DNA of 64,000 nt from Dehalococcoidia bacterium. GTDB taxonomy: Bacteria > Chloroflexota > Dehalococcoidia > Dehalococcoidales > W498. Numbering within the stretch: the first letter of the stretch is position 1; every line of letters starts with the position of its first letter. A model generated the notes under the pieces. That model was not told the origin of the DNA. It did no database searches and worked only from the letters and a program-made list of their open reading frames with translations. This document shows positions 1-64,000 of the stretch, piece by piece. The stretch lies in assembly GCA_011170285.1 (NCBI GenBank), contig DUEE01000016.1:1-64000 (forward strand), read 5' to 3'. A program made the translations under genes and the position numbers.

Positions 1-263
1 GGCAACTAGATCAAACTTGAATAAACCAACAAGACCCCAGTTAAGAGCACCCACCACTGCAAGTATTAAAGAAATAACTGCTATCACCTGCATTTGACTC
101 CTCCTTTCTTTTCTGGATTTATCAAGTGGTTATGAACCATAACTGTCCATTAGCAAGTTGTCAAGTATAAGTCTCTTCCAATACAAGATGAGCCTGAAGA
201 AGGTATTGATTTCTAAGGCAAGATGAGCCTTAGAAATTAGGGCAACTCGTTTATGATTAGGAC

Positions 264-978
264 ATGCTACTGATCATGAACGATGGACAATTACAGAAGG
301 TAGAACAAGTTAAAAAATTTCTGGAAGGGAGTAAGACACTAGAGTTCAGAGGTTTATCTGCTGAAGAAAAGTACAAATGGACAGAGACAGTGCTGGTCAG
401 GTTTAGCTATCTTAGGCTAAAGAAAGCTGAGAAAGGGGTGATACAGCAGTATATACAGAAAATTACGGGGTATTCCAGGGCACAGGTATCCAGACTGATA
501 AGAGAGTACAAACGGAAAGGATGGCTGAAGAAAACAGAATACAGAAGACACCGGTTCCCCAGGAAGTATATTCCATCAGAAGTTCAGTTATTAGCCAGAA
601 CAGATGAATTGCATGGGTGGTTAAGTGGTCCAGCCACCAAGAAGATTATGAAGCGAGAATACGAGGTTTATTGGCATTTGGAGTTCGAGAATATCTCCCG
701 GATATCTGTCTCCCATTTGTATAATCTACGAAAAAGCAACACTTATCGGGGCATGACCAGACGATTTAACAAAACAAGGCCTACTGTATCCAGCATTGGT
801 GAGCGGGCGAAACCAGACCCCAAGGGACAGCCGGGTTACATACGACTAGATACGGTTCATCAGGGGGATATCAACGGTTATAAAGGGGTATACCATATCA
901 ATGCCGTGGATGAGATTGTACAGTGGGAAATATTAGCCTCGGTGGAAAGGATATCGGAAGCTTACCTGGTGCCGGTAC
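264..978 (+). pseudogene. Truncated DDE integrase-core transposase
   Basis: N-terminal HTH-like region (QKITGYSRAQVSRLIREYKRKGWL) followed by integrase core (IRLDTVHQGD...GVYHINAVDEIVQWEILASVERISEAYLVPV); similarity stops abruptly near 975 before the expected final catalytic Glu region, then HGHHLFWVFL and stop. Confidence 0.75.
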
Positions 979-1392
979 ATGGTCACCATTTATTTTGGGT
1001 ATTCCTGTAAATGAAAAGGATATGGTCTCACCACATCTGCATCACGGCGCAGCTAATCGTCCACCTACCGGAATTATTATGACTAGTTTGAATGGATATA
1101 GAGACGGAATATCTGGTGATGGAACATTGTGGTTTATATCTACTGCAAATGAGGCTACACCTACGCAGAGTTACTATATATTGTGTCGTAAATTACCATC
1201 ATTATTGATTTTCGGTGTAGATGGAGGTCGTCAATACAAAGCAACTTTTTAGTATTTTGTTGACCGTGAATAAGTGCCTGATTGAAGGTCCACTTTGGAA
1301 TTCACTATAGATATGGTTTCTTACGATTACTGTCTAGTAAATGCTTGCCGAATATTTTTAGATCATCTGGCTATGACTCTTGAAAATTTAAA

Positions 1393-2472
1393 CTATACGC
1401 CATATCTATCTTCTAGATATTCACGCCATTCTTGATCATACCTGCCCTCTGAATCCAGCTGTTGCATTATCTGTTCGACAGTGACCTGACGTACTGGAAG
1501 AGCTTTCAGCAATATACGATTCCATAGGGTGATGATGTTATCATTCTCGGAAGAAACTAAGGGTTCCAAATCCGGTGGTACTTCAAGCAGGGCAGTATTA
1601 CCAGCGAACGAAATCAAGAGAACTTCGACGAAATCCGCCACGTGATTTTCTCTCAGGTAGGCAGCCAATATGCACTGCCGCATTATTTGATAGAGTGGAG
1701 TCCGGAAAGGGCAACCTGAAACTACACTTAATTTATCCAGTGAAATTCCCGATGTTTTCATGTGTTCCCAGTAACGGCGGGAATTACCCTCACGTTCAAT
1801 CGAAAGGGGACATATCAGGGCAGGATTCTCTCCCGATGAGAGATTAACTTGGTCGCAAGCGATCCTGTGTTGCTTTGATGAGTACATGCTGCACGATCCG
1901 AAATTCCTCTCGGTGTATTTCCATTCAACTAAAGAAATATTTCTTTTATTGTCTTTGTCTGTCCAGAATATTGCCGCATCAATACTTGTACGATTCTGGC
2001 CGCGCATTCCTTTAGTAGGTTCACCTAGCCACTCTGTGATGTCAGAGGGGCCGGTATATTCAAATTCGATATTGTCGATGGATTCGACGTTTGGCAGATA
2101 ATGGTTGAAGGCTGATTTTGCCAATACTAGATTCTGTTTCATAGGATACAGAATGTTAAAACAAGCTGCTTGTGAACTCTTCAGGTTCCTTACCCCAGAG
2201 TGAATTTTTATATTTTCCTTTGACAGGTAGCTGAACAGGTCTATCGCGATAGACTTATATATTGAAAGATATTCGCAACCAGCGGGTAGTATATGACAAT
2301 ATGAATGAGTCGGATTATTTGCATCCCGGCCGTCTGAGAGACCAGGCCAATGGGTGCGTTTAAACGAAACCTGTCTTTTTATGACTTCCTGTTCGAAAGG
2401 ATTCTGTCGGTAAAACCATCCTGTCTCGCCCTTCTCACCAGGCAACACGTGTTCAAACTGGCTCATATTCAC
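1393..2472 (-). CDS. PD-(D/E)XK nuclease-like protein (PGN_0703-type putative restriction endonuclease)
   Basis: 359 aa; motif TSIDAAIFWTDKDNKRNISLVEWKYTE fits D-Xn-ExK; 2 nt from the upstream gene. Confidence 0.55.
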   Translation of the reverse strand: MNMSQFEHVLPGEKGETGWFYRQNPFEQEVIKRQVSFKRTHWPGLSDGRDANNPTHSYCHILPAGCEYLSIYKSIAIDLFSYLSKENIKIHSGVRNLKSSQAACFNILYPMKQNLVLAKSAFNHYLPNVESIDNIEFEYTGPSDITEWLGEPTKGMRGQNRTSIDAAIFWTDKDNKRNISLVEWKYTERNFGSCSMYSSKQHRIACDQVNLSSGENPALICPLSIEREGNSRRYWEHMKTSGISLDKLSVVSGCPFRTPLYQIMRQCILAAYLRENHVADFVEVLLISFAGNTALLEVPPDLEPLVSSENDNIITLWNRILLKALPVRQVTVEQIMQQLDSEGRYDQEWREYLEDRYGV

Positions 2473-2474
2473 CT

Positions 2475-3392
2475 CTATTCAAATGGCTGTTTAAATATAT
2501 ATTTATTAGGCTTAGTTTTCTCGGGAATATAGAATTGACGGGTAGATTTCCCCTGATAAAAGCATCCATAGGCGATGTCTTTAAGGGCGTTATTCAATCG
2601 TTCTCTTTGCTGATTTATCCACTCTTGAGCACAATCACCAATCAACAGGATAGGTTTTTCCTCAAATGTAAAATAATCAAGTGCATCCAGGCATTTTAAT
2701 CCTGAAGGTAAGATACCCAGTTTTTTCTTAACTTGAAATACTCGTTGATAGTGTGAAAGCAGGACATTCTGATGGTCTTTGATAAAATCACTGTATTTCT
2801 CTAATTGTAGATCAATTTTGTTGTAGTTTGTGCTTTGCTTGCTTTTATCACTGATATATAACCTCTGGTCTCCAATGGTCTTTAACTCAACTGCAAACAA
2901 TGTCTTCGTGTCAACGTCAGCCCATATGAGATCAAATCTTATGCCGCTTGCATGCTGGAATTCAGTGTCGAGGAATTGATCGTTCTTCAATACGAAACTG
3001 GCTTGTATTCCTTTTTCTGATGATGGTGGATAAAACTTGGATATGCGTTTTTTGATTATCCTTAACTCGTTTTCAGAAAAATCCTGGAATTCCAGGATTT
3101 TAATAAGGTCATTATTAAGGCTTATGATATCCCAGGTAATATCTAAAGGTAGGTAGTCATTTTGACTCCGTAACGGAATGTATTCGAAATGAATTTGCCC
3201 TTTGAATTTGTTGGTAAACGAGAGATTCAGTAACCTCCCTCCGTTATAATACACGTCCAGGTAGTTATCTTTCCTGACCTCGATATATATATCCTTGTCG
3301 TTAACCAGATTCTGCCACCAGATAGGATTCCGATCCACAAGATTTTTAAACAGTTTGTGATTTGGGTCGAGTTTAGAAAAATACTTGCTCAA
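2475..3392 (-). CDS. PD-(D/E)XK nuclease-like hypothetical protein
   Basis: 305 aa; motif GIRFDLIWADVDTKTLFAVELKTIGDQRLY fits D-Xn-ExK; first gene of a two-gene operon. Confidence 0.5.
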   Translation of the reverse strand: MSKYFSKLDPNHKLFKNLVDRNPIWWQNLVNDKDIYIEVRKDNYLDVYYNGGRLLNLSFTNKFKGQIHFEYIPLRSQNDYLPLDITWDIISLNNDLIKILEFQDFSENELRIIKKRISKFYPPSSEKGIQASFVLKNDQFLDTEFQHASGIRFDLIWADVDTKTLFAVELKTIGDQRLYISDKSKQSTNYNKIDLQLEKYSDFIKDHQNVLLSHYQRVFQVKKKLGILPSGLKCLDALDYFTFEEKPILLIGDCAQEWINQQRERLNNALKDIAYGCFYQGKSTRQFYIPEKTKPNKYIFKQPFE

Positions 3393-3709
3393 AGATTATC
3401 TCCTTCATAATAATTATTAGTCTATGAATGTCAACTACGTATGTCAAATTAACCATAAGTCTTAGGTATTTGATAGAGGTAACAAAAAAGTAAATTGTGA
3501 TGCGAGGGGCACAAAAGTCCATCAAATTATTCAACCATTGCACGATATAGCGAAAAGTTCAATCCGAATACAATGCTTCTACTTCGCCTCCTTGCCGGAC
3601 GTATCAAGTCTGAATGGTTGACAGATGGCAGTGTTCACGTTATATTAGTGGCAATCTCAATTCAATAGATAATACTCAGTAGGTTTCACCGAGTCACGTG
3701 ACGAGGTTA

Positions 3710-3820
3710 GGTATGGCTAAATTGGTCTATGTGGCTGCTCCCTTATTCTCAGAAGCCGAGAGACAATTTCTCGAACTCATGGCCGATGCTCTTGCAAGGG
3801 CTTCGGGTCTTGTTCCACTC
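3710..3820 (+). pseudogene. N-terminal fragment of nucleoside 2-deoxyribosyltransferase-like protein
   Basis: MAKLVYVAAPLFSEAERQFLELMADALARASG resembles the start of the Nuc_deoxyrib_tr family; similarity then ends. Confidence 0.5.
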
Positions 3821-3891
3821 TCATATTTCCTCCTGCCGCATCGCGATGGAGGTGAGTTGGGGAAATGGCCCAGTAAAGGAGGAAGCATAGC

Positions 3892-6039
3892 ATGAAAAGA
3901 ATAGTTGTATTCTGTTTAGTGTCGCTATTCATATTGTTGCCAGCCTTGAGTTGCGGGCCCGCACCCGCACCTACCGAGATATTATGGGACACCTGGGGCG
4001 TGCCGCACATATACGCTGAGACTGAGGAGGACCTTTTCTATGCCTTAGGCTGGGCACAGATGCAGAATCATGGTAACTTAATACTGGAAAACTATGGCAA
4101 GTCACGCGGCTGCGCAGCCGAATACTGGGGCGAGCAATTCCTCGATTTAGATATGTATGTATGGACTATAGGTGCTCAGGTACTGGCCGCGAAGACTTAT
4201 CAGGAAGCTTCCAGCGAGGAACTCGCTGAGATTGATGCTTTTGCCGAAGGGATGAATGCCTACGCCGAAGCCCACCCGGACGAGATGGACGACCGCCTTG
4301 AAGTGGTGCTGCCCCTGAGTGGTCAGGATGTGCTGGCATACATCATGTACGCCGCCTATTTTGGAATTTATGTTCCGCCAGACATGATAGACGGCTTTCG
4401 TCAGCAATACCTGGGGAATGACCAGGCATCTGGCACTGAACAAGTGGTCTCACCGACTTCGAATGCCTGGGTAATAGGGCCGTCCAAGTCTAAGAGTGGC
4501 CACTCGCTTATGCTTTCCAATCCCCATGCACCATGGCCTAACCTACCGGGTCAGGAACATCTGATTTTCTACGAGGCCCACCTAGTGGGACCGGATGTGG
4601 ATATTTATGGGATTGGCTTGGTCGGCATTCCAGGACTTGGCTTCGGTTTTAACGATTTCAAGGGCTGGACCTTCACATCAGTCCCATTCGACGTCGTTGA
4701 TTTTTACGAGCTAACCCTGATTGAGGATGGGTACCTTTTTGACAGCGAGGTCAAACCCTTCGAGACCGAGTCCTACATTCTCAAGGTCAAGCAGGAGGAT
4801 GACACCATGCGGGAGGAACCCCTGGTGGTACGGCGCAGTATCCATGGCCCTGTCATCGTGGAGAAAGGGAACAAGGCGGTGGCGGTGCAATCACCTATAC
4901 CAACAGACCCTCTTAAAGACCAGTTCTGGAACATGGCTAAAGCCGATAACCTTGACGAATTTTTGACAGCGCTTGAGCCACAGGAAATTGGCCCAACTAA
5001 CATCCTCTACGCCGACAGCGAGGGGAACATCATGTACACCCTGGCAGGCATATTTCCCGACCGCCCTGAAGGCGATTACGACTGGAGCGGTGTGATTCGC
5101 GGCGACACCTCCGCCACGCTGTGGCGAGGCAAACTTCCCTATAGCGGTATGCCGAGGGTGATCAATCCCGAAACTGGCTATCTCCAAAACGCTAACGAAC
5201 CCCTGTGGACCATCACACTGCCAAGCGGTCTCGACCCAGCGGATTACCCTGCAGACTGGTTGGGTCTTAAGATGTACCCGCGCGCGGCGCGTTCCTTGGA
5301 GATGATTACAGCTAGAGACACCTTTAGCATGGAAGACATCATGGCCGACAAATTTTCTACTCATTCGCTGATAGCAGACCGCGTGCTGGATGACCTGATT
5401 GCCGCCACGGCTTATTCAGAAAGCGAACTGGTTAAGGAGGCTGCCGATGTGCTGGCTGCCTGGGACCGTTCTTTTGATGCCGATAGTTACGGCGCTGTGC
5501 TCTTTACCTTCTGGGCTATGCAGTACGAGCCCAACATACTGGGTAACGCCCTGCTTCCTGAGGAAGCCTACGCCGTACTTACTGACCCTACTCAGCCTTT
5601 CGATACACCGATGGGATTGGCTGACCCAGCTACTGCGGTGGCTGCGCTTGAGGCTGCTGCCTACATGGTGCAAGGAGCTTTCGGCTCAATGTACGTTCCA
5701 TGGGGTGAGTTCTTCCGTTTCCAACTGGGTGACCAGAACTTGTCTGGATTCGGCGTCGGCATCGGACCTGGCAACTTCGGCTCGTTTACTCCTAACGTCG
5801 CAATGCCGCAGGCGAATGGAACACTGGCCACGGTTTACGGCGATACCTGGGTTGCGGTAATCGAATTCTCTGACCCGGTGCGAGCGATGGCGGTAATGTC
5901 TTACGGCAACTCTACACAGCAGGACTCACCTCACCTTGGCGACCAGCTACCCCTGTATGCGAACAAAGAGTACCGCCCTATCTGGCGTACCCGCGCGGAT
6001 ATCGAAGCCCATCTGGAATCGCGCCAGGTGTTCGAGTAA
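3892..6039 (+). CDS. Penicillin acylase family protein, predicted lipoprotein
   Basis: 715 aa; signal peptide with LSCG lipobox; DTWGVPHIYAETEEDLFYALGWAQMQ and SNAWVIGPSKSKSGHSLMLSNPHAPW (Ntn-hydrolase Ser); SD aaaggagg upstream. Confidence 0.9.
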   Translation: MKRIVVFCLVSLFILLPALSCGPAPAPTEILWDTWGVPHIYAETEEDLFYALGWAQMQNHGNLILENYGKSRGCAAEYWGEQFLDLDMYVWTIGAQVLAAKTYQEASSEELAEIDAFAEGMNAYAEAHPDEMDDRLEVVLPLSGQDVLAYIMYAAYFGIYVPPDMIDGFRQQYLGNDQASGTEQVVSPTSNAWVIGPSKSKSGHSLMLSNPHAPWPNLPGQEHLIFYEAHLVGPDVDIYGIGLVGIPGLGFGFNDFKGWTFTSVPFDVVDFYELTLIEDGYLFDSEVKPFETESYILKVKQEDDTMREEPLVVRRSIHGPVIVEKGNKAVAVQSPIPTDPLKDQFWNMAKADNLDEFLTALEPQEIGPTNILYADSEGNIMYTLAGIFPDRPEGDYDWSGVIRGDTSATLWRGKLPYSGMPRVINPETGYLQNANEPLWTITLPSGLDPADYPADWLGLKMYPRAARSLEMITARDTFSMEDIMADKFSTHSLIADRVLDDLIAATAYSESELVKEAADVLAAWDRSFDADSYGAVLFTFWAMQYEPNILGNALLPEEAYAVLTDPTQPFDTPMGLADPATAVAALEAAAYMVQGAFGSMYVPWGEFFRFQLGDQNLSGFGVGIGPGNFGSFTPNVAMPQANGTLATVYGDTWVAVIEFSDPVRAMAVMSYGNSTQQDSPHLGDQLPLYANKEYRPIWRTRADIEAHLESRQVFE

Positions 6040-6164
6040 ACGAGAACCTTTATCCATAAGTGCGATGCACTTTGATAGGCACTCTTCGGTGAACAAAGTG
6101 GCGTTTTGTCACATTCTGATTTTTTAGTAATAACCTCACGGTTAGATGTATAATAACCGTTGAC

Positions 6165-6283
6165 ATGAACCAAGCCGCTGAAGCGCATACGGTTGCCGTT
6201 TCTGAGATAAGCAAGTCTTTTGATAATACCCTGGTAGTCGATAACATTTCCTTTGATGTAAGACATGGGGAGATATTTGGCAA
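6165..6283 (+). pseudogene. N-terminal fragment of an ABC transporter ATPase
   Basis: VSEISKSFDNTLVVDNISFDVRHGEIFG is typical of the ABC ATPase N-terminus, cut immediately before the expected Walker A. Confidence 0.7.
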
Positions 6284-6341
6284 TCATTTATATTTGTTGC
6301 AAATGAATCAGTATAGTCTCTTCAAGGAGAGTGAGGAACAA

Positions 6342-7214
6342 ATGGACAAAGAGAATAAGGGAATTGACACAAAGCAATATGTGCTTAAACTAAATCCTGC
6401 GTTGGCGGAAAGTCTAACACGCTTTTCACAACAAATGTCTCAAGCGACAAAGAATATAGGATTCGTACTACAATCTGTTGGGGAAACGTATAGCAAGTTT
6501 ATAGAGTCCATTAGTCCAGCACTGGCTAGGTTTGCTCTCCAATATCAAGAATATCTAAATCGCCAGAACCTATCTACTCCATTTATTGAGTACGGGCTTT
6601 GGCTCACCCCATCTATGACTCCTGCTCTTGTAAAGTCTGTCGTAGATAAATACGAACAAGGGAATAAGCAAGCTATTCCTGCTATAGTTGAGGGATTCTA
6701 TAGGCGTAATAATTATGAGAATCTGAGACGTGCTGTTAACGGGTGGAGTCATTACGAGTTTTTTTCACCAAGAATGCAAATATTTCGTGATGCTTTGGAT
6801 GCACATATAGCCCAACAATGGACATTGACTGTTCCAACTTTGTTACCCCATGTTGAGGGTATCGCAGGTGAAATACTCTTAGCAAACGGACTTCCCCTAA
6901 AAAACGATTCAATTGTCGTTGATAAAGGATATAAAACTTATCCTAGTTACTTGTACGGTAATATGGCATTGTCTAAAGTAACACCAACTATGGATGTTAT
7001 TATCAGCAGTCTACTTAGCTATTTAGAAGGGACTTTGTATGCCTATAGTAATTTTAAGGATTATCCCAAAATCAGGAGGTTACCAAAACTGAATAGGCAT
7101 GCGATACTGCATGGTTATCAGGTTAATTATGCAACGAGGCTCAATTCACTGCGATGTTTCCTAGCTTTGGATAGTCTTTCAATGCTGAAAGGTAACTTGC
7201 CCAAACTGGTGTAA
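6342..7214 (+). CDS. Hypothetical protein with candidate HEPN-type R-X4-H motif
   Basis: ORF track starts at 6165 but residues 1-39 are the ABC fragment; ATG 6303 or 6342 (aaggaga upstream) likely; C-terminal KLNRHAILHGYQVNYATRLNSLRCFLALDSLSML. Confidence 0.55.
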   Translation: MDKENKGIDTKQYVLKLNPALAESLTRFSQQMSQATKNIGFVLQSVGETYSKFIESISPALARFALQYQEYLNRQNLSTPFIEYGLWLTPSMTPALVKSVVDKYEQGNKQAIPAIVEGFYRRNNYENLRRAVNGWSHYEFFSPRMQIFRDALDAHIAQQWTLTVPTLLPHVEGIAGEILLANGLPLKNDSIVVDKGYKTYPSYLYGNMALSKVTPTMDVIISSLLSYLEGTLYAYSNFKDYPKIRRLPKLNRHAILHGYQVNYATRLNSLRCFLALDSLSMLKGNLPKLV

Positions 7215-7678
7215 TACAAACCGTGATTATGGTTATTATCCGTATTGGTGCGTGCTCTCCTATTCCTATTTGTCCTTACCCATAGGCAAATAACCAATAT
7301 AACCATTACCCCCATGTAATAGCTTAACATCAAAGCTCCACGTAGGGTAGAACATAGGCTGTATAGAAGCGTAAGGCACGTGTTCAGAGCAAATTCTGAG
7401 AAATACGTCCAGCGTGACTCTCAGTTCTCTGTCCAGCAGACCACTTTGCTTAATGTCCTAGACAGTTAAAGAAGAGCAAAAGTCCCCCACTTTTTACGCT
7501 CAGCTACTTTCACAGAATCCAAAATAAGAGGGCTGTTCTTTGTTACCTATGGTTTACTATTCATTTAATTTGTTAGGTTTAAAAGTGCCAGAAGAATAAC
7601 CCCTCAGATTTTGATTTAATTTAGACTATTACCCTTAAACATGGCAAAATAGTAAACAGAATCTTAATAGGAGGTATT

Positions 7679-7924
7679 ATGGATAATTCAGTAGCATTAT
7701 CTGTTGGAGACATTCATCGCCTGAGATTAGGCAAAGACCGTATTGTTTATGCTGGTATGCCAAACGAAAATGTTTTTTCTTTCGTTCAAATGAAATGGGA
7801 ATTCTTTTACCGAGGATATTCTTGGAATCTATATTTCCCCAAAGGTCAGAGCACAATAAGAATAGACGGAGTTAATATTCAAGTAGAAAGCGTTACTCCA
7901 GAAGAAATTAGATTGCGAGTATGA
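7679..7924 (+). CDS. Small hypothetical protein (81 aa)
   Basis: SD taggaggtatt before ATG; no recognised family. Confidence 0.5.
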   Translation: MDNSVALSVGDIHRLRLGKDRIVYAGMPNENVFSFVQMKWEFFYRGYSWNLYFPKGQSTIRIDGVNIQVESVTPEEIRLRV

Positions 7925-7957
7925 TGGCTGTTCAGCTTATACGCTTGGTGGGGTAAA

Positions 7958-8800
7958 TTAACTGTTATTTGAGTATAGCTCTAAAGCATCATCTTGAGAT
8001 AATTGCTCTGAATACTTCTCTCCCATAGCAATATTTTCCCAACCACCCAACGACTGCACAACTCTAGTTGATAATCCTCTTTTCAGTTGATAGATTGCAA
8101 ACCCACGCCTAAAACAATGTGCATTACAGGTGATACCTGTTTCTTGCTGTAATCTGGTCAACATTGTTTGTATACCACTTCGGTTTAGCTCAAACGTCTC
8201 ATGCTCGCTAAACCATTCTCTCAACATTTCCCCTGTTTCTTTGGTGAATGGTGCTTTTCTTTGCTTATTCCCCTTGCCGATTACCGTAACAGTTCCCCTA
8301 TCCCAATTAAAATCAGTATCTTTAATCCCCACAACTTCGGCTAATCTACACCCACTATCAAAAAGAAACCTTAAAAGACAAGCATCCCTGAGATTACTAA
8401 CGGAACGTATCAGAGTAACCAACTGGTCTTTTGTTATTGCGGGTAGTAGTTTCTTGCTTACCTTTGGTCTATCTACAAGAGTAATAGGATTCTTTAGTAT
8501 CTTCTTTGATTTGAATAACCAGTTACGAAATACCTTCATTGCTCGGTAATAACTGAATTTAGCATTACCACAATTGAGGTTCGTGAGCCAGTCATTGATT
8601 CCCTTTGGAGTTAGTTCAATATCTATAGCACGGTAAAGAATATCTCTGTAGAATTCGAGAGTTCGCATAGATAAACCCTGTCGTCTGCTGGCGAGGAATT
8701 CATCTATCCACTGTTGTTTTGCTTTTGGAGTGCCTAGCTGTAACCCACCAATAGTTAGAAATTCGGTGATTTCTTCGGGTTTCTCTTGAGAGTAAACCAT
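7958..8800 (-). CDS. Tyrosine recombinase / phage integrase family
   Basis: Catalytic-type motifs GCRLAEV, GKGNKQRKAPF, HCFRRGF, LGGWENIAMGEKY; the ORF-track start (8908) lies inside the tRNA gene, so ATG 8800 is preferred. Confidence 0.88.
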   Translation of the reverse strand: MVYSQEKPEEITEFLTIGGLQLGTPKAKQQWIDEFLASRRQGLSMRTLEFYRDILYRAIDIELTPKGINDWLTNLNCGNAKFSYYRAMKVFRNWLFKSKKILKNPITLVDRPKVSKKLLPAITKDQLVTLIRSVSNLRDACLLRFLFDSGCRLAEVVGIKDTDFNWDRGTVTVIGKGNKQRKAPFTKETGEMLREWFSEHETFELNRSGIQTMLTRLQQETGITCNAHCFRRGFAIYQLKRGLSTRVVQSLGGWENIAMGEKYSEQLSQDDALELYSNNS

Positions 8801-8851
8801 AGCTAAAATTTTGTTAACAAAATCATTAACAGAACTAGAGGATTTGAGTGT

Positions 8852-8924
8852 AGGCCGTACAGGTCTCGAACCTGTGACACCCTGATTAAAAGTCAGGTGC
8901 TCTGCCAACTGAGCTAACGGCCCA
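8852..8924 (-). tRNA. tRNA-Lys(TTT)
   Basis: Reverse complement GGGCCGTTAGCTCAGTTGGCAGAGCACCTGACTTTTAATCAGGGTGTCACAGGTTCGAGACCTGTACGGCCTA folds as a cloverleaf; anticodon loop CTTTTAA. Confidence 0.95.
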
Positions 8925-9208
8925 TATTTAGCTTTGGTGTGCAGTCAAGTTGGTCTTTCGAGGTTTCTGACACCCTGATTTTAGCAAATCGGTGGCAGCA
9001 ACACAAGCAAGCTATAAAAGAGCCAATTTCTTACCGAAACTAAGCCGCTTCCTAGTTAGTGGATTCAGCCAAGGGTTGATGGCAGGTAATTTATCTCCCA
9101 TCGGGATTGCTTCGGATCCAGAAAGATTTCACCTCAATGGGTTGGCTATAACCGATAGGATCCCAAGGTATAGTGATTATCCGCCATATAGAACACAGAA
9201 TTTTCAAA

Positions 9209-9997
9209 CTACTCCTGATTGCCGAAAGACCACATAGCCAGAATGGTCATAGCTACCCCAAACGCTGCCAGCACAGCAACATTATCCCAGATTGACATAG
9301 TATGCCCAAGCAGGTTGATGCCAAAAGGAGAGTCAGCCGATGCTCCCAGCATTACCTGGCGGATTGGGGCGACGCCGTAGGTAGCCGGATTTATCTTCAC
9401 CAAGATGCTCATCCATACAGGCAGATCCTGCAGGGGAAAGAATGCTCCAGATAGGAATACCATTGGAAACATCAGCAGTTGCATCACTGCTGTAAATGCC
9501 TCCATGGATCTGATGCGTGCTGCTAATAGGATGCCCAGCGAGCCCATGGAAGCAGCCAGCAGGAACATCAGCGGCAACAGTGCCAGCACTGTCCATACGG
9601 AAAGGGAGACACCAATCAGGGGAGCGAATATCAGGATTGCGATTCCCTGGAGCAGTGCCACTGTAGCCGCACCCAGTGTCTTCCCCATAGCTACTGAGGC
9701 ACGGCTGATTGGTGCCACTAGCACTTCTTTCAGGAAGCCAAGCTCTCGGTCCCAGACCACAGATATCCCAGCCGAAAACGAGCTCATAAGCACTGTCATT
9801 CCAATAATACCGGGGAACATGAACTGGGCGAAATCCACTCCAGGGACAAGGAAGCCCATCCTAGTACTGAGACCACTGCCAAACACGAACAGAAATAGTA
9901 GAGGGAAGATTAGGGAGCCAATCATACGCATCTTGTCATGCCAGAAACGAAGCAAATCGCGGTACCAGATGATGTACACTCCACGCAGATTATTCAT
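9209..9997 (-). CDS. ABC-2 type transporter permease (DrrB-like)
   Basis: 262 aa multi-TM; RDLLRFWHDKMRMIGSLIFPLLFLFVFGSG; paired with adjacent ATPase. Confidence 0.88.
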   Translation of the reverse strand: MNNLRGVYIIWYRDLLRFWHDKMRMIGSLIFPLLFLFVFGSGLSTRMGFLVPGVDFAQFMFPGIIGMTVLMSSFSAGISVVWDRELGFLKEVLVAPISRASVAMGKTLGAATVALLQGIAILIFAPLIGVSLSVWTVLALLPLMFLLAASMGSLGILLAARIRSMEAFTAVMQLLMFPMVFLSGAFFPLQDLPVWMSILVKINPATYGVAPIRQVMLGASADSPFGINLLGHTMSIWDNVAVLAAFGVAMTILAMWSFGNQE

Positions 9998-10006
9998 TGC
10001 TCCGTC

Positions 10007-10990
10007 CTAACGCCGCCTGCGGCGACTGTGCTGATGAAGCATTGCCTTGAATATATCACTAACCTCCTCCTCCCGCATCTCCCGCCCGGTCAGCTTGAGG
10101 AAGACATCATCTAAGCTTGGGCGGCGCAGACTGACACTCAGTATCTTGGTACCGAACTCCCTGATGAAGGTAGGGAGGAACTCCTCCCCATTGGCTATCT
10201 CAAAGGTGAGACCATTGCTGTCATGCCTAGCATCCATTCGGTAGCAAAGCCTGATCTGTTCGGCGGCTTTATCATCATCGTCAGTTTTCACAGAAATGAT
10301 GTCCTTGCCCACAATCTTCTTAAGCTCCTCTGGGGTATCAATGGCAACGAGCTTACCGTAGTCCATGATAGCAATGCGGTCTGCATTTTCTACCTCATCC
10401 ATATAGTGAGTGGTCAGAAAAATAGTAGTCCCTTCACGCCGTCGCAACTCAAGTATGTATTCCCATATACGGTTGCGCGTTTGTGGGTCTAGCCCCAGTG
10501 TAGGCTCGTCAAGGAATAGCACCTTAGGGTAGTGTAATAAGCCTCTGGCTATCTCCAAACGGCGTTTCATACCTCCAGAATAGGTACGTACTTGGTTATT
10601 GCGCCTATCCCAGAGTTCCACCATCTTGAGCACCTGCTTAATCCTCTGCTCACGAACTGAGGCAGGAACGCTATACACCATGGCATGAAAGTATAAGTTT
10701 TGTAACCCGCTGAGCCGCTCATCAAGGCTGGGGTCTTGAAAGACTAACCCAATTGACTGGCGCACTTGGCTATGCTGGCGCACCACATCAAAGCCATCAA
10801 TGGTAGCTCGTCCTGATGTTGGTTTAGATAGGGTGCACAGGATATTGATAGTAGTAGTCTTTCCCGCGCCATTCGGGCCTAAAAAACCAAAGATTTCCCC
10901 CCGTGCCACACTGAAACTGATGTCATCTACCGCAACGAAGTCACCAAATCTCTTGACTAAGTTTTCTACTTTGATAATGTAATCGGTCAT
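10007..10990 (-). CDS. ABC transporter ATP-binding protein (DrrA/daunorubicin-resistance-like)
   Basis: Walker A GPNGAGKTT, signature YSGGMKRRLEIA, Walker B VLFLDEPT. Confidence 0.93.
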   Translation of the reverse strand: MTDYIIKVENLVKRFGDFVAVDDISFSVARGEIFGFLGPNGAGKTTTINILCTLSKPTSGRATIDGFDVVRQHSQVRQSIGLVFQDPSLDERLSGLQNLYFHAMVYSVPASVREQRIKQVLKMVELWDRRNNQVRTYSGGMKRRLEIARGLLHYPKVLFLDEPTLGLDPQTRNRIWEYILELRRREGTTIFLTTHYMDEVENADRIAIMDYGKLVAIDTPEELKKIVGKDIISVKTDDDDKAAEQIRLCYRMDARHDSNGLTFEIANGEEFLPTFIREFGTKILSVSLRRPSLDDVFLKLTGREMREEEVSDIFKAMLHQHSRRRRR

Positions 10991-11452
10991 ACTATTCTAA
11001 AGGATAATACTAGTTAAGTGATAGTCGTTAGTGGTTGGTGTATTGGGCAACCTAATTGGATACAAATTTAACCCCATTTAATATTATAGCATTTTAGTCT
11101 CATTGTTGTTAACAAGCCGAATGACAGTATTTAAGGATATTAGGTCAGGATGTGTTTCGGTAGAAGTCTGGAAGTTTATTTTCCGTTAGTCACTATCTAT
11201 TCTCTAATCGGTAAGCAAGTATATTTAACGCTCAATGGCTGTGGACTATTGACAAATCAAACCCGTTTAATTACTCTTTGATTAAATAGTATTGAAAAAC
11301 TTATGGTATATTTGGTTTCGTTCAGATTAAGTTCTTGGAGTAGTGAAAGAAAACCAATGAAAGGAGGTGAGGTATTACTAATCACACAATGGGTACAATA
11401 TTATAATTTTGAGTATGAGAATAGGGGATATGTTAAAAAAGGAGAATAGAAT

Positions 11453-13222
11453 ATGAAACAAAAAAGGGTGGGGAAGTTCTGGTTTGTTGTGGTGGCATTA
11501 ATTCTCGTCTCTATGTTAATACCGGCATGTGCTGTGGAAGAAGAAGAAGAAGAAGAACCAGCGATTAAGAACCCTAGTACCTTCATCATAGCAGACATTG
11601 CCGATGTTGATTCTTTGGATCCTGCTTATGGCTACGATACAGCCAGCGGTGAGATAGTGAATGCCATCTACGAACCTCTAGTTTGGTGTGATGGCGAAAG
11701 CACCTCTGACTTCGTTCCTGTACTGGCTACCGAGTGGACTGTCTCCGAAGATGGTAAGACATACCGGTTCAAAATTAGAGAGGGGGTCAAATTCCACAAC
11801 GGCAATGATTTAACCCCTGAGGATGTGGAATACTCCTTTGAGAGGGGTATGGTCCAAGACTATAGTGGTGGACCACAATGGATGTTTTTTGAACCACTCT
11901 TTGGCCCTCCAGCCTGGACTTCCAGAACTGATGATGGGTTGCTTCCACTAGAGGAAATGACGAGTAAAGTTGAGGTGGACGGTCAGTGGGTTCAATTCAA
12001 CCTTGCTGTCGCCTATGAACCTTTTATACAGATTCTTGCTGGTTGTTGGGGTTCAATTGTTGATAAGGAGTGGTGTATTGAGAGCGGTGACTGGGACGGA
12101 ACTCAAGAATCATATGAAGCCCTTAATGACCCTGCAGTCGGTAGTGAACCACTCCATGCGATAGCCAACGGCACTGGTCCCTATATGCTAGAGCGTTGGG
12201 AACGAGGGGTTGAGATATCGCTAGTGCGGAATGACAACTACTGGGGCGGACCAGTTAGTTTTGAGCGGGTAATTAACAAGAGAGTTGATGAGTGGACGAC
12301 AAGAAAACTCATGTTAGAAGCTGGTGATGCTGACTGGGTATTCATCCTCCAAGCATACTATGGTGAGCTTGAGGGTGTAGAAGGAATTAAAGTCTATGAA
12401 AATCTACCCAACTTACAGGCCGATGCTTTCTTCTTCCAATTTGACATCACCCCTGAGAGTGCCTTTGTTGGTAGCGGACAGTTGGACGGCAATGGTATCC
12501 CGCTCGATTTCTTCAATGATATTAACGTAAGAAAAGGCTTTACCTACGCCTTCGATTGGGATGCACTCATTGAAGACGGTATGCAAGGTATTGGCCAACA
12601 AATACCTTCTCCGATAGTCGAAGGATTAGCCTACTACAACCCTGACTTGCCAATGTATAGCCACGACTCAGCCAAGGCGGAAGAATACTTAAGGGCAGCC
12701 TGGGATGGACAGGTCTGGGAGAATGGCTTCAGCTTTACCGTAGCTTACAATGAAGGAAATCTGAGGCGTAAGACTGCTTGTGAAATTCTACAGAAGAGCC
12801 TGTTTGAAATTAACCCCAAGTTCAGAATAGGTATCCAAGTCATGATGTGGCCAACGATTCTTAGTGATTTTAGAGCTGGCTTGTTGCCTATGTACTTGGT
12901 TGGTTGGGTAGCCGACTATCCTGATGCCCACAACTTCGTCCATCCATTCATGAGCAGTGGTGGTGCCTGGGCTGCGCATCAGAATTACGATAACCCTGAG
13001 GTAGATGCCCTTATTGAGCAAGGCATTCTCGCAACTGATCCGGCTGAAAGACAAGCAATCTACGACCGACTGGCAGAGATCTATTATGAAGACGCACCAG
13101 GCATCATGTTAGCTCAGATTATAGAGAACCGTTACTTCCGCGATTGGGTTCAAGGTTTTGTTTTCAACCCAATGGACCCCTCCGATGTTGGTCATTATAA
13201 CACGTTGAGCAAGGGATATTGA
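11453..13222 (+). CDS. ABC transporter substrate-binding protein, family 5 (peptide), lipoprotein
   Basis: 589 aa; signal peptide with LIPAC lipobox; VDSLDPAYGYDTASGEIVNAIYEPLV, GTGPYMLERWERG. Confidence 0.92.
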   Translation: MKQKRVGKFWFVVVALILVSMLIPACAVEEEEEEEPAIKNPSTFIIADIADVDSLDPAYGYDTASGEIVNAIYEPLVWCDGESTSDFVPVLATEWTVSEDGKTYRFKIREGVKFHNGNDLTPEDVEYSFERGMVQDYSGGPQWMFFEPLFGPPAWTSRTDDGLLPLEEMTSKVEVDGQWVQFNLAVAYEPFIQILAGCWGSIVDKEWCIESGDWDGTQESYEALNDPAVGSEPLHAIANGTGPYMLERWERGVEISLVRNDNYWGGPVSFERVINKRVDEWTTRKLMLEAGDADWVFILQAYYGELEGVEGIKVYENLPNLQADAFFFQFDITPESAFVGSGQLDGNGIPLDFFNDINVRKGFTYAFDWDALIEDGMQGIGQQIPSPIVEGLAYYNPDLPMYSHDSAKAEEYLRAAWDGQVWENGFSFTVAYNEGNLRRKTACEILQKSLFEINPKFRIGIQVMMWPTILSDFRAGLLPMYLVGWVADYPDAHNFVHPFMSSGGAWAAHQNYDNPEVDALIEQGILATDPAERQAIYDRLAEIYYEDAPGIMLAQIIENRYFRDWVQGFVFNPMDPSDVGHYNTLSKGY

Positions 13223-13299
13223 CAATGAAGTGGACACGGCAAGACAAAATGAGTTAACATCAGGTTGATTACGAGCATGTCTACTCATAATTAAAGGAG

Positions 13300-13330
13300 A
13301 GCCCCCGGTCTTGGAAACGGGGGCTTTCCT
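13300..13330 (+). terminator. Intra-operon hairpin with T-rich tail between SBP and permease
   Basis: AGCCCCCG-gtcttggaaa-CGGGGGCT followed by TTCCT. Confidence 0.6.
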
Positions 13331-13356
13331 TTACAGGATATATAGGAGAGTTCCTC

Positions 13357-14403
13357 TTGGAATTTCGGGCTTATGTAGTTCGCCGGTTATTTCTCATTAT
13401 TCCAGTTCTATTTGGAGTGAGCCTGTTAATATTTGGCGTATTGCAGCTATTCTCACCAGTAGAAAGAGCTTCTCTTTATGTCACCGACCCCAGACAGCTT
13501 GCCCACCTCGATCATATAATTGAGCTCTACGGTCTTGACCAGCCAGTATGGACACAGTATGGGACCTGGATTAACCAGGTGATACACGGCAATCTAGGTT
13601 GGTCCAAGGTCGTCTCTATGCCGGTGATTGATGCCATGGCAAATTTTCTCCCAGCTACCCTGGAACTAGCTCTATTTGCGGCACCCCTTATTATCGTCGG
13701 TGGTATCTTCCTGGGCAGTAAGGCGGCTGCCCATAAGGACAAGATGGCTGACCATGCTACCCGGCTAGCGGCTATTATCGGCTGGTCTCTACCCACCTTC
13801 TGGCTCGGTCTTATGCTGCTCATGGTCTTTTACGGCTATTTCTCTGGCTTACTGCCGCCCGAGAGGCTCAGTACCCAGATGAACGTCTTGGTGCATTCTG
13901 GGAGCTTCATCCAATATACTGGTCTTCATGTGATTGATGCTATTTTAAACGGGAACGTCCCGGTTTTGCTGGATAGTCTGAGGCACCTGGTTTTGCCAGT
14001 AATAACCCTCACCGTAGTTAACCTGGCTTTTATCATGCGCCTAATGCGTTCCAGCATGCTTGAGTCATTGGGCAAGGGTTACATCCTTACCGCCCGAGCC
14101 AAGGGTCTGGATGAAAACACAGTGGTCAAAAAACATGCCCGAAGAAACGCCATGATTCCAGTGCTTACCGTTTCTGGTTATATTTTCGCAGCTATTGTAA
14201 ATGGTGTGGTCATAACCGAGACCATTTTTAACTACAAAGGGCTTGGTTGGTGGGCTTGGCAGTCGGCTGTTCATTTAGATATTCCGTCCGTCTTAGGTTT
14301 TGCCTTATTTAACGGGATTCTCTTTGTCCTCACCAACTTAGTAGTTGACCTGCTTTATGCCCGAATAGACCCTCGGGTAAGATTGGGGGAGCAGGCAAGA
14401 TGA
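13357..14403 (+). CDS. Peptide ABC transporter permease (DppB-like), TTG start
   Basis: MEFRAYVVRRLFLIIPVLFGVSLLIFGV...; binding-protein-dependent transport permease features. Confidence 0.92.
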   Translation: MEFRAYVVRRLFLIIPVLFGVSLLIFGVLQLFSPVERASLYVTDPRQLAHLDHIIELYGLDQPVWTQYGTWINQVIHGNLGWSKVVSMPVIDAMANFLPATLELALFAAPLIIVGGIFLGSKAAAHKDKMADHATRLAAIIGWSLPTFWLGLMLLMVFYGYFSGLLPPERLSTQMNVLVHSGSFIQYTGLHVIDAILNGNVPVLLDSLRHLVLPVITLTVVNLAFIMRLMRSSMLESLGKGYILTARAKGLDENTVVKKHARRNAMIPVLTVSGYIFAAIVNGVVITETIFNYKGLGWWAWQSAVHLDIPSVLGFALFNGILFVLTNLVVDLLYARIDPRVRLGEQAR

Positions 14404-15287
14404 CAGAGCTAAGATTTTGGCTGTATCAGGCGCGTAAGAATCCGCTGTCACTTGTCGGGATAGCTATTGTTCTTATCTTTGTTATTATCGCTATCCTGGC
14501 TCCATTTCTGGCGCCACCTCCCGAGGGGCATATTGATGCCTATCAGATACCCAGAGACGGTTATTCGCCTACACCCAAACCTCCTAGCCAGGAATATAAA
14601 TTTGGCACCACCCAGGGTCAATACGATATCTTTTATGGGGTTATCTGGGGTACACGCTCCGCTTTTAAAGTAGGCTTACTTGTAATCGGAATGGTGCTGG
14701 TTATAGGCATCCTGCTAGGTAGTATTGCCGGATACTTTGGGGGCTTAGTGGACGAAATCATTATGCGGATAACTGATATATTTATGGCTTTCCCTCCCTT
14801 GATACTGGCTATGGCTATAACTGTGGCTCTCGGACCCAGCTTGAATAGCGTGATTATCGCTCTCACCCTTGTTTCCTGGCCAATCTATACCCGACTCATC
14901 AGGGGGGATATCCTGACGGTCAGAGAAGAAGACTATGTGGAGGCGGCCAGAGGAGTAGGCAGCTCACACCTCAGAATAATCGCCAGACACATACTGCCCA
15001 ATTCTATCTATCCTACTTTAATTATGGCTTCTCTAGACATCGGGGCTGTTGTTCTATCTGCCGCCGCCTTGAGCTTCTTGGGCTTGGGGGCACCGGAGGG
15101 CTATGCTGACTGGGGACAGATGATACAGTTCTCCAGAAACTGGATTGTAGGACCACCCGGTAACCCCCTAGCTTACTGGTATACGGTTACTATTCCTGGT
15201 TTGTTTATCCTTTTCTTTGTACTAGGGTGGAATCTCCTGGGTGATGCCTTCCGAGATATTCTTGACCCCAGGTTAGCCAAGAGATAG
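14400..15287 (+). CDS. Peptide ABC transporter permease (DppC-like)
   Basis: EAARGVGSSHLRIIARHILPNSIYP EAA loop; overlaps upstream gene. Confidence 0.92.
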   Translation: MTELRFWLYQARKNPLSLVGIAIVLIFVIIAILAPFLAPPPEGHIDAYQIPRDGYSPTPKPPSQEYKFGTTQGQYDIFYGVIWGTRSAFKVGLLVIGMVLVIGILLGSIAGYFGGLVDEIIMRITDIFMAFPPLILAMAITVALGPSLNSVIIALTLVSWPIYTRLIRGDILTVREEDYVEAARGVGSSHLRIIARHILPNSIYPTLIMASLDIGAVVLSAAALSFLGLGAPEGYADWGQMIQFSRNWIVGPPGNPLAYWYTVTIPGLFILFFVLGWNLLGDAFRDILDPRLAKR

Positions 15288-15289
15288 CT

Positions 15290-16447
15290 ATGGATGAATT
15301 ACTGAGAATCAGAGGGTTGACGGTTAGGTTTTATACTTATGACGGCGTGGTTCAAGCGCTAGAGAATGTTGACCTTGATATCAACCAAAAAGAGACCTTT
15401 GGACTGGTCGGAGAGACAGGGTGCGGCAAGACACTAACCGCATTATCCATTCTGCGGTTAATCCCACCCCCGGGGCGGATAGAATGTGGCAGTATCTGCT
15501 TCAATATTGATGATGAAAACGAGCCGGTGGACCTTTTGACCATAAGCGAAGACGGAATCAGGGCAATTCGGGGTAGCAAAATATCAATGGTATTTCAGGA
15601 ACCGAGTGCAGCGCTGAACCCTGTCTATACCATAGGTGACCAAATTTCAGAAGTAATACTCCTTCACCGGCGGCAGGAACTTGGGCAGAGGGCTCTGGAA
15701 GCGGTGAATGCATTACTGGCGGAAACACCGGGATTTATTAGCACTTTAGCTAGACCTATATGGTTAATGGAGAGGAAGCTTTACCAACAGGTTATCCAAG
15801 CCCCGAGCTCATTATGGCTAACAATTATTAGCCGTATTTTTCTGGTAAAAAGATTATTGTGGCGACTCAAGGACGAGGCTCAAAAAATTACCATCAGCGT
15901 GTTGGGAGAGGTGGAAATACCAGACCCGCAAAGACTAACTCGGCAATATCCTCACCAGTTGAGTGGTGGTATGGAACAGCGCGCCGTCATAGCCATGGCT
16001 CTGGCTTGTTCCCCCAAGTTTCTTATCGCTGATGAGCCGACCACATCTCTTGATGTAACTATTCAAGCTCAGATTCTGGAGTTGCTAAACCGATTAAAGG
16101 TTGAGTGGGAATCGTCTATCCTTTATATCACCCACGATTTGGGTGTAGCCGCTGAAATATGTGATAGAGTTGGCGTAATGTATGCTGGCAGTCTTTGCGA
16201 GATAGCTAAGGTGGATGACCTGTATGCCAATCCATTGCACCCTTATACCAAGGCTCTGCTGGCGGCTGTTCCTAAACTTGGCGAAGAGCCACATTCTATA
16301 GGAGGGAGTGTGCCGGATCCACTTGAACCACCTCCAGGATGCCGTTTTCACCCCAGGTGTTCTAGTGCTATGGAGAAATGTCGGGAACAGGTTCCCCTAA
16401 TGCGTGAACTAGCACCGGGGCATTTTGTAGCCTGCTATATGTACTAG
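15290..16447 (+). CDS. Peptide ABC transporter ATPase (DppD-like) with long internal insertion
   Basis: Walker A GETGCGKT, YPHQLSGGMEQRAVIAMALA, FLIADEPTTSLDVTIQ, C-terminal CRFHPRC. Confidence 0.92.
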   Translation: MDELLRIRGLTVRFYTYDGVVQALENVDLDINQKETFGLVGETGCGKTLTALSILRLIPPPGRIECGSICFNIDDENEPVDLLTISEDGIRAIRGSKISMVFQEPSAALNPVYTIGDQISEVILLHRRQELGQRALEAVNALLAETPGFISTLARPIWLMERKLYQQVIQAPSSLWLTIISRIFLVKRLLWRLKDEAQKITISVLGEVEIPDPQRLTRQYPHQLSGGMEQRAVIAMALACSPKFLIADEPTTSLDVTIQAQILELLNRLKVEWESSILYITHDLGVAAEICDRVGVMYAGSLCEIAKVDDLYANPLHPYTKALLAAVPKLGEEPHSIGGSVPDPLEPPPGCRFHPRCSSAMEKCREQVPLMRELAPGHFVACYMY

Positions 16448-16457
16448 GGAGAAAATA

Positions 16458-17507
16458 GTGGAAGTTCTAGTTGAAACTAGGAATTTAAAAACACACTTTC
16501 CCATTTTGAGGGGAATGCTTAAAAGACCAGCAGGTGCAGTTAGGGCGGTTGATGGCATAAATCTGGCTATTCAACGAGGTCAGTGGATGGGTCTGGTTGG
16601 AGAGTCAGGCTGTGGTAAGACAACCTTGGGGAAGACCATCCTTCGCTTGTTGATGCCTACATCTGGACATATATACTTTGATGTCCCTGGCGAGATTAAA
16701 GCCGAAATAGACTTGTTGGAATATTCGGCAACCAATCCAAGAAGGTTGCAAGCTCTGAGGCAAGAGTATGACCTGGCTATGAATTCTGGTAACAAACTCA
16801 AGGCTTTTAGAAAAAAGATGCAACTTGTCCACCAGGATCCTTATACTTCTCTCAATCCCAGGATGAAGGTCGAAAATATTGTGGGTGAACCATTGGTAGT
16901 GCATAAGCTTTTGTCAGGAAGACAGGCAAGAGATAGGGTGGCTGAGATTTTGTTTATGGTCGGACTTACTGATAAGCATATGGATCGCTATCCTCACCAG
17001 CTTAGTGGTGGGCAGAGGCAACGGATAGCTATTGCCCGAGCTTTAGCCACAAATCCCAACTTTATCGTATTTGATGAACCAACCTCGGCACTGGATGTAT
17101 CGGTACAAGCACAAATACTCAATTTACTAAAGCAACTTAAAAGAGAACAACAGCTAACTTATTTGTACATTACCCACGACCTCAGTGTTGCCGAGAGTGT
17201 TTGTGATGGAATTGTTGTTATGTACCTGGGAAAGGTGGTAGAAGTAGGTAACCCAGTCGAGCTATTCTGTGTTCCCAAGCATCCCTATTCCCAAGCTTTA
17301 GTTCTATCAACCCCCATAGCTGACCCTCAAAGGAAACGTGGTAGGATTGTACTACCAGGAGAAGTGCCTAGTCCAGCCCAACCACCCTCCGGCTGTAGAT
17401 TTCATCCAAGATGTGTCCGAGCGACTGAGGAGTGTAAGCAGGTGGAGCCGGTACTAGAGTCAGTAGGGGAAACAAGTTTGGTCGCTTGCTGGCACCCCCT
17501 GAACTAA
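16458..17507 (+). CDS. Peptide ABC transporter ATPase (DppF/OppF-like)
   Basis: GESGCGKTT, YPHQLSGGQRQRIAIARALA, FDEPTSALDVSVQ, CRFHPRC. Confidence 0.92.
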   Translation: MEVLVETRNLKTHFPILRGMLKRPAGAVRAVDGINLAIQRGQWMGLVGESGCGKTTLGKTILRLLMPTSGHIYFDVPGEIKAEIDLLEYSATNPRRLQALRQEYDLAMNSGNKLKAFRKKMQLVHQDPYTSLNPRMKVENIVGEPLVVHKLLSGRQARDRVAEILFMVGLTDKHMDRYPHQLSGGQRQRIAIARALATNPNFIVFDEPTSALDVSVQAQILNLLKQLKREQQLTYLYITHDLSVAESVCDGIVVMYLGKVVEVGNPVELFCVPKHPYSQALVLSTPIADPQRKRGRIVLPGEVPSPAQPPSGCRFHPRCVRATEECKQVEPVLESVGETSLVACWHPLN

Positions 17508-17582
17508 AGGCTCTTAATCTCTGCTCATTCATTGAAATGCTTAAATGAGCAATGATATAGTTGCAGACGAAAAACTTCCCGG

Positions 17583-18176
17583 CTATAAATTTACCCCGAT
17601 GAGAATAGTCCCCAATCCCCATTGATCAAGCCCTTCAAAATAGGTATTCTTCAGAAAGATATCAGTGGGAGTGGTGGGGATAGCGTACATAATGGAACGA
17701 TATGAAAAATCGCTTTCTTCCAGAACACGCCATTCTGCCGGGAAGGACGGAATCTCAAAATGGCAGAGCTTTTTCATGATATCCTGAGGGAAAGATATCT
17801 TGTCTTTGTAAACAACAAAATTCTTATGTATAAACCAGACATTTTCCTTTTTGGACAGCCTGGCGATAGTTTCCTCATCCGAAACCGCTTCGCCCACCAC
17901 CACCTCACCCTTTTTTAAAGTCATGTAGGTACCACCTCCCCCATGAAACTCCTCGTCCATTAGCGCCACATATACCAAATCAAAGGTCAATACTTCCCTT
18001 ACCCCAACACTAATAACCATACCCAGACCCATCAATGATTGCTTTTCGGCATCCGATTCAATGTTGATGACCTCCTGCTTATCTTTTTCGGAAAGAGGGC
18101 TGACATCCACAATTCCCTTCACCTTTTTAAAACATTGTATCATCAGAGTATCTACCTTCACCCTGTCAATGCTCAT
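17583..18176 (-). CDS. Hypothetical protein (197 aa)
   Basis: Long ORF without recognised motif; same strand and closely downstream of the 18205-18555 ORF. Confidence 0.55.
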   Translation of the reverse strand: MSIDRVKVDTLMIQCFKKVKGIVDVSPLSEKDKQEVINIESDAEKQSLMGLGMVISVGVREVLTFDLVYVALMDEEFHGGGGTYMTLKKGEVVVGEAVSDEETIARLSKKENVWFIHKNFVVYKDKISFPQDIMKKLCHFEIPSFPAEWRVLEESDFSYRSIMYAIPTTPTDIFLKNTYFEGLDQWGLGTILIGVNL

Positions 18177-18204
18177 TTGTCCTCCCTACCGATGAACATC
18201 TACT

Positions 18205-18555
18205 TTATTGATTGGACTTAGCTTCTGAAGTAAGCCGTTTAATCAGGTCTAAGACTTCTAAGCTACATACCCTTTCACATCTCATACGAGCCACCCCATC
18301 ACACAGAGCCAAATCAATAACGATGATATCGTCCTCCCTATGGAAGGAGCATCCTCAGAGTGCCTCTCAATACATCGCCACAGCCAATGTAGTCCTTAAA
18401 AAATATTTCTTTTCGTTCTTGATGTTAGGAATAATCTTCAGCCCCTTGACCCCTAAGTTTGGTATGTCACTCTTCACGGTCTTGATATGGTTTTCAATGA
18501 TATACGGGATGGAGGGGAGTACGCAATATCTTAGAAAACGAACCCAATGCCCCAA
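18205..18555 (-). other. Reading frame interrupted by two in-frame TGA codons (possible recoding or pseudogene)
   Basis: Conceptual read-through gives ...KKYFLRTTLAVAMY*EAL*GCSFHREDDIIVIDLALCDGVARMRCERVCSLEVLDLIKRLTSEAKSNQ; TGAs at 18369-18367 and 18357-18355; frame then open to TAA at 18207-18205. Confidence 0.5.
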
Positions 18556-19133
18556 AGGATGAGGGTGAGAAGTACTGACCCTATTAATACAGGGGTAGGT
18601 CTCGCTTTAGACAGGGTCATTAATGGCTTACCCAATTTGTAGCCTAAGGGAACAAAAAGCAAAGCTCCTACTGCAATCAGGCTTCCATTTACACCAATGT
18701 AGTCCAAGACCTTGGGTAATCCTACACTAGCCCAGTATTCATATTGAATAATATAGGTCATAGTAACTGAAAACAGGGCAGTGGCAAGGTAGGCTGAGCT
18801 AATCCCGGCTAATCCCTGCCATTTTGTTTTTTCCCACCGGGCGCCTAATAAACTGACCACAACATCAAATGAAACACCGATTAGAAATATCGCCCAAAGG
18901 TGGCAGTAAAAGTGACCGGCAGTAGCCATCCTGAATAGCAGCGCCACAGTGCCGATGGCAGTTGATGACCCTGGTGTCTTAACCAAGAACCGGGCCGCTG
19001 CCAGCACAGCCAAGCCCAAAATGGTGGGGATTACCGAGCTATGAGGAATATTCAAATACACGCTGGCAATGATCTCCATGCACCCCCACAGGGAACCAAA
19101 AACTAGAATGGTTAACAATATCTTTTTTTTCAT
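18531..19133 (-). CDS. Hypothetical membrane protein (200 aa, about 6 TM segments)
   Basis: Hydrophobic segments throughout, e.g. FGSLWGCMEIIASVYLNIPHSSVIPTILGLAVLAAARFL. Confidence 0.65.
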   Translation of the reverse strand: MKKKILLTILVFGSLWGCMEIIASVYLNIPHSSVIPTILGLAVLAAARFLVKTPGSSTAIGTVALLFRMATAGHFYCHLWAIFLIGVSFDVVVSLLGARWEKTKWQGLAGISSAYLATALFSVTMTYIIQYEYWASVGLPKVLDYIGVNGSLIAVGALLFVPLGYKLGKPLMTLSKARPTPVLIGSVLLTLILWGIGFVF

Positions 19134-19190
19134 CTATTATCATCCTCCACTTTAATTAGTGAGCGCTGAACAAGGGAAGTAATCTATAAA

Positions 19191-19718
19191 TTACTCAGGT
19201 AAGTCAAGGTGGATTTCTACCACTTGTTTCACCCTTTGCCCCTTGCTTAATTCGGGACCAACTAATCGTAACGGCCCCCCTTGGCCAATGGGCTGCCCAT
19301 CTACCTCATTGGCTAGTATAATATTATTGTTTGTGGTAATAGTCTGGCTGCTAAAGGTAACGCTATACCCATCAGAGGATATTACTATGATGTCGTAACC
19401 ATTATTAGCTAACTCGTCATTAAAAGCGCCTTCGCCATGCTCTACTTCATCATCAACCTTGCCGCATAATATCCACAGTGGGATACCTGAATAGGTGTGG
19501 ATTGACCCCTGATCATCTTCGAGTCTACGCTCAACCCCGTGGCAAGCGGGGGCAGCGCCCTCCTCAAACTCTTCTTGAGTGAGGGTTTCAATTGAGGCAC
19601 CGCTCAGCTTGAGAGACCATTCTGTACCTACTGGTGGCGCTTCAGCACAGGCAGCCATTAATGCTACCATTAAAGCCGTTACCAGAGTTATTAAAGTTAT
19701 TTTAGTTATTGACTTAAT
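19191..19718 (-). CDS. Molybdopterin-binding (sulfite-oxidase-fold) domain lipoprotein; probable ATT start
   Basis: YSGIPLWILCGKVDD, DGYSVTFSSQTI, GPLRLVGPE pattern; extending from ORF-track start 19670 to ATT at 19718 gives MKSITKITLITLVTALMVALMAAC with SD GGAGGGAG 6 nt upstream. Confidence 0.65.
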   Translation of the reverse strand: MKSITKITLITLVTALMVALMAACAEAPPVGTEWSLKLSGASIETLTQEEFEEGAAPACHGVERRLEDDQGSIHTYSGIPLWILCGKVDDEVEHGEGAFNDELANNGYDIIVISSDGYSVTFSSQTITTNNNIILANEVDGQPIGQGGPLRLVGPELSKGQRVKQVVEIHLDLPE

Positions 19719-19751
19719 GGCGAACTCCCTCCTTCATTTGTTTTTAAGCAT

Positions 19752-19780
19752 AAAAAGAGCACACCCAGGAGGATGCGCTC
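19752..19780 (-). terminator. Rho-independent terminator-like hairpin in the 5' leader
   Basis: GAGCGCA-tcctcctggg-TGTGCTC followed by TTTTT on the minus strand. Confidence 0.65.
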
Positions 19781-19890
19781 AGTGACAGATACGGTCACAT
19801 ATTGCCCCCCTTTCCAAACACGGGAGGAATAGCAATTTCCTGCCATTCCCTTCAGTTTGCTACAGTAAACAAACTGTCGGTTGCCGACCA
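19752..19890 (-). ncRNA. Structured 5' leader, riboswitch-like (Moco riboswitch is one hypothesis)
   Basis: On the minus strand: GTCGG-caa-CCGAC (19876-19888), AGTTTG...CAAACT (19854-19875), GGGAATGGCAggaaatTGCTATTCCTCCC (19822-19850), then terminator hairpin before an SD. Confidence 0.5.
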
Positions 19891-20031
19891 TGGATTACTC
19901 TTTAGGTGCAGCAACTCGGAGGAATCTTTATTCTTGTGTAAAACTCGCCGTCATTTTACCAGAACCAAGTGTGAAGTTCAAGAGAATATATTCAGTGACA
20001 GCCACAATCATTGGTTCCCTTCTTTGAGAGA

Positions 20032-20727
20032 CTACACAACCTCTTCACCATTCTTGATTATTATCTCAATTTGTTTTAATTCTTCATCCTGTCTCCGAAG
20101 AGTAGCTATTATCCCCAGAATCACATTCTTAAAAACGCCCTGTACATAGATATTCAGCGGAACTGGCTTCTTATTGATGACAAGTGTAACTGATGTTTCC
20201 ATACTGTCCTCCTGATTAAAAAGTTGCTCAATGAAGTCGGCAATACCAGACACATCATCGGGTTTAAATATAGGCTTTTCTACTTCTACCTCAAAGTCGC
20301 TTACCAAAGCTAGAATATCATCTTGCGGATAGGGGACCTGCTCACTAACCCCTTTCCTGAGCACAACTACCTTATCTACTCCTTTCTCCTTGCCAAACCC
20401 CTCACCAAACACGATATCAAAGTTATAAAAGTAGCTCTGGGCAATATCTCTTAGTGGGGGAATATGCTCTGTCTTCTCAATGAGACCAATCCGACCAGGG
20501 GATGCAAGAAATATTCCCTTCGCTCCCGCTTCCGTGAACCGCCAAGAGTCCTTTCCCTCCACATCCAAGTCGAATCCATGAGGACAGTACTTTACAGCGG
20601 CGACTGTACACTTTCTCTTACTGAATTCCCTGAGCAATTTCTCTATCAGTGTAGTCTTACCAGCCCCCGAGTTTCCCACAACAGAAACTAATAATGGACT
20701 AGGTCTGTTCATAGCCACAATCGTCAA
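20032..20727 (-). CDS. mobB: Molybdopterin-guanine dinucleotide biosynthesis protein B
   Basis: VSVVGNSGAGKTTLIEKLLREF, KYCPHGFDLDVEGKDSWRFTEAGA. Confidence 0.9.
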   Translation of the reverse strand: MTIVAMNRPSPLLVSVVGNSGAGKTTLIEKLLREFSKRKCTVAAVKYCPHGFDLDVEGKDSWRFTEAGAKGIFLASPGRIGLIEKTEHIPPLRDIAQSYFYNFDIVFGEGFGKEKGVDKVVVLRKGVSEQVPYPQDDILALVSDFEVEVEKPIFKPDDVSGIADFIEQLFNQEDSMETSVTLVINKKPVPLNIYVQGVFKNVILGIIATLRRQDEELKQIEIIIKNGEEVV

Positions 20728-20768
20728 AAGATACCACTAAATAAATAGATTGGTCAAATTGGGTTACC

Positions 20769-21368
20769 CTATCTGGTCTCCACAGCAAGCATAGTAGCTA
20801 GCTCCAGGTCTGATTGACAATTTATGTTGATAAAGCTTAAAAGCTGAGGGTCAAACCTCTGGCATTCTGCCTGTTCAACATATCTAACGCGAACTGTATC
20901 AAGGACTCGGCTAACTTCCAACTGGTCATGCTCCAATAGTGCTTTCATACTACCTAGGCAACTCTTAGAATAAATGGCATGGAGTGGTTCGACCTTTCCC
21001 TTTCCCAATTTGGGGACAACTGCATCAAAGTCTTGTGATAATTCAATCATATAGCACAGTAGTTCAATATTTAGAAAGGGCATATCACAAGCGACAACAA
21101 GGCTATGTGAAGACTCAGCAGCTAGCAAGCCGGTATATATCCCCACCAGGGGTCCTTTACCGGGATAAAGGTCTACCAGCACTTCTGCCTCGCCAGCGGC
21201 GGGAAGGTTAATCTGTTCCCGGGAGGTTACTATCAGGATTCGGAGGCTCACTGATTTGAGCTGATCTATAACCCGCTCAATCAGGCTTTGGCCGTTAATG
21301 GTCTCCAGGTATTTGTTCCTACCAAGCCGCAGGCTTTTGCCACCAGCAAGGACAATTGAGGTGATCAT
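20769..21368 (-). CDS. mobA: Molybdenum cofactor guanylyltransferase
   Basis: SIVLAGGKSLRLGRNKYLETINGQSLIERV, DLYPGKGPLVGIYTGL, VVACDMPFLN. Confidence 0.92.
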   Translation of the reverse strand: MITSIVLAGGKSLRLGRNKYLETINGQSLIERVIDQLKSVSLRILIVTSREQINLPAAGEAEVLVDLYPGKGPLVGIYTGLLAAESSHSLVVACDMPFLNIELLCYMIELSQDFDAVVPKLGKGKVEPLHAIYSKSCLGSMKALLEHDQLEVSRVLDTVRVRYVEQAECQRFDPQLLSFININCQSDLELATMLAVETR

Positions 21369-21444
21369 CTAATATACCTAGTTCACTTACTGCTTTATCT
21401 GAGGAAAACTCTGTCAAAAGTTTAGACGCTGCCTATGTCTAGAA

Positions 21445-22659
21445 CTAGAGGGCGACTTCAACACTGCTGAGACTCAATTCTTGGTCGGTGACTGTCCTCA
21501 ATGGAGGAAGTTCACTTACATCCATTCCAGGCTCATACTTGAAGATGCCAGCTAGTTCCCTATTAAGCATGAATATCAGGCGGGAAAGGGGGAGCTCCAT
21601 AGGGCAAACATCTTGGCACTGCCCACAATTAACACATGAGTCCATAACATGGGTGATCCTTACCATGGGGAACATAGTGTCAGGCGGTACTTCCCCGGGA
21701 GGCACAAAGCCTCTATCTGCCTCTAAGACACAATCCTTGCAGTAGCATATGGGACAGGCATCACGGCACCCGTAGCATTTGATACAGCGGCTGAATTGAG
21801 TAGACCAGTAATTGAACCTTTCATCACCACTCATTTCTGTGAGGCTGGCAAAATCCTTCTCCTGCCATTGCCGTGCCAGTTCTATTGCTGCCTCATCCTT
21901 CTTCCTTACGGTTTCTATGGCATCGCTACTTGGTTGTTCTACCTTAATCTTACCAGCTTCAATTGCTTCCTTAATGAAGTCACTCCCCTTTTCCGAGCAA
22001 ACCTCAATGAAGGTTTTATTCTTGTCTGTAGTTCCCCATTTGCCGCAGGCAATATCGGCCATAATCGGGATATTGGTCTCACATCTACGGCAATTCTCCC
22101 GCCTCCCATATCCTCGCTCCTCAAGTTCGGTCAGGTCCTTTTCCTTTTCTGTTCCATCCTTTAACCTGATTGTTAATTTATTATCTTCAATGTCTTCAGC
22201 AACGACATCAGCCGGGTCTGCTTCAAATTCAGTTTTAATCATCGTCTTGGCTTTTGTGGGAGACAGAGTACCGGTACAGTTCAAACCGATAAGGAGCAAG
22301 TTATCGAGATTAATCTGGATTCTCTTGGTGAGTTCAATAATTGCCTTAGCATCACAAGGCTTAACGGTAACGGCTACTTTCAAGTCAGAGGCACCATCAA
22401 GATATTCCTTGAGAAAGCGTGAGATATTAGGTGAGGCACAATGCAATGCTCCTGCGGTTTCTATAACTTCCTCCGGTTCAGTTATTAGGACGGGTACACC
22501 ATCGTACCTGTTGCCATCCCTTGCTTTTATGGCAAGCACAGCGTCCACCCTCCCACTCTCCAGAGCAAACTTAAGCAGAGAAGTAACCGCTCCGCCGTAC
22601 TCGGCTTTTTCTAGTATCTCCTTATCTGATGAACGAGCGATATACATATCTCCCTTCAT
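21445..22659 (-). CDS. FrhB/FdhB-like Fe-S flavoprotein (F420 hydrogenase/dehydrogenase beta subunit family)
   Basis: ARSSDKEILEKAEYGGAVTSLLKFALESG; two 4Fe-4S motifs CIKCYGCRDACPICYCKDC and CVNCGQCQDVCPMELP. Confidence 0.87.
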   Translation of the reverse strand: MKGDMYIARSSDKEILEKAEYGGAVTSLLKFALESGRVDAVLAIKARDGNRYDGVPVLITEPEEVIETAGALHCASPNISRFLKEYLDGASDLKVAVTVKPCDAKAIIELTKRIQINLDNLLLIGLNCTGTLSPTKAKTMIKTEFEADPADVVAEDIEDNKLTIRLKDGTEKEKDLTELEERGYGRRENCRRCETNIPIMADIACGKWGTTDKNKTFIEVCSEKGSDFIKEAIEAGKIKVEQPSSDAIETVRKKDEAAIELARQWQEKDFASLTEMSGDERFNYWSTQFSRCIKCYGCRDACPICYCKDCVLEADRGFVPPGEVPPDTMFPMVRITHVMDSCVNCGQCQDVCPMELPLSRLIFMLNRELAGIFKYEPGMDVSELPPLRTVTDQELSLSSVEVAL

Positions 22660-24686
22660 TGTTTCACCTCCATCTTAACAGCACATACTTTGGTTTCAGC
22701 ACACTTGGCTTTGGGGTCTAAGGTTGAGATTGTTAACACATTGGCAAGGGAATCCGGAAAGTGAAAGGGAACAAAAAGCAGACCGGGCGGTACCTCATCG
22801 GTTACCTTAGCTTCAGCTTCTATACTACCCCGTCTTGTCTCCAGAGTAACCACATCCTTGTCTTTGACCCCTGCCTTAATAGCATCTTCAGGATTGACTT
22901 CAACAAAGCTCCGAGGAACTTCATCAAGTAGCTTTGGGGTTCTTCGGGACATTGCCCCGGTGTGGTAATGGAAGATACTTCTGCCTGTAGTCAGGATATA
23001 TGGATATTCGTCATCGGGTAACTCAGCCGGGGACTTATAATCTACCGCCTGGAAATGCCCTAATCCATCAGGAGTGCCAAATTTCTCTAAAAACATGGTT
23101 GGTGTTCCCGGGTGGTCCTCTGAAGGGCAGGGCCAGTGGATTCCTCCTACCGTATTCTTCAGCCGTTCGTATGTTATCCCTTTATACTGGGGAACACAAC
23201 TTCTCATCTCATCAAATATCTCCCCAGATGAGGTGAAGTTAAATTTATCCTGGTAGCCCATCCTCTCGGCTAACTGGCATATAATCTGCCAGTCAGGCTT
23301 GGCTTCACCGGGAGGGTCAATAACCTTGTCTATCTTCTGCACCCGTCTATCTATCCAGGTGTGGGTAGCCTCCCTCTCCACCCAGGTAGCTGCTGGTAGT
23401 ACCACATGGGCAAGCTTGCTTATCTCAGTAGGGAATATGTCCTGAACCACGAGGAAACTGTCCTTTTCTAAAGCCTTCTTAACATTATTAACATCGGGTA
23501 TAACCATCATCGGGTCTGCACCGACAACATAGAGGTAGGGGCAGTTATATAGCATTTCTATATAGGTAATCCCAGGCTTCGCCGGCAGGTTGCTCACTTG
23601 CCATGCCTCTTCGAAGAACTTTGCCGATTCCTCACCAACACGCTTAAACCCGGGGTAGAAAACACACAAGCAGCCCATATCTCCGCTGCCCTCACCGTTT
23701 ATCTGCCCTCTCATTGAGTTAATTCCACTCCCTGGTTTACCAGTATGTCCGCAGAGAAGGGCTAAGTTAGCGTGATTCCTGACATTGTCGGTGCCAACAT
23801 AATGCTGGGACATACCCTGGTCATAGAGAATGCATGCCCTCTCTGCCTTGGCATAGGTGATTGCCGCCTCTTTAATCTTCTCCAGCGGAACACCAGTAAT
23901 CTTCTCTGCCTCATTTAGGTCTACCTTGGATAGAGAATCGCGTAGTTCATCGAACCCGGCAGTTTTAGACGCAATAAATTCCTTATTCTCCAGCCCCTCA
24001 TCTAGGATAATTTTCATCATGGCATTTATCAGGGCGGCATCAGTGCCTGATTTCAATGGGAGGTGGATATCAGCTAGATATCTTGCCGTGGCCGTCTTCC
24101 TGGGGTCGGTATAAATAACCTTGGCTCCTTTGGCTTTGGCGCGGAGTACCCTCCGCGTTATCATAGGAAAGGTCTCTTGTATATTAACTCCGGCAAGGAA
24201 GAAGCAGTCGGCAAGCTCAATTTCAGGTTGAGAGGTATGCATTGCTCCTGAGCCCATGGCAGGAATTAGGGCTGCCGCGGCTGGAGAGTGGCACAATCTA
24301 CCGCAGTATTCCACATTATTAGTGCCCATCACCACCCGAGTAAATTTCTGCATCACATAAGCATCCTCATTGCTGTTTCTACACGAGGCAATAAAGCCAA
24401 ACTTTTCCGGGGTAGCTTCCTTCAGCTTGGAAGCGATAAGATCAAGCGCTTCATCCCAAGAGGTTTCCTGAAGGTCGCCGTTCTTTCTCACCAGTGGCAT
24501 CTTTAGCCTGTCTTCACTGTAGATGAAATCGTAGGCATTCTTCCCCTTGGGACAGTTTGTTCCCTCGTTTACTGGGTGCTCTTTCCACGGCTCCTGCCCG
24601 ATTATCTTCCCGTCTTTGGTGATCAGGTAGATGCCACAACCACAAGCGCAGTAGGGACATATGGTGGGTACATACTCAATGCTCAT
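22656..24686 (-). CDS. Formate dehydrogenase alpha subunit / molybdopterin oxidoreductase (Cys form)
   Basis: CPYCACGCGIYL 4Fe-4S motif; GTNNVEYCGRLCHSPAAAAL; start set to ATG 24686 (SD aggaggcgaa) rather than the ORF-track 24716. Confidence 0.88.
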   Translation of the reverse strand: MSIEYVPTICPYCACGCGIYLITKDGKIIGQEPWKEHPVNEGTNCPKGKNAYDFIYSEDRLKMPLVRKNGDLQETSWDEALDLIASKLKEATPEKFGFIASCRNSNEDAYVMQKFTRVVMGTNNVEYCGRLCHSPAAAALIPAMGSGAMHTSQPEIELADCFFLAGVNIQETFPMITRRVLRAKAKGAKVIYTDPRKTATARYLADIHLPLKSGTDAALINAMMKIILDEGLENKEFIASKTAGFDELRDSLSKVDLNEAEKITGVPLEKIKEAAITYAKAERACILYDQGMSQHYVGTDNVRNHANLALLCGHTGKPGSGINSMRGQINGEGSGDMGCLCVFYPGFKRVGEESAKFFEEAWQVSNLPAKPGITYIEMLYNCPYLYVVGADPMMVIPDVNNVKKALEKDSFLVVQDIFPTEISKLAHVVLPAATWVEREATHTWIDRRVQKIDKVIDPPGEAKPDWQIICQLAERMGYQDKFNFTSSGEIFDEMRSCVPQYKGITYERLKNTVGGIHWPCPSEDHPGTPTMFLEKFGTPDGLGHFQAVDYKSPAELPDDEYPYILTTGRSIFHYHTGAMSRRTPKLLDEVPRSFVEVNPEDAIKAGVKDKDVVTLETRRGSIEAEAKVTDEVPPGLLFVPFHFPDSLANVLTISTLDPKAKCAETKVCAVKMEVKQ

Positions 24687-25101
24687 TTCGCCTCCTGTTA
24701 AATACACTCGGTCCAAGTCCTTTTATGGTTTGGGTAAAGCTTTTTACTGTCTCAGCTACCTTTGGTCCCTCAGATGCCGATATCCATTCCAGCCTCAGCC
24801 TGTCCTTACCGATGCCTATGGCTTCAAGGAATGGTTTTAGTCCGGTAACTCTTCTTCTGGCACTCAGGTTGCCCTTTTGGTAGTGGCAATCTCCAGGGTG
24901 GCAGCCGGATACTAGGACACCGTCGGCACCTAAAGCAAATGCCTTTAATATCAGCCTCTCATCTACCCTGCCCGAGCACATTACCCTAATCACCCTCACA
25001 TTAGGTGGATATTTTATCCGTGAGGTACCAGCCAAGTCTGCACCGGTATAGGAGCACCAGTTACAAAAGAAACCGACTATCTTTGGTTCAAATTCATCCA
25101 T
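24676..25101 (-). CDS. MvhD/FlpD-like hydrogenase iron-sulfur (delta) subunit
   Basis: GFFCNWCSYTGADLAGTSRIKYPPNVRVIRVMCSGRVD, GADGVLVSGCHPGDCHY. Confidence 0.9.
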   Translation of the reverse strand: MDEFEPKIVGFFCNWCSYTGADLAGTSRIKYPPNVRVIRVMCSGRVDERLILKAFALGADGVLVSGCHPGDCHYQKGNLSARRRVTGLKPFLEAIGIGKDRLRLEWISASEGPKVAETVKSFTQTIKGLGPSVFNRRRNEH

Positions 25102-25182
25102 TATAATCCTCTCTTTAGGCAGAAATCTATTATCTGAGGTATGTTATGGGGTAAAGTAGGCTGACGGTCTTAGCCGGGATGT

Positions 25183-25210
25183 ATCATACCCTACAGGGGG
25201 AGGGTGTGTC
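25183..25210. promoter_or_regulatory. Candidate CsoR/DUF156-type operator
   Basis: ATCATACCCTACAGGGGGAGGGTGTGTC: ACCCT/AGGGT arms around a G-tract, between divergent mvhD-like and csoR-like genes. Confidence 0.5.
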
Positions 25211-25249
25211 AACATAGTTGCTAGAGCCTAATTGGCTACAGAGGGTAGA

Positions 25250-25531
25250 ATGACTCAAGAAATATTATCGAATGAGATCCTGGTCAATCGCCTCAAAAGG
25301 ATTGAAGGGCAGATTCGCGGTATTCAGAAGATGATAGAACAAGGTCGCGATTGCGAGAGTATTATTACTCAGTTGGGAGCAGTGCGCTCTGCTATTGAGG
25401 GAGTTGGCGCATTGTGGCTAAGTAATTACATGAAATTTTGTTTCCGTGGAAGCAGCGAACCGAGGTTGGATAGCATCAATTCACTGGGGTGGGCTGTTGC
25501 CATTTGGGGCAGGGTGCGAGTTGGCGACTAG
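25250..25531 (+). CDS. CsoR/DUF156 family transcriptional regulator
   Basis: NRLKRIEGQIRGIQKMIEQGRDCESIITQLGAVRSAIEGVG...NYMKFCF; start ATG 25250 preferred over 25232. Confidence 0.87.
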   Translation: MTQEILSNEILVNRLKRIEGQIRGIQKMIEQGRDCESIITQLGAVRSAIEGVGALWLSNYMKFCFRGSSEPRLDSINSLGWAVAIWGRVRVGD

Positions 25532-25554
25532 AGATAAGTCAGCCCTCTCCTTCA

Positions 25555-28266
25555 TTACTCTTGGCTAGTAGCCGGGTTTATCTTTACCGAGCATACCTTG
25601 AACTCAGGGATTTTGGCTACCGGATCTAACGCATCGATAGTCAATCGATTGACTGGCGCCTCTTTGAAATGGAAGGTCATAAAGGCTACCCCCTGGGGTG
25701 ACTTATCGGTTACTTTAACCTTAACTAGGATTTCCCCCCGCCGAGAAGCTAGTTCAACTAAATCTCCGTCAGAGCAGCAGAGCATTTCTGCATCCTGAGG
25801 ATTGATTTCCACTTCAGCTTCAGGTCGAATTTCAGCTAGACCCGGTGAATGTCGGCTCAAGGTTCCACCATGCCAGTGGTATAGAATCCTTCCTGTGGTC
25901 AGAATAAAGGGGTAATCCTCATCAGGCAGTTCAAAGGGCTCACGGTAAGGGGTAGCATGAAACTTACCCAAGCCCCGGGTAAAGCGACCTTTGTGCAGAT
26001 ATTTCGTTCCCGGGTCATCCCGATTACGGCATGGCCATTGCAGCCCTTGTTGATTCAGTCTATCGTAATGAACACCACCGTAAATGGGAGTGAGAGACGC
26101 GATTTCTTCCATTATCTCCGCGGGGTGGTTATAGGTCATAGTGTAGCCCAATCTGCTGGCTAATTCTGAGATGATTTGCCAGTCGGGTTTGCTGTCACCT
26201 ATAGGCTTAATAGACTTGTTTACCCGCTGGATTCGCCGTTCAGTATTGGTGAAAGTGCCATCCTTCTCAGCAAAACTAACCCCAGGCAGCACTACATCGG
26301 CAAATTTAGCAGTTTCGTTTAGGAAAATGTCTTGAACTACCAAGAAATCAAGGTTTTTCAGAGCCCTGACCACGAGAGTGTTGTTAGGGTCGGAGAGGAC
26401 AGGGTCTTCGCCCATAATATACATACCCTTAACCTGCCCAGCCACAGCCTTATGTATCATTTCCACGACGGTAAGTCCCGGGGTATCCGGAAGCGAGACT
26501 CCCCAAGCTTGTTCAAATTTACCTTGACTAACTTCATCGGTAACCGATTCATAACCTGGAAAGAGGTCTGGTAAAGCCCCCACATCACAGGCGCCCTGAA
26601 CATTGTTCTGTCCTCTCAAGGGACTTACCCCTGTACTTTCCCTGCCCAGGTGACCGGTCAACATCGCCAGATTAGCTAGAGCCAAAATGTTGTCTGTGCC
26701 AGTGGTATGCTGGGTTATTCCCATAGCGAACAAGATGCAAGCCTTAGGTGACTGAGCGTAAAGGCGCGCTGCCTGATACAGGTTGTCTACAGGAATCCCT
26801 GTGATTTGACTAACAATAGATGGCGGGTATTCTGCGATTGCCTCTCTCAACTCTTCAAATCCCTCTGTCCGAGCTTGGACAAAATCGGCATCGTATAAGT
26901 TCTCAGCGATGATGATGTGGAGCATGCCATTGATTAGGGCAACATCTGTGCCAGGCTTTTGCCTCAGCCAGAGGTGAGCATAATCAACCATTCGTACCTT
27001 GCGTGGGTCAGCTACTATTAACTTTGTTTTGCCATGCCTGACCCCTTCCATAATTTCAAGGGCGATTATAGGGTGGTTCTCTGAGGTGTTGGAGCCAATG
27101 ATAAAGATGCAATCAGCATCCCTGAGTTCAGCGATGGAGTTAGTCATGGCGGCGCTGCCGAAGGCAGCCGAAAGGGCGGTAACTGTCGAGGCATGGCAAA
27201 GACGGGCGCAGTGGTCAATATTGTTAGTGCCCAGAACTGCACGAGCAAGCTTCTGCATCAGGTAGTTCTCTTCAGTGGTGCACTTAGCTGAGGACAGGAT
27301 AGCCAAACTATCTGCACCTGACCGGTTCTTGAGCTCACTCAGCCTCTTAGCTACTAAATCAAGCGCTTCTTCCCAGCTCGCTTCCTTGAATTTACCGTCT
27401 CCCCTTTCTCCGTCTCGGATAAGTGGGGTGGTCAGCCTCTCAGGACTGTGGACAAAATCAAGGCCAAACTTCCCCTTGACGCAGAGTCGCCCTTGGTTTA
27501 CCACCCCGTTGGCGGGGGCGTTAACCCTGACAATACGATTATCCTTAATATCTAATTCTATATTGCAGCCGACCCCGCAGTAAGGACAGACGGTGGAGAC
27601 TTTTCTGAACTCCCACTCGCGCCCCTGGAATCTTCGGCTCTTCTCGGTGAGGGCACCTACTGGGCAGGCAGCCACGCATTGTCCGCAAAAGAGACAAGTG
27701 CTATCAAGTAATGACCTATCGTAAGGAGTGGCTACTTTGGTATTAAACCCACGGTGAGCGAAATTGATAGCCTCAACGAATTGGACTTCATTGCAGGCAG
27801 CAACACACCTCCCGCAAAGGATACACTTATTATAGTCCCTGACGAAGAAGGGGTTGGTCTCGTCCAGGGGGTAAGCGTGTTTCTCGCCCTGAAATCTAGT
27901 GGTAGGGACGCCCAGTTCATAGGCATATCTCTCCAAATCGCAGGCGCCACTTTTTTCGCAGGTCATACAATCAAAGGGGTGGTCAGAGAGAAGGAGTTCT
28001 ATTATTAACCTCCTGGCTTTAATTACTCTCTCCGTATTGGTTCTGACCACCATATTGTTAGACACAGGGTAGGAGCAGGACGCTACTAGGTTTCTGGCTC
28101 CGTCGACCTCGACTACACATAGGCGGCAGGCACTAGTCGGCAGCATGTCTTCCCGATGGCACAAATGAGGGATTTCAATCCCAACACCCTTCGCCGCTTG
28201 AAATATCGTAGTCCCTTCCTCTACTACCACTTTCTGATTGTCTATAGTCAAAGAAACCTTTGCCAC
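25555..28266 (-). CDS. NAD-linked formate dehydrogenase alpha subunit with N-terminal NuoG-like Fe-S domains
   Basis: N-terminal 2Fe-2S domain (CHREDMLPTSACRLCVVEV), ferredoxin motifs, CPYCGVGCNIEL, NNIDHCARLCHASTV. Confidence 0.9.
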   Translation of the reverse strand: MAKVSLTIDNQKVVVEEGTTIFQAAKGVGIEIPHLCHREDMLPTSACRLCVVEVDGARNLVASCSYPVSNNMVVRTNTERVIKARRLIIELLLSDHPFDCMTCEKSGACDLERYAYELGVPTTRFQGEKHAYPLDETNPFFVRDYNKCILCGRCVAACNEVQFVEAINFAHRGFNTKVATPYDRSLLDSTCLFCGQCVAACPVGALTEKSRRFQGREWEFRKVSTVCPYCGVGCNIELDIKDNRIVRVNAPANGVVNQGRLCVKGKFGLDFVHSPERLTTPLIRDGERGDGKFKEASWEEALDLVAKRLSELKNRSGADSLAILSSAKCTTEENYLMQKLARAVLGTNNIDHCARLCHASTVTALSAAFGSAAMTNSIAELRDADCIFIIGSNTSENHPIIALEIMEGVRHGKTKLIVADPRKVRMVDYAHLWLRQKPGTDVALINGMLHIIIAENLYDADFVQARTEGFEELREAIAEYPPSIVSQITGIPVDNLYQAARLYAQSPKACILFAMGITQHTTGTDNILALANLAMLTGHLGRESTGVSPLRGQNNVQGACDVGALPDLFPGYESVTDEVSQGKFEQAWGVSLPDTPGLTVVEMIHKAVAGQVKGMYIMGEDPVLSDPNNTLVVRALKNLDFLVVQDIFLNETAKFADVVLPGVSFAEKDGTFTNTERRIQRVNKSIKPIGDSKPDWQIISELASRLGYTMTYNHPAEIMEEIASLTPIYGGVHYDRLNQQGLQWPCRNRDDPGTKYLHKGRFTRGLGKFHATPYREPFELPDEDYPFILTTGRILYHWHGGTLSRHSPGLAEIRPEAEVEINPQDAEMLCCSDGDLVELASRRGEILVKVKVTDKSPQGVAFMTFHFKEAPVNRLTIDALDPVAKIPEFKVCSVKINPATSQE

Positions 28267-28276
28267 TTTGTTTTCC

Positions 28277-31200
28277 TTATTCCCTTTTTAGGTCGCACCT
28301 CAAACATCGCCTGGCTTCCTTAATTGCCATCTCCTCGGAGAAGCCCAGATTGACCTCTCTGAGGTCAGTGATTCGCTTCTCTGGAGGTAGTGCTGGCATC
28401 ACTTGGCGCGTCCCTGTCTCAACTAGCTCCTCTTCCCAGGGGACATCAATGGATTTCTTGCTCTCCCCGAGCCGATTTGCTCTCATGTCCTCCCCCTTGA
28501 GATACTTATCTATGGAGATGGCAGCCTTCTTCCCAGCAGCCATAGCTTCAATCACTGTGGCTGGACCGGTAACATCATCCCCAGCGGCAAACACCCCAGC
28601 CCGCTGAGTAGACAGGGTAACCGGGTCAACAACAAAAGTGTTCCCCCTAGCTGTCTCCAACCCCTCGTCTCCCTTTAAAAAGGAAATATCAGGCGACTGA
28701 CCGATAGCAGCTATTACCGTATCTACGCTCAATGAGAACTCCGAACCCTCAATGGGAACCGGGCGTCTCCGTCCGCTATCATCATATTCTCCCAACTCGG
28801 TGCGAATGCACTCCAGGCTTTCTATCTGGCCGTTTCTACCCGATACCCGGGAAGGGGTTGCCAGACAGAGAAGCTTGATGCCCTCGTGCTCCGCTTCCGA
28901 GATCTCCTCCTTGTTGGCAGGTATTTCATCCCGTGACCTCCGATAGACAATTGTGACCTCCTTGGCGCCTAGTCGGAGGGACGAACGAGCAGCATCAAAA
29001 GCGACATTGCCACCACCGATAATCGCTATCCTGTTGCCCAGAGTGACCTTCTTCCCTAAGTTAACACCTCGTAGGAAGGGGACGCCATCAAAGACACCTT
29101 TCAATCCCTCACCCTCGATGCCCAGTTTTAAACCCCTATGAGCACCGATAGCTAGCAGTACTGCTTGGTAGCCTCGCTGGAAGAGGTCATCCATAGGTAA
29201 ATGGGAGCCAACAGGGGTATTGACCTTAATCTCCACACCCAGGCTGGTGATAAAGTCAATGTCAGCTTGCAGAACATTCCTGGGTAGTCGGTATTCCGGG
29301 ATGCCCATGGCTAGCATACCGCCTGCCACTGGCAGAGCTTCAAAAATAGTTACTTGATAACCCCACCTTGCCAGGTGGTAAGCAGCATTGAGACCTGCCG
29401 GACCCGAGCCTGCAATAGCCACTTTTTCCTCACGGGGCTTGGCGACAGAGACTTCAGTCCGAAGGCCGGTTTTTGCCCCATAGTCGGCGGCGAAACGCTT
29501 CAGGGCAGCGATAGCCACAGGCTCATCTATATCACCCCGCCGACACTTAGCTTCACAGGGATGATGACACACACGACCACACACTCCAGCCAAGGGGTTA
29601 TCCTGTCGGATAAGATTGAGTGCCTCCTCAAATCTCCCCTCACTGATTAATGCAATATACCCCACGGCGTCTGTATTAATGGGGCAGGTATGCTCACAAG
29701 GGGCATAAACCAGGGTCTCACAGGCTGCGGCAGGACAGCGCTTCTCTCTAATATGCGCCTCGTATTCGTCACGGAAGTATTTTATAGTGCTTAGCACTGG
29801 GTTAGGAGCAGTCTGCCCCAATCCACATAGGGCAGTGTCCTTAACTCCCTCGGCTAATTCAGTGAGTAGCTCTATATCCCCTTCAGTTCCCTTCCCCTCT
29901 GTAATCTGGGTCAATATCTCCAGCATCCTCTTGGTGCCCAAGCGGCAGGGAACACACTTACCACAGGACTCAACTTGGGTGAAAGCCAGAAAGTATCGGG
30001 CTATATCCACCATACAAGTATTTTCATCCATGACTGTCATTCCCCCCGACCCCATGATTGAGCCTACCCCGGCTAATGATTCATAATCAATAGGTAAGCC
30101 TAGATACCTTGATGGAATACAGCCTCCTGAGGGACCACCCGTCAGCACAGCCTTAAACCTTCTTCCCTTCGGTATGCCACCCCCGATACCATCAATAACC
30201 TCTCCCAATGTAGTACCCATAGGCACCTCTACCAAGCCAGTATTATTGACCTTGCCTGTCAGTGAAAATATCTTTGTTCCTTTGCTTGTTTCAGTGCCTA
30301 GACTAGAATACCAATCGGCTCCGTTGAGAATGATGGAGGGGACATTAGCATAGGTCTCTACATTATTGATATTAGTGGGTTTGCCCCATAAGCCTGATTG
30401 AGCCGGGAATGGAGGGCGAGGGCGAGGCATGCCCCTTCTCCCCTCAATAGAGGCTATAAGGGCTGTCTCCTCTCCACACACGAAAGCTCCTGCCCCTTCT
30501 TTTATCCTGATTTCAAAACTAAAACCTGAACCTAGAATATTTTTACCAAGTAGACCTAGCTCCTCTAACTGAGAAATAGCGGTTCTCAAATGTCTAACTG
30601 CCAGAGGATACTCTGCCCGGACATAGATATAGCCGATTTTTGCTCCGATGGCATAGGCTGCAATAATCATCCCTTCTAGGACGATATGGGGATTCCCCTC
30701 GAGGACACTCCGATCCATAAAGGCACCGGGGTCTCCCTCATCGGCGTTGCAGATAATATACTTGGTATCGCCGATTGCTGTCTTTACAAACCTCCATTTT
30801 CTACCAGTAGGAAACCCAGCGCCACCACGTCCTCTTAATCCAGATTCTCCAACAGCTTCAATAACCTGCTCCGGAGTTATGGAGGTGAGAGCCTTGCTTA
30901 AAGCTGCATAGCCATCATAGGCAATATAGTCCGAAATATCGGTGGGGTCTATTCTGCCGTTATGGCGTAAGACAATACGCCTCTGTTTATTATAGAACGG
31001 CACCTCATAATCAAAAACGATCTTTTTACCCGATGCCGGATCCGTGTAGAGTAGGCGTTCAACAATTTCTTCTCCTATGATAGTTTTAGAAACAATTTCT
31101 GGGACATCTTCTGTAGTCACCTGGGGATAAAAGATTTCTTTAGGGAGGATGACGACTACCGGCCCCCTCTCACAAAAACCATGACAGCCGGTTTTCTTAA

Positions 31201-31408
31201 CCTCAACTTTATCTTTTAAGCCTCGTCCTTCGATCTCCTCGGTAAAAGCAGCTATAACGCCTTCACTACCTAAGGCAGTGCAACCGGTACCACTACATAC
31301 TGTCACACAGGTCTTATTGGGGTCCCTATTCTTAAGTATAGACACTCGAAGAGATTCTAATTCTTCGGGTGTTCCTATTTTACCCATAGAAAGTTTCTCC
31401 ATCATCAA
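28277..31408 (-). CDS. NuoF-like NADH dehydrogenase fused to GltD-like NAD(P)H oxidoreductase (1043 aa)
   Basis: Thioredoxin-like 2Fe-2S N-terminus (CSGTGCTALGSE), NuoF core (GRGGAGFPTGRKW...NADEGDPGAFMDRS, ESCGKCVPCRLGTKRM), then CEHTCPINTDAVGYIAL...AGSGPAGLNAAYHLARWGYQVTIFEA. Confidence 0.9.
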   Translation of the reverse strand: MMMEKLSMGKIGTPEELESLRVSILKNRDPNKTCVTVCSGTGCTALGSEGVIAAFTEEIEGRGLKDKVEVKKTGCHGFCERGPVVVILPKEIFYPQVTTEDVPEIVSKTIIGEEIVERLLYTDPASGKKIVFDYEVPFYNKQRRIVLRHNGRIDPTDISDYIAYDGYAALSKALTSITPEQVIEAVGESGLRGRGGAGFPTGRKWRFVKTAIGDTKYIICNADEGDPGAFMDRSVLEGNPHIVLEGMIIAAYAIGAKIGYIYVRAEYPLAVRHLRTAISQLEELGLLGKNILGSGFSFEIRIKEGAGAFVCGEETALIASIEGRRGMPRPRPPFPAQSGLWGKPTNINNVETYANVPSIILNGADWYSSLGTETSKGTKIFSLTGKVNNTGLVEVPMGTTLGEVIDGIGGGIPKGRRFKAVLTGGPSGGCIPSRYLGLPIDYESLAGVGSIMGSGGMTVMDENTCMVDIARYFLAFTQVESCGKCVPCRLGTKRMLEILTQITEGKGTEGDIELLTELAEGVKDTALCGLGQTAPNPVLSTIKYFRDEYEAHIREKRCPAAACETLVYAPCEHTCPINTDAVGYIALISEGRFEEALNLIRQDNPLAGVCGRVCHHPCEAKCRRGDIDEPVAIAALKRFAADYGAKTGLRTEVSVAKPREEKVAIAGSGPAGLNAAYHLARWGYQVTIFEALPVAGGMLAMGIPEYRLPRNVLQADIDFITSLGVEIKVNTPVGSHLPMDDLFQRGYQAVLLAIGAHRGLKLGIEGEGLKGVFDGVPFLRGVNLGKKVTLGNRIAIIGGGNVAFDAARSSLRLGAKEVTIVYRRSRDEIPANKEEISEAEHEGIKLLCLATPSRVSGRNGQIESLECIRTELGEYDDSGRRRPVPIEGSEFSLSVDTVIAAIGQSPDISFLKGDEGLETARGNTFVVDPVTLSTQRAGVFAAGDDVTGPATVIEAMAAGKKAAISIDKYLKGEDMRANRLGESKKSIDVPWEEELVETGTRQVMPALPPEKRITDLREVNLGFSEEMAIKEARRCLRCDLKRE

Positions 31409-31885
31409 TCATATCGCTTTCAGCACGATCTTGGCTCTCGTGGACGTCATTTTGCCAAAGTACTTGCCGTTAATTACTACCACTGGACCCATAGCACACG
31501 CTCCCAGACAAGCAACCGTCTCCAGAGTAAATTTGTAATCAGCAGTTGTATTGCCCTCCCGAATTCCTAAGAACCCCTCCACTGTTCTTAAAACTGATCT
31601 CCCTCCCCGAACATAGCAAGCTGTTCCCCGACAGACCCGTATTATGTTTCTGCCGCGTGGGGTTAGGTAGAATTGAGAATAAAAGGTGACTACTGCGTAA
31701 ATCTGACTCAGCGGAACCCTTACTTCCCGGCTTAAATGAACTAAGACTTCTTCAGGAAGGTAACCGTAGACCTGCTGGGTCTCCTGTAATATGGGGATAA
31801 GAGCCCCTTCCTCAAACTGGTATTTTTCCAAGACGGGGTCTAAAAGTGATAGGTCTATATCGTTAGATATTACCATTCTTCTCAA
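31409..31885 (-). CDS. NuoE/HydC-like 2Fe-2S subunit
   Basis: LIPILQETQQVYGYLPEEVLVHLSREVRVPLSQIYAVVTFYSQF; CRGTACYVRGG, CLGACAMGPVVVING. Confidence 0.92.
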   Translation of the reverse strand: MRRMVISNDIDLSLLDPVLEKYQFEEGALIPILQETQQVYGYLPEEVLVHLSREVRVPLSQIYAVVTFYSQFYLTPRGRNIIRVCRGTACYVRGGRSVLRTVEGFLGIREGNTTADYKFTLETVACLGACAMGPVVVINGKYFGKMTSTRAKIVLKAI

Positions 31886-32353
31886 ATCAATCTAGAGGCG
31901 TCAGGCAACACATCGGTGCCATTCTTCAACCTGCCCTTAGTGCCATCAATGGTCAAATAAATCTAGTCCATCCCGGATAATCGGTTGATACTTTGGGCAG
32001 ATTGGTTAACAGGCTCCATTATACCAGGAGTTCGCTTCCTTTTTCAATACCCGTGTGCTGAGGTGTGTTTTGTGAATACTTGGGCTTTGGGGGTGCCCCT
32101 ATTATTAGTACCACCTATAATAAGGCATACACAGGAACTTTGGTATGGGCTAAAAGGACAAGGAATCAAAGTCAAATTAGCAATGGCACCGTCCATTTGC
32201 GGACAGAGGGTGTCAGGACTGTCCTAATTGAAAAGGCTACCTTCACAAATTTGTGATTGCAACTAGGCTGCCCGAAGTGTTATGATTAAATCTACCATTA
32301 TTAGTAGCTAGGGGCTAACTGCTCCAATATAAGCTCAAGGGGGGGTTGATATA

Positions 32354-32554
32354 ATGGGTTACTTCTCAATACTGGCAGCCGTACCCGGCTTCTTTCTAAG
32401 CGCCTTCATCTTTATGCTTCTCTGGGGTGTTATTGCCCCAAACTTCGGGATAGAAAAGATAGGCTATCCTATGGCTATGTTGATAACCATCACCCTCTGG
32501 CTTGCCGTGGCACCTCTGGCAGCAGCGGCTGGTCGAAGAGCAAAAAAGTGGTAA
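32354..32554 (+). CDS. Small membrane protein (66 aa)
   Basis: Two hydrophobic helices with short cationic C-terminus; G-rich SD-like stretch upstream. Confidence 0.5.
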   Translation: MGYFSILAAVPGFFLSAFIFMLLWGVIAPNFGIEKIGYPMAMLITITLWLAVAPLAAAAGRRAKKW

Positions 32555-32599
32555 CTGCATATTGGGCTGAATTGGATTTTTACCTGAGGAGGCAAGTAG

Positions 32600-33607
32600 A
32601 TTAAAGAAACCTATGCCAAGGCTGGCGTCAATATTGATATTGCGGCTAGAGCCAAGGAGATGATTGGAAAGCAGGCTCGGTCTACCCTCCGCCCTGAGGT
32701 CTTGAGCGGTCCAGGGTTCTTTGGAGGGCTTTTTGAGTTTAAGGGGTTCAAGCAACCAGTTCTGGTGTCCAGCGTTGATGGGGTAGGTACCAAACTGAAG
32801 ATTGCCTGTGCCTTAGGCAAGCATAATACTGTTGGTATTGACATAGTTAATCACTGTGTTAATGACATTCTTGCCTGTGGTGCCGAGCCGCTCTTCTTTT
32901 TGGACTACATTGCTATGGGCAAGCTGGTACCGGAGCAGGTAGAGGCTATTGCTCAGGGGCTGGTTCAAGCTTGCCGTGAGGTTGGCTGTGCCCTTATTGG
33001 TGGCGAAACCGCCCAGATGCCCGGGCTATATACCGAGGGGGATTATGACCTCGTAGGTTTTATCATCGGTGTGGTGGAGAAGGAAAGGATTATCATAGGG
33101 AAAACGATTGTGGCTGGTGATACCATTATCGGCCTACCCTCCAGCGGACTTCATACCAATGGTTATTCTCTGGTGCGCAAGCTTTTTGGTGAAACTCAAC
33201 CGGTATTAAATACTTATTACCCTGAGTTAGGCCGAACTTTAGGTGAGGAGCTTCTGGAGCCTCACCGATGCTACTATCATCAGTTAAAGCCACTACTGCC
33301 GGTTATTAAGGGTATCGCACATATTACTGGCGGTGGCTTGATTGATAATGTGCCTCGGGTTCTGCCTCAAGGCGTGGCGGCCCAATTTCACAGTCAGGCG
33401 TGGACGATACTACCTATTTTCCAGCTCATTCAGCAGCGGGGCAATGTTGCTCAAGACGAGATGTATCGGGTGTTTAATATGGGTATCGGTGTGGTGCTCA
33501 TTTGCTCACCCAAAGATGTTGACCAACTCACCCAAGCCTTACCCGAGGCAAAAATTATTGGTGAGATGGTAGAGCAGGTGGGGAAGGCGAGGGTGATTAT
33601 CCATTAG
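32600..33607 (+). CDS. purM: Phosphoribosylformylglycinamidine cyclo-ligase; probable ATT start
   Basis: PurM-like sequence extends upstream of ATG 32660 as xKETYAKAGVNIDIAARAKEM; in-frame ATT at 32600 with GAGGAGG 7 nt upstream and TAG immediately 5'. Confidence 0.88.
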   Translation: MKETYAKAGVNIDIAARAKEMIGKQARSTLRPEVLSGPGFFGGLFEFKGFKQPVLVSSVDGVGTKLKIACALGKHNTVGIDIVNHCVNDILACGAEPLFFLDYIAMGKLVPEQVEAIAQGLVQACREVGCALIGGETAQMPGLYTEGDYDLVGFIIGVVEKERIIIGKTIVAGDTIIGLPSSGLHTNGYSLVRKLFGETQPVLNTYYPELGRTLGEELLEPHRCYYHQLKPLLPVIKGIAHITGGGLIDNVPRVLPQGVAAQFHSQAWTILPIFQLIQQRGNVAQDEMYRVFNMGIGVVLICSPKDVDQLTQALPEAKIIGEMVEQVGKARVIIH

Positions 33608-33615
33608 TTATCGGT

Positions 33616-33712
33616 GTAGTTTGAAGGGGCTTCGCCCCTTCAAAAACACTACTTCCCCTTTTCCTTAAAAGGAGAGGGGTATACAGGGGGTGAAGGTGAA
33701 ACAGATAAACGG
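33616..33712 (+). repeat. Dispersed repeat copy 1 (intergenic purM-purH)
   Basis: tttgaaggggcttcgccccttca...ccccttttccttaaaaggagagggg...agggggtgaaggtgaaacagataaac; matches the copy in tilS. Confidence 0.7.
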
Positions 33713-33720
33713 GGGTATTT

Positions 33721-35259
33721 ATGCGAGCTATTATTAGTGTATCTGACAAAACCGGTGTAGCTGACTTTGCTCAAAAGTTAAGCCAGTTGGGATTTGAAAT
33801 ATTTTCTACTGGTGGCACCAAGAAGGCGTTAGCAGAAGCCGAAGTGCCGGTGAAAAGTATCTCTGAAATTACCGGATTCCCTGAGATTCTTGACGGCAGG
33901 GTAAAGACTCTGCACCCGGCTATTTATGGTGGCATTCTGGCAAGGCGTGACCTGCCTGGACATATGGCACAGTTAGCCGAGAATAATATTGAGGCTATTG
34001 ACCTGGTAATGGTTAATCTTTATCCCTTCGTCCAGACGGTATCCGAGAAAGATGTTACCTTTGATGAGGCTATAGAGAATATTGATATTGGGGGACCGAG
34101 CCTGATTAGGGCGGCAGCTAAGAATTTTCCCAGTGTCATCGTACTGGTAGACCCTGCCGATTACCAGCCAGTTTTAGAGAAATTGGAGCAGGGAGGCGTG
34201 GAGCTAGCTGAGCGTAAACGGCTGGCGCAGAAGGCTTTCCAGCATGTAGCTATTTATGATACTGCCATTTCACAGTATTTGAGACAGGATGCGGAGGGTT
34301 TTCCTGAGGAGATGACCCTTGCCCTGAGGGAGCGCTATAGTTTGCGTTATGGCGAGAACCCTCATCAGCCAGCTGCCTTTTATGCTGAGCAGGTAGTAGG
34401 TAGGCGCAAGGATATTGGCATCACCGGAGCAAGACAACTATGGGGCAAGGAGCTATCTTATAACAACATTATGGATGCTGATGCTGCCTGGGAAGTGGTT
34501 ACCGACTTCTCTGCATCCACGGTAGCTATTATTAAGCACACTAATCCTTGTGGTTTGGCTAGCCAAGATAATATTGCCGAAGCCTATCGCCGGGCTTTGA
34601 CTGGCGACTCACTAGCTGCCTATGGCGGCATTGTTGCCTCCAATAGAGCCATTGACCTGGCTATGGCTAATGAAATTGGCAAGAGTTTTTATGAGATAGT
34701 TATTGCCCCGGAGTATGAGGCTGAGGCTCTGGAAACATTAAAGCGTAAGAAAGACCTCCGTATTCTTATCTCTGAACTACCGCTGTCTTATAATAGGGCA
34801 GGCTACCTTGATTTCCGCAGGGTTAAGGGTGGATTCCTGGTTCAGATTCCAGATTCTCTACCTGAGGATAGTGTCAGCCTACACACTGTAACCAGGCGTG
34901 AGCCAACGCCGGCTGAGAAGAAGGACCTGCTTTTTACCTGGCGGGCAGTTAAGCATGTAAAGTCTAACGCCATCGTCATAGCCAAGAATATGACACTACT
35001 GGGGATGGGGGCAGGGCAACCGAGTCGGGTAGTTAGCGTTGAGCTAGCTCTGGAGCGAGCTGGAGAACAAGCCAAGGGTAGTGTCCTGGCATCCGATGCC
35101 ATGTTTCCCTTTGCTGATAGTGTGGAGATGGCAGCCAGGGGTGGTGTAACCGCTATTATCCAACCGGGTGGTTCAATAAGAGATGAAGAAGCAATTAAGG
35201 GAGCCAATGACTATAATATGGCTATGGTTTTTACTGGGGTGAGGCATTTTAAACATTAG
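33721..35259 (+). CDS. purH: Bifunctional AICAR transformylase/IMP cyclohydrolase
   Basis: RAIISVSDKTGVADFAQKLSQLGFEIFSTGGTKKAL, GRVKTLHPAIYGGILARRD, RYGENPHQPAAFY, KHTNPCGLA. Confidence 0.96.
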   Translation: MRAIISVSDKTGVADFAQKLSQLGFEIFSTGGTKKALAEAEVPVKSISEITGFPEILDGRVKTLHPAIYGGILARRDLPGHMAQLAENNIEAIDLVMVNLYPFVQTVSEKDVTFDEAIENIDIGGPSLIRAAAKNFPSVIVLVDPADYQPVLEKLEQGGVELAERKRLAQKAFQHVAIYDTAISQYLRQDAEGFPEEMTLALRERYSLRYGENPHQPAAFYAEQVVGRRKDIGITGARQLWGKELSYNNIMDADAAWEVVTDFSASTVAIIKHTNPCGLASQDNIAEAYRRALTGDSLAAYGGIVASNRAIDLAMANEIGKSFYEIVIAPEYEAEALETLKRKKDLRILISELPLSYNRAGYLDFRRVKGGFLVQIPDSLPEDSVSLHTVTRREPTPAEKKDLLFTWRAVKHVKSNAIVIAKNMTLLGMGAGQPSRVVSVELALERAGEQAKGSVLASDAMFPFADSVEMAARGGVTAIIQPGGSIRDEEAIKGANDYNMAMVFTGVRHFKH

Positions 35260-35348
35260 AAGCACAGCTATGAAGGCAATCAATCCAATCATTACCAATC
35301 TAGAGGAAGTAATAGATTCGCTACCAGCCGAAAACAGAGAGGAAGGCT

Positions 35349-36875
35349 ATGGCTAATGTAGTAATAGTTACCGATATGCTCCGGGGTTTTCTGGAGGAGG
35401 GCTATCCCCTGTATTGTGGGGCTAGAGCCCGTCGCATCATCCCCAATGTGCAAGGTCTTCTGGAACAGGAGCTGGCTCAAGGCTCCACGGTGTTCTTCCT
35501 TTGTGACCATCACACTCCCGATGACCCTGAATTTAAGATGTTTCCCCCGCACTGCATTGAGGGCACCGACGAGGCAGAGGTCATTCCCGAATTAGCTGGC
35601 TATGGTGAGGTAATACCCAAAAGGACCTATAGCTTATTTTTTAACACCCCGCTTGAGGAGAAGCTGCTTAGGCTCAAGCCAGAAAAGTTGATTGTTTGCG
35701 GGGTGTGTACTCACATCTGCGTATTATACGCTGTGGCTGATGCCAGAATCCGTGGTTATAAGGTTGAGGTGCCGGTTGACTGTGTTGCCTCCTTTGATGA
35801 AAAGGCTCACCGTGTTGCCCTACAGCAAATGGAGAGCATTCTTGGGGCGAAGCTAACCAGCTTTAAGGTTAGCCAGATTAAGCCACCTAAGTTTGAACCG
35901 GCTGAAGCCGTCCTCTCTGGTGAGACGTCTGATGTTTATTTTGCCCGCACTATAGATATATTGCGTCATGAGGCGCTTAATCCGGTAGCCACTATGGAAG
36001 TATTTCCCAGCCGGGCGGGAATATTTTGTGGTATAGAAGAGGTCAAGGCTCTGCTGGTAAGGGTTTTGCCCGAGGGTAATAGTGAGGTATGGGCTCTGGC
36101 TGAGGGTGAAGAAATGGACAAGAAGGAAGTGGTATTACGCATAACTGCCCCCTATCAGAGCTATGGGCTGTATGAGACGGCTATAGATGGTATTCTGGCT
36201 CAATGCAGTGGTTGGTCAACGGCAGCCAGGGAGTGCGTGAACGCTGCCCGGGGAATACCCATCACCAGCTTTGGTGCTCGCCATGTTCATCCTTCAGTGG
36301 CTGGGGTAATGGAGTATGCCGCTATTATAGGCGGTTGTGTTAGCTGTTCTAGTGTGGCTGGTGCCAGGCTAGCTGGGGTTGAACCAAGAGGGACTATACC
36401 CCATGCCCTGATTATAATTATGGGTGATACGGTTAAAGCGACTATCGCCTTTGATAAATATATGCCGCCTGAAGTAGCTCGTGTTTCTCTGGTTGATACA
36501 TTCAAGGATGAGGCAGAGGAAAGTCTGCTGGTGGCTCAGGCATTGGGGGAGAAGCTCAATTCAGTTCGGCTTGATACCCCCGGTGAGAGGGGTGGGGTTA
36601 CCGCTGACCTGGTCAAGGAGGTCAGAGCCAGGCTGGATTTAGCTGGCTTTAACCATGTAGGCATATTTGTTAGCGGTGGGGTTAACCCGGAGCGTATTGC
36701 CTACTTTACTGAGAACGGGGCACCGATTGATGGTTTTGGCGTTGGCAGTTATATCAGCGGGGCTAAGCCAATTGATTTTACCGCTGACCTGCATGAGGTA
36801 GAAGGTAAACCAATTGCCAAAAGGGGCAGAATCCCAGGTATTACCCCCAACCCCAGACTCAAGCGCATAATGTAA
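35349..36875 (+). CDS. Nicotinamidase-like / nicotinate phosphoribosyltransferase-like fusion
   Basis: N-term VTDMLRGF...PKRTYSLFF...VCGVCTHICVLY (isochorismatase-like); C-term TSFGARHVHPSVAGVMEYAAIIGGCVSCSS...FVSGGVNPERIAYFTENGAPIDGFGVGSYIS. Confidence 0.9.
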   Translation: MANVVIVTDMLRGFLEEGYPLYCGARARRIIPNVQGLLEQELAQGSTVFFLCDHHTPDDPEFKMFPPHCIEGTDEAEVIPELAGYGEVIPKRTYSLFFNTPLEEKLLRLKPEKLIVCGVCTHICVLYAVADARIRGYKVEVPVDCVASFDEKAHRVALQQMESILGAKLTSFKVSQIKPPKFEPAEAVLSGETSDVYFARTIDILRHEALNPVATMEVFPSRAGIFCGIEEVKALLVRVLPEGNSEVWALAEGEEMDKKEVVLRITAPYQSYGLYETAIDGILAQCSGWSTAARECVNAARGIPITSFGARHVHPSVAGVMEYAAIIGGCVSCSSVAGARLAGVEPRGTIPHALIIIMGDTVKATIAFDKYMPPEVARVSLVDTFKDEAEESLLVAQALGEKLNSVRLDTPGERGGVTADLVKEVRARLDLAGFNHVGIFVSGGVNPERIAYFTENGAPIDGFGVGSYISGAKPIDFTADLHEVEGKPIAKRGRIPGITPNPRLKRIM

Positions 36876-36907
36876 GGCTGGGCACCATCGAATAAAGGAG
36901 AAATATT

Positions 36908-37705
36908 ATGGTGGAGTACATGGTTGGTTTCTTCGTCTCTGGGTTCATCTACCCTGGCATCTTGTGGAACCAAGTGCTCCTGGGGATTGGTCTGGCTATA
37001 ATCTTTGGCGCAGTCTGGTTTGCTCCTTACTGGACACCAATACTTAAGAAACCAGGGGCCTGGGCAGTTCTTGTCGGCAGTGCCATTCTGACCTGGGTAG
37101 CTGCTTCCTTTATTCAAATCCCCCTCCAAATTTGGACCGGGCAAGCATTGAATCACTTCTGGAGCCAGGATGCCCTCATGCGCTGGGTTCTGCTGGCTGG
37201 GATACCAGCCATACTCCTCAGCGGGCTGGTTCAGGAGGGGGCAAAGCTGGTGCCGGTGGTTGTCTACTGGTGGCGTAAAGGTAGGAGAATTGACCCCAAA
37301 CTGGGACTGGCTATCGGGGCTGTAGCCGGGGTAGGCTTTGGGATTTTTGAGGCACAGTGGGCACACAATACCATCTTTGCTGCTGGCTGGACTTGGGAAG
37401 CGGTGCAAACTGGCGGGCTGGTGGCGCTGGCTCCATTCTGGGAGAGGTTCTTTGTTGTCGCCTTCCATACTGCTTCCTGCGCTTTAGCTGGCTGGGGTCT
37501 GGCTAAGGGTTGGGGATGGCAGTTCTATCTCCTAGCTTCTTTCCTACATGCCTTCATAAACTATAGCGCCGTTCTCCTCATATCAGGGCTCATAACAGGC
37601 ATTCAAATAGAAATATTTGTCGCTGTGTGGGCAATGCTAGTAACAGGTGGAGCCCTCTGGCTTCGCTGGAGAAAGCCGGCGGAGTTAGCCACATCTGAAG
37701 TTTAA
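36908..37705 (+). CDS. PrsW/YhfC-like intramembrane protease family protein
   Basis: Multi-TM; SGLVQEGAKLVPVV, GAVAGVGFGIFEA, ERFFVVAFHTASCALAGW, FLHAFINYSA. Confidence 0.65.
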   Translation: MVEYMVGFFVSGFIYPGILWNQVLLGIGLAIIFGAVWFAPYWTPILKKPGAWAVLVGSAILTWVAASFIQIPLQIWTGQALNHFWSQDALMRWVLLAGIPAILLSGLVQEGAKLVPVVVYWWRKGRRIDPKLGLAIGAVAGVGFGIFEAQWAHNTIFAAGWTWEAVQTGGLVALAPFWERFFVVAFHTASCALAGWGLAKGWGWQFYLLASFLHAFINYSAVLLISGLITGIQIEIFVAVWAMLVTGGALWLRWRKPAELATSEV

Positions 37706-39219
37706 TACCGCTCAAATTTCAGGCATAGAATCCGTTTAGTATTATCGGTAACTTTTACCCTGTCATCTATGCGCCAGCCGACTACCCACAGGATGTGCTG
37801 TGGTGAGCAGACGATGGGGATTCGCTGGCGCCAGGCTTGAGGGATTTTGATATCAATCATAAACTCCCCCAGTTTCTTGGGCTGACTTAAACCCAGTGGT
37901 TGAAATCGGTCGCCGGGCTGGCGAGGTCGCACTGTTAGCTTATCACCAGTTTTATTACGGTCAAAGTGGGCGGTAAAGAGGTTATCTATCAACCACACCC
38001 CCTCGGTCCCCCTCTCCTTCCAAGGAGAGGGGGAAGAATAGTTAGTGAAGGGGCGAAGCCCCTTCACACTTCCCTTAATGAACGACGTGGTAGTAAAGTC
38101 CTCTCGGCTTAGAATGTTTGCCTCTATACGCCAGCCAGGTAGTAGAGTTTCACCAGGTATCTTTAGCTGGCACTCAGCACCTAGACTGGGGAAGGGGGAT
38201 AAAATGGATGGGTCAGTACCTATTAGGTATTTATCGTATTCTATGGAGAAGATTAAGCCTCCGGGCAGGTTGAGCCTTTTTCCGGCTGGCTTGGCTAGGG
38301 CGTCTATTATTTCTTCAATATGGCGTGCCTCAATATCCTTGAGGTTGCCCAGCAGCTTTTCTATAGAGGCTCGAAGCAGGTGGTGCTTTAGGGCAGAAGG
38401 TAACCCGAGAAATCTTTCCTTGTCTAAAATAATTGTATTTTCCAGCTTTTGAGCAACTTCACCCCATAATTGACCAATTTCTTTATCAAGGAAGGCAAGG
38501 TCATCACTGACACTGCGGGCGGTGCGGAGCAGTGCTTCAGACACCCCTGGGTTATAGCTCTGCAGGAGGGGTAGGAGCTGGTGCCGGACTCTATTTCTTA
38601 GAGGTGCTAACGAGAGGTTGGAGACATCAATTCGGGGCGCAAGCTGGTGATGATGGCAATAATCTGCTGTATCATGTCGGCTTACCGGCAAGAGAGGCCT
38701 TACTATAGTTAGGCTATTTCTAATTTGCTTCGGTTGCAATCCACAAAGCCCTCTGATTCCAGTTCCCCGTATTAGGTGCATCAGTATGGTCTCTATATGG
38801 TCGTCAATGGTGTGCCCTACTGCTACCCGGTCAGTGCCAATAGACTTGGCTACTTGAGCTAGGAAGGTATAGCGCACCTCACGAGCCGCCTCCTCTAATG
38901 AAATGTGTTGCTGGGCTTGATAATTCTTTACATCGCGCTGTTCTATAGTAGCTGAAATACCGAGTTGATGGACTAACTCGGAAACATACTGAGCGTCAGC
39001 CTCAGCCTCAGCCCCCCGCAGTTGATGGTTAAGGTGAGCTATATGTAGTCTTATATCCAGCTCCTCCCTGAGCTTAACCAGGATGTGGAGTAAGCAGACT
39101 GAATCCTGTCCACCAGATACTGCCACCAGCAGCTTGTCCTGGCTTGAGACCAGGTGATGCTCGCGGATGAAGTGCAGCACTCTCCGCTCCAGTGCTGGTG
39201 GTTTATTTTCCCTTACCAT
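37702..39219 (-). CDS. tilS: tRNA(Ile)-lysidine synthetase with in-frame repeat-derived insertion
   Basis: LLVAVSGGQDSVCLLHIL PP-loop; VAVGHTIDDHIETILMHLIRGTG; C-terminal LTVRPRQPGDRFQPLG. Confidence 0.92.
   Translation of the reverse strand: MVRENKPPALERRVLHFIREHHLVSSQDKLLVAVSGGQDSVCLLHILVKLREELDIRLHIAHLNHQLRGAEAEADAQYVSELVHQLGISATIEQRDVKNYQAQQHISLEEAAREVRYTFLAQVAKSIGTDRVAVGHTIDDHIETILMHLIRGTGIRGLCGLQPKQIRNSLTIVRPLLPVSRHDTADYCHHHQLAPRIDVSNLSLAPLRNRVRHQLLPLLQSYNPGVSEALLRTARSVSDDLAFLDKEIGQLWGEVAQKLENTIILDKERFLGLPSALKHHLLRASIEKLLGNLKDIEARHIEEIIDALAKPAGKRLNLPGGLIFSIEYDKYLIGTDPSILSPFPSLGAECQLKIPGETLLPGWRIEANILSREDFTTTSFIKGSVKGLRPFTNYSSPSPWKERGTEGVWLIDNLFTAHFDRNKTGDKLTVRPRQPGDRFQPLGLSQPKKLGEFMIDIKIPQAWRQRIPIVCSPQHILWVVGWRIDDRVKVTDNTKRILCLKFERY
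37984..38078 (-). repeat. Dispersed repeat copy 2 (inside tilS)
   Basis: Minus-strand aagtgtgaaggggcttcgccccttcactaactattcttccccctctccttggaaggagagggggaccgagggggtgtggttgataac; matches 33616-33712. Confidence 0.7.
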
Positions 39220-39487
39220 TAATTTCCCTTAGCGGTGCTGACAGTAGTCCGTAGGTCACCGTTAGAATAACAAAGTAAATAGTAACTATTGGGATTAGCG
39301 GTAAGATAAGCAGCCCGGCTAGCCTCAGGAAAAGATCACTGAATGCTAAGAGCATCAGCAGGATACCACCCATCCCTAAGTCAGCGAGGGACAGGTATCG
39401 CTTGACTTTAGCGTATTCTTTAGCTGTCTCCTGTCTTAGCTGGTTCAAGTTTGATTCTTCTATACGGCTTTCATTAGGAAGGGACAT
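39203..39487 (-). CDS. Small membrane protein (94 aa)
   Basis: Two TM segments; overlaps tilS start. Confidence 0.5.
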   Translation of the reverse strand: MSLPNESRIEESNLNQLRQETAKEYAKVKRYLSLADLGMGGILLMLLAFSDLFLRLAGLLILPLIPIVTIYFVILTVTYGLLSAPLREINGKGK

Positions 39488-39495
39488 ATTATTAA

Positions 39496-40143
39496 TTAAC
39501 TTGTTTTTGGGATTAGTTTGGTGCGGTTGATGGATTGGGGGCGATGGCTAAAACCTAGGGCGGCGGTAACCTGCTCCGGTCTTCCTGAACCCCTATTATC
39601 ACAATATAACCTCATACCTATAGTGCAATATTCATGGTGCCAGTCAATGAGCCACAGGTCATCAATTAAAGCCCTCAGGTCATACCTTCGGGGACCGGTA
39701 TCCCTCTGGTGTTGCCACGGCAGGTTCTTTACTGAGAGTAAGCTGTTGATGGCTGACTCTACATCCTTTTGCTCTTTTTCGGTTGCTACCTCAACTCTGT
39801 ATTCGGCATAGACAACCTGTGATTGCAAAGATGGCATGGTCAGGGCTATGGTATATACCTGTAGTATTTTGATGCCAGGCGGTAGCTGTTGGCTTACGGC
39901 GGCGGTGAAGAAGTGTGGCGAGACCCACTTGGTGCAAAAGATATCCATTAGCTCGGCTTCACTAGTTACTCCTATCGGTAGGGGTGCCGCTAGGGATATT
40001 CGGGGGTGGGGGCTAAAGCCTTCTGAGTAAGCCTGGGGTATCCCGGCTCGGTGAAGTGCTCTCACCCACAGGCGCATTATATCCAGGTGAGAGATGAACT
40101 TTACCTCTTGTCCTCGGCTGAATCTAATCCTCAGACGATGCAT
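39496..40143 (-). CDS. TIGR03936/DUF2344 family (radical SAM-associated) protein
   Basis: RIRFSRGQEVKFISHLDIMRLWVRALHRAGIPQAYSEGFSPHPRISLAAPLPIGVTSEAELMDI. Confidence 0.9.
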   Translation of the reverse strand: MHRLRIRFSRGQEVKFISHLDIMRLWVRALHRAGIPQAYSEGFSPHPRISLAAPLPIGVTSEAELMDIFCTKWVSPHFFTAAVSQQLPPGIKILQVYTIALTMPSLQSQVVYAEYRVEVATEKEQKDVESAINSLLSVKNLPWQHQRDTGPRRYDLRALIDDLWLIDWHHEYCTIGMRLYCDNRGSGRPEQVTAALGFSHRPQSINRTKLIPKTS

Positions 40144-41401
40144 GTTCTTCCTTGGTCAATAGAATCTCCTCAATTTTTACCCCTCGCATTTTTGTTATCA
40201 CCAGCTTCAAGCCCTTATACTTTAGCTGTTCCCCCCGTTTAGGTATTCGTCCTAAAAGGTCGAGGACAAAGCCAGCTACAGTCTCATAATCGCCCTCGGG
40301 TAACTCCAGTTCCATCTCTTCATTGACTTCCTCAATACGCATGCTGCCGTCGATTTGGAAGGTATATTCATTGATTGCTTCATAATCCTTTTCTACTGCG
40401 GCTAGCTCGTCTCCTACCGGACCGACAATTTCCTCAACTAGCCGGCTGAGGCTGGCTATGCCCGCTGTGCCGCCAAATTCATCCACAACCACGCACATCC
40501 GGTAATTCTTATCACGCATCTCAGCAAAGAGTTTGTTGATGTGCTTGGTTTCGGGGGTAAAATAAGCAGGGCGGACTAGGTCGTCAATGGTACTCTGGTT
40601 ATTGATAGTACCATTAGCCTGAGCCATAAGCACATCTTTTACCGACAGGATTCCGACCACATTATCCATATTATCCTGATATACAGGGAAGCGAGATAGG
40701 GGAGATTCAGCATAGAGGGTAAGGAAATCGGCTAGTTTAGAGCCTTGTTCTATACAGACCACCTCCGGGCGTGGCACCATGACCTCACGGACGGGTCGGT
40801 TCCCAAAATCAAAAACCTTGTGTAGCATCTCAGCCTCAGTCTCCTCTACTGTCCCCTCTTTGTGTCCCACTGATATCATGGTGCGAATTTCTTCCGCGCT
40901 AGCCAAAGACCTGGGCACCGTTGCCCCTCCCAACAGTTTACTTAATCCTGAGGCTATCCAGCTCAGCACTGCCACAAATGGGGTAAATAGCCACGATATC
41001 ACCTCTATTGGGCGAGCAAAGATTAGAGATAGCCTCTCCGCGTGCCGGGTAGCTATGGTTTTAGGTGTAGTTTCGCAGAATATCAGGAGTAGGATGGTTA
41101 CTCCGATGGTAGCAATCAGTACCCCCCGCTCTTGCCCCCAGACAGAGACTGCCAAAATGGTGGCTAGGGCGGCAGCCGCAGTGTTGGCAAAGTTGTTGCC
41201 CAGCAGGATGGTTGATAGCAGTCTCTCTGGTCGCTGGAGCATCTTGGCTACTCGGTCTGCCCCGTTTACCTTGGTGCTAACCATATGCTCCATCCTTATC
41301 CTCTGCAAGGCAATAAAGGCTGTTTCTGAACTGGAAAAGAAAGCTGATAATAGTAGACAAACAAAAAGAAACACTATGTATAGTGTTTCAACACCGGACA
41401 T
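40124..41401 (-). CDS. CNNM/CorC hemolysin-family membrane protein with CBS domains
   Basis: LLSAFFSSSETAFIALQRIRMEH, VREVMVPRPEVVCIEQ, MCVVVDEFGGTAGIASL. Confidence 0.92.
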   Translation of the reverse strand: MSGVETLYIVFLFVCLLLSAFFSSSETAFIALQRIRMEHMVSTKVNGADRVAKMLQRPERLLSTILLGNNFANTAAAALATILAVSVWGQERGVLIATIGVTILLLIFCETTPKTIATRHAERLSLIFARPIEVISWLFTPFVAVLSWIASGLSKLLGGATVPRSLASAEEIRTMISVGHKEGTVEETEAEMLHKVFDFGNRPVREVMVPRPEVVCIEQGSKLADFLTLYAESPLSRFPVYQDNMDNVVGILSVKDVLMAQANGTINNQSTIDDLVRPAYFTPETKHINKLFAEMRDKNYRMCVVVDEFGGTAGIASLSRLVEEIVGPVGDELAAVEKDYEAINEYTFQIDGSMRIEEVNEEMELELPEGDYETVAGFVLDLLGRIPKRGEQLKYKGLKLVITKMRGVKIEEILLTKEEHASSED

Positions 41402-41833
41402 GTAGCATCACCCCACTCTTAATAATAATTGAATAAGACCCCTCACTGTCCTTATAATCATCATATCATTGGCTAATAGTTGTGTCAAAGGAACAAGGTT
41501 GCGAGGCAACCTATCCTCCCTATTCTTGATTCTACTATAAGCCTACAATATAATCTGGCAACAAGAGTTAACTTGCTGCTGTTCTGGTCCGGACCTATTG
41601 GCATTGGTATTTTCCTTGCTCTCTTAGGCACCTTCCTCTGGCTGCTCGCGAAAGCTGATGAGGTTAGTAAGCATACCAAAGCAATGGTAAAGGAAAAGGG
41701 GCTGGAGAAGAAGAAGGAATGACTGCCTCCAGCGAAAGCATATTGCTAAATTCACGGTAAAGAGGTCGTCTACAGTATTTCGCCAGAGACTTATGCCTAT
41801 TTCGCTAACAGTGTCTATGCTATAATCTGAAGT

Positions 41834-42814
41834 ATGAAAATCCTGGGTATTGAGACCTCCTGTGATGAAACAGCAGCCGCCGTGGTAGAAGATGGGGTTA
41901 AAATTTTGTCCAATCAGATTGCCTCTCAGGTGGAGCTCCATGCCCGCTACGGGGGGATTGTGCCCGAGGTAGCCTCCAGGCAGCATATTCTGGCTATTAT
42001 TCCCATAATAGAGCAGGCGATGTCTGAGGCTGAGGCTACCTGGGATGATTTGGATGGCATTGCGGTTACCATTGGACCGGGGCTGGCTGGCTCACTGCTG
42101 GTAGGGGTAAATGTGGCTAAGGCTATTGCTTTAGCTCACGGCTTGCCTATTACTGGGGTTAATCACCTTGAGGGTCATATTTATGCTAACTGGCTAACTA
42201 ATTCTACCCCTCGCTTCCCTCTGGTGTGTATCATTGTTTCTGGTGGACATAGTGATTTGGTACTGATGAGAGGGAACGGCGATTATGTGGTATTGGGGCG
42301 AACACGGGATGATGCTGCCGGCGAAGCCTTTGACAAAGCCGCCAGGATATTGGGACTGGGCTACCCCGGTGGTCCAGCCATTCAAGAGGCAGCTAGAAAT
42401 GGAAATGCTAGCTCTATTCAGCTACCCCGTGCCTGGCTAAAGGGGACTAGCGACTTCAGTTTCAGCGGTGTCAAAACAGCCCTGCTACGCCTGGTGGAAG
42501 GGGGTAAGGTTTTATCTAAGGCTGATGGCGCTGCTAGCTTTCAGGAGGCAGTGATTGATGTCCTGGTTACCAAAACGATAGCCGTAGCCAAAGAGCATCG
42601 GGTGAAGCAGATTTTGCTGGCCGGTGGGGTAGCATCAAATGAGCTACTTCGTGAATGGTTAGTGAAAAATTCATCCATTCCGGTTCGGTTTCCTGAGCCG
42701 GTATTATGCACTGATAATGCAGCCATGATTGCTGCCTGCGGCTACTTTCGGTTCAAGGCAGGTAAGGTAGACGGCTTAGACTTGGATGTGATTCCCAGCC
42801 TCAGACTGGGTTAA
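41834..42814 (+). CDS. tsaD: tRNA N6-adenosine threonylcarbamoyltransferase
   Basis: [50 protein letters not shown]. Confidence 0.96.
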
Positions 42815-44155
42815 AGGGCAACAGTTACACCTGCCCTGAGTGCATAGTGTATTATAGATATGGATTAGTCCTTGCTGCCGCTGGGCTGAATTAACCAGGC
42901 TACTGCTTAGCCCAAGCTGGCCGGTCATATGTCTTACTATGGAGTTTACTACTAGCTTAGGGTAGCGGTGATAAAGGTCAAAGACTTTCCTCTCAATTTC
43001 TGGTCGGCAGGTAAGCCGGCTCCAGGCAACCATGAAGGGAAGGAGCACATTCACGGCAATATCAGCCGCTCGACTACTACCGAGTAGGGTTGGACTTTTA
43101 ATTCTACTACCTGAGCTAAAGTCAAAGTGGCTTGACCAATAACCACTGGCGGTAACCACTAATCCCTTTTCTAATATGTAGGGGTTTTGGCTGAGAGCTG
43201 CTTCCTTTACCGTATTTACTACCCCGTCAAATATCCCTTGTTGCCGGTAGCGGACTATGATATAGCTCATGGCTACTAGGCGACGAACCGGGAAGTTGCT
43301 TGGTCTGACCTTGAACAGGTGCCAGTCATTATATGACATTGCCCCCGTATGGTAAGAAGAAGCCCATAGCCTAGCCAATTTGTCTATCCATTCACCATCT
43401 AATTCACCCTTCTGGTGCCAATGGGAGCGCTGTGAGGGCAGTAGTCCAGCCGTTCCCAGTAATAGAGCCTGTTGTCGGGCAAGACATTCCTCGTCTGATA
43501 TTTCCCCTTGAGTCACAGATTCTAAAATCTGGAGTGGCAACCTTCGAGCCAGCTCCAGGAAGGGGAGTTTATTCTTGGAGTAACCTAGAGCTCCCATTAT
43601 CCCTTGGTAAAGGCATTGACTTGCCTCCAGTTGAGCTAAATTGGCTTGAAACTTGGTAGCCTTGAATAAAAACCGCTCCGTCCCGGCACTGTCTAGAAAT
43701 TCGGCCATTTTATCTGTGGACACATGTTCTATGTTTTTGAAGCCAGGCATACCCGAATTGGTTGGGTTATATACCCGGTGGAACCGCTGGCTAATTGGGC
43801 TTTTTATGTATTTATCTAGCACCAGAATAGGAGCACCTTTACCATTCTCAAGAATGGTAGCCTTACTGTCATGCCACATCACTACATGCAGGATTACCCG
43901 GTTATAGGCTGGGTCGTGGTGGTGTTGATGACTCTGCCAACCGCTAGATTTAACATGAACTTCTATATCCCCCTTTATTAACCCTTGACTGGTGGTAATA
44001 ACCGCATCTCTGAAATCAGCACCTCGGTCATCATTAATTCTTCCCGGGTAGATTATCTTTATTGGCTCGCCCCCTTCAGTGGTTAGCTCGGTTCTATATC
44101 GTAACAGCCGCTGCCAGATTTTAATAACTTGACTCTCCGGAAGATTGTTTATCAA
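42776..44155 (-). CDS. DUF2851 family protein; probable TTG start at 44155
   Basis: [43 protein letters not shown]-track N-terminus (to 44398) is largely repeat-derived; 3' end overlaps tsaD convergently. Confidence 0.75.
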
Positions 44156-44167
44156 CCTACCCCCTTT
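44142..44167 (-). repeat. Dispersed repeat copy 3 (end fragment) at DUF2851 start
   Basis: Minus strand AAAGGGGGTAGGTTGATAAACAATCT, close to AGGGGGTGAGGTTGATAAACAACCTC at 50.8 kb. Confidence 0.6.
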
Positions 44168-44250
44168 ACGAGGCTGTCTGAAAATTACAGAAAACATACC
44201 TTTGTAATTCCGAGCCGAAGCTCTGACCCTGAACAAAGTGAAGGGGAAGA

Positions 44251-44314
44251 GGCAGCGTGGCAATCTCACTAAGCTTTTTGGGATTGCTTCAGGGATTCGC
44301 CCTTCACAATGACA
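44251..44314 (-). repeat. Intergenic GTCATTGYGAAGGGCGAATCCCTGAAGCAATCC-type repeat
   Basis: Minus strand gtcattgtgaagggcgaatccctgaagcaatccc...agattgccacgctgcc. Confidence 0.6.
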
Positions 44315-44554
44315 AAAGAGAAATAGGATAATTTCTGGACAGCGTCTAAAGCACCCAGAAAACTCTTCATTTCCCTGGGAACCCGCTCTATCCCCCACCT
44401 TTATATCAGGGAAGGGGAATCATTCATATACTAGTAGTCCTACCTCTCTATAAATTCCCTATTACGTAACACGCTATCGTGTATTGCCAGTCTAATGAAG
44501 ACGGTTTAGCCAAAGCAAACCGCCTAGTTTACAGCTGATTTAATTAACACCCCT

Positions 44555-45064
44555 TTAGTTTAACGACATATCAAGCTCCTGCTTAAATGCCTGGTAAGCT
44601 GGCTCATCAAACAGGGTAAAAATTACCCTTTTTAGTCCTGTTTTTCTGGCTGAGTGCTGGCGCACTTCACCAATCATTATCCTAGCGCATTCATCTATGG
44701 GGAAACCGCCGACACCGGTGCCTAAGGCAGGGAAGGCGATGCTCTTTATACCAAGCTCATCAGCTCTAAGTAGACTATTTTTGGTTGCCTGTCTAATGTA
44801 TTCCGCATCAGTCTTCAGGTCTTGCCCCATCACTGCGGCATGGATAATGTACTTTGTTTTTAGCTTACAGGCTCCGGTGACTATTGCCTCTCCGATAGGG
44901 ATAGGTCCCTTTTTAACCGCCTCGTCCTCTATTTCTTTACCCCCGGCTCTCCTTATCGCTCCAGCTACCCCGCCACCCATCCACAGCCCGTTATTAGCCG
45001 CGTTTACCAGAGCATCAAGCTCAAGTTGGGTAATATCCCCTTTGTAGACCTCAATTTTAGTCAT
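44555..45064 (-). CDS. Macro domain (ADP-ribose-binding/hydrolase) protein
   Basis: EVYKGDITQLELDALVNAANNGLWMGGGVAGAIRRAGG; SIAFPALGTGVGGFPIDECARIM. Confidence 0.93.
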   Translation of the reverse strand: MTKIEVYKGDITQLELDALVNAANNGLWMGGGVAGAIRRAGGKEIEDEAVKKGPIPIGEAIVTGACKLKTKYIIHAAVMGQDLKTDAEYIRQATKNSLLRADELGIKSIAFPALGTGVGGFPIDECARIMIGEVRQHSARKTGLKRVIFTLFDEPAYQAFKQELDMSLN

Positions 45065-45075
45065 TTATTATCACA

Positions 45076-45104
45076 ATTATACACGAAACCGTGTATAATG
45101 TCAA
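45076..45104 (-). promoter_or_regulatory. Promoter with embedded operator for macro-domain gene
   Basis: Minus strand TTGACA-N17-TATAAT containing the inverted repeat TATACACG-gttt-CGTGTATA. Confidence 0.75.
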
Positions 45105-45346
45105 AGTATTTGGGGTTTGTTTGATGGGGTAGCCTTGTATTCGAACTGGGCTCGTTCGGCAACAATGGAAAGAAGGGTAGATGAGGCACCGCGGGGTTCA
45201 TACCTACCCGTCTCCCATTCACTTATTGTTTGCTGACGCGTGCCCAGTTGGGCTGCCAGTTCACGCTGGGTTAGACCAAGGTGATGCCTTAAGGCTTGGA
45301 TGTGCTCCCTATCCCATTGTGGCCTGTTCACTTTGCGGTTACTCAT
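45101..45346 (-). CDS. XRE-family helix-turn-helix regulator
   Basis: QALRHHLGLTQRELAAQLGTRQQTISEWETGRYEPRG; ATG at 45346 preferred to TTG 45352. Confidence 0.85.
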   Translation of the reverse strand: MSNRKVNRPQWDREHIQALRHHLGLTQRELAAQLGTRQQTISEWETGRYEPRGASSTLLSIVAERAQFEYKATPSNKPQIL

Positions 45347-45352
45347 AATCAA

Positions 45353-45381
45353 ATTTTACACGTTACAGCGTATATTGTCAA
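45353..45381 (-). promoter_or_regulatory. Promoter with operator-like repeat for XRE gene
   Basis: Minus strand TTGACA-N17-TAAAAT containing ATATACGCTGTAACGTGTA. Confidence 0.72.
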
Positions 45382-45556
45382 AATAAGGCATATAACTTAA
45401 TTATAGCCAAGATAGAAAATTATAGTAAAAGAACTATTAATAGAGAAATAAAGGTTAAACTAGGCTGTAAAATACCTCCTAGTAGATGACACTGACTGTA
45501 AATAGACATATATGGGGTTGCGACATATGTTTGCCTGCGCTATTATTATAAGGCTG

Positions 45557-45583
45557 TTAGCAGTCTCAGGGTGAGAGTGCTAA
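45557..45583 (+). promoter_or_regulatory. CIRCE element (HrcA operator)
   Basis: TTAGCAGTC-TCAGGGTGA-GAGTGCTAA; one mismatch to TTAGCACTC-N9-GAGTGCTAA; upstream of groES. Confidence 0.93.
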
Positions 45584-45629
45584 TAATCGAGTTCTAAGTG
45601 GTTAATTGAACTAGAAAAGGAGGAATGGA

Positions 45630-45923
45630 ATGGAGGTTAAGCTTCAACCACTGGCTGACCGGATAATAGTCAAGCCTATTGAAAAGGAGGAGGTGACCAA
45701 GGGAGGGATTGTATTGCCTGATACAGCTAAGGAGAAACCCCAGGAGGGGGAGGTTATTGCGGTTGGTCCAGGCAGGTTATCCGATGATGGAAAGCGGATA
45801 GCTATAGATGTTAATGTAGGTGACAAGGTAATTTATGCTAAGTATGGAGGCAGCGAGATTAAGATTGATGGTGAGGAACTGGTGATATTGCGTGAAAGTG
45901 ATATTTTGGCTAAGAGAACTTAA
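45630..45923 (+). CDS. groES: Co-chaperonin GroES
   Basis: [44 protein letters not shown]. Confidence 0.97.
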
Positions 45924-45958
45924 ATAACAAGTCAAGTTAGGAAGTAAGGAGGAAAAGA

Positions 45959-47575
45959 ATGGCTAAACAGATTATATATGATGCGGAGGCTAGGCAATCT
46001 CTAAAGAAGGGGATGGATGCGTTAGCCAATGCAGTCAAGGTAACCTTGGGGCCTAAGGGCCATTGTGTAGTTCTGGATAAGAAATTTGGTTCACCAGTGG
46101 TAATTAATGATGGGGTCACTATTGCCAAGGACATTGAGCTCCCTGAACCCTTTGAGAACGTTGGTGCCCAGTTAATTAAGGAAGCAGCTAGTAAGACAAA
46201 TGATGCTTGTGGGGATGGTACTACTACATCGACGATTCTGGCTCAGGCTATGATTACTGAGGGCTTTAAGAATATAACGGCCGGGGCTGACCCCATGGCG
46301 ATAAAGAGAGGTATTGAGAAGGCAACAGAGGCGATTGTTGACGAGCTTAAGAAGCTATCTACCGAGGTGAGCGAGAAGGAGCAGATTGCCCAGGTGGGTA
46401 CTATCACCGCTGTTGACCCAGAGATTGGCAATTTAATAGCTGAGGTGATGGAAAGAGTAGGCAAGGACGGGGTTATTACTGTTGAGGAGTCCAAGGGTAT
46501 AAAGTATGAGATAGAGTATGTTGAGGGGATGCAAATAGACCGTGGTTACATTAGCCCTTATTTTGTAACTAATGCCGAGCGGATGGAAGCAGTGATAGAT
46601 GAAGCCTATATACTTATCACTACCAAAAAACTCTCATCTATGTCCGAACTTTTACCGGCTCTGGAGAAGATATTGCAGGTGTCAAAGAATCTGTATATTG
46701 TAGCTGAAGATATAGACGGTGAAGCCTTAGCTACGCTAGTGGTTAATAAATTGCGGGGCTCGCTTAATATTTTGGCAACTAAGGCTCCCGGTTTTGGTGA
46801 CAGGCGTAAGGACATGCTAGAGGATATGGCAATTCTTACCGGAGGCAAGGTGATTTCGGATGAGCTAGGGCGTAAGCTGGAGTCGGTTACGGTGGATGAT
46901 CTAGGCAGGGCTCGTCGGGTAAGTGCCGACAAGGATAATACTACTATTATTGAAGGTAAAGGCTCGGAAGAGGCCCTTAAAGGGAGAATCAAGCAGATTA
47001 AGGCTCTAATAGAAGATACTACCTCTGATTATGATCGGGAGAAGCTCCAGGAGAGGCAGGCAAAGCTGACCGGCGGAGTGGCTTTAATTAAAGTTGGAGC
47101 GGCTACCGAGGTTGAGCTTAAGGAGAAGAAGCACCGAGTTGAGGATGCACTATCAGCCACCCGAGCCGCAGTAGAGGAAGGCATTCTGCCTGGTGGTGGC
47201 GTCGCTTTACTCAATGCAGTTAAGGTGTTGGATAAGGTAGAGGTTATTGGAGACGAAGCTACCGGGGTTAATGTGGTTAGGAAAGCCATAGATGAGCCAA
47301 TTCGCTGGATTGCCATAAATGCCGGTAAGGATGGATCAGTAATAGTGGATGCGGTTAAGAAGAGCCCAGACGGGTTCGGTTACGATGCGGCAGCTGACCA
47401 ATTTGGTGATATGGTAAAAGCAGGCATCATTGATCCAACCAAGGTAGTAAGGTCTGCCTTGGAAAATGCAGCTAGTATTGCGGCTATGACTTTGGTTACT
47501 GAATCAGTAGTTACCGATCTCCCGGCGAAGGAGAAAACAACGGAAATGCCTCCTGGTGGCTATGGGGGATATTAA
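45959..47575 (+). CDS. groEL: Chaperonin GroEL
   Basis: [54 protein letters not shown]. Confidence 0.97.
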
Positions 47576-47598
47576 TTAGGATTACTTATTAACCTTAT

Positions 47599-47633
47599 CC
47601 CCTTCCCCTTAAAAAGGGGGAGGGGATAATAAT
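47599..47633 (+). terminator. Probable groESL terminator
   Basis: CCCCTTCCCCTT-aaa-AAGGGGGAGGGG followed by ATAATAATTTT. Confidence 0.6.
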
Positions 47634-47668
47634 TTTGAGAGGGTAAACCCCTCTTTAGCTCTTGGCTC

Positions 47669-48931
47669 TTACAGCTTTAGCAGTTCTTCCTGGGGTTCAT
47701 TATTAATAGTGGAGCCAACTACTGCTAAGCGTAGTCGGCTACTTACCAATAGCTCTCGGGCTAACTGATTAAGCTCGTCAGCAGTAATGGCATCAATAAT
47801 GGATATTACCTGGTCAACACTAAGAATGCGCCCGGTAAGAATCTCTTGTCCACCCATCCAACCGGCAACACTGCGACTATCCTCCATTCTAAGTAGCAAG
47901 TGTCCCTTGGCAAATTCCTTTGCCTTAGACAGTTCAGAGTCAGGGATTACTTCCTTGAGCTGGGCAAGTTGCTCCAGGATAGCCTTGATGGCTACTAGTA
48001 GGTTTTTGGGTTCTACTCCGGCATACACAGTAATCGAACCGGAGTCAAGGAAGTGCTCAATATAGCTATGAATGTTATAGGCAAGCCCCAGCTTATCACG
48101 AATCTCCGCAAATAAGCGACTACTCATACCCTCTCCGAGAATAACATTAAGTAGGTTAAGGGTGAAGCGTCTGGGGTCAAAGAGAGATAAGCCAGGTAGT
48201 GCTAGGCACAGGTGAACTTGCTCGGTGTCTCTTACCTCAATAAGTAATCGCCGAGCCTGGCGTTCCTTATAAGCCAAATATCCAGAACGGGTCTGATGGT
48301 TAGACCAGTTAGCCAAGGCTTGGCTGACAGCAGTTACCATCTCCTGGTGTTGGATGTCGCCGGCAATAGTAATTACTGTGTTGTTAGGTGTGTAGTGATT
48401 TGCCCGGTAGTCAAGCATCATATCCCGGGTAATGGCAGTCACTGATTCCTTGCTGCCAGCTATATCACATCCCAGAGGATGATTGGGCCATAGAATCTCA
48501 TCAACGAGCATATTAACTCGCTGTATCGGAGAATCATTGCTCATATGAATCTCCTCAATGATGACCTGGCGCTCTCTTTCTATGTCTACCGGGTCAAATT
48601 TGGAGTGAAGCAATATATCTGCCAGCACATCCAGGGCTAGGGGAAAGTGGGATCGGGCTACCTTACACCAATATAGGGTTAATTCTTTGTCGGTGCCCCC
48701 ATTAAAAATTCCCCCCACACCTTCTATGGTTTCGGAAATTTGTCTGGAGGTTGGTCGCTTTGGCGTACCTTTAAAAAACAGGTGCTCAATAAAATGGGAG
48801 ACACCTGCCTGGGAGTCAGTCTCGTATCTGGAGCCGACCCCGACAAAAATGCAGATGGATACCGAGCGAGTATGAGGCATATTGGCGGTGATAATTCGTA
48901 GCCCATTATCCAGGGTTGTCTTTTGATACAA
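47669..48931 (-). CDS. M16 family processing peptidase
   Basis: GVSHFIEHLFFKGT (HxxEH), NGGTDKELTLYWCKV, GEGMSSRLFAEIRDKLGLAY. Confidence 0.94.
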   Translation of the reverse strand: MYQKTTLDNGLRIITANMPHTRSVSICIFVGVGSRYETDSQAGVSHFIEHLFFKGTPKRPTSRQISETIEGVGGIFNGGTDKELTLYWCKVARSHFPLALDVLADILLHSKFDPVDIERERQVIIEEIHMSNDSPIQRVNMLVDEILWPNHPLGCDIAGSKESVTAITRDMMLDYRANHYTPNNTVITIAGDIQHQEMVTAVSQALANWSNHQTRSGYLAYKERQARRLLIEVRDTEQVHLCLALPGLSLFDPRRFTLNLLNVILGEGMSSRLFAEIRDKLGLAYNIHSYIEHFLDSGSITVYAGVEPKNLLVAIKAILEQLAQLKEVIPDSELSKAKEFAKGHLLLRMEDSRSVAGWMGGQEILTGRILSVDQVISIIDAITADELNQLARELLVSSRLRLAVVGSTINNEPQEELLKL

Positions 48932-49054
48932 TAATTCACCTCTCTAAATTTAAGGGCATTCTAGCGGTATTCTTAATTCAATGTCAATTTGAGGGGTAGT
49001 ACAGAGTGGGATAAAGGCAGTGAGATAAAAGGGAGGGGATGTAGTTATAGGCGG

Positions 49055-49091
49055 AAAAAAGTGGAGGGCACTTCTTAAAGTGTCCTCCACT
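49055..49091 (-). terminator. Strong Rho-independent terminator
   Basis: Minus strand AGTGGAGGACACTTTAAGAAGTGCCCTCCACT followed by TTTTT. Confidence 0.85.
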
Positions 49092-49316
49092 GATTGACTT
49101 CTTTCTCGAGCCCGACTCACTTACGGTGTTCACCACCGAATAAGGCATCTCTTTCACGAGATAGACCTCCAACTCACTCTACCGAGCCGATTTCGAGTTC
49201 CTTCTTCCCTGCCGTAAGGCAGGGAATTAAGTGTCTACTTGCCAAACTCCGAACATAGCGTGCAACCTCATCATACACCCCCTATTTTTGATTTGGCTGC
49301 TACCAGTCGACCTTAT
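49055..49316 (-). ncRNA. Candidate structured small RNA or leader with its own promoter and terminator
   Basis: Hairpins TTCCCTGCC-ttac-GGCAGGGAA, CGGTG-gtgaa-CACCG, ATCTC-gtgaaa-GAGAT; 3' terminator; promoter upstream; no convincing ORF. Confidence 0.55.
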
Positions 49317-49322
49317 AGATTT

Positions 49323-49351
49323 ATTAAACCATAGTTTGTCTCAATTGTCAA
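49323..49351 (-). promoter_or_regulatory. Sigma70-like promoter for the candidate RNA
   Basis: TTGACA-N17-TTTAAT on the minus strand. Confidence 0.65.
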
Positions 49352-49427
49352 GTTTTGTTTCTGGCATTCACTGACACCCTTCGCCATTCTGTTCATCATC
49401 CTTGAAAGGCGCAATAAGCACCTTAAA

Positions 49428-50771
49428 TTGACTTCACTGGTGGGCACTGGTAACATTGAGGAAATGGTGTCTAAACTTCCAATTTTTCCATTAACCGCTA
49501 GGGTAAGTAACCAGGGTCACCTCATAGTTGGTGGCTGTGATACCGTGGAGCTAGCCACCGAGTTTGGTACGCCGCTATATATCTTTGATGAATTTAGCTT
49601 GCGCAGTAAGTGTACCGAGTTTAGGGAGCAGTTTGGTCGGCGCTATAAAAATATCTTGATTATTTATGCGGCTAAGGCCTTTATAAATCGGGCTCTGGCA
49701 CTCATCCTAAACGAGGAGGGGCTGGGGCTGGATGTAGTCTCTGGTGGAGAGCTTGGTATTGCCCAATCGGTTGGCTTTCCCCTAGATAGGGTCTATTTCC
49801 ACGGTAACAATAAATCAGCCGAGGAAATCAGGCTAGCCTTGAAATGGCGCGTTGGTCGCATTGTGGTTGATAATTTTTACGAGCTTGCTATGCTAGATAA
49901 AATGGCTAATGAGCAAGGCTATATACCTGATATATTGCTGCGCTTGTCTCCAGGGGTAGACCCTCATACTCATAAGTATATTGCTACCGGCGTTGTTGAT
50001 AGTAAGTTTGGTTTTCCGTTATCTAGTGGGGAAGAGGCTATAGCTCAAGCTATGTCAGCATCTAACCTGAATCTGGTAGGATTGGACTTCCACCTGGGCT
50101 CTCTTATCTTTGACGCTGAGCCATACCAGCAGGCTATTGAGCTTATAGTCAACTTGGCTGCGGAAATGAAGGATAAATATGGTTTTGAACTTAAGGAACT
50201 AAATGTTGGCGGTGGATTTGCCATTCAATATAGCCTGGATTCTCCGGCTCCACCAGTATCTCTCTATGCTGAGGTAATAACATCTAAGATTGTTAGTAAA
50301 TGCCGGGAGCTAAAGCTGATATTACCGCGGCTTATCATTGAGCCGGGAAGGGCAATAGTGGGACAGGCTGGGGTGGCACTATATAAGGTGGGGGTGGTAA
50401 AAGACATACCTGGTATCAGGTGCTATGTTTCGGTGGATGGCGGCATGGCTGACAATATCCGCCCTGCCCTTTATGGGGCTAAATATGAGGCAGTGGTGGC
50501 TAATAAGTTGTTGGAAAAGGAAGCAGGGGAGGTTACTATTGCTGGCAAGTTTTGCGAATCTGGTGATATAATAGTTAAAGGTATTAATCTCCCCCCGGTT
50601 TCAGCCGGTGATATTATAGCTATACCTAGTTGTGGCGCTTATTGCCTACCACTGGCAAGCAATTATAACGCCTCACTTAAGCCGGCTGTGACTTTGGTCA
50701 AGGAAGGTAAGGTGCGTCTTATTCGGCAACGGGAGACCTTTGATGACCTAACTAGGTGTGATTTAGTTTAG
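49428..50771 (+). CDS. lysA: Diaminopimelate decarboxylase
   Basis: GTPLYIFDEFSLRSKCTEF, YAAKAFINRAL, LDVVSGGEL, FHGNNKS, CESGDII. Confidence 0.94.
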   Translation: MTSLVGTGNIEEMVSKLPIFPLTARVSNQGHLIVGGCDTVELATEFGTPLYIFDEFSLRSKCTEFREQFGRRYKNILIIYAAKAFINRALALILNEEGLGLDVVSGGELGIAQSVGFPLDRVYFHGNNKSAEEIRLALKWRVGRIVVDNFYELAMLDKMANEQGYIPDILLRLSPGVDPHTHKYIATGVVDSKFGFPLSSGEEAIAQAMSASNLNLVGLDFHLGSLIFDAEPYQQAIELIVNLAAEMKDKYGFELKELNVGGGFAIQYSLDSPAPPVSLYAEVITSKIVSKCRELKLILPRLIIEPGRAIVGQAGVALYKVGVVKDIPGIRCYVSVDGGMADNIRPALYGAKYEAVVANKLLEKEAGEVTIAGKFCESGDIIVKGINLPPVSAGDIIAIPSCGAYCLPLASNYNASLKPAVTLVKEGKVRLIRQRETFDDLTRCDLV

Positions 50772-50821
50772 AGGTTGTTTATCAGGGAAGTTTGAAGGGG
50801 GTGAGGTTGATAAACAACCTC
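50771..50821 (+). repeat. Dispersed repeat copy 4 with perfect 14-bp terminal inverted repeats
   Basis: GAGGTTGTTTATCA ... TGATAAACAACCTC (50771-50784 / 50808-50821); centre gggaagtttgaagggggtgagg matches ends of the other copies. Confidence 0.75.
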
Positions 50822-50958
50822 TTAATTTGAGCATAGGTAAGGGGGTGTTATTTTAACACCGGCGAAAGGAGTATAGAGTAAAGCTAATATATGAAGTGTG
50901 TGGTAGGCAGGAAGTTAAAAAGTTGTTACTATCAATTATGCGCAAGGAATTTTAGGAT

Positions 50959-51990
50959 ATGTGGCAACTAATTGGGCAACCTAGGGTATTATCCTTACTC
51001 CAGTGCAGTCTGGAGAGAGGAATGGTGAGTCATGCCTATCTTTTGGTTGGGCTGCCTCATGTGGGTAAGATGACCCTGGCTCTAAATCTGGCACAGGCAA
51101 TGAACTGCCAGGCGGCTGAGCCTCCGTGTGGGGAGTGTGCTGCGTGTCAAAAAATAGCTTTGGCTAATCATGCTGATGTCCAGATTATAGGTTTGACCCC
51201 AAACAGGGATTCAGCCAAGGCTAATACTCGGGTAGAGATTGGTATTGACCAGATTAGACAAATGCAGCACTCAGCTAGCTTGCCACCATTTGAGGGCAGG
51301 TATAAGATATTTATTATTGATGGGGCTGAGCGCTTATCAACTGAAGCGGCTAACTGCCTGCTTAAAACCCTAGAAGAGCCTGTAGGCAAAGTAATCTTTA
51401 TCCTGCTAACTACTAATGACAGACTCCTGCCCGCCACTGTGGTTTCTCGTTGCCAGCGGCTGGAGTTATCACCTATGGCGGCTAGTGAGGTAGAGGCTGC
51501 CCTTAATAGTGGCTGGGGTATTGAGCCCCAAAAAGCTAAGCTTCTGGCTAGGCTTAGCCACGGCTGCTTGGGTTGGGCAGTATCGGCCGCTCTGGATGAT
51601 GATTTACTCAAGCTTCGTGCCCAGAAAATAGATAGATTTTTTGATATTACTGAGGCTGATTATGAGGAGCGTTTTGCCTATGCCTCTCAGTTGGCAGTTC
51701 AGTTTAGCCAAAATAGGGAGATGGTTCAGGGGGAACTAGATTTGTGGCTTGACTGGTGGCGTGACCTGCTATTAGTTAAGGTAGAGTGCAGTGATATTAT
51801 TACTAATGTTGACCTCGAAGCCAGGCTGATTGAGGTGGCTAGGAGTTATAGCCTGGCTCAGATAAAGGCTGTTATTAGTAGCCTTCAGGCGGCTGGAGAG
51901 CAGCTTAGACAGAATGCCAATCCGCGGCTCGTGCTGGAGGTGTTAATGCTTGATATCCCTAGGAGGTGTATTTCAGTAAACTATGGCTGA
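50959..51990 (+). CDS. holB: DNA polymerase III delta' subunit
   Basis: SHAYLLVGLPHVGKMTLALNLAQAMNC, CGECAACQKI, ANCLLKTLEEPVGKVIFILLT. Confidence 0.9.
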   Translation: MWQLIGQPRVLSLLQCSLERGMVSHAYLLVGLPHVGKMTLALNLAQAMNCQAAEPPCGECAACQKIALANHADVQIIGLTPNRDSAKANTRVEIGIDQIRQMQHSASLPPFEGRYKIFIIDGAERLSTEAANCLLKTLEEPVGKVIFILLTTNDRLLPATVVSRCQRLELSPMAASEVEAALNSGWGIEPQKAKLLARLSHGCLGWAVSAALDDDLLKLRAQKIDRFFDITEADYEERFAYASQLAVQFSQNREMVQGELDLWLDWWRDLLLVKVECSDIITNVDLEARLIEVARSYSLAQIKAVISSLQAAGEQLRQNANPRLVLEVLMLDIPRRCISVNYG

Positions 51991-52786
51991 GATTGTTGGT
52001 ATACGTTTCAAACAAGCCGGGAAAGTATATTACTTCGACCCGACAGGTATCGACCTTGAGGTAAATGACTGCATAGTAGTCAGTACAAGTCGTGGCCTGG
52101 AGTTGGGGCGAGTAGTTATTTCTCCCAAGCAGGTATTGGCCCATGAGGTGACCACGCCGTTGAAGCCGATATTACGCAAGGCAGAGCCTGAGGATGTTAA
52201 ACGAGCTCACGAATTTGAGGCTCAGGAACAGGAGGCTTTAGCTGAGTGCGGTAAGCTGATTGAAAAACTAGGTCTGCCAATGAAACTACTGTCTGCCGAA
52301 TATAATCTTAATGGCAGCCGACTTACATTTCTGTTTAGTGCTGGCGAGAGGGTTGATTTCCGTGAACTGGTTCGAGAATTAACCAACCGTTTTAAGATAC
52401 GGGTGGAACTAAGGCAAGTGGGACCAAGGGATGAAGCCAAGCTATTAGGTGGCTTTGGTAGGTGTGGTCGTCCTCTATGTTGCATAAATTTCTTAAGTGA
52501 GTTTGCCCCGGTTTCTATTCGGATGGCTAAGGAGCAGGATTTACCCCTTAACCCGATGAAGATATCAGGTATTTGTGGCAGGTTACTGTGTTGCTTAGCC
52601 TATGAGAGTGAGCAATACCATGCTATGAAGGGGAAATTGCCTAAGGAGGGTCAGCGAGTATCTACACCTATGGGGGAAGCGAGGGTAGTCGGCGGTAACC
52701 TATTCAAGGAAATGGTAATAGTTAAGCTGGAGAGTGGGACTAATGTGGAATTGCCTCTTAGTGATGTTTCTAATATAAACCACTGA
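51983..52786 (+). CDS. PSP1/RicT (YaaT)-like protein
   Basis: GRCGRPLCCINFLSEFAPVSIRMAKEQDLPLNPMKISGICGRLLCCLAYE. Confidence 0.93.
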   Translation: MAEIVGIRFKQAGKVYYFDPTGIDLEVNDCIVVSTSRGLELGRVVISPKQVLAHEVTTPLKPILRKAEPEDVKRAHEFEAQEQEALAECGKLIEKLGLPMKLLSAEYNLNGSRLTFLFSAGERVDFRELVRELTNRFKIRVELRQVGPRDEAKLLGGFGRCGRPLCCINFLSEFAPVSIRMAKEQDLPLNPMKISGICGRLLCCLAYESEQYHAMKGKLPKEGQRVSTPMGEARVVGGNLFKEMVIVKLESGTNVELPLSDVSNINH

Positions 52787-52798
52787 AGAACGCAGTTT

Positions 52799-53311
52799 TC
52801 ATTGTGGGAGATATTTTTGCCATTCGTTCTGGGTTTGTAGGTAGTGGTAAGGGATGTAGAAAGCCATGCTCCCCCGTGGCCGATTAGGTTGACGGATTAA
52901 TATCATCTTGGCTTCTTCAGGGGTTCTGCCCGCCTTACGACGATTACAGGGCATGCAGGCACTAACCACATTTTCCCAGCTATGTTTGCCGTCTTGGTAC
53001 CGGGGAATAACATGGTCTAAGGTAAGTTGCTTGGTTTCCTTACCACAGTATTGGCAGGTGTATTGGTCACGGTTAAAAATCTCAAGGCGAGTTAGCTTTC
53101 TCTCGGGTCGGGGACGCTTAATCATATAAGCTAGTCGGATTACTGACGGGAGGGGGAGAATGTTATTGGCTGAGCGTATAAATCCTGAACCATTCTCTAA
53201 CATATCAGCCTTACCGCGGTAGAGTAACACTATTGCTCGCCGAGCTCGACATATATTGAGAGGCTCATAGTTCTGATTTAGCACAAGGACGGGAAGATCT
53301 ATCATATCCAA
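52799..53311 (-). CDS. HNH endonuclease
   Basis: RDQYTCQYCGKETKQLTLDHVIPRYQDGKHSWENVVSACMPCNRRKAGRT. Confidence 0.92.
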   Translation of the reverse strand: MDMIDLPVLVLNQNYEPLNICRARRAIVLLYRGKADMLENGSGFIRSANNILPLPSVIRLAYMIKRPRPERKLTRLEIFNRDQYTCQYCGKETKQLTLDHVIPRYQDGKHSWENVVSACMPCNRRKAGRTPEEAKMILIRQPNRPRGSMAFYIPYHYLQTQNEWQKYLPQ

Positions 53312-53384
53312 GGCTTCTCTCTGTACAGAAACTGGCTCATTTTACTAAAAAAACTCTGGTTATGCAAGCTTTAGCTTGAGCTGC

Positions 53385-54791
53385 TTAGCTCCAGCGACCC
53401 TTCCTGCCGCCACGAGTTATCTTCTTTCGGCTAGCTGTTGCATCAGTCCGGTAATCAGGAACAATGATATTCCATACTACGGTGATTTTGGGGTCGGCTA
53501 GCCGGGAGCTAATTGGGCTATCAATTTCATCCAGTGAACCGCGGGCAGTAATTACTGTCGGTAGCTGAGCATTATAACGATAGTTGATAACCTGATAAAG
53601 CTTTTCCCGTGCCCATGGTGTGGTTGTCTGCTCACCAAAATCGTCTAAGACAAGCAATGGGGCGTTCTTTACACTTTCGAAAAGCTGGTCATAGGATACC
53701 TTGCTCTCCGGGGTAAAGGTAGAACGTAGATGGTCAAGGAAATCAGGTACTACTACAAATAAGGCAGGCTGGTTGGCTTCATAACGATAGTTGACGATGG
53801 CAGCAGCCAAGTGGGTTTTACCACAGCCGGTATCACCCAGTAATACTAGCCAACCGTCAGGTGATTTAGCAAAGTCAAGAGCGGAGTGGAATACTAGCTC
53901 CAGGTTCTGGCGCTGCTCTGGCGGCAAGTTAACCCGCCTCCAGTCAAATTTACTAAAGTACATGTTTTTTTGCAGTTCAAACTCTGGACCCCAGCTATAT
54001 TCTAATAAGACTTGTTTTTCCTCAATGACACATATTTGACATAGTCCAGAGTCAGTTAGGCGAGTGCGTATTCGGTCTTCGAGCTGTTCAATGGGAATGA
54101 TAGCCACAATCACGGTAGGTAGTTCACCGTTACAGCGATGATTTAGTAGTTGGTCTAACTTTTCCTTAGCCCAAGGTGTGCTGGTTTGAGCACCTAAATC
54201 GTCTAAAACCAGTAGTGGAGCATTGCGTACCTGATCAAAGAACTCGTCATATGGTATTTCGCTATCGGTGTTAAATGTGGAGCGTAGGCGGCCCAGGAGG
54301 TCAGGGGTAGAGATAAAAAAGGCAGGCTGACCCTGGCTAACACGCTCGTTAGCGATAGCTGCTGCCAGGTGTGTTTTACCACAACCACTGGGACCAGCTA
54401 GGATTAACCAACCTTTGGCTTCAGTGGCAAATGTCTTGGCTGCCTCATAAACGAGGTGGAATTGTTCCTGGCTTATAGGATTACCGCTTCTCCCCTGGGG
54501 GAGCAGGTTATCAAAGGTTAGGCGAGTCAACGCTCCGAGGTTGCTATATCGCTGTAATCGGGCTTGGCTCTCTTTGTCTGATTCCTGCTGGGTGCAGCGG
54601 CAGGCAACAACTTGGCTAAAATCTGGCTTGCCTGAGGGTAGAAGAGGGTGGACAAATCCTGCCCCTTTGCAAATAGGACAACTTGAACTTGGTGAAAGTT
54701 CTTCTGTTTCCTCAGCGTCTGACCATGTGTCCATATTTACCTTTGATGTATTTATCCGGGTCTTTCTTAGAATCTCGCTGATATGTTCCAT
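53385..54791 (-). CDS. DnaC/DnaI-like AAA+ helicase loader with two tandem ATPase domains
   Basis: GPSGCGKTHLAAAIANERV + LLVLDDLGAQTSTPWAKEKL and GDTGCGKTHLAAAIVNYRY + LLVLDDFGEQTTTPWAREKL; N-terminal CPICKGAGFV...CRC. Confidence 0.9.
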   Translation of the reverse strand: MEHISEILRKTRINTSKVNMDTWSDAEETEELSPSSSCPICKGAGFVHPLLPSGKPDFSQVVACRCTQQESDKESQARLQRYSNLGALTRLTFDNLLPQGRSGNPISQEQFHLVYEAAKTFATEAKGWLILAGPSGCGKTHLAAAIANERVSQGQPAFFISTPDLLGRLRSTFNTDSEIPYDEFFDQVRNAPLLVLDDLGAQTSTPWAKEKLDQLLNHRCNGELPTVIVAIIPIEQLEDRIRTRLTDSGLCQICVIEEKQVLLEYSWGPEFELQKNMYFSKFDWRRVNLPPEQRQNLELVFHSALDFAKSPDGWLVLLGDTGCGKTHLAAAIVNYRYEANQPALFVVVPDFLDHLRSTFTPESKVSYDQLFESVKNAPLLVLDDFGEQTTTPWAREKLYQVINYRYNAQLPTVITARGSLDEIDSPISSRLADPKITVVWNIIVPDYRTDATASRKKITRGGRKGRWS

Positions 54792-55422
54792 CGCTCCTGC
54801 CTTCTGCTGACCAGCGCTCTAAAATTGCTGAAATATAGCTCCATTTGCGTTTATTTTGGTTAACTGCCCCTTTGATGGCATCCCTAATCCAAGTCTCAGG
54901 ATATAACTTCTCTGCCTCACGCAACTCTTCGGCAATCATCGGGGTTAGCATACCAATGTTCTGTTCATAAAGGGTGAAGATATCAGGTAGTTCCTCGGTC
55001 TCAATATCGATTTGTCCCTCAGCTTTTAGTCCCTTCAAGATGAGTTCACCATTTTGAATTTTAGCTACAACCTGTCTTTCAGACTCACTATTGAGAAAAT
55101 AGACATCCTCGGGTACTCCATCTCTATCTAAGACAATATGAATGATAGTTCCCCGCTGTGTAGCCATCTCTAGGGCTGTATGCAACACCTCGCTAGGTGG
55201 ATTTGCTGCCTGTGCGAGGCTGCTACTTAAGCTAGCATTACCTAAGAGTTCTCCATAGGTGATGAAGCGGGGATAGCCTTTTTTTTGGTAAAGTGCCTTA
55301 AAAATGTGGAGGGTTAACTTCAGCTCAGCAATATCGCTGATTTGGGGGAGTAGCCGACTGAAGAAAAGATTGGGTAGGGGGGTAAACTGCATCTTGGCTG
55401 GGAAACCTTGAAACTGTTCCAT
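54712..55422 (-). CDS. DnaD domain replication protein
   Basis: LYEQNIGMLTPMIAEELREAEKLYPETWIRDAIKGAVNQNKRKWSYISAILERW. Confidence 0.88.
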   Translation of the reverse strand: MEQFQGFPAKMQFTPLPNLFFSRLLPQISDIAELKLTLHIFKALYQKKGYPRFITYGELLGNASLSSSLAQAANPPSEVLHTALEMATQRGTIIHIVLDRDGVPEDVYFLNSESERQVVAKIQNGELILKGLKAEGQIDIETEELPDIFTLYEQNIGMLTPMIAEELREAEKLYPETWIRDAIKGAVNQNKRKWSYISAILERWSAEGRSDGTYQRDSKKDPDKYIKGKYGHMVRR

Positions 55423-55494
55423 AGTTTACTTACTCTTCTTTTGCTTGATATCTTCCGACTTAGCTATCGGCATCTGAAGTGAAGTTTAAATGCT

Positions 55495-56901
55495 TCATAA
55501 TAAACTTGGTTCTTCGCTACCAATATTTTCAAACTTAGCCAAGTCATGCCGGAAACGCAATTTTATTCGACCCGTAGGTCCATTGCGGTGCTTGGCAATT
55601 ATTACATCAGCTTGCTCTCTAGGATATTCCCTACCACCATGCTGGAGACTTCCCCACTCTTGCGCATTAGGAAAATAGTACTCTTCACGATAGATGAACA
55701 AAACAACATCAGCATCCTGCTCAATGCTGCCGCTTTCCCTCAGGTCGGAAAGCTGAGGTTCATGTGAAGCCCGTCCCTCCGGTGCACGGCTGAGCTGTGA
55801 TACCGCCAGCACTGGCACATTGAGCTCACGGGCAAGTCCCTTAAGGGAACGGGAGATTTCACTGACCTCCTGAACTCGGTTATCGAACTTTCTGTCTCCC
55901 AGCATCAGTTGCAAGTAGTCAACAATAATGAGGTCGATACCGCGCTCATAGTTTAGACGAACAGCCTTACCTCGCATTTCCGCCATACGCAGCATCGGGG
56001 TATCATCAACATAAATTGGTGATTCAGACAGGATACCGGTAGCCTCCATAATTCGCCTTTCATTATCTTCCCATCCAACATACTCTTCCCTCTCCTTGCC
56101 ATATCCTGTATGTAGACGAACCATTTTTGAGTTGACTCCAGATTCACTAGACAACAGACGCAAGACTAGTGAATCCCGTGCCATCTCTACACTGAACAGA
56201 GCCACGCATGCCCCTTGCTCCACGGCCGCATTTCTAGCGATACTGAGTGCCAAGCTGGTTTTACCCATGCTGGGTCTGCCACCGACAATAACCAGGTCAG
56301 AGCGCTGAAATCCGCCTAATAATTCATCCAGACCCCTATAACTGGAGAGCACATAAGGCAACTCCTCAGGACGTTCCTCGGGTGAGGTAGGCGCCGCCTC
56401 AAAGTACTTGTCCAGTACCTGGCGGATATGCGTCAAATCTCGGGCACCCTGTCCACGACGAAGTTTGAACAGGATGCTCTCCGCCCGCCCGAGACTGTCC
56501 TCAACGTCCGGGCCGGCCTCATAACCAATGGCAGCGATATGGTCACCAGCACTAATCATCTGACGCATCACTGACAGGCGATAGACAATTCTAGCATAGT
56601 GCTCAATATCAAGAGAAGTCGGGCATATGGATATCAGGTAACTTAAATGGGCAGCACCGCCACACGCCTCTAGTTTTTGTTGTCGAGCCAGCTCTTGAGC
56701 CACTGTAATCTGGTTTACCGCCTCATTGTGCTGATAAAGTGATAGGCAGGCTCCATATATCCATTGACTTTGTTCGTAATAGAAGTCCGCATTCTGAAGG
56801 AAGGTAGCAATTTTATAGATAGCTGTGCCATCTATCAGCAGTGAGCCAATAACTGCTTCCTCAGCATCCGTATCATGTGGCGGCAGTTTTTCGCCATACA
56901 C
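55495..56901 (-). CDS. dnaB: Replicative DNA helicase
   Basis: LPPHDTDAEEAVIGSLLID, LVIVGGRPSMGKTSLALSIARNAA, QDADVVLFIYREEYY. Confidence 0.96.
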   Translation of the reverse strand: MYGEKLPPHDTDAEEAVIGSLLIDGTAIYKIATFLQNADFYYEQSQWIYGACLSLYQHNEAVNQITVAQELARQQKLEACGGAAHLSYLISICPTSLDIEHYARIVYRLSVMRQMISAGDHIAAIGYEAGPDVEDSLGRAESILFKLRRGQGARDLTHIRQVLDKYFEAAPTSPEERPEELPYVLSSYRGLDELLGGFQRSDLVIVGGRPSMGKTSLALSIARNAAVEQGACVALFSVEMARDSLVLRLLSSESGVNSKMVRLHTGYGKEREEYVGWEDNERRIMEATGILSESPIYVDDTPMLRMAEMRGKAVRLNYERGIDLIIVDYLQLMLGDRKFDNRVQEVSEISRSLKGLARELNVPVLAVSQLSRAPEGRASHEPQLSDLRESGSIEQDADVVLFIYREEYYFPNAQEWGSLQHGGREYPREQADVIIAKHRNGPTGRIKLRFRHDLAKFENIGSEEPSLL

Positions 56902-56902
56902 T

Positions 56903-57349
56903 TTAGTCTGGTTCCTTTTCGGTAACAGTAACCTTAATTTTGGGTATTATATCCTTAGCTAATCTAATGGCTACCTCATAGTTGCCAAGTTGACGGATAG
57001 GCTTACCTAACTCTACCTTCCTTTTATCAATAACCAATCCAGCGCTGTTGTTTAGCTCGGAAGCAATATCGGCGCTGTTGATTGAGCCAAACAGGCGGTC
57101 TTTGGCACCAACCCGAGCTTTAAGGATAATCTCTTTACCTTCTATCTGCTGAGCTAGTCTAACTAGTTCAGCCTGGGCATCAGCTTGACTCTGGGCTTTT
57201 ATTTTGAGCTGTGTGATGCTAGCTGCAGACCCGGCTAACAAGGCTAATTTTTGGGGGATGAGAAAGTTCCTACTATAGCCACTAGCCACTTCTTTTACCT
57301 CACCGGCTCGAGCCACATTGGGCACATCTTGCAGAAAAACAACCTTCAT
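56903..57349 (-). CDS. rplI: 50S ribosomal protein L9
   Basis: MKVVFLQDVPNVARAGEVKEVASGYSRNFLIPQKLA. Confidence 0.96.
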   Translation of the reverse strand: MKVVFLQDVPNVARAGEVKEVASGYSRNFLIPQKLALLAGSAASITQLKIKAQSQADAQAELVRLAQQIEGKEIILKARVGAKDRLFGSINSADIASELNNSAGLVIDKRKVELGKPIRQLGNYEVAIRLAKDIIPKIKVTVTEKEPD

Positions 57350-57400
57350 ATTTTCCCCTTTTAATAATTATACTTCATCTGGTGGCGAAGTGAAAGGTTA

Positions 57401-58315
57401 TCAGGAAAGAAATTTTTGGGCATAGATGGCAGCAGTAGCGCCATCACCAGCGGCCGTTATTGCTTGTCTAGCGGAGTCGTGGCGTATATCGCCAGCAGCG
57501 AAAATTCCGGGTATTTCGGTCTCCATCCTGTCATTGGTAATAATATGGCCATCATTATCTAATGATAAAATGCCCTTGACATAGTCAGTACTAGGTTTGA
57601 GGCCGATAGATATGAAGATTCCGGCTAAATTCAGGACAGATTCTTCTCCAGTTTTGACATCACGGAGCTTGATTCTTTTAACCAAATCTTCGCCCTCAAT
57701 TTCGTCAACAATGGCATTCCACACAAATTGTATTTTGGGTTCAGAGAAAGCTTTCTCTTGTAGAATGCGGATGGCGCGGAGCTGGTCACGGCGGTGTATC
57801 ACTATTACCTTGGAGGCAAACTTAGCAAGATGCAGGGCTTCAGTAATAGCGGCGTCGCCACCACCCACTACCGCTACTGGCACCTCTCTGAAGAAGGCAG
57901 CATCACAGGTAGCGCAGTAGGAGACACCCTTACCGGTAAATTTCTCTTCTCCGGGTATGCCTAATTTGTGTCGTTCGGAACCGCTGGCTATAATCACTGC
58001 TTTAGCTACAAAGTCGCCTTTAGTTGTCTTTACTACTTTTTGCTTCTCTTGGAGCTCAATACCAGTAGCCTCAGTGATAATAGTTTTTAGCCCATATTTT
58101 GTTGCTTGTTGGTGTATTGACTGTCCCAGCTCGAAGCCGCTAATGCCTTCAGGGAAACCGGGGTAATTATCTACCAGCTCACTTTCTGTTATTAGTCCCC
58201 CTACCAACCCTCTTTCTACAAGCAAGCTACTTAGCCTCGCTCGCGAGGTATAAACTCCGGCGGTAAGTCCAGCCGGACCTCCTCCAATAATAACTACTTC
58301 ATTCTCCTTATTCAT
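57401..58315 (-). CDS. trxB: Thioredoxin-disulfide reductase
   Basis: IIGGGPAGLTAGVYTSRA, GVSYCATCDAAFFREVPVAVVGGGDAA, GIFAAGDIR. Confidence 0.95.
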   Translation of the reverse strand: MNKENEVVIIGGGPAGLTAGVYTSRARLSSLLVERGLVGGLITESELVDNYPGFPEGISGFELGQSIHQQATKYGLKTIITEATGIELQEKQKVVKTTKGDFVAKAVIIASGSERHKLGIPGEEKFTGKGVSYCATCDAAFFREVPVAVVGGGDAAITEALHLAKFASKVIVIHRRDQLRAIRILQEKAFSEPKIQFVWNAIVDEIEGEDLVKRIKLRDVKTGEESVLNLAGIFISIGLKPSTDYVKGILSLDNDGHIITNDRMETEIPGIFAAGDIRHDSARQAITAAGDGATAAIYAQKFLS

Positions 58316-58317
58316 AG

Positions 58318-58647
58318 TTATTCACCCAGGACAGCGTCCAAATATCGCTTTAATTCTGCTTTGGGTTTATAGCCAACTATCTGTGAAAAGGGCTTTCCAT
58401 TCTTGAAGATGATGAGATTGGGAATCGCCATTATGCTATATTTGGCAGCCACCTTTCGGTCCTGGTCAACATTGAACTTGGCCACGGTTATCCTACCGCT
58501 ATATTCTTCAGCCAGTTCTTCTAGTACAGGGGCGGCCATAAGGCAAGGTCGACACCAGGGTGCCCAGAAGTCCACCACCACTGGTGTCTCGGCTTTAAGT
58601 ACGATTTTATCGAAGTTGCTGTCATCTACAGTAATCGGTTTATTCAT
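58318..58647 (-). CDS. trxA: Thioredoxin
   Basis: VVVDFWAPWCRPCLMAAPVLEELA. Confidence 0.94.
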   Translation of the reverse strand: MNKPITVDDSNFDKIVLKAETPVVVDFWAPWCRPCLMAAPVLEELAEEYSGRITVAKFNVDQDRKVAAKYSIMAIPNLIIFKNGKPFSQIVGYKPKAELKRYLDAVLGE

Positions 58648-59632
58648 AGCTTTCCTCCCTGATTATTTGTAAGATACCTCGCTCCACTATCTGTTTGGCT
58701 AAACCAATGGCATTTTTAATAGCCCGAGATTGACTACGTCCGTGAGCCATAATGACATTTCCATTTACCCCTAGCAGACATGACCCGCCATATTCTCTGT
58801 AATCCATTCTTTTTACCAAGGAGCCTAAGCCTACATCATAAAGCAAGGCACGCCCATGAAGATGATAGGCACTGGAAATAAGTTGCCCTACTTGTCGCAG
58901 GTTTATAAAGGTGTCGCCTAAACCTTCAAGAGTCTTGATTACTATATTTCCGGTAAAGCCATCGGTAACGACGATATCTACGGTTCTCTTGGGTATGTCT
59001 TGTCCCTCTAAATTGCCGACAAAGTTTAAATTGGTCTTTCTGAGAAGCTTATGGCTTTCCTGAGTTAGACGGTTGCCCTTGGTTTCCTCTTCACCATTGC
59101 TAAGTAAGCCAACCCGCGGTGAGCTGATGCCGAGAATTTCTTTAGCGTAGATAGTACCCAGTTGAGCAAATTGAACTAAGAAACTGGGTCGGCAATCGGC
59201 ATTAGCACCAGCATCAATAAGAAGAATGGGGGCAGCGGCATTGATGTGAAGAAGACTACCCAAGGCAGGGCGTTGGAGACCCTTTACCTTCCCCAGATTG
59301 AGAAGGGTGGCACCGACCACCGCTCCGCTATTGCCGGCGGAGACAAAGGCTGAAGCAGTGCCATTCTTTATCATGTTAATACCAACTACTATTGAAGAAT
59401 CTGGCTTATTGCGGATAGCATTGAGCGGTGACTCACCAAGCTCAATAGTCTGGCTAGCCTCAACAATGTTGAGGCCCGGTTTGTTTAAATGGCGACCCGC
59501 CAGCACATGGAGTATGGATTTCTTGCCTACCAGAGCAATATCTACCTTGTATTCTTGGGCTGCTTTTATGGCTCCCTTAACTATTTCGTGGGGAGCATAC
59601 TCCCCACCAGTGGCATCAACTGCAATTATCAT
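58640..59632 (-). CDS. plsX: Phosphate acyltransferase
   Basis: IIAVDATGGEYAPHEIVKGAIKA, SAGNSGAVVGATLLNLG, VTDGFTGNIVIKTLEG. Confidence 0.93.
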   Translation of the reverse strand: MIIAVDATGGEYAPHEIVKGAIKAAQEYKVDIALVGKKSILHVLAGRHLNKPGLNIVEASQTIELGESPLNAIRNKPDSSIVVGINMIKNGTASAFVSAGNSGAVVGATLLNLGKVKGLQRPALGSLLHINAAAPILLIDAGANADCRPSFLVQFAQLGTIYAKEILGISSPRVGLLSNGEEETKGNRLTQESHKLLRKTNLNFVGNLEGQDIPKRTVDIVVTDGFTGNIVIKTLEGLGDTFINLRQVGQLISSAYHLHGRALLYDVGLGSLVKRMDYREYGGSCLLGVNGNVIMAHGRSQSRAIKNAIGLAKQIVERGILQIIREESYE

Positions 59633-59653
59633 TTACTTTCTCGGATAATGTTT

Positions 59654-60619
59654 TTAACTGCTGGGGCTCCTCTCCCAAAGGTCACATCGACCTCCCCAAC
59701 GGGCAAGAACCTGACCATTAAGCGAAAGCTGGGCAATCTCGCATAGGTTAGGGCAGGCTTTGCATTGAAATGATGAAGTATGATACTTTACTTCACTTAC
59801 GCCAAATCCTTTGAACTTGCTTCCATTGTTGTTATTTAGTAACTCTTCATGCACCAGTAGGGCGGCTCCTATTGCTCCCATAATCTCATGATGAGGTGGT
59901 ACAATAATTTGGATATTAAGTTCTTCTTGAATAGCCTTCACTATAGCCTGGTTAAAAGCAACCCCGCCCTGAAAAACTACTGGCGATTTAATATCCTTAC
60001 CTAAGCCAACATTATTAAGGTAATTGCGCACTAGTGCTTGGCATAGTCCATAGAGAATATCCTCAGTGCGATGCCCCATTTGTTGTTTGTGAATCATGTC
60101 TGATTCAGCAAAAACGGTACATCGCCCGGCAATGCGCACCGTGGTATCACTAGCCAATGCCCGCCGGCTGAACTCCTCAATGCTCATATTAAGGCGCAAT
60201 GCTTGATGGTCAAGGAAACTACCAGTGCCGGCAGCACATACCGTGTTCATACCGAAGTCAATTACCACCCCGTCTCTAATTATGATAATTTTACTGTCCT
60301 GTCCCCCAATTTCAATAATGGTTTGCGCTTCAGGCAGATATTGCAAAGTAGCTACAGAATGGCTAGTAATCTCATTCTTAACCAAATCAGCACCAACGAT
60401 AACCCCAGCCAGATAGCGGGCGCTGCCGGTAGTAGCCACACCACAAATATCAACATCCTCAGGCAATTGCTGTTTGATTTGCTTTAGCCCTTGCTGCACC
60501 ATTTCAATGGGCTTGCCTTCGGTTAAAAGGTAAAGGCTGGCAACAAGCTCATCATTTTTATCCAGCATAGCCAATTTAGTAGTTACTGAGCCAACATCAA
60601 TACCCAAATAGGCTTCCAT
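59654..60619 (-). CDS. 2-hydroxyacyl-CoA dehydratase activase (BadF/BcrA-type ATPase)
   Basis: AYLGIDVGSVTTKLAML, IIEIGGQDSKIIIIRDGVVIDFGMNTVCAAGTGSFLDHQ. Confidence 0.95.
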   Translation of the reverse strand: MEAYLGIDVGSVTTKLAMLDKNDELVASLYLLTEGKPIEMVQQGLKQIKQQLPEDVDICGVATTGSARYLAGVIVGADLVKNEITSHSVATLQYLPEAQTIIEIGGQDSKIIIIRDGVVIDFGMNTVCAAGTGSFLDHQALRLNMSIEEFSRRALASDTTVRIAGRCTVFAESDMIHKQQMGHRTEDILYGLCQALVRNYLNNVGLGKDIKSPVVFQGGVAFNQAIVKAIQEELNIQIIVPPHHEIMGAIGAALLVHEELLNNNNGSKFKGFGVSEVKYHTSSFQCKACPNLCEIAQLSLNGQVLARWGGRCDLWERSPSS

Positions 60620-60640
60620 AAACTCTCCTCAGGCTGGCGC

Positions 60641-61723
60641 TCATCTATTATTGCCCTTTCTTCGTTTGCGTTCTAGCAGGTCGACGAATGCCTCCAGTCG
60701 GGTCAACATACCTGCTTTGGCTACTTGCTCATCACAAAGTATAGTTAATACCGGGATATTTTCTTTGGTTGATGGCATTATATTTTGAGCTATTATTTCA
60801 GGCATACAGGTGAAAGGAGCCAAGTGTATCAAACCGTCATACTCCTTAGCGTGGAGTACCTTTTCCCCCACCGATTCCCAGCCATCGCCACCAATATCCC
60901 GCTTGAGGTAGGGTAGAGCTGCCTTGTGGATTCTGGCTTTCTCATTCACGCCCAGGGGATTAAGAAACAGGCTGAATTTTGTCCACTCTGAGATAAAGGT
61001 CGTTCGTCTTACCTCTACCCCCAGCTTGCCCAACTCGCTCTCCACATCTAGATTGGAGAATGGCTCCAGAAGTACATAAAACTCCCCGGTAATACCAACA
61101 ATCAAAGGCTTATACTGGGTATCCTTATCTATTTGGTTGAGCTGGTCAATGTAGTCTATTTGCACCTTCTTCAGGGTAGCATAATCGTCTGCCTTGTCAA
61201 TAGCTTTAATTGCTTTAGTAAATAGACGATTAGCTGCCCCCGTTATCCGCTCTACAGGGCGCACCTTTTGAACTACCCGCTCTATTCTATCCAGGGCACT
61301 TAGTTTAGCCAGACCAAAGCGGAAGGCTGATATAATCTTAAACCAGGAAGCATAGTTTGACAAACGCTTAATTATTTTAAGTAAGCCAAATAACTTCTGC
61401 TCAGAAACCCCCAACTGGACCATTTCACAATTATATCCCAGGTCATGAAGGATTTGTTCCTGTATTTCAGCGTAGTAGCCCAGGCGACAAATGCCAGTGC
61501 CGCCGGCCATAATAAGGGTATCGGCTCCTAACTCGACAGCTTCAATCATGTTACCTAGAGTCAACTTAAACGGTATACAAAGCCCTTCGGGGGAGTGTTT
61601 GATACCTAAAGACAGGGTGCGCTGGTTATTGACTGGTGGTATCACACAGTCAACATTAAGCCTGTCAAATAGAGCCTTAAGCGGTATATAGAGGTTGCCC
61701 ATATGGGGTATGCCTACACGCAT
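60641..61723 (-). CDS. HgdB/DUF2229-like Fe-S protein, paralog 1
   Basis: VGIPHMGNLYIPLKALFDRLNVDCVIPP; CIPFKLTLGNM; GTGICRLGYYAE; FTCMPEIIAQNIMPS. Confidence 0.85.
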   Translation of the reverse strand: MRVGIPHMGNLYIPLKALFDRLNVDCVIPPVNNQRTLSLGIKHSPEGLCIPFKLTLGNMIEAVELGADTLIMAGGTGICRLGYYAEIQEQILHDLGYNCEMVQLGVSEQKLFGLLKIIKRLSNYASWFKIISAFRFGLAKLSALDRIERVVQKVRPVERITGAANRLFTKAIKAIDKADDYATLKKVQIDYIDQLNQIDKDTQYKPLIVGITGEFYVLLEPFSNLDVESELGKLGVEVRRTTFISEWTKFSLFLNPLGVNEKARIHKAALPYLKRDIGGDGWESVGEKVLHAKEYDGLIHLAPFTCMPEIIAQNIMPSTKENIPVLTILCDEQVAKAGMLTRLEAFVDLLERKRRKGNNR

Positions 61724-62784
61724 ACTTTTACCTGTCTCCGTTTCTTTTTGCGGAGCATATCTACGAAGGCTTCAAGGCGATTTATTACTCCTGCCTTCGC
61801 TGTGTGCTCATCGAAGATGAGATTAAGTACCGGAAGTCCATCTTTTATTGACGGCATGATATTGCGGGCCATGGTTTCTGGTAGACACCCAAACGGTTCA
61901 ACGTGAACGAGTCCGTCCCAGTCTCTAGCGTGGAGCACCTTTTCTCCTACCGATTGCCAGCCATCTCCAAACACATTCCGGGAAAGATAGGGCATAGCTG
62001 CTTTGTGGCTTCTATCCTTTTCCCGTAAACCAAGAATGATAGGGACGGGGGTGAACCTGATCCATTCCCCTACACTGAGGGGGCGGCATACCTCAGCACC
62101 TAGCCTTCCCAGCTCGACGTCCATATCCATGTTAGCAAAGGGGTCAATCGCGATGAAAAACTCACCAGTAATACCGATCTTTAATGGGATGGGTGGAGAC
62201 ACTGTGGGTAAATTCTTGAGTGTTTGTAGATACTCTTGCCTTACTCGTTTAAGTTCTTGATGGTCAGCAGCGTTTTCAATGGCCTTAGTTCCATCTCTAT
62301 GGATTCGGCTGACTTCTCCTCTGTCTCGCTCTACAGCCCGTTTCTTATGTACCATCTGCTCGAGTTCATGCAGCACATTCATTTTGGTCAGACCGAAGCG
62401 GAGGCCTGTTATTACCTCCCGCAGCGGAGTCCCTCGGGTAATCCGTTTCACCATGTGCATTATACCAAGCTCTTGGCTTACCATCTCAAAATCGTAGCCT
62501 AGCTCTCGTAGAATCGCTTCCTGAGCCTTGTGGTAATAGCCAAAGCGGCAACCATAGAGCCCCCCTGGCATTATTATAGTGTCCGCCCCTGATTCTAAGG
62601 CCTCAATCATGTTGCCAAGGGAGAGTTTGAAGGGAAGGCAAACCATCTCCGGTGAGTATTTAACGCCCAAGGAGAGGGTGCGCTGACTTGTCGGTGGCGG
62701 AACAACAACGCCAACATTCAGCCACTTAGCCATAGCAGCTATCCCTACATAGATATAGCCCATATGAGGAAAGGTTACCTGCAT
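61714..62784 (-). CDS. HgdB/DUF2229-like Fe-S protein, paralog 2
   Basis: VTFPHMGYIYVGIAAMAKWLNVGVVVPP; CLPFKLSLGNM; LYGCRFGYYHKA; FGCLPETMARNIMPS. Confidence 0.85.
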   Translation of the reverse strand: MQVTFPHMGYIYVGIAAMAKWLNVGVVVPPPTSQRTLSLGVKYSPEMVCLPFKLSLGNMIEALESGADTIIMPGGLYGCRFGYYHKAQEAILRELGYDFEMVSQELGIMHMVKRITRGTPLREVITGLRFGLTKMNVLHELEQMVHKKRAVERDRGEVSRIHRDGTKAIENAADHQELKRVRQEYLQTLKNLPTVSPPIPLKIGITGEFFIAIDPFANMDMDVELGRLGAEVCRPLSVGEWIRFTPVPIILGLREKDRSHKAAMPYLSRNVFGDGWQSVGEKVLHARDWDGLVHVEPFGCLPETMARNIMPSIKDGLPVLNLIFDEHTAKAGVINRLEAFVDMLRKKKRRQVKVCV

Positions 62785-63776
62785 GACTCTGCCTGTATCC
62801 TCCTCTTTCTGTATATCATATCAAGGAAGGCTTCTAGTCGAGTAACTATACCAGCTTCAGCAGTGTGCTCCTCTAGGGTAAGGCTCATAAAAGGAGTAGT
62901 CTTTAGCCTGCTAGCTTGACGACGCACCATATCCATCATTAGCGAATCAGGTCCGCAACCAAAGGCCATTATGCCAATAATACCATCTACTCCATTTTGT
63001 AGATAGTGTCCTCCAGCACCGACAACCTCTTCTTCATATGTCCAATAGGCTCTGCCCACTAATCTGGCGGTGGCTAATTGAAGCTCTTCTGCGCTGAGCA
63101 TCTCCGGGGTTAATACCCTATTATGAGCCTGCTCAAGCCGAGAAATAAAGCGGTGATTTATATGTTCATCATAGAGGAGATAGGGGTGACCAATGATGGC
63201 AATGGTGGCTCGGGTTGAACTTAGGTAGCTGGAATTTGCTTCTGCCTCAGGTATGCCTGATATTATTTCTATTGCCTGCGGCGGCGTTAAGTTATGGCTG
63301 GACATTAGCTCGTGGTAATTTAGGTGAGCTTGCCAGGCGGCTAGGCTGGCTTGCCTGACCTTAAATGGATTCCAAGTAAAATGTCGTCCCAGTTGGTAAA
63401 TGGCTTGATACAGCTTACGCTTCCCCTTATTAACGTCTACATCCATATCCAAGATAGGTGGCGATTCAGGGATAACTGCATTGGTCATATCAGGCAAGCC
63501 AAGAAACTTGGAGCAATTATAGACTTTGCTTTTCACACTGCGGATGGCAGGGATAAAAATATAGTCGCACTTTCCTACCAGGTAAAGAACATGACCCAAG
63601 AAAACCTTTACTGGCAAACAGGTATCAGCCACTACTCGTGACGAGCCTGATACCATCATGTCTTGAGTGGTTGGTGGTGAAACCACCACTTCTGCCCCCA
63701 ACTCCTCAAAGAAGCGCTTCCACACAGGGTAGTATTCGTAGTAGAGTAGAGCTCTGGGAATACCTATCCTAATCAT
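62775..63776 (-). CDS. HgdB/DUF2229-like Fe-S protein, paralog 3
   Basis: RIGIPRALLYYEYYPVWKRFFEELGAEVVVSPPTTQ; CLPVKVFLGHV; MAFGCGPDSLMMDMVRRQ. Confidence 0.85.
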   Translation of the reverse strand: MIRIGIPRALLYYEYYPVWKRFFEELGAEVVVSPPTTQDMMVSGSSRVVADTCLPVKVFLGHVLYLVGKCDYIFIPAIRSVKSKVYNCSKFLGLPDMTNAVIPESPPILDMDVDVNKGKRKLYQAIYQLGRHFTWNPFKVRQASLAAWQAHLNYHELMSSHNLTPPQAIEIISGIPEAEANSSYLSSTRATIAIIGHPYLLYDEHINHRFISRLEQAHNRVLTPEMLSAEELQLATARLVGRAYWTYEEEVVGAGGHYLQNGVDGIIGIMAFGCGPDSLMMDMVRRQASRLKTTPFMSLTLEEHTAEAGIVTRLEAFLDMIYRKRRIQAESCR

Positions 63777-64000
63777 TTATTTTGCTCAAACTCTTCTTTA
63801 ACCCTGATAACTATTTCGGGATTGGCTACCAAGTCAACAACAGTCATGGCTAGAGCTTTGGCGGCATCAAGCATCCCTTGAATACCTGCCTCTGAGGCAG
63901 CCGCCGAGGCAAATTGGGGAGAATGGGCTACTACTTCCACTGGGGCTATGGCTACGAAAGGGTGGATGCTGGGAACTAGCTGACTAACATTACCCATATC
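63773..64000 (-). CDS. M20 family amidohydrolase, C-terminal fragment running off the window
   Basis: SIHPFVAIAPVEVVAHSPQFASAAASEAGIQGMLDAAKALAMTVVDLVANPEIVIRVKEEF resembles M20 peptidase C-terminus. Confidence 0.6.
   Translation of the reverse strand, partial: DMGNVSQLVPSIHPFVAIAPVEVVAHSPQFASAAASEAGIQGMLDAAKALAMTVVDLVANPEIVIRVKEEFEQNK

What the first reader, a model, noticed from the sequence alone, without database searches (positions are those of the whole stretch)
1393..3392. Two back-to-back PD-(D/E)XK nuclease-like genes without a methyltransferase: candidate defence operon
The genes at 2475-3392 and 1393-2472 are 2 nt apart on the minus strand, and each has a plausible D-Xn-ExK core (FDLIWADVDTKTLFAVELK; SIDAAIFWTDKDNKRNISLVEWK). 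No methyltransferase, specificity subunit or helicase is adjacent. They sit between a truncated transposase and a penicillin acylase in the patch near the tRNA-Lys integrase. The second resembles PGN_0703-type putative restriction endonucleases; the first has no family I can name. They could be a two-component nuclease system that discriminates self from non-self by something other than a partner methylase.
Basis: partly seen in the sequence, partly recalled or inferred. Interest (0 to 1): 0.7.

Follow-up and report, generated by a model that had tools for sequence, protein, structure and literature searches.

The report
Paired nuclease genes, likely phage defence
Two tightly coupled bacterial genes encode two unrelated DNA-cutting enzymes, one a known candidate antiviral nuclease and the other from a family no library names, and distant versions of the pair lie side by side or fused into one protein in three bacterial phyla, so they probably work together as a two-part defence nuclease.

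Summary
Two minus-strand ORFs (3392-2475, 305 aa; 2472-1393, 359 aa) form one operon with good ribosome-binding sites. P0002 is a REase-ARP nuclease (PF22558, E=1.2e-36) with a complete D-ExK site. Its model (pLDDT 92) has the expected core order, but no structure library gave a significant match. REase-ARP was described in 2022 as a candidate effector of ADP-ribosylglycohydrolase-centred systems. P0001 has no family in Pfam, NCBIfam, PADLOC or PHROGs. Its nearest intact relative is 46% identical in another phylum, and profile comparison joins it to an unnamed NucS-like PD-(D/E)XK family. Members of that family lie beside REase-ARP in Chloroflexota and Actinomycetota and are fused N-terminally to it in Nocardioides and Prevotella: the best evidence that the two nucleases cooperate. 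The pairing is not obligatory: P0002's two closest relatives lack the partner, and P0001's closest lies elsewhere in a defence-type cluster. The genome holds three N6/N4 methyltransferases, so a methylase acting in trans is not excluded. Best reading: a two-nuclease restriction-type defence unit with unknown target rule, a new variant of a known kind. P0001's own structure prediction failed (pLDDT 41), and nothing was tested experimentally.

The parts
2475..3392 (-). P0001, 305 aa: unnamed family, N-terminal beta-rich region plus NucS-like PD-(D/E)XK core (E126, Q130, D154, E169-x-K171)
   Evidence: no family; conserved residues; profile-profile homology and controls
1393..2472 (-). P0002, REase-ARP family PD-(D/E)XK nuclease, up to 359 aa (likely ATG start at 2466)
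   Evidence: (PF22558 1.2e-36; PF20796 2.1e-21)
3395..3434 (-). candidate promoter (TTGACA-16-TATTAT, 11 of 12) and ribosome-binding site upstream of P0001
   Evidence: promoter matches in the region are about as frequent as in shuffles, so weak
2467..2475 (-). junction: P0001 stop codon TAG overlapping/followed by the AGAGGTG ribosome-binding site of P0002, suggesting translational coupling

Best explanation
A probably horizontally acquired two-gene unit encoding two different PD-(D/E)XK nucleases that act together as a two-subunit restriction-type defence nuclease. Shown: operon structure, complete catalytic motifs in both, family membership of P0002, homology of P0001 to proteins adjacent to or fused with REase-ARP in three phyla. 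Inferred: the subunits form a hetero-oligomer on DNA, each active site cutting one strand or one subunit contributing target recognition, with invading DNA recognised by its modification state or by an unknown signal rather than through an adjacent methylase.
For: P0002: PF22558 E=1.2e-36 and PF20796 2.1e-21; model pLDDT 92 with helix 100-113, strands 129-139, 164-172, 177-185, helix 260-275, strand 281-288, i.e. alpha-beta-beta-beta-alpha-beta order with D165, E183, K185 on the core strands; 15 residues invariant in 68 sequences. P0001: 46% orthologue in another phylum keeping EKGIQ, DTEF, RxDL and VELKTIGD; P0001+orthologue vs solitary and Prevotella N-terminal domains, HHalign probability 97.5%; whole core family vs Chloroflexota/actinobacterial partners 94.5%; partners vs NucS_C-type proteins 95.1%, core vs the same 63%; 0 of 40 column-shuffled controls reached any of these scores. 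Association: the same family is fused N-terminal to REase-ARP in L082, L089 (Nocardioides) and L091, L102, L103 (Prevotella), and adjacent in L074, L094, L096, L105 (Actinomycetota) and in five Chloroflexota genomes (L027, L028, L029, L030, L033). Defence context of P0001 relatives: Mrr type IV enzyme, ATPase and toxin-antitoxin-like genes near the orthologue; GmrSD_N and C5-methyltransferase genes near a degraded copy. The genes lie in a stretch of 40-41% GC against about 47% elsewhere in the window.
Against: P0002's closest relatives (44-45% identity, L034, L035) have no P0001-like neighbour and most REase-ARP genes surveyed are without this partner. P0001's closest orthologue lies next to a metallo-beta-lactamase-fold gene, not REase-ARP. 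P0001's structure prediction failed (pLDDT 41) and P0002 has no significant match in PDB or BFVD. Neither protein matches a PADLOC model. No biochemical data.
Confidence: 0.5

Rival explanations
1. P0002 is a self-sufficient REase-ARP effector nuclease, and P0001 is an independent nuclease that happens to share its operon in this defence patch.
For: Most REase-ARP loci lack the partner, including P0002's two closest relatives; P0001's closest orthologue and three solitary relatives (L121, L122, L147) are not next to REase-ARP.
Against: Fusions in two phyla and repeated adjacency, in both gene orders, are hard to explain without functional coupling; apparent translational coupling here.
Confidence: 0.25
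2. Restriction arm of a restriction-modification system whose methyltransferase is encoded elsewhere in the genome.
For: Three N6_N4 methyltransferases over cut-off elsewhere in this genome; alphaproteobacterial REase-ARP genes (L095, L100, L107, L108) lie beside a DPPY methyltransferase of about 1000 aa, one confirmed as PF01555.
Against: No methyltransferase adjacent here, and the motif scan found none beside the paired or fused versions. The three methyltransferases were not tied to this pair.
Confidence: 0.12
3. Effector of an ADP-ribosylglycohydrolase-centred system that reverses or senses phage ADP-ribosylation, as proposed for REase-ARP.
For: REase-ARP was defined in such systems (PMC9503650, section 3.8; identity of the Pfam family with that REase is inferred from its name). 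ADP-ribosylglycohydrolase genes lie near paired versions L027 (Pfam-confirmed) and, by sequence motif, L028 and L074.
Against: No ADP-ribosylglycohydrolase (PF03747) in this genome, though the assembly is only 88% complete; none in the two-gene locus.
Confidence: 0.08
4. A DNA repair or mismatch-processing nuclease pair rather than a defence system.
For: The P0001 family resembles NucS_C at the core; in Dehalococcoidia several REase-ARP genes directly follow what looks like uvrB (L036, L037, L041).
Against: Very patchy distribution (P0001: one intact copy plus one degraded copy in 393 same-class genomes), spread across phyla, and neighbours typical of defence islands.
Confidence: 0.05

Closest known systems
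REase-ARP (Pfam PF22558), the rapidly evolving REase of ARG-centred systems (Iyer et al. 2022, PMC9503650)
   Same: P0002 is a full member by sequence with all conserved residues
   Different: no ARG, phosphatase, chaperone or regulator gene here; paired instead with a second, unnamed nuclease
NucS C-terminal domain (PF01939) and related PD-(D/E)XK nucleases
   Same: P0001 family shares the helix glutamate, the D strand and ExK arrangement; profile similarity 63% (P0001 core) to 95% (partners)
   Different: P0001 itself has no NucS_C match in Pfam; different N-terminal and C-terminal parts; paired or fused with REase-ARP
Heterodimeric restriction enzymes such as BbvCI and BspD6I (from own knowledge)
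   Same: two different subunits, each able to carry an active site, encoded together
   Different: those have cognate methyltransferases and no sequence relation was found; only the mode of action is compared
GmrSD and Mrr type IV (modification-dependent) restriction
   Same: no cognate methylase; GmrSD_N genes lie next to some REase-ARP genes and an Mrr gene near a P0001 orthologue
   Different: neither P0001 nor P0002 belongs to these families; modification dependence untested

Membership tests
REase-ARP (PF22558) | whole-protein score above the curated cut-off | tested here: met
   127.1 bits against 27
REase-ARP (PF22558) | conserved D-ExK catalytic residues and family-wide invariant positions | tested here: met
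   D165, E183, K185, E188, Q262, R265 and others 68 of 68
REase-ARP (PF22558) | PD-(D/E)XK fold | tested here: inconclusive
   confident model with the right order of core elements, but no significant PDB or BFVD match; top PDB rank is MspI, E 0.57
ARG-centred (ADP-ribosylglycohydrolase) conflict system | ADP-ribosylglycohydrolase in the system | tested here: not met
   none in own genome, 88% complete
PD-(D/E)XK superfamily (P0001) | E...D...ExK motif conserved in the family | tested here: met
   E126, D154, E169, K171 across P0001 family alignments
PD-(D/E)XK superfamily (P0001) | predicted PD-(D/E)XK fold | tested here: inconclusive
   pLDDT 41; profile match of the family to NucS_C-type proteins 63-95%
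NucS endonuclease | match to NucS_C (PF01939) | tested here: not met
   no NucS_C match for P0001 in Pfam
Type II restriction-modification system | adjacent cognate methyltransferase | tested here: not met
   none adjacent; three N6_N4 methyltransferases elsewhere in the genome
Type IV (modification-dependent) restriction | cleaves only modified DNA | not testable with these tools
   needs biochemistry
PGN_0703-type putative restriction endonuclease | match to the NCBI-named family | tested here: inconclusive
   no NCBIfam match, no paper in the library; the name may be held outside NCBIfam
PADLOC-listed defence system | match to a PADLOC model | tested here: not met
   no match at E up to 1

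The most novel reading that the evidence does not exclude
An undescribed two-nuclease restriction system (NucS-like P0001 family plus REase-ARP, as separate subunits or one fused protein) spread over at least three phyla, which attacks foreign DNA without a dedicated partner methylase.
Probability: 0.3. Interest if true: 0.7.

Novelty: new variant of a known kind. Interest (0 to 1): 0.5.

Why it matters
It names a partner for a nuclease family that has only been a computational effector candidate, and gives a testable architecture: two distinct active sites, found as two genes and as natural fusions. The fusions and the small two-gene form make it practical to test in a laboratory strain whether REase-ARP acts in defence and how it avoids self-cleavage. 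The P0001 family itself is missing from Pfam, NCBIfam, PADLOC and PHROGs.

Tried and rejected
P0001 alone found nothing by tblastn in viral contigs, plasmids, phages or the species genome collection. REase-ARP and P0001-family queries found nothing in viral contigs, so there is no sign of phage carriage. P0001's close family was not found in 299 genomes of the phylum of P0002's closest relative beyond one weak partial match. AlphaFold of P0001 with 8 rows failed; no fold search was run on it. An alignment of the fused protein with single-domain rows was dropped because the N-terminal fragments aligned to the wrong half. PDB sequence searches gave no credible relative. The idea that P0001 and P0002 are duplicates of each other was not supported: profile probability 1.9%. 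No attachment-site repeat was found in 1-9300.

Full report
What is there. Two minus-strand ORFs lie at 3392-2475 (P0001, 305 aa) and 2472-1393 (P0002, 359 aa). P0001's TTG start follows GAAGGAGAT at a good distance. P0002's likely start is ATG 2466, preceded by AGAGGTG that begins at the end of P0001's stop codon. That suggests one transcript and coupled translation. The pair has 40-41% GC, lower than the 47% typical of the window. It sits 5 kb from an integrase that overlaps a tRNA-Lys gene, and the window begins at a contig end. Small single-contig genomes in the same order suggest a Dehalococcoidales-like host (my inference; no name is given).

P0002. It matches REase-ARP (PF22558, 127 bits, cut-off 27) and PDDEXK_13 (PF20796). 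In 68 sequences, S100, N106, E138, E151, R157, G158, T162, D165, E183, K185, E188, Y234, Y261, Q262 and R265 never vary. The AlphaFold model has mean pLDDT 92. Its secondary-structure order fits the PD-(D/E)XK core, with D165, E183 and K185 on the core strands. Foldseek gave no significant match; the first two PDB ranks are the restriction enzymes MspI and EcoO109I, at E 0.57-0.65, so this is only a hint. I take REase-ARP to be the 'previously unknown rapidly evolving REase' of ADP-ribosylglycohydrolase-centred systems in PMC9503650 section 3.8; equating the Pfam name with that domain is my inference. No ADP-ribosylglycohydrolase was found in this genome.

P0001. No family in Pfam, NCBIfam, PADLOC or PHROGs matches. 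In 393 genomes of its class there is one intact copy (here) and one decayed C-terminal remnant. A 46% identical protein lies in a small-genome member of another phylum, reached by sampling around a Nocardioides genome. Solitary relatives occur in three Chloroflexota genomes.

Link between P0001 and the REase-ARP partners. Among about 95 REase-ARP loci, a second protein is adjacent or fused in 14 loci outside the window: five Chloroflexota (L027, L028, L029, L030, L033), four Actinomycetota (L074, L094, L096, L105), and five fusions (L082, L089, L091, L102, L103; the last two are from one genome). Direct comparison with P0001 alone was weak (E 0.2, best non-member). With the orthologue and solitary relatives the relation became firm: P0001+orthologue versus solitary+Prevotella domains 97.5%; that whole group versus the Chloroflexota/actinobacterial partners 94.5% over 209 columns. 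None of 40 column-shuffled controls came near. One caution: the solitary relatives were found with a profile that included P0001, so the test is not fully independent. The orthologue was found with the same profile, but its 46% identity over the whole length speaks for itself.

Nuclease nature of P0001. The family keeps a helix glutamate (E126), D154 and E169-x-K171. Three of the weak matches of its profile elsewhere were scanned and are NucS_C proteins. Profile comparison with such proteins gives 63% for the P0001 group and 95% for the partners. The structure prediction of P0001 failed. I put PD-(D/E)XK for P0001 at about 0.85.

Context elsewhere. The P0001 orthologue's contig carries an Mrr type IV enzyme, an ORC-CDC6-like ATPase, toxin-antitoxin-like genes (by eye) and a metallo-beta-lactamase-fold gene 5 bp away; the remnant lies near a GmrSD_N gene and a C5 methyltransferase. 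REase-ARP itself is modular: beside GmrSD_N genes, beside an N6/N4 methyltransferase in Alphaproteobacteria, beside what looks like uvrB in Dehalococcoidia, or alone.

Reading. The repeated adjacency and the fusions make cooperation the best explanation (0.5). Against it stand P0002's partner-free closest relatives and P0001's different neighbours in its closest orthologue. How self DNA is spared is unknown; three N6/N4 methyltransferases elsewhere in the genome mean that a methylase in trans remains possible.

Noticed in passing
L036, L037, L041 (around the REase-ARP gene): In several Dehalococcoidia genomes a REase-ARP gene directly follows or overlaps uvrB (identified by eye from sequence), suggesting a repair link in that lineage.
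   Followed up: no
L095, L100, L107, L108: Alphaproteobacterial REase-ARP genes lie in a cluster with a ~1000-aa DPPY methyltransferase and mostly a GmrSD_N protein; looks like a separate multi-gene restriction system.
   Followed up: partly
L157:4236-7744: Cluster of a metallo-beta-lactamase-fold protein, the P0001 orthologue, a zinc-ribbon protein and an unnamed 259-aa protein (YFGDSRDYFKYDL); a similar-looking unnamed protein (YVGDIGDFYKFGL, L032:9518-10372) lies beside the P0001 remnant in another phylum.
   Followed up: partly
L121:1498-2355, L122:1498-2355, L147:8768-9649: Solitary P0001-like proteins with no Pfam family (tested for L121 and L122) and no REase-ARP neighbour; an uncharacterised nuclease-like family of its own.
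   Followed up: partly
window 3892-6039: Penicillin amidase-family gene (PF01804) with 52-57% GC between AT-rich neighbours, so probably of separate origin.
   Followed up: no
window 264-1252: ORF of 248 aa with helix-turn-helix and only a weak IS630 match, apparently a truncated transposase, followed by an overlapping 109-aa frame of unclear nature.
   Followed up: no
window 6165-7214: 349-aa ORF without a Pfam match between the acylase and the integrase.
   Followed up: no
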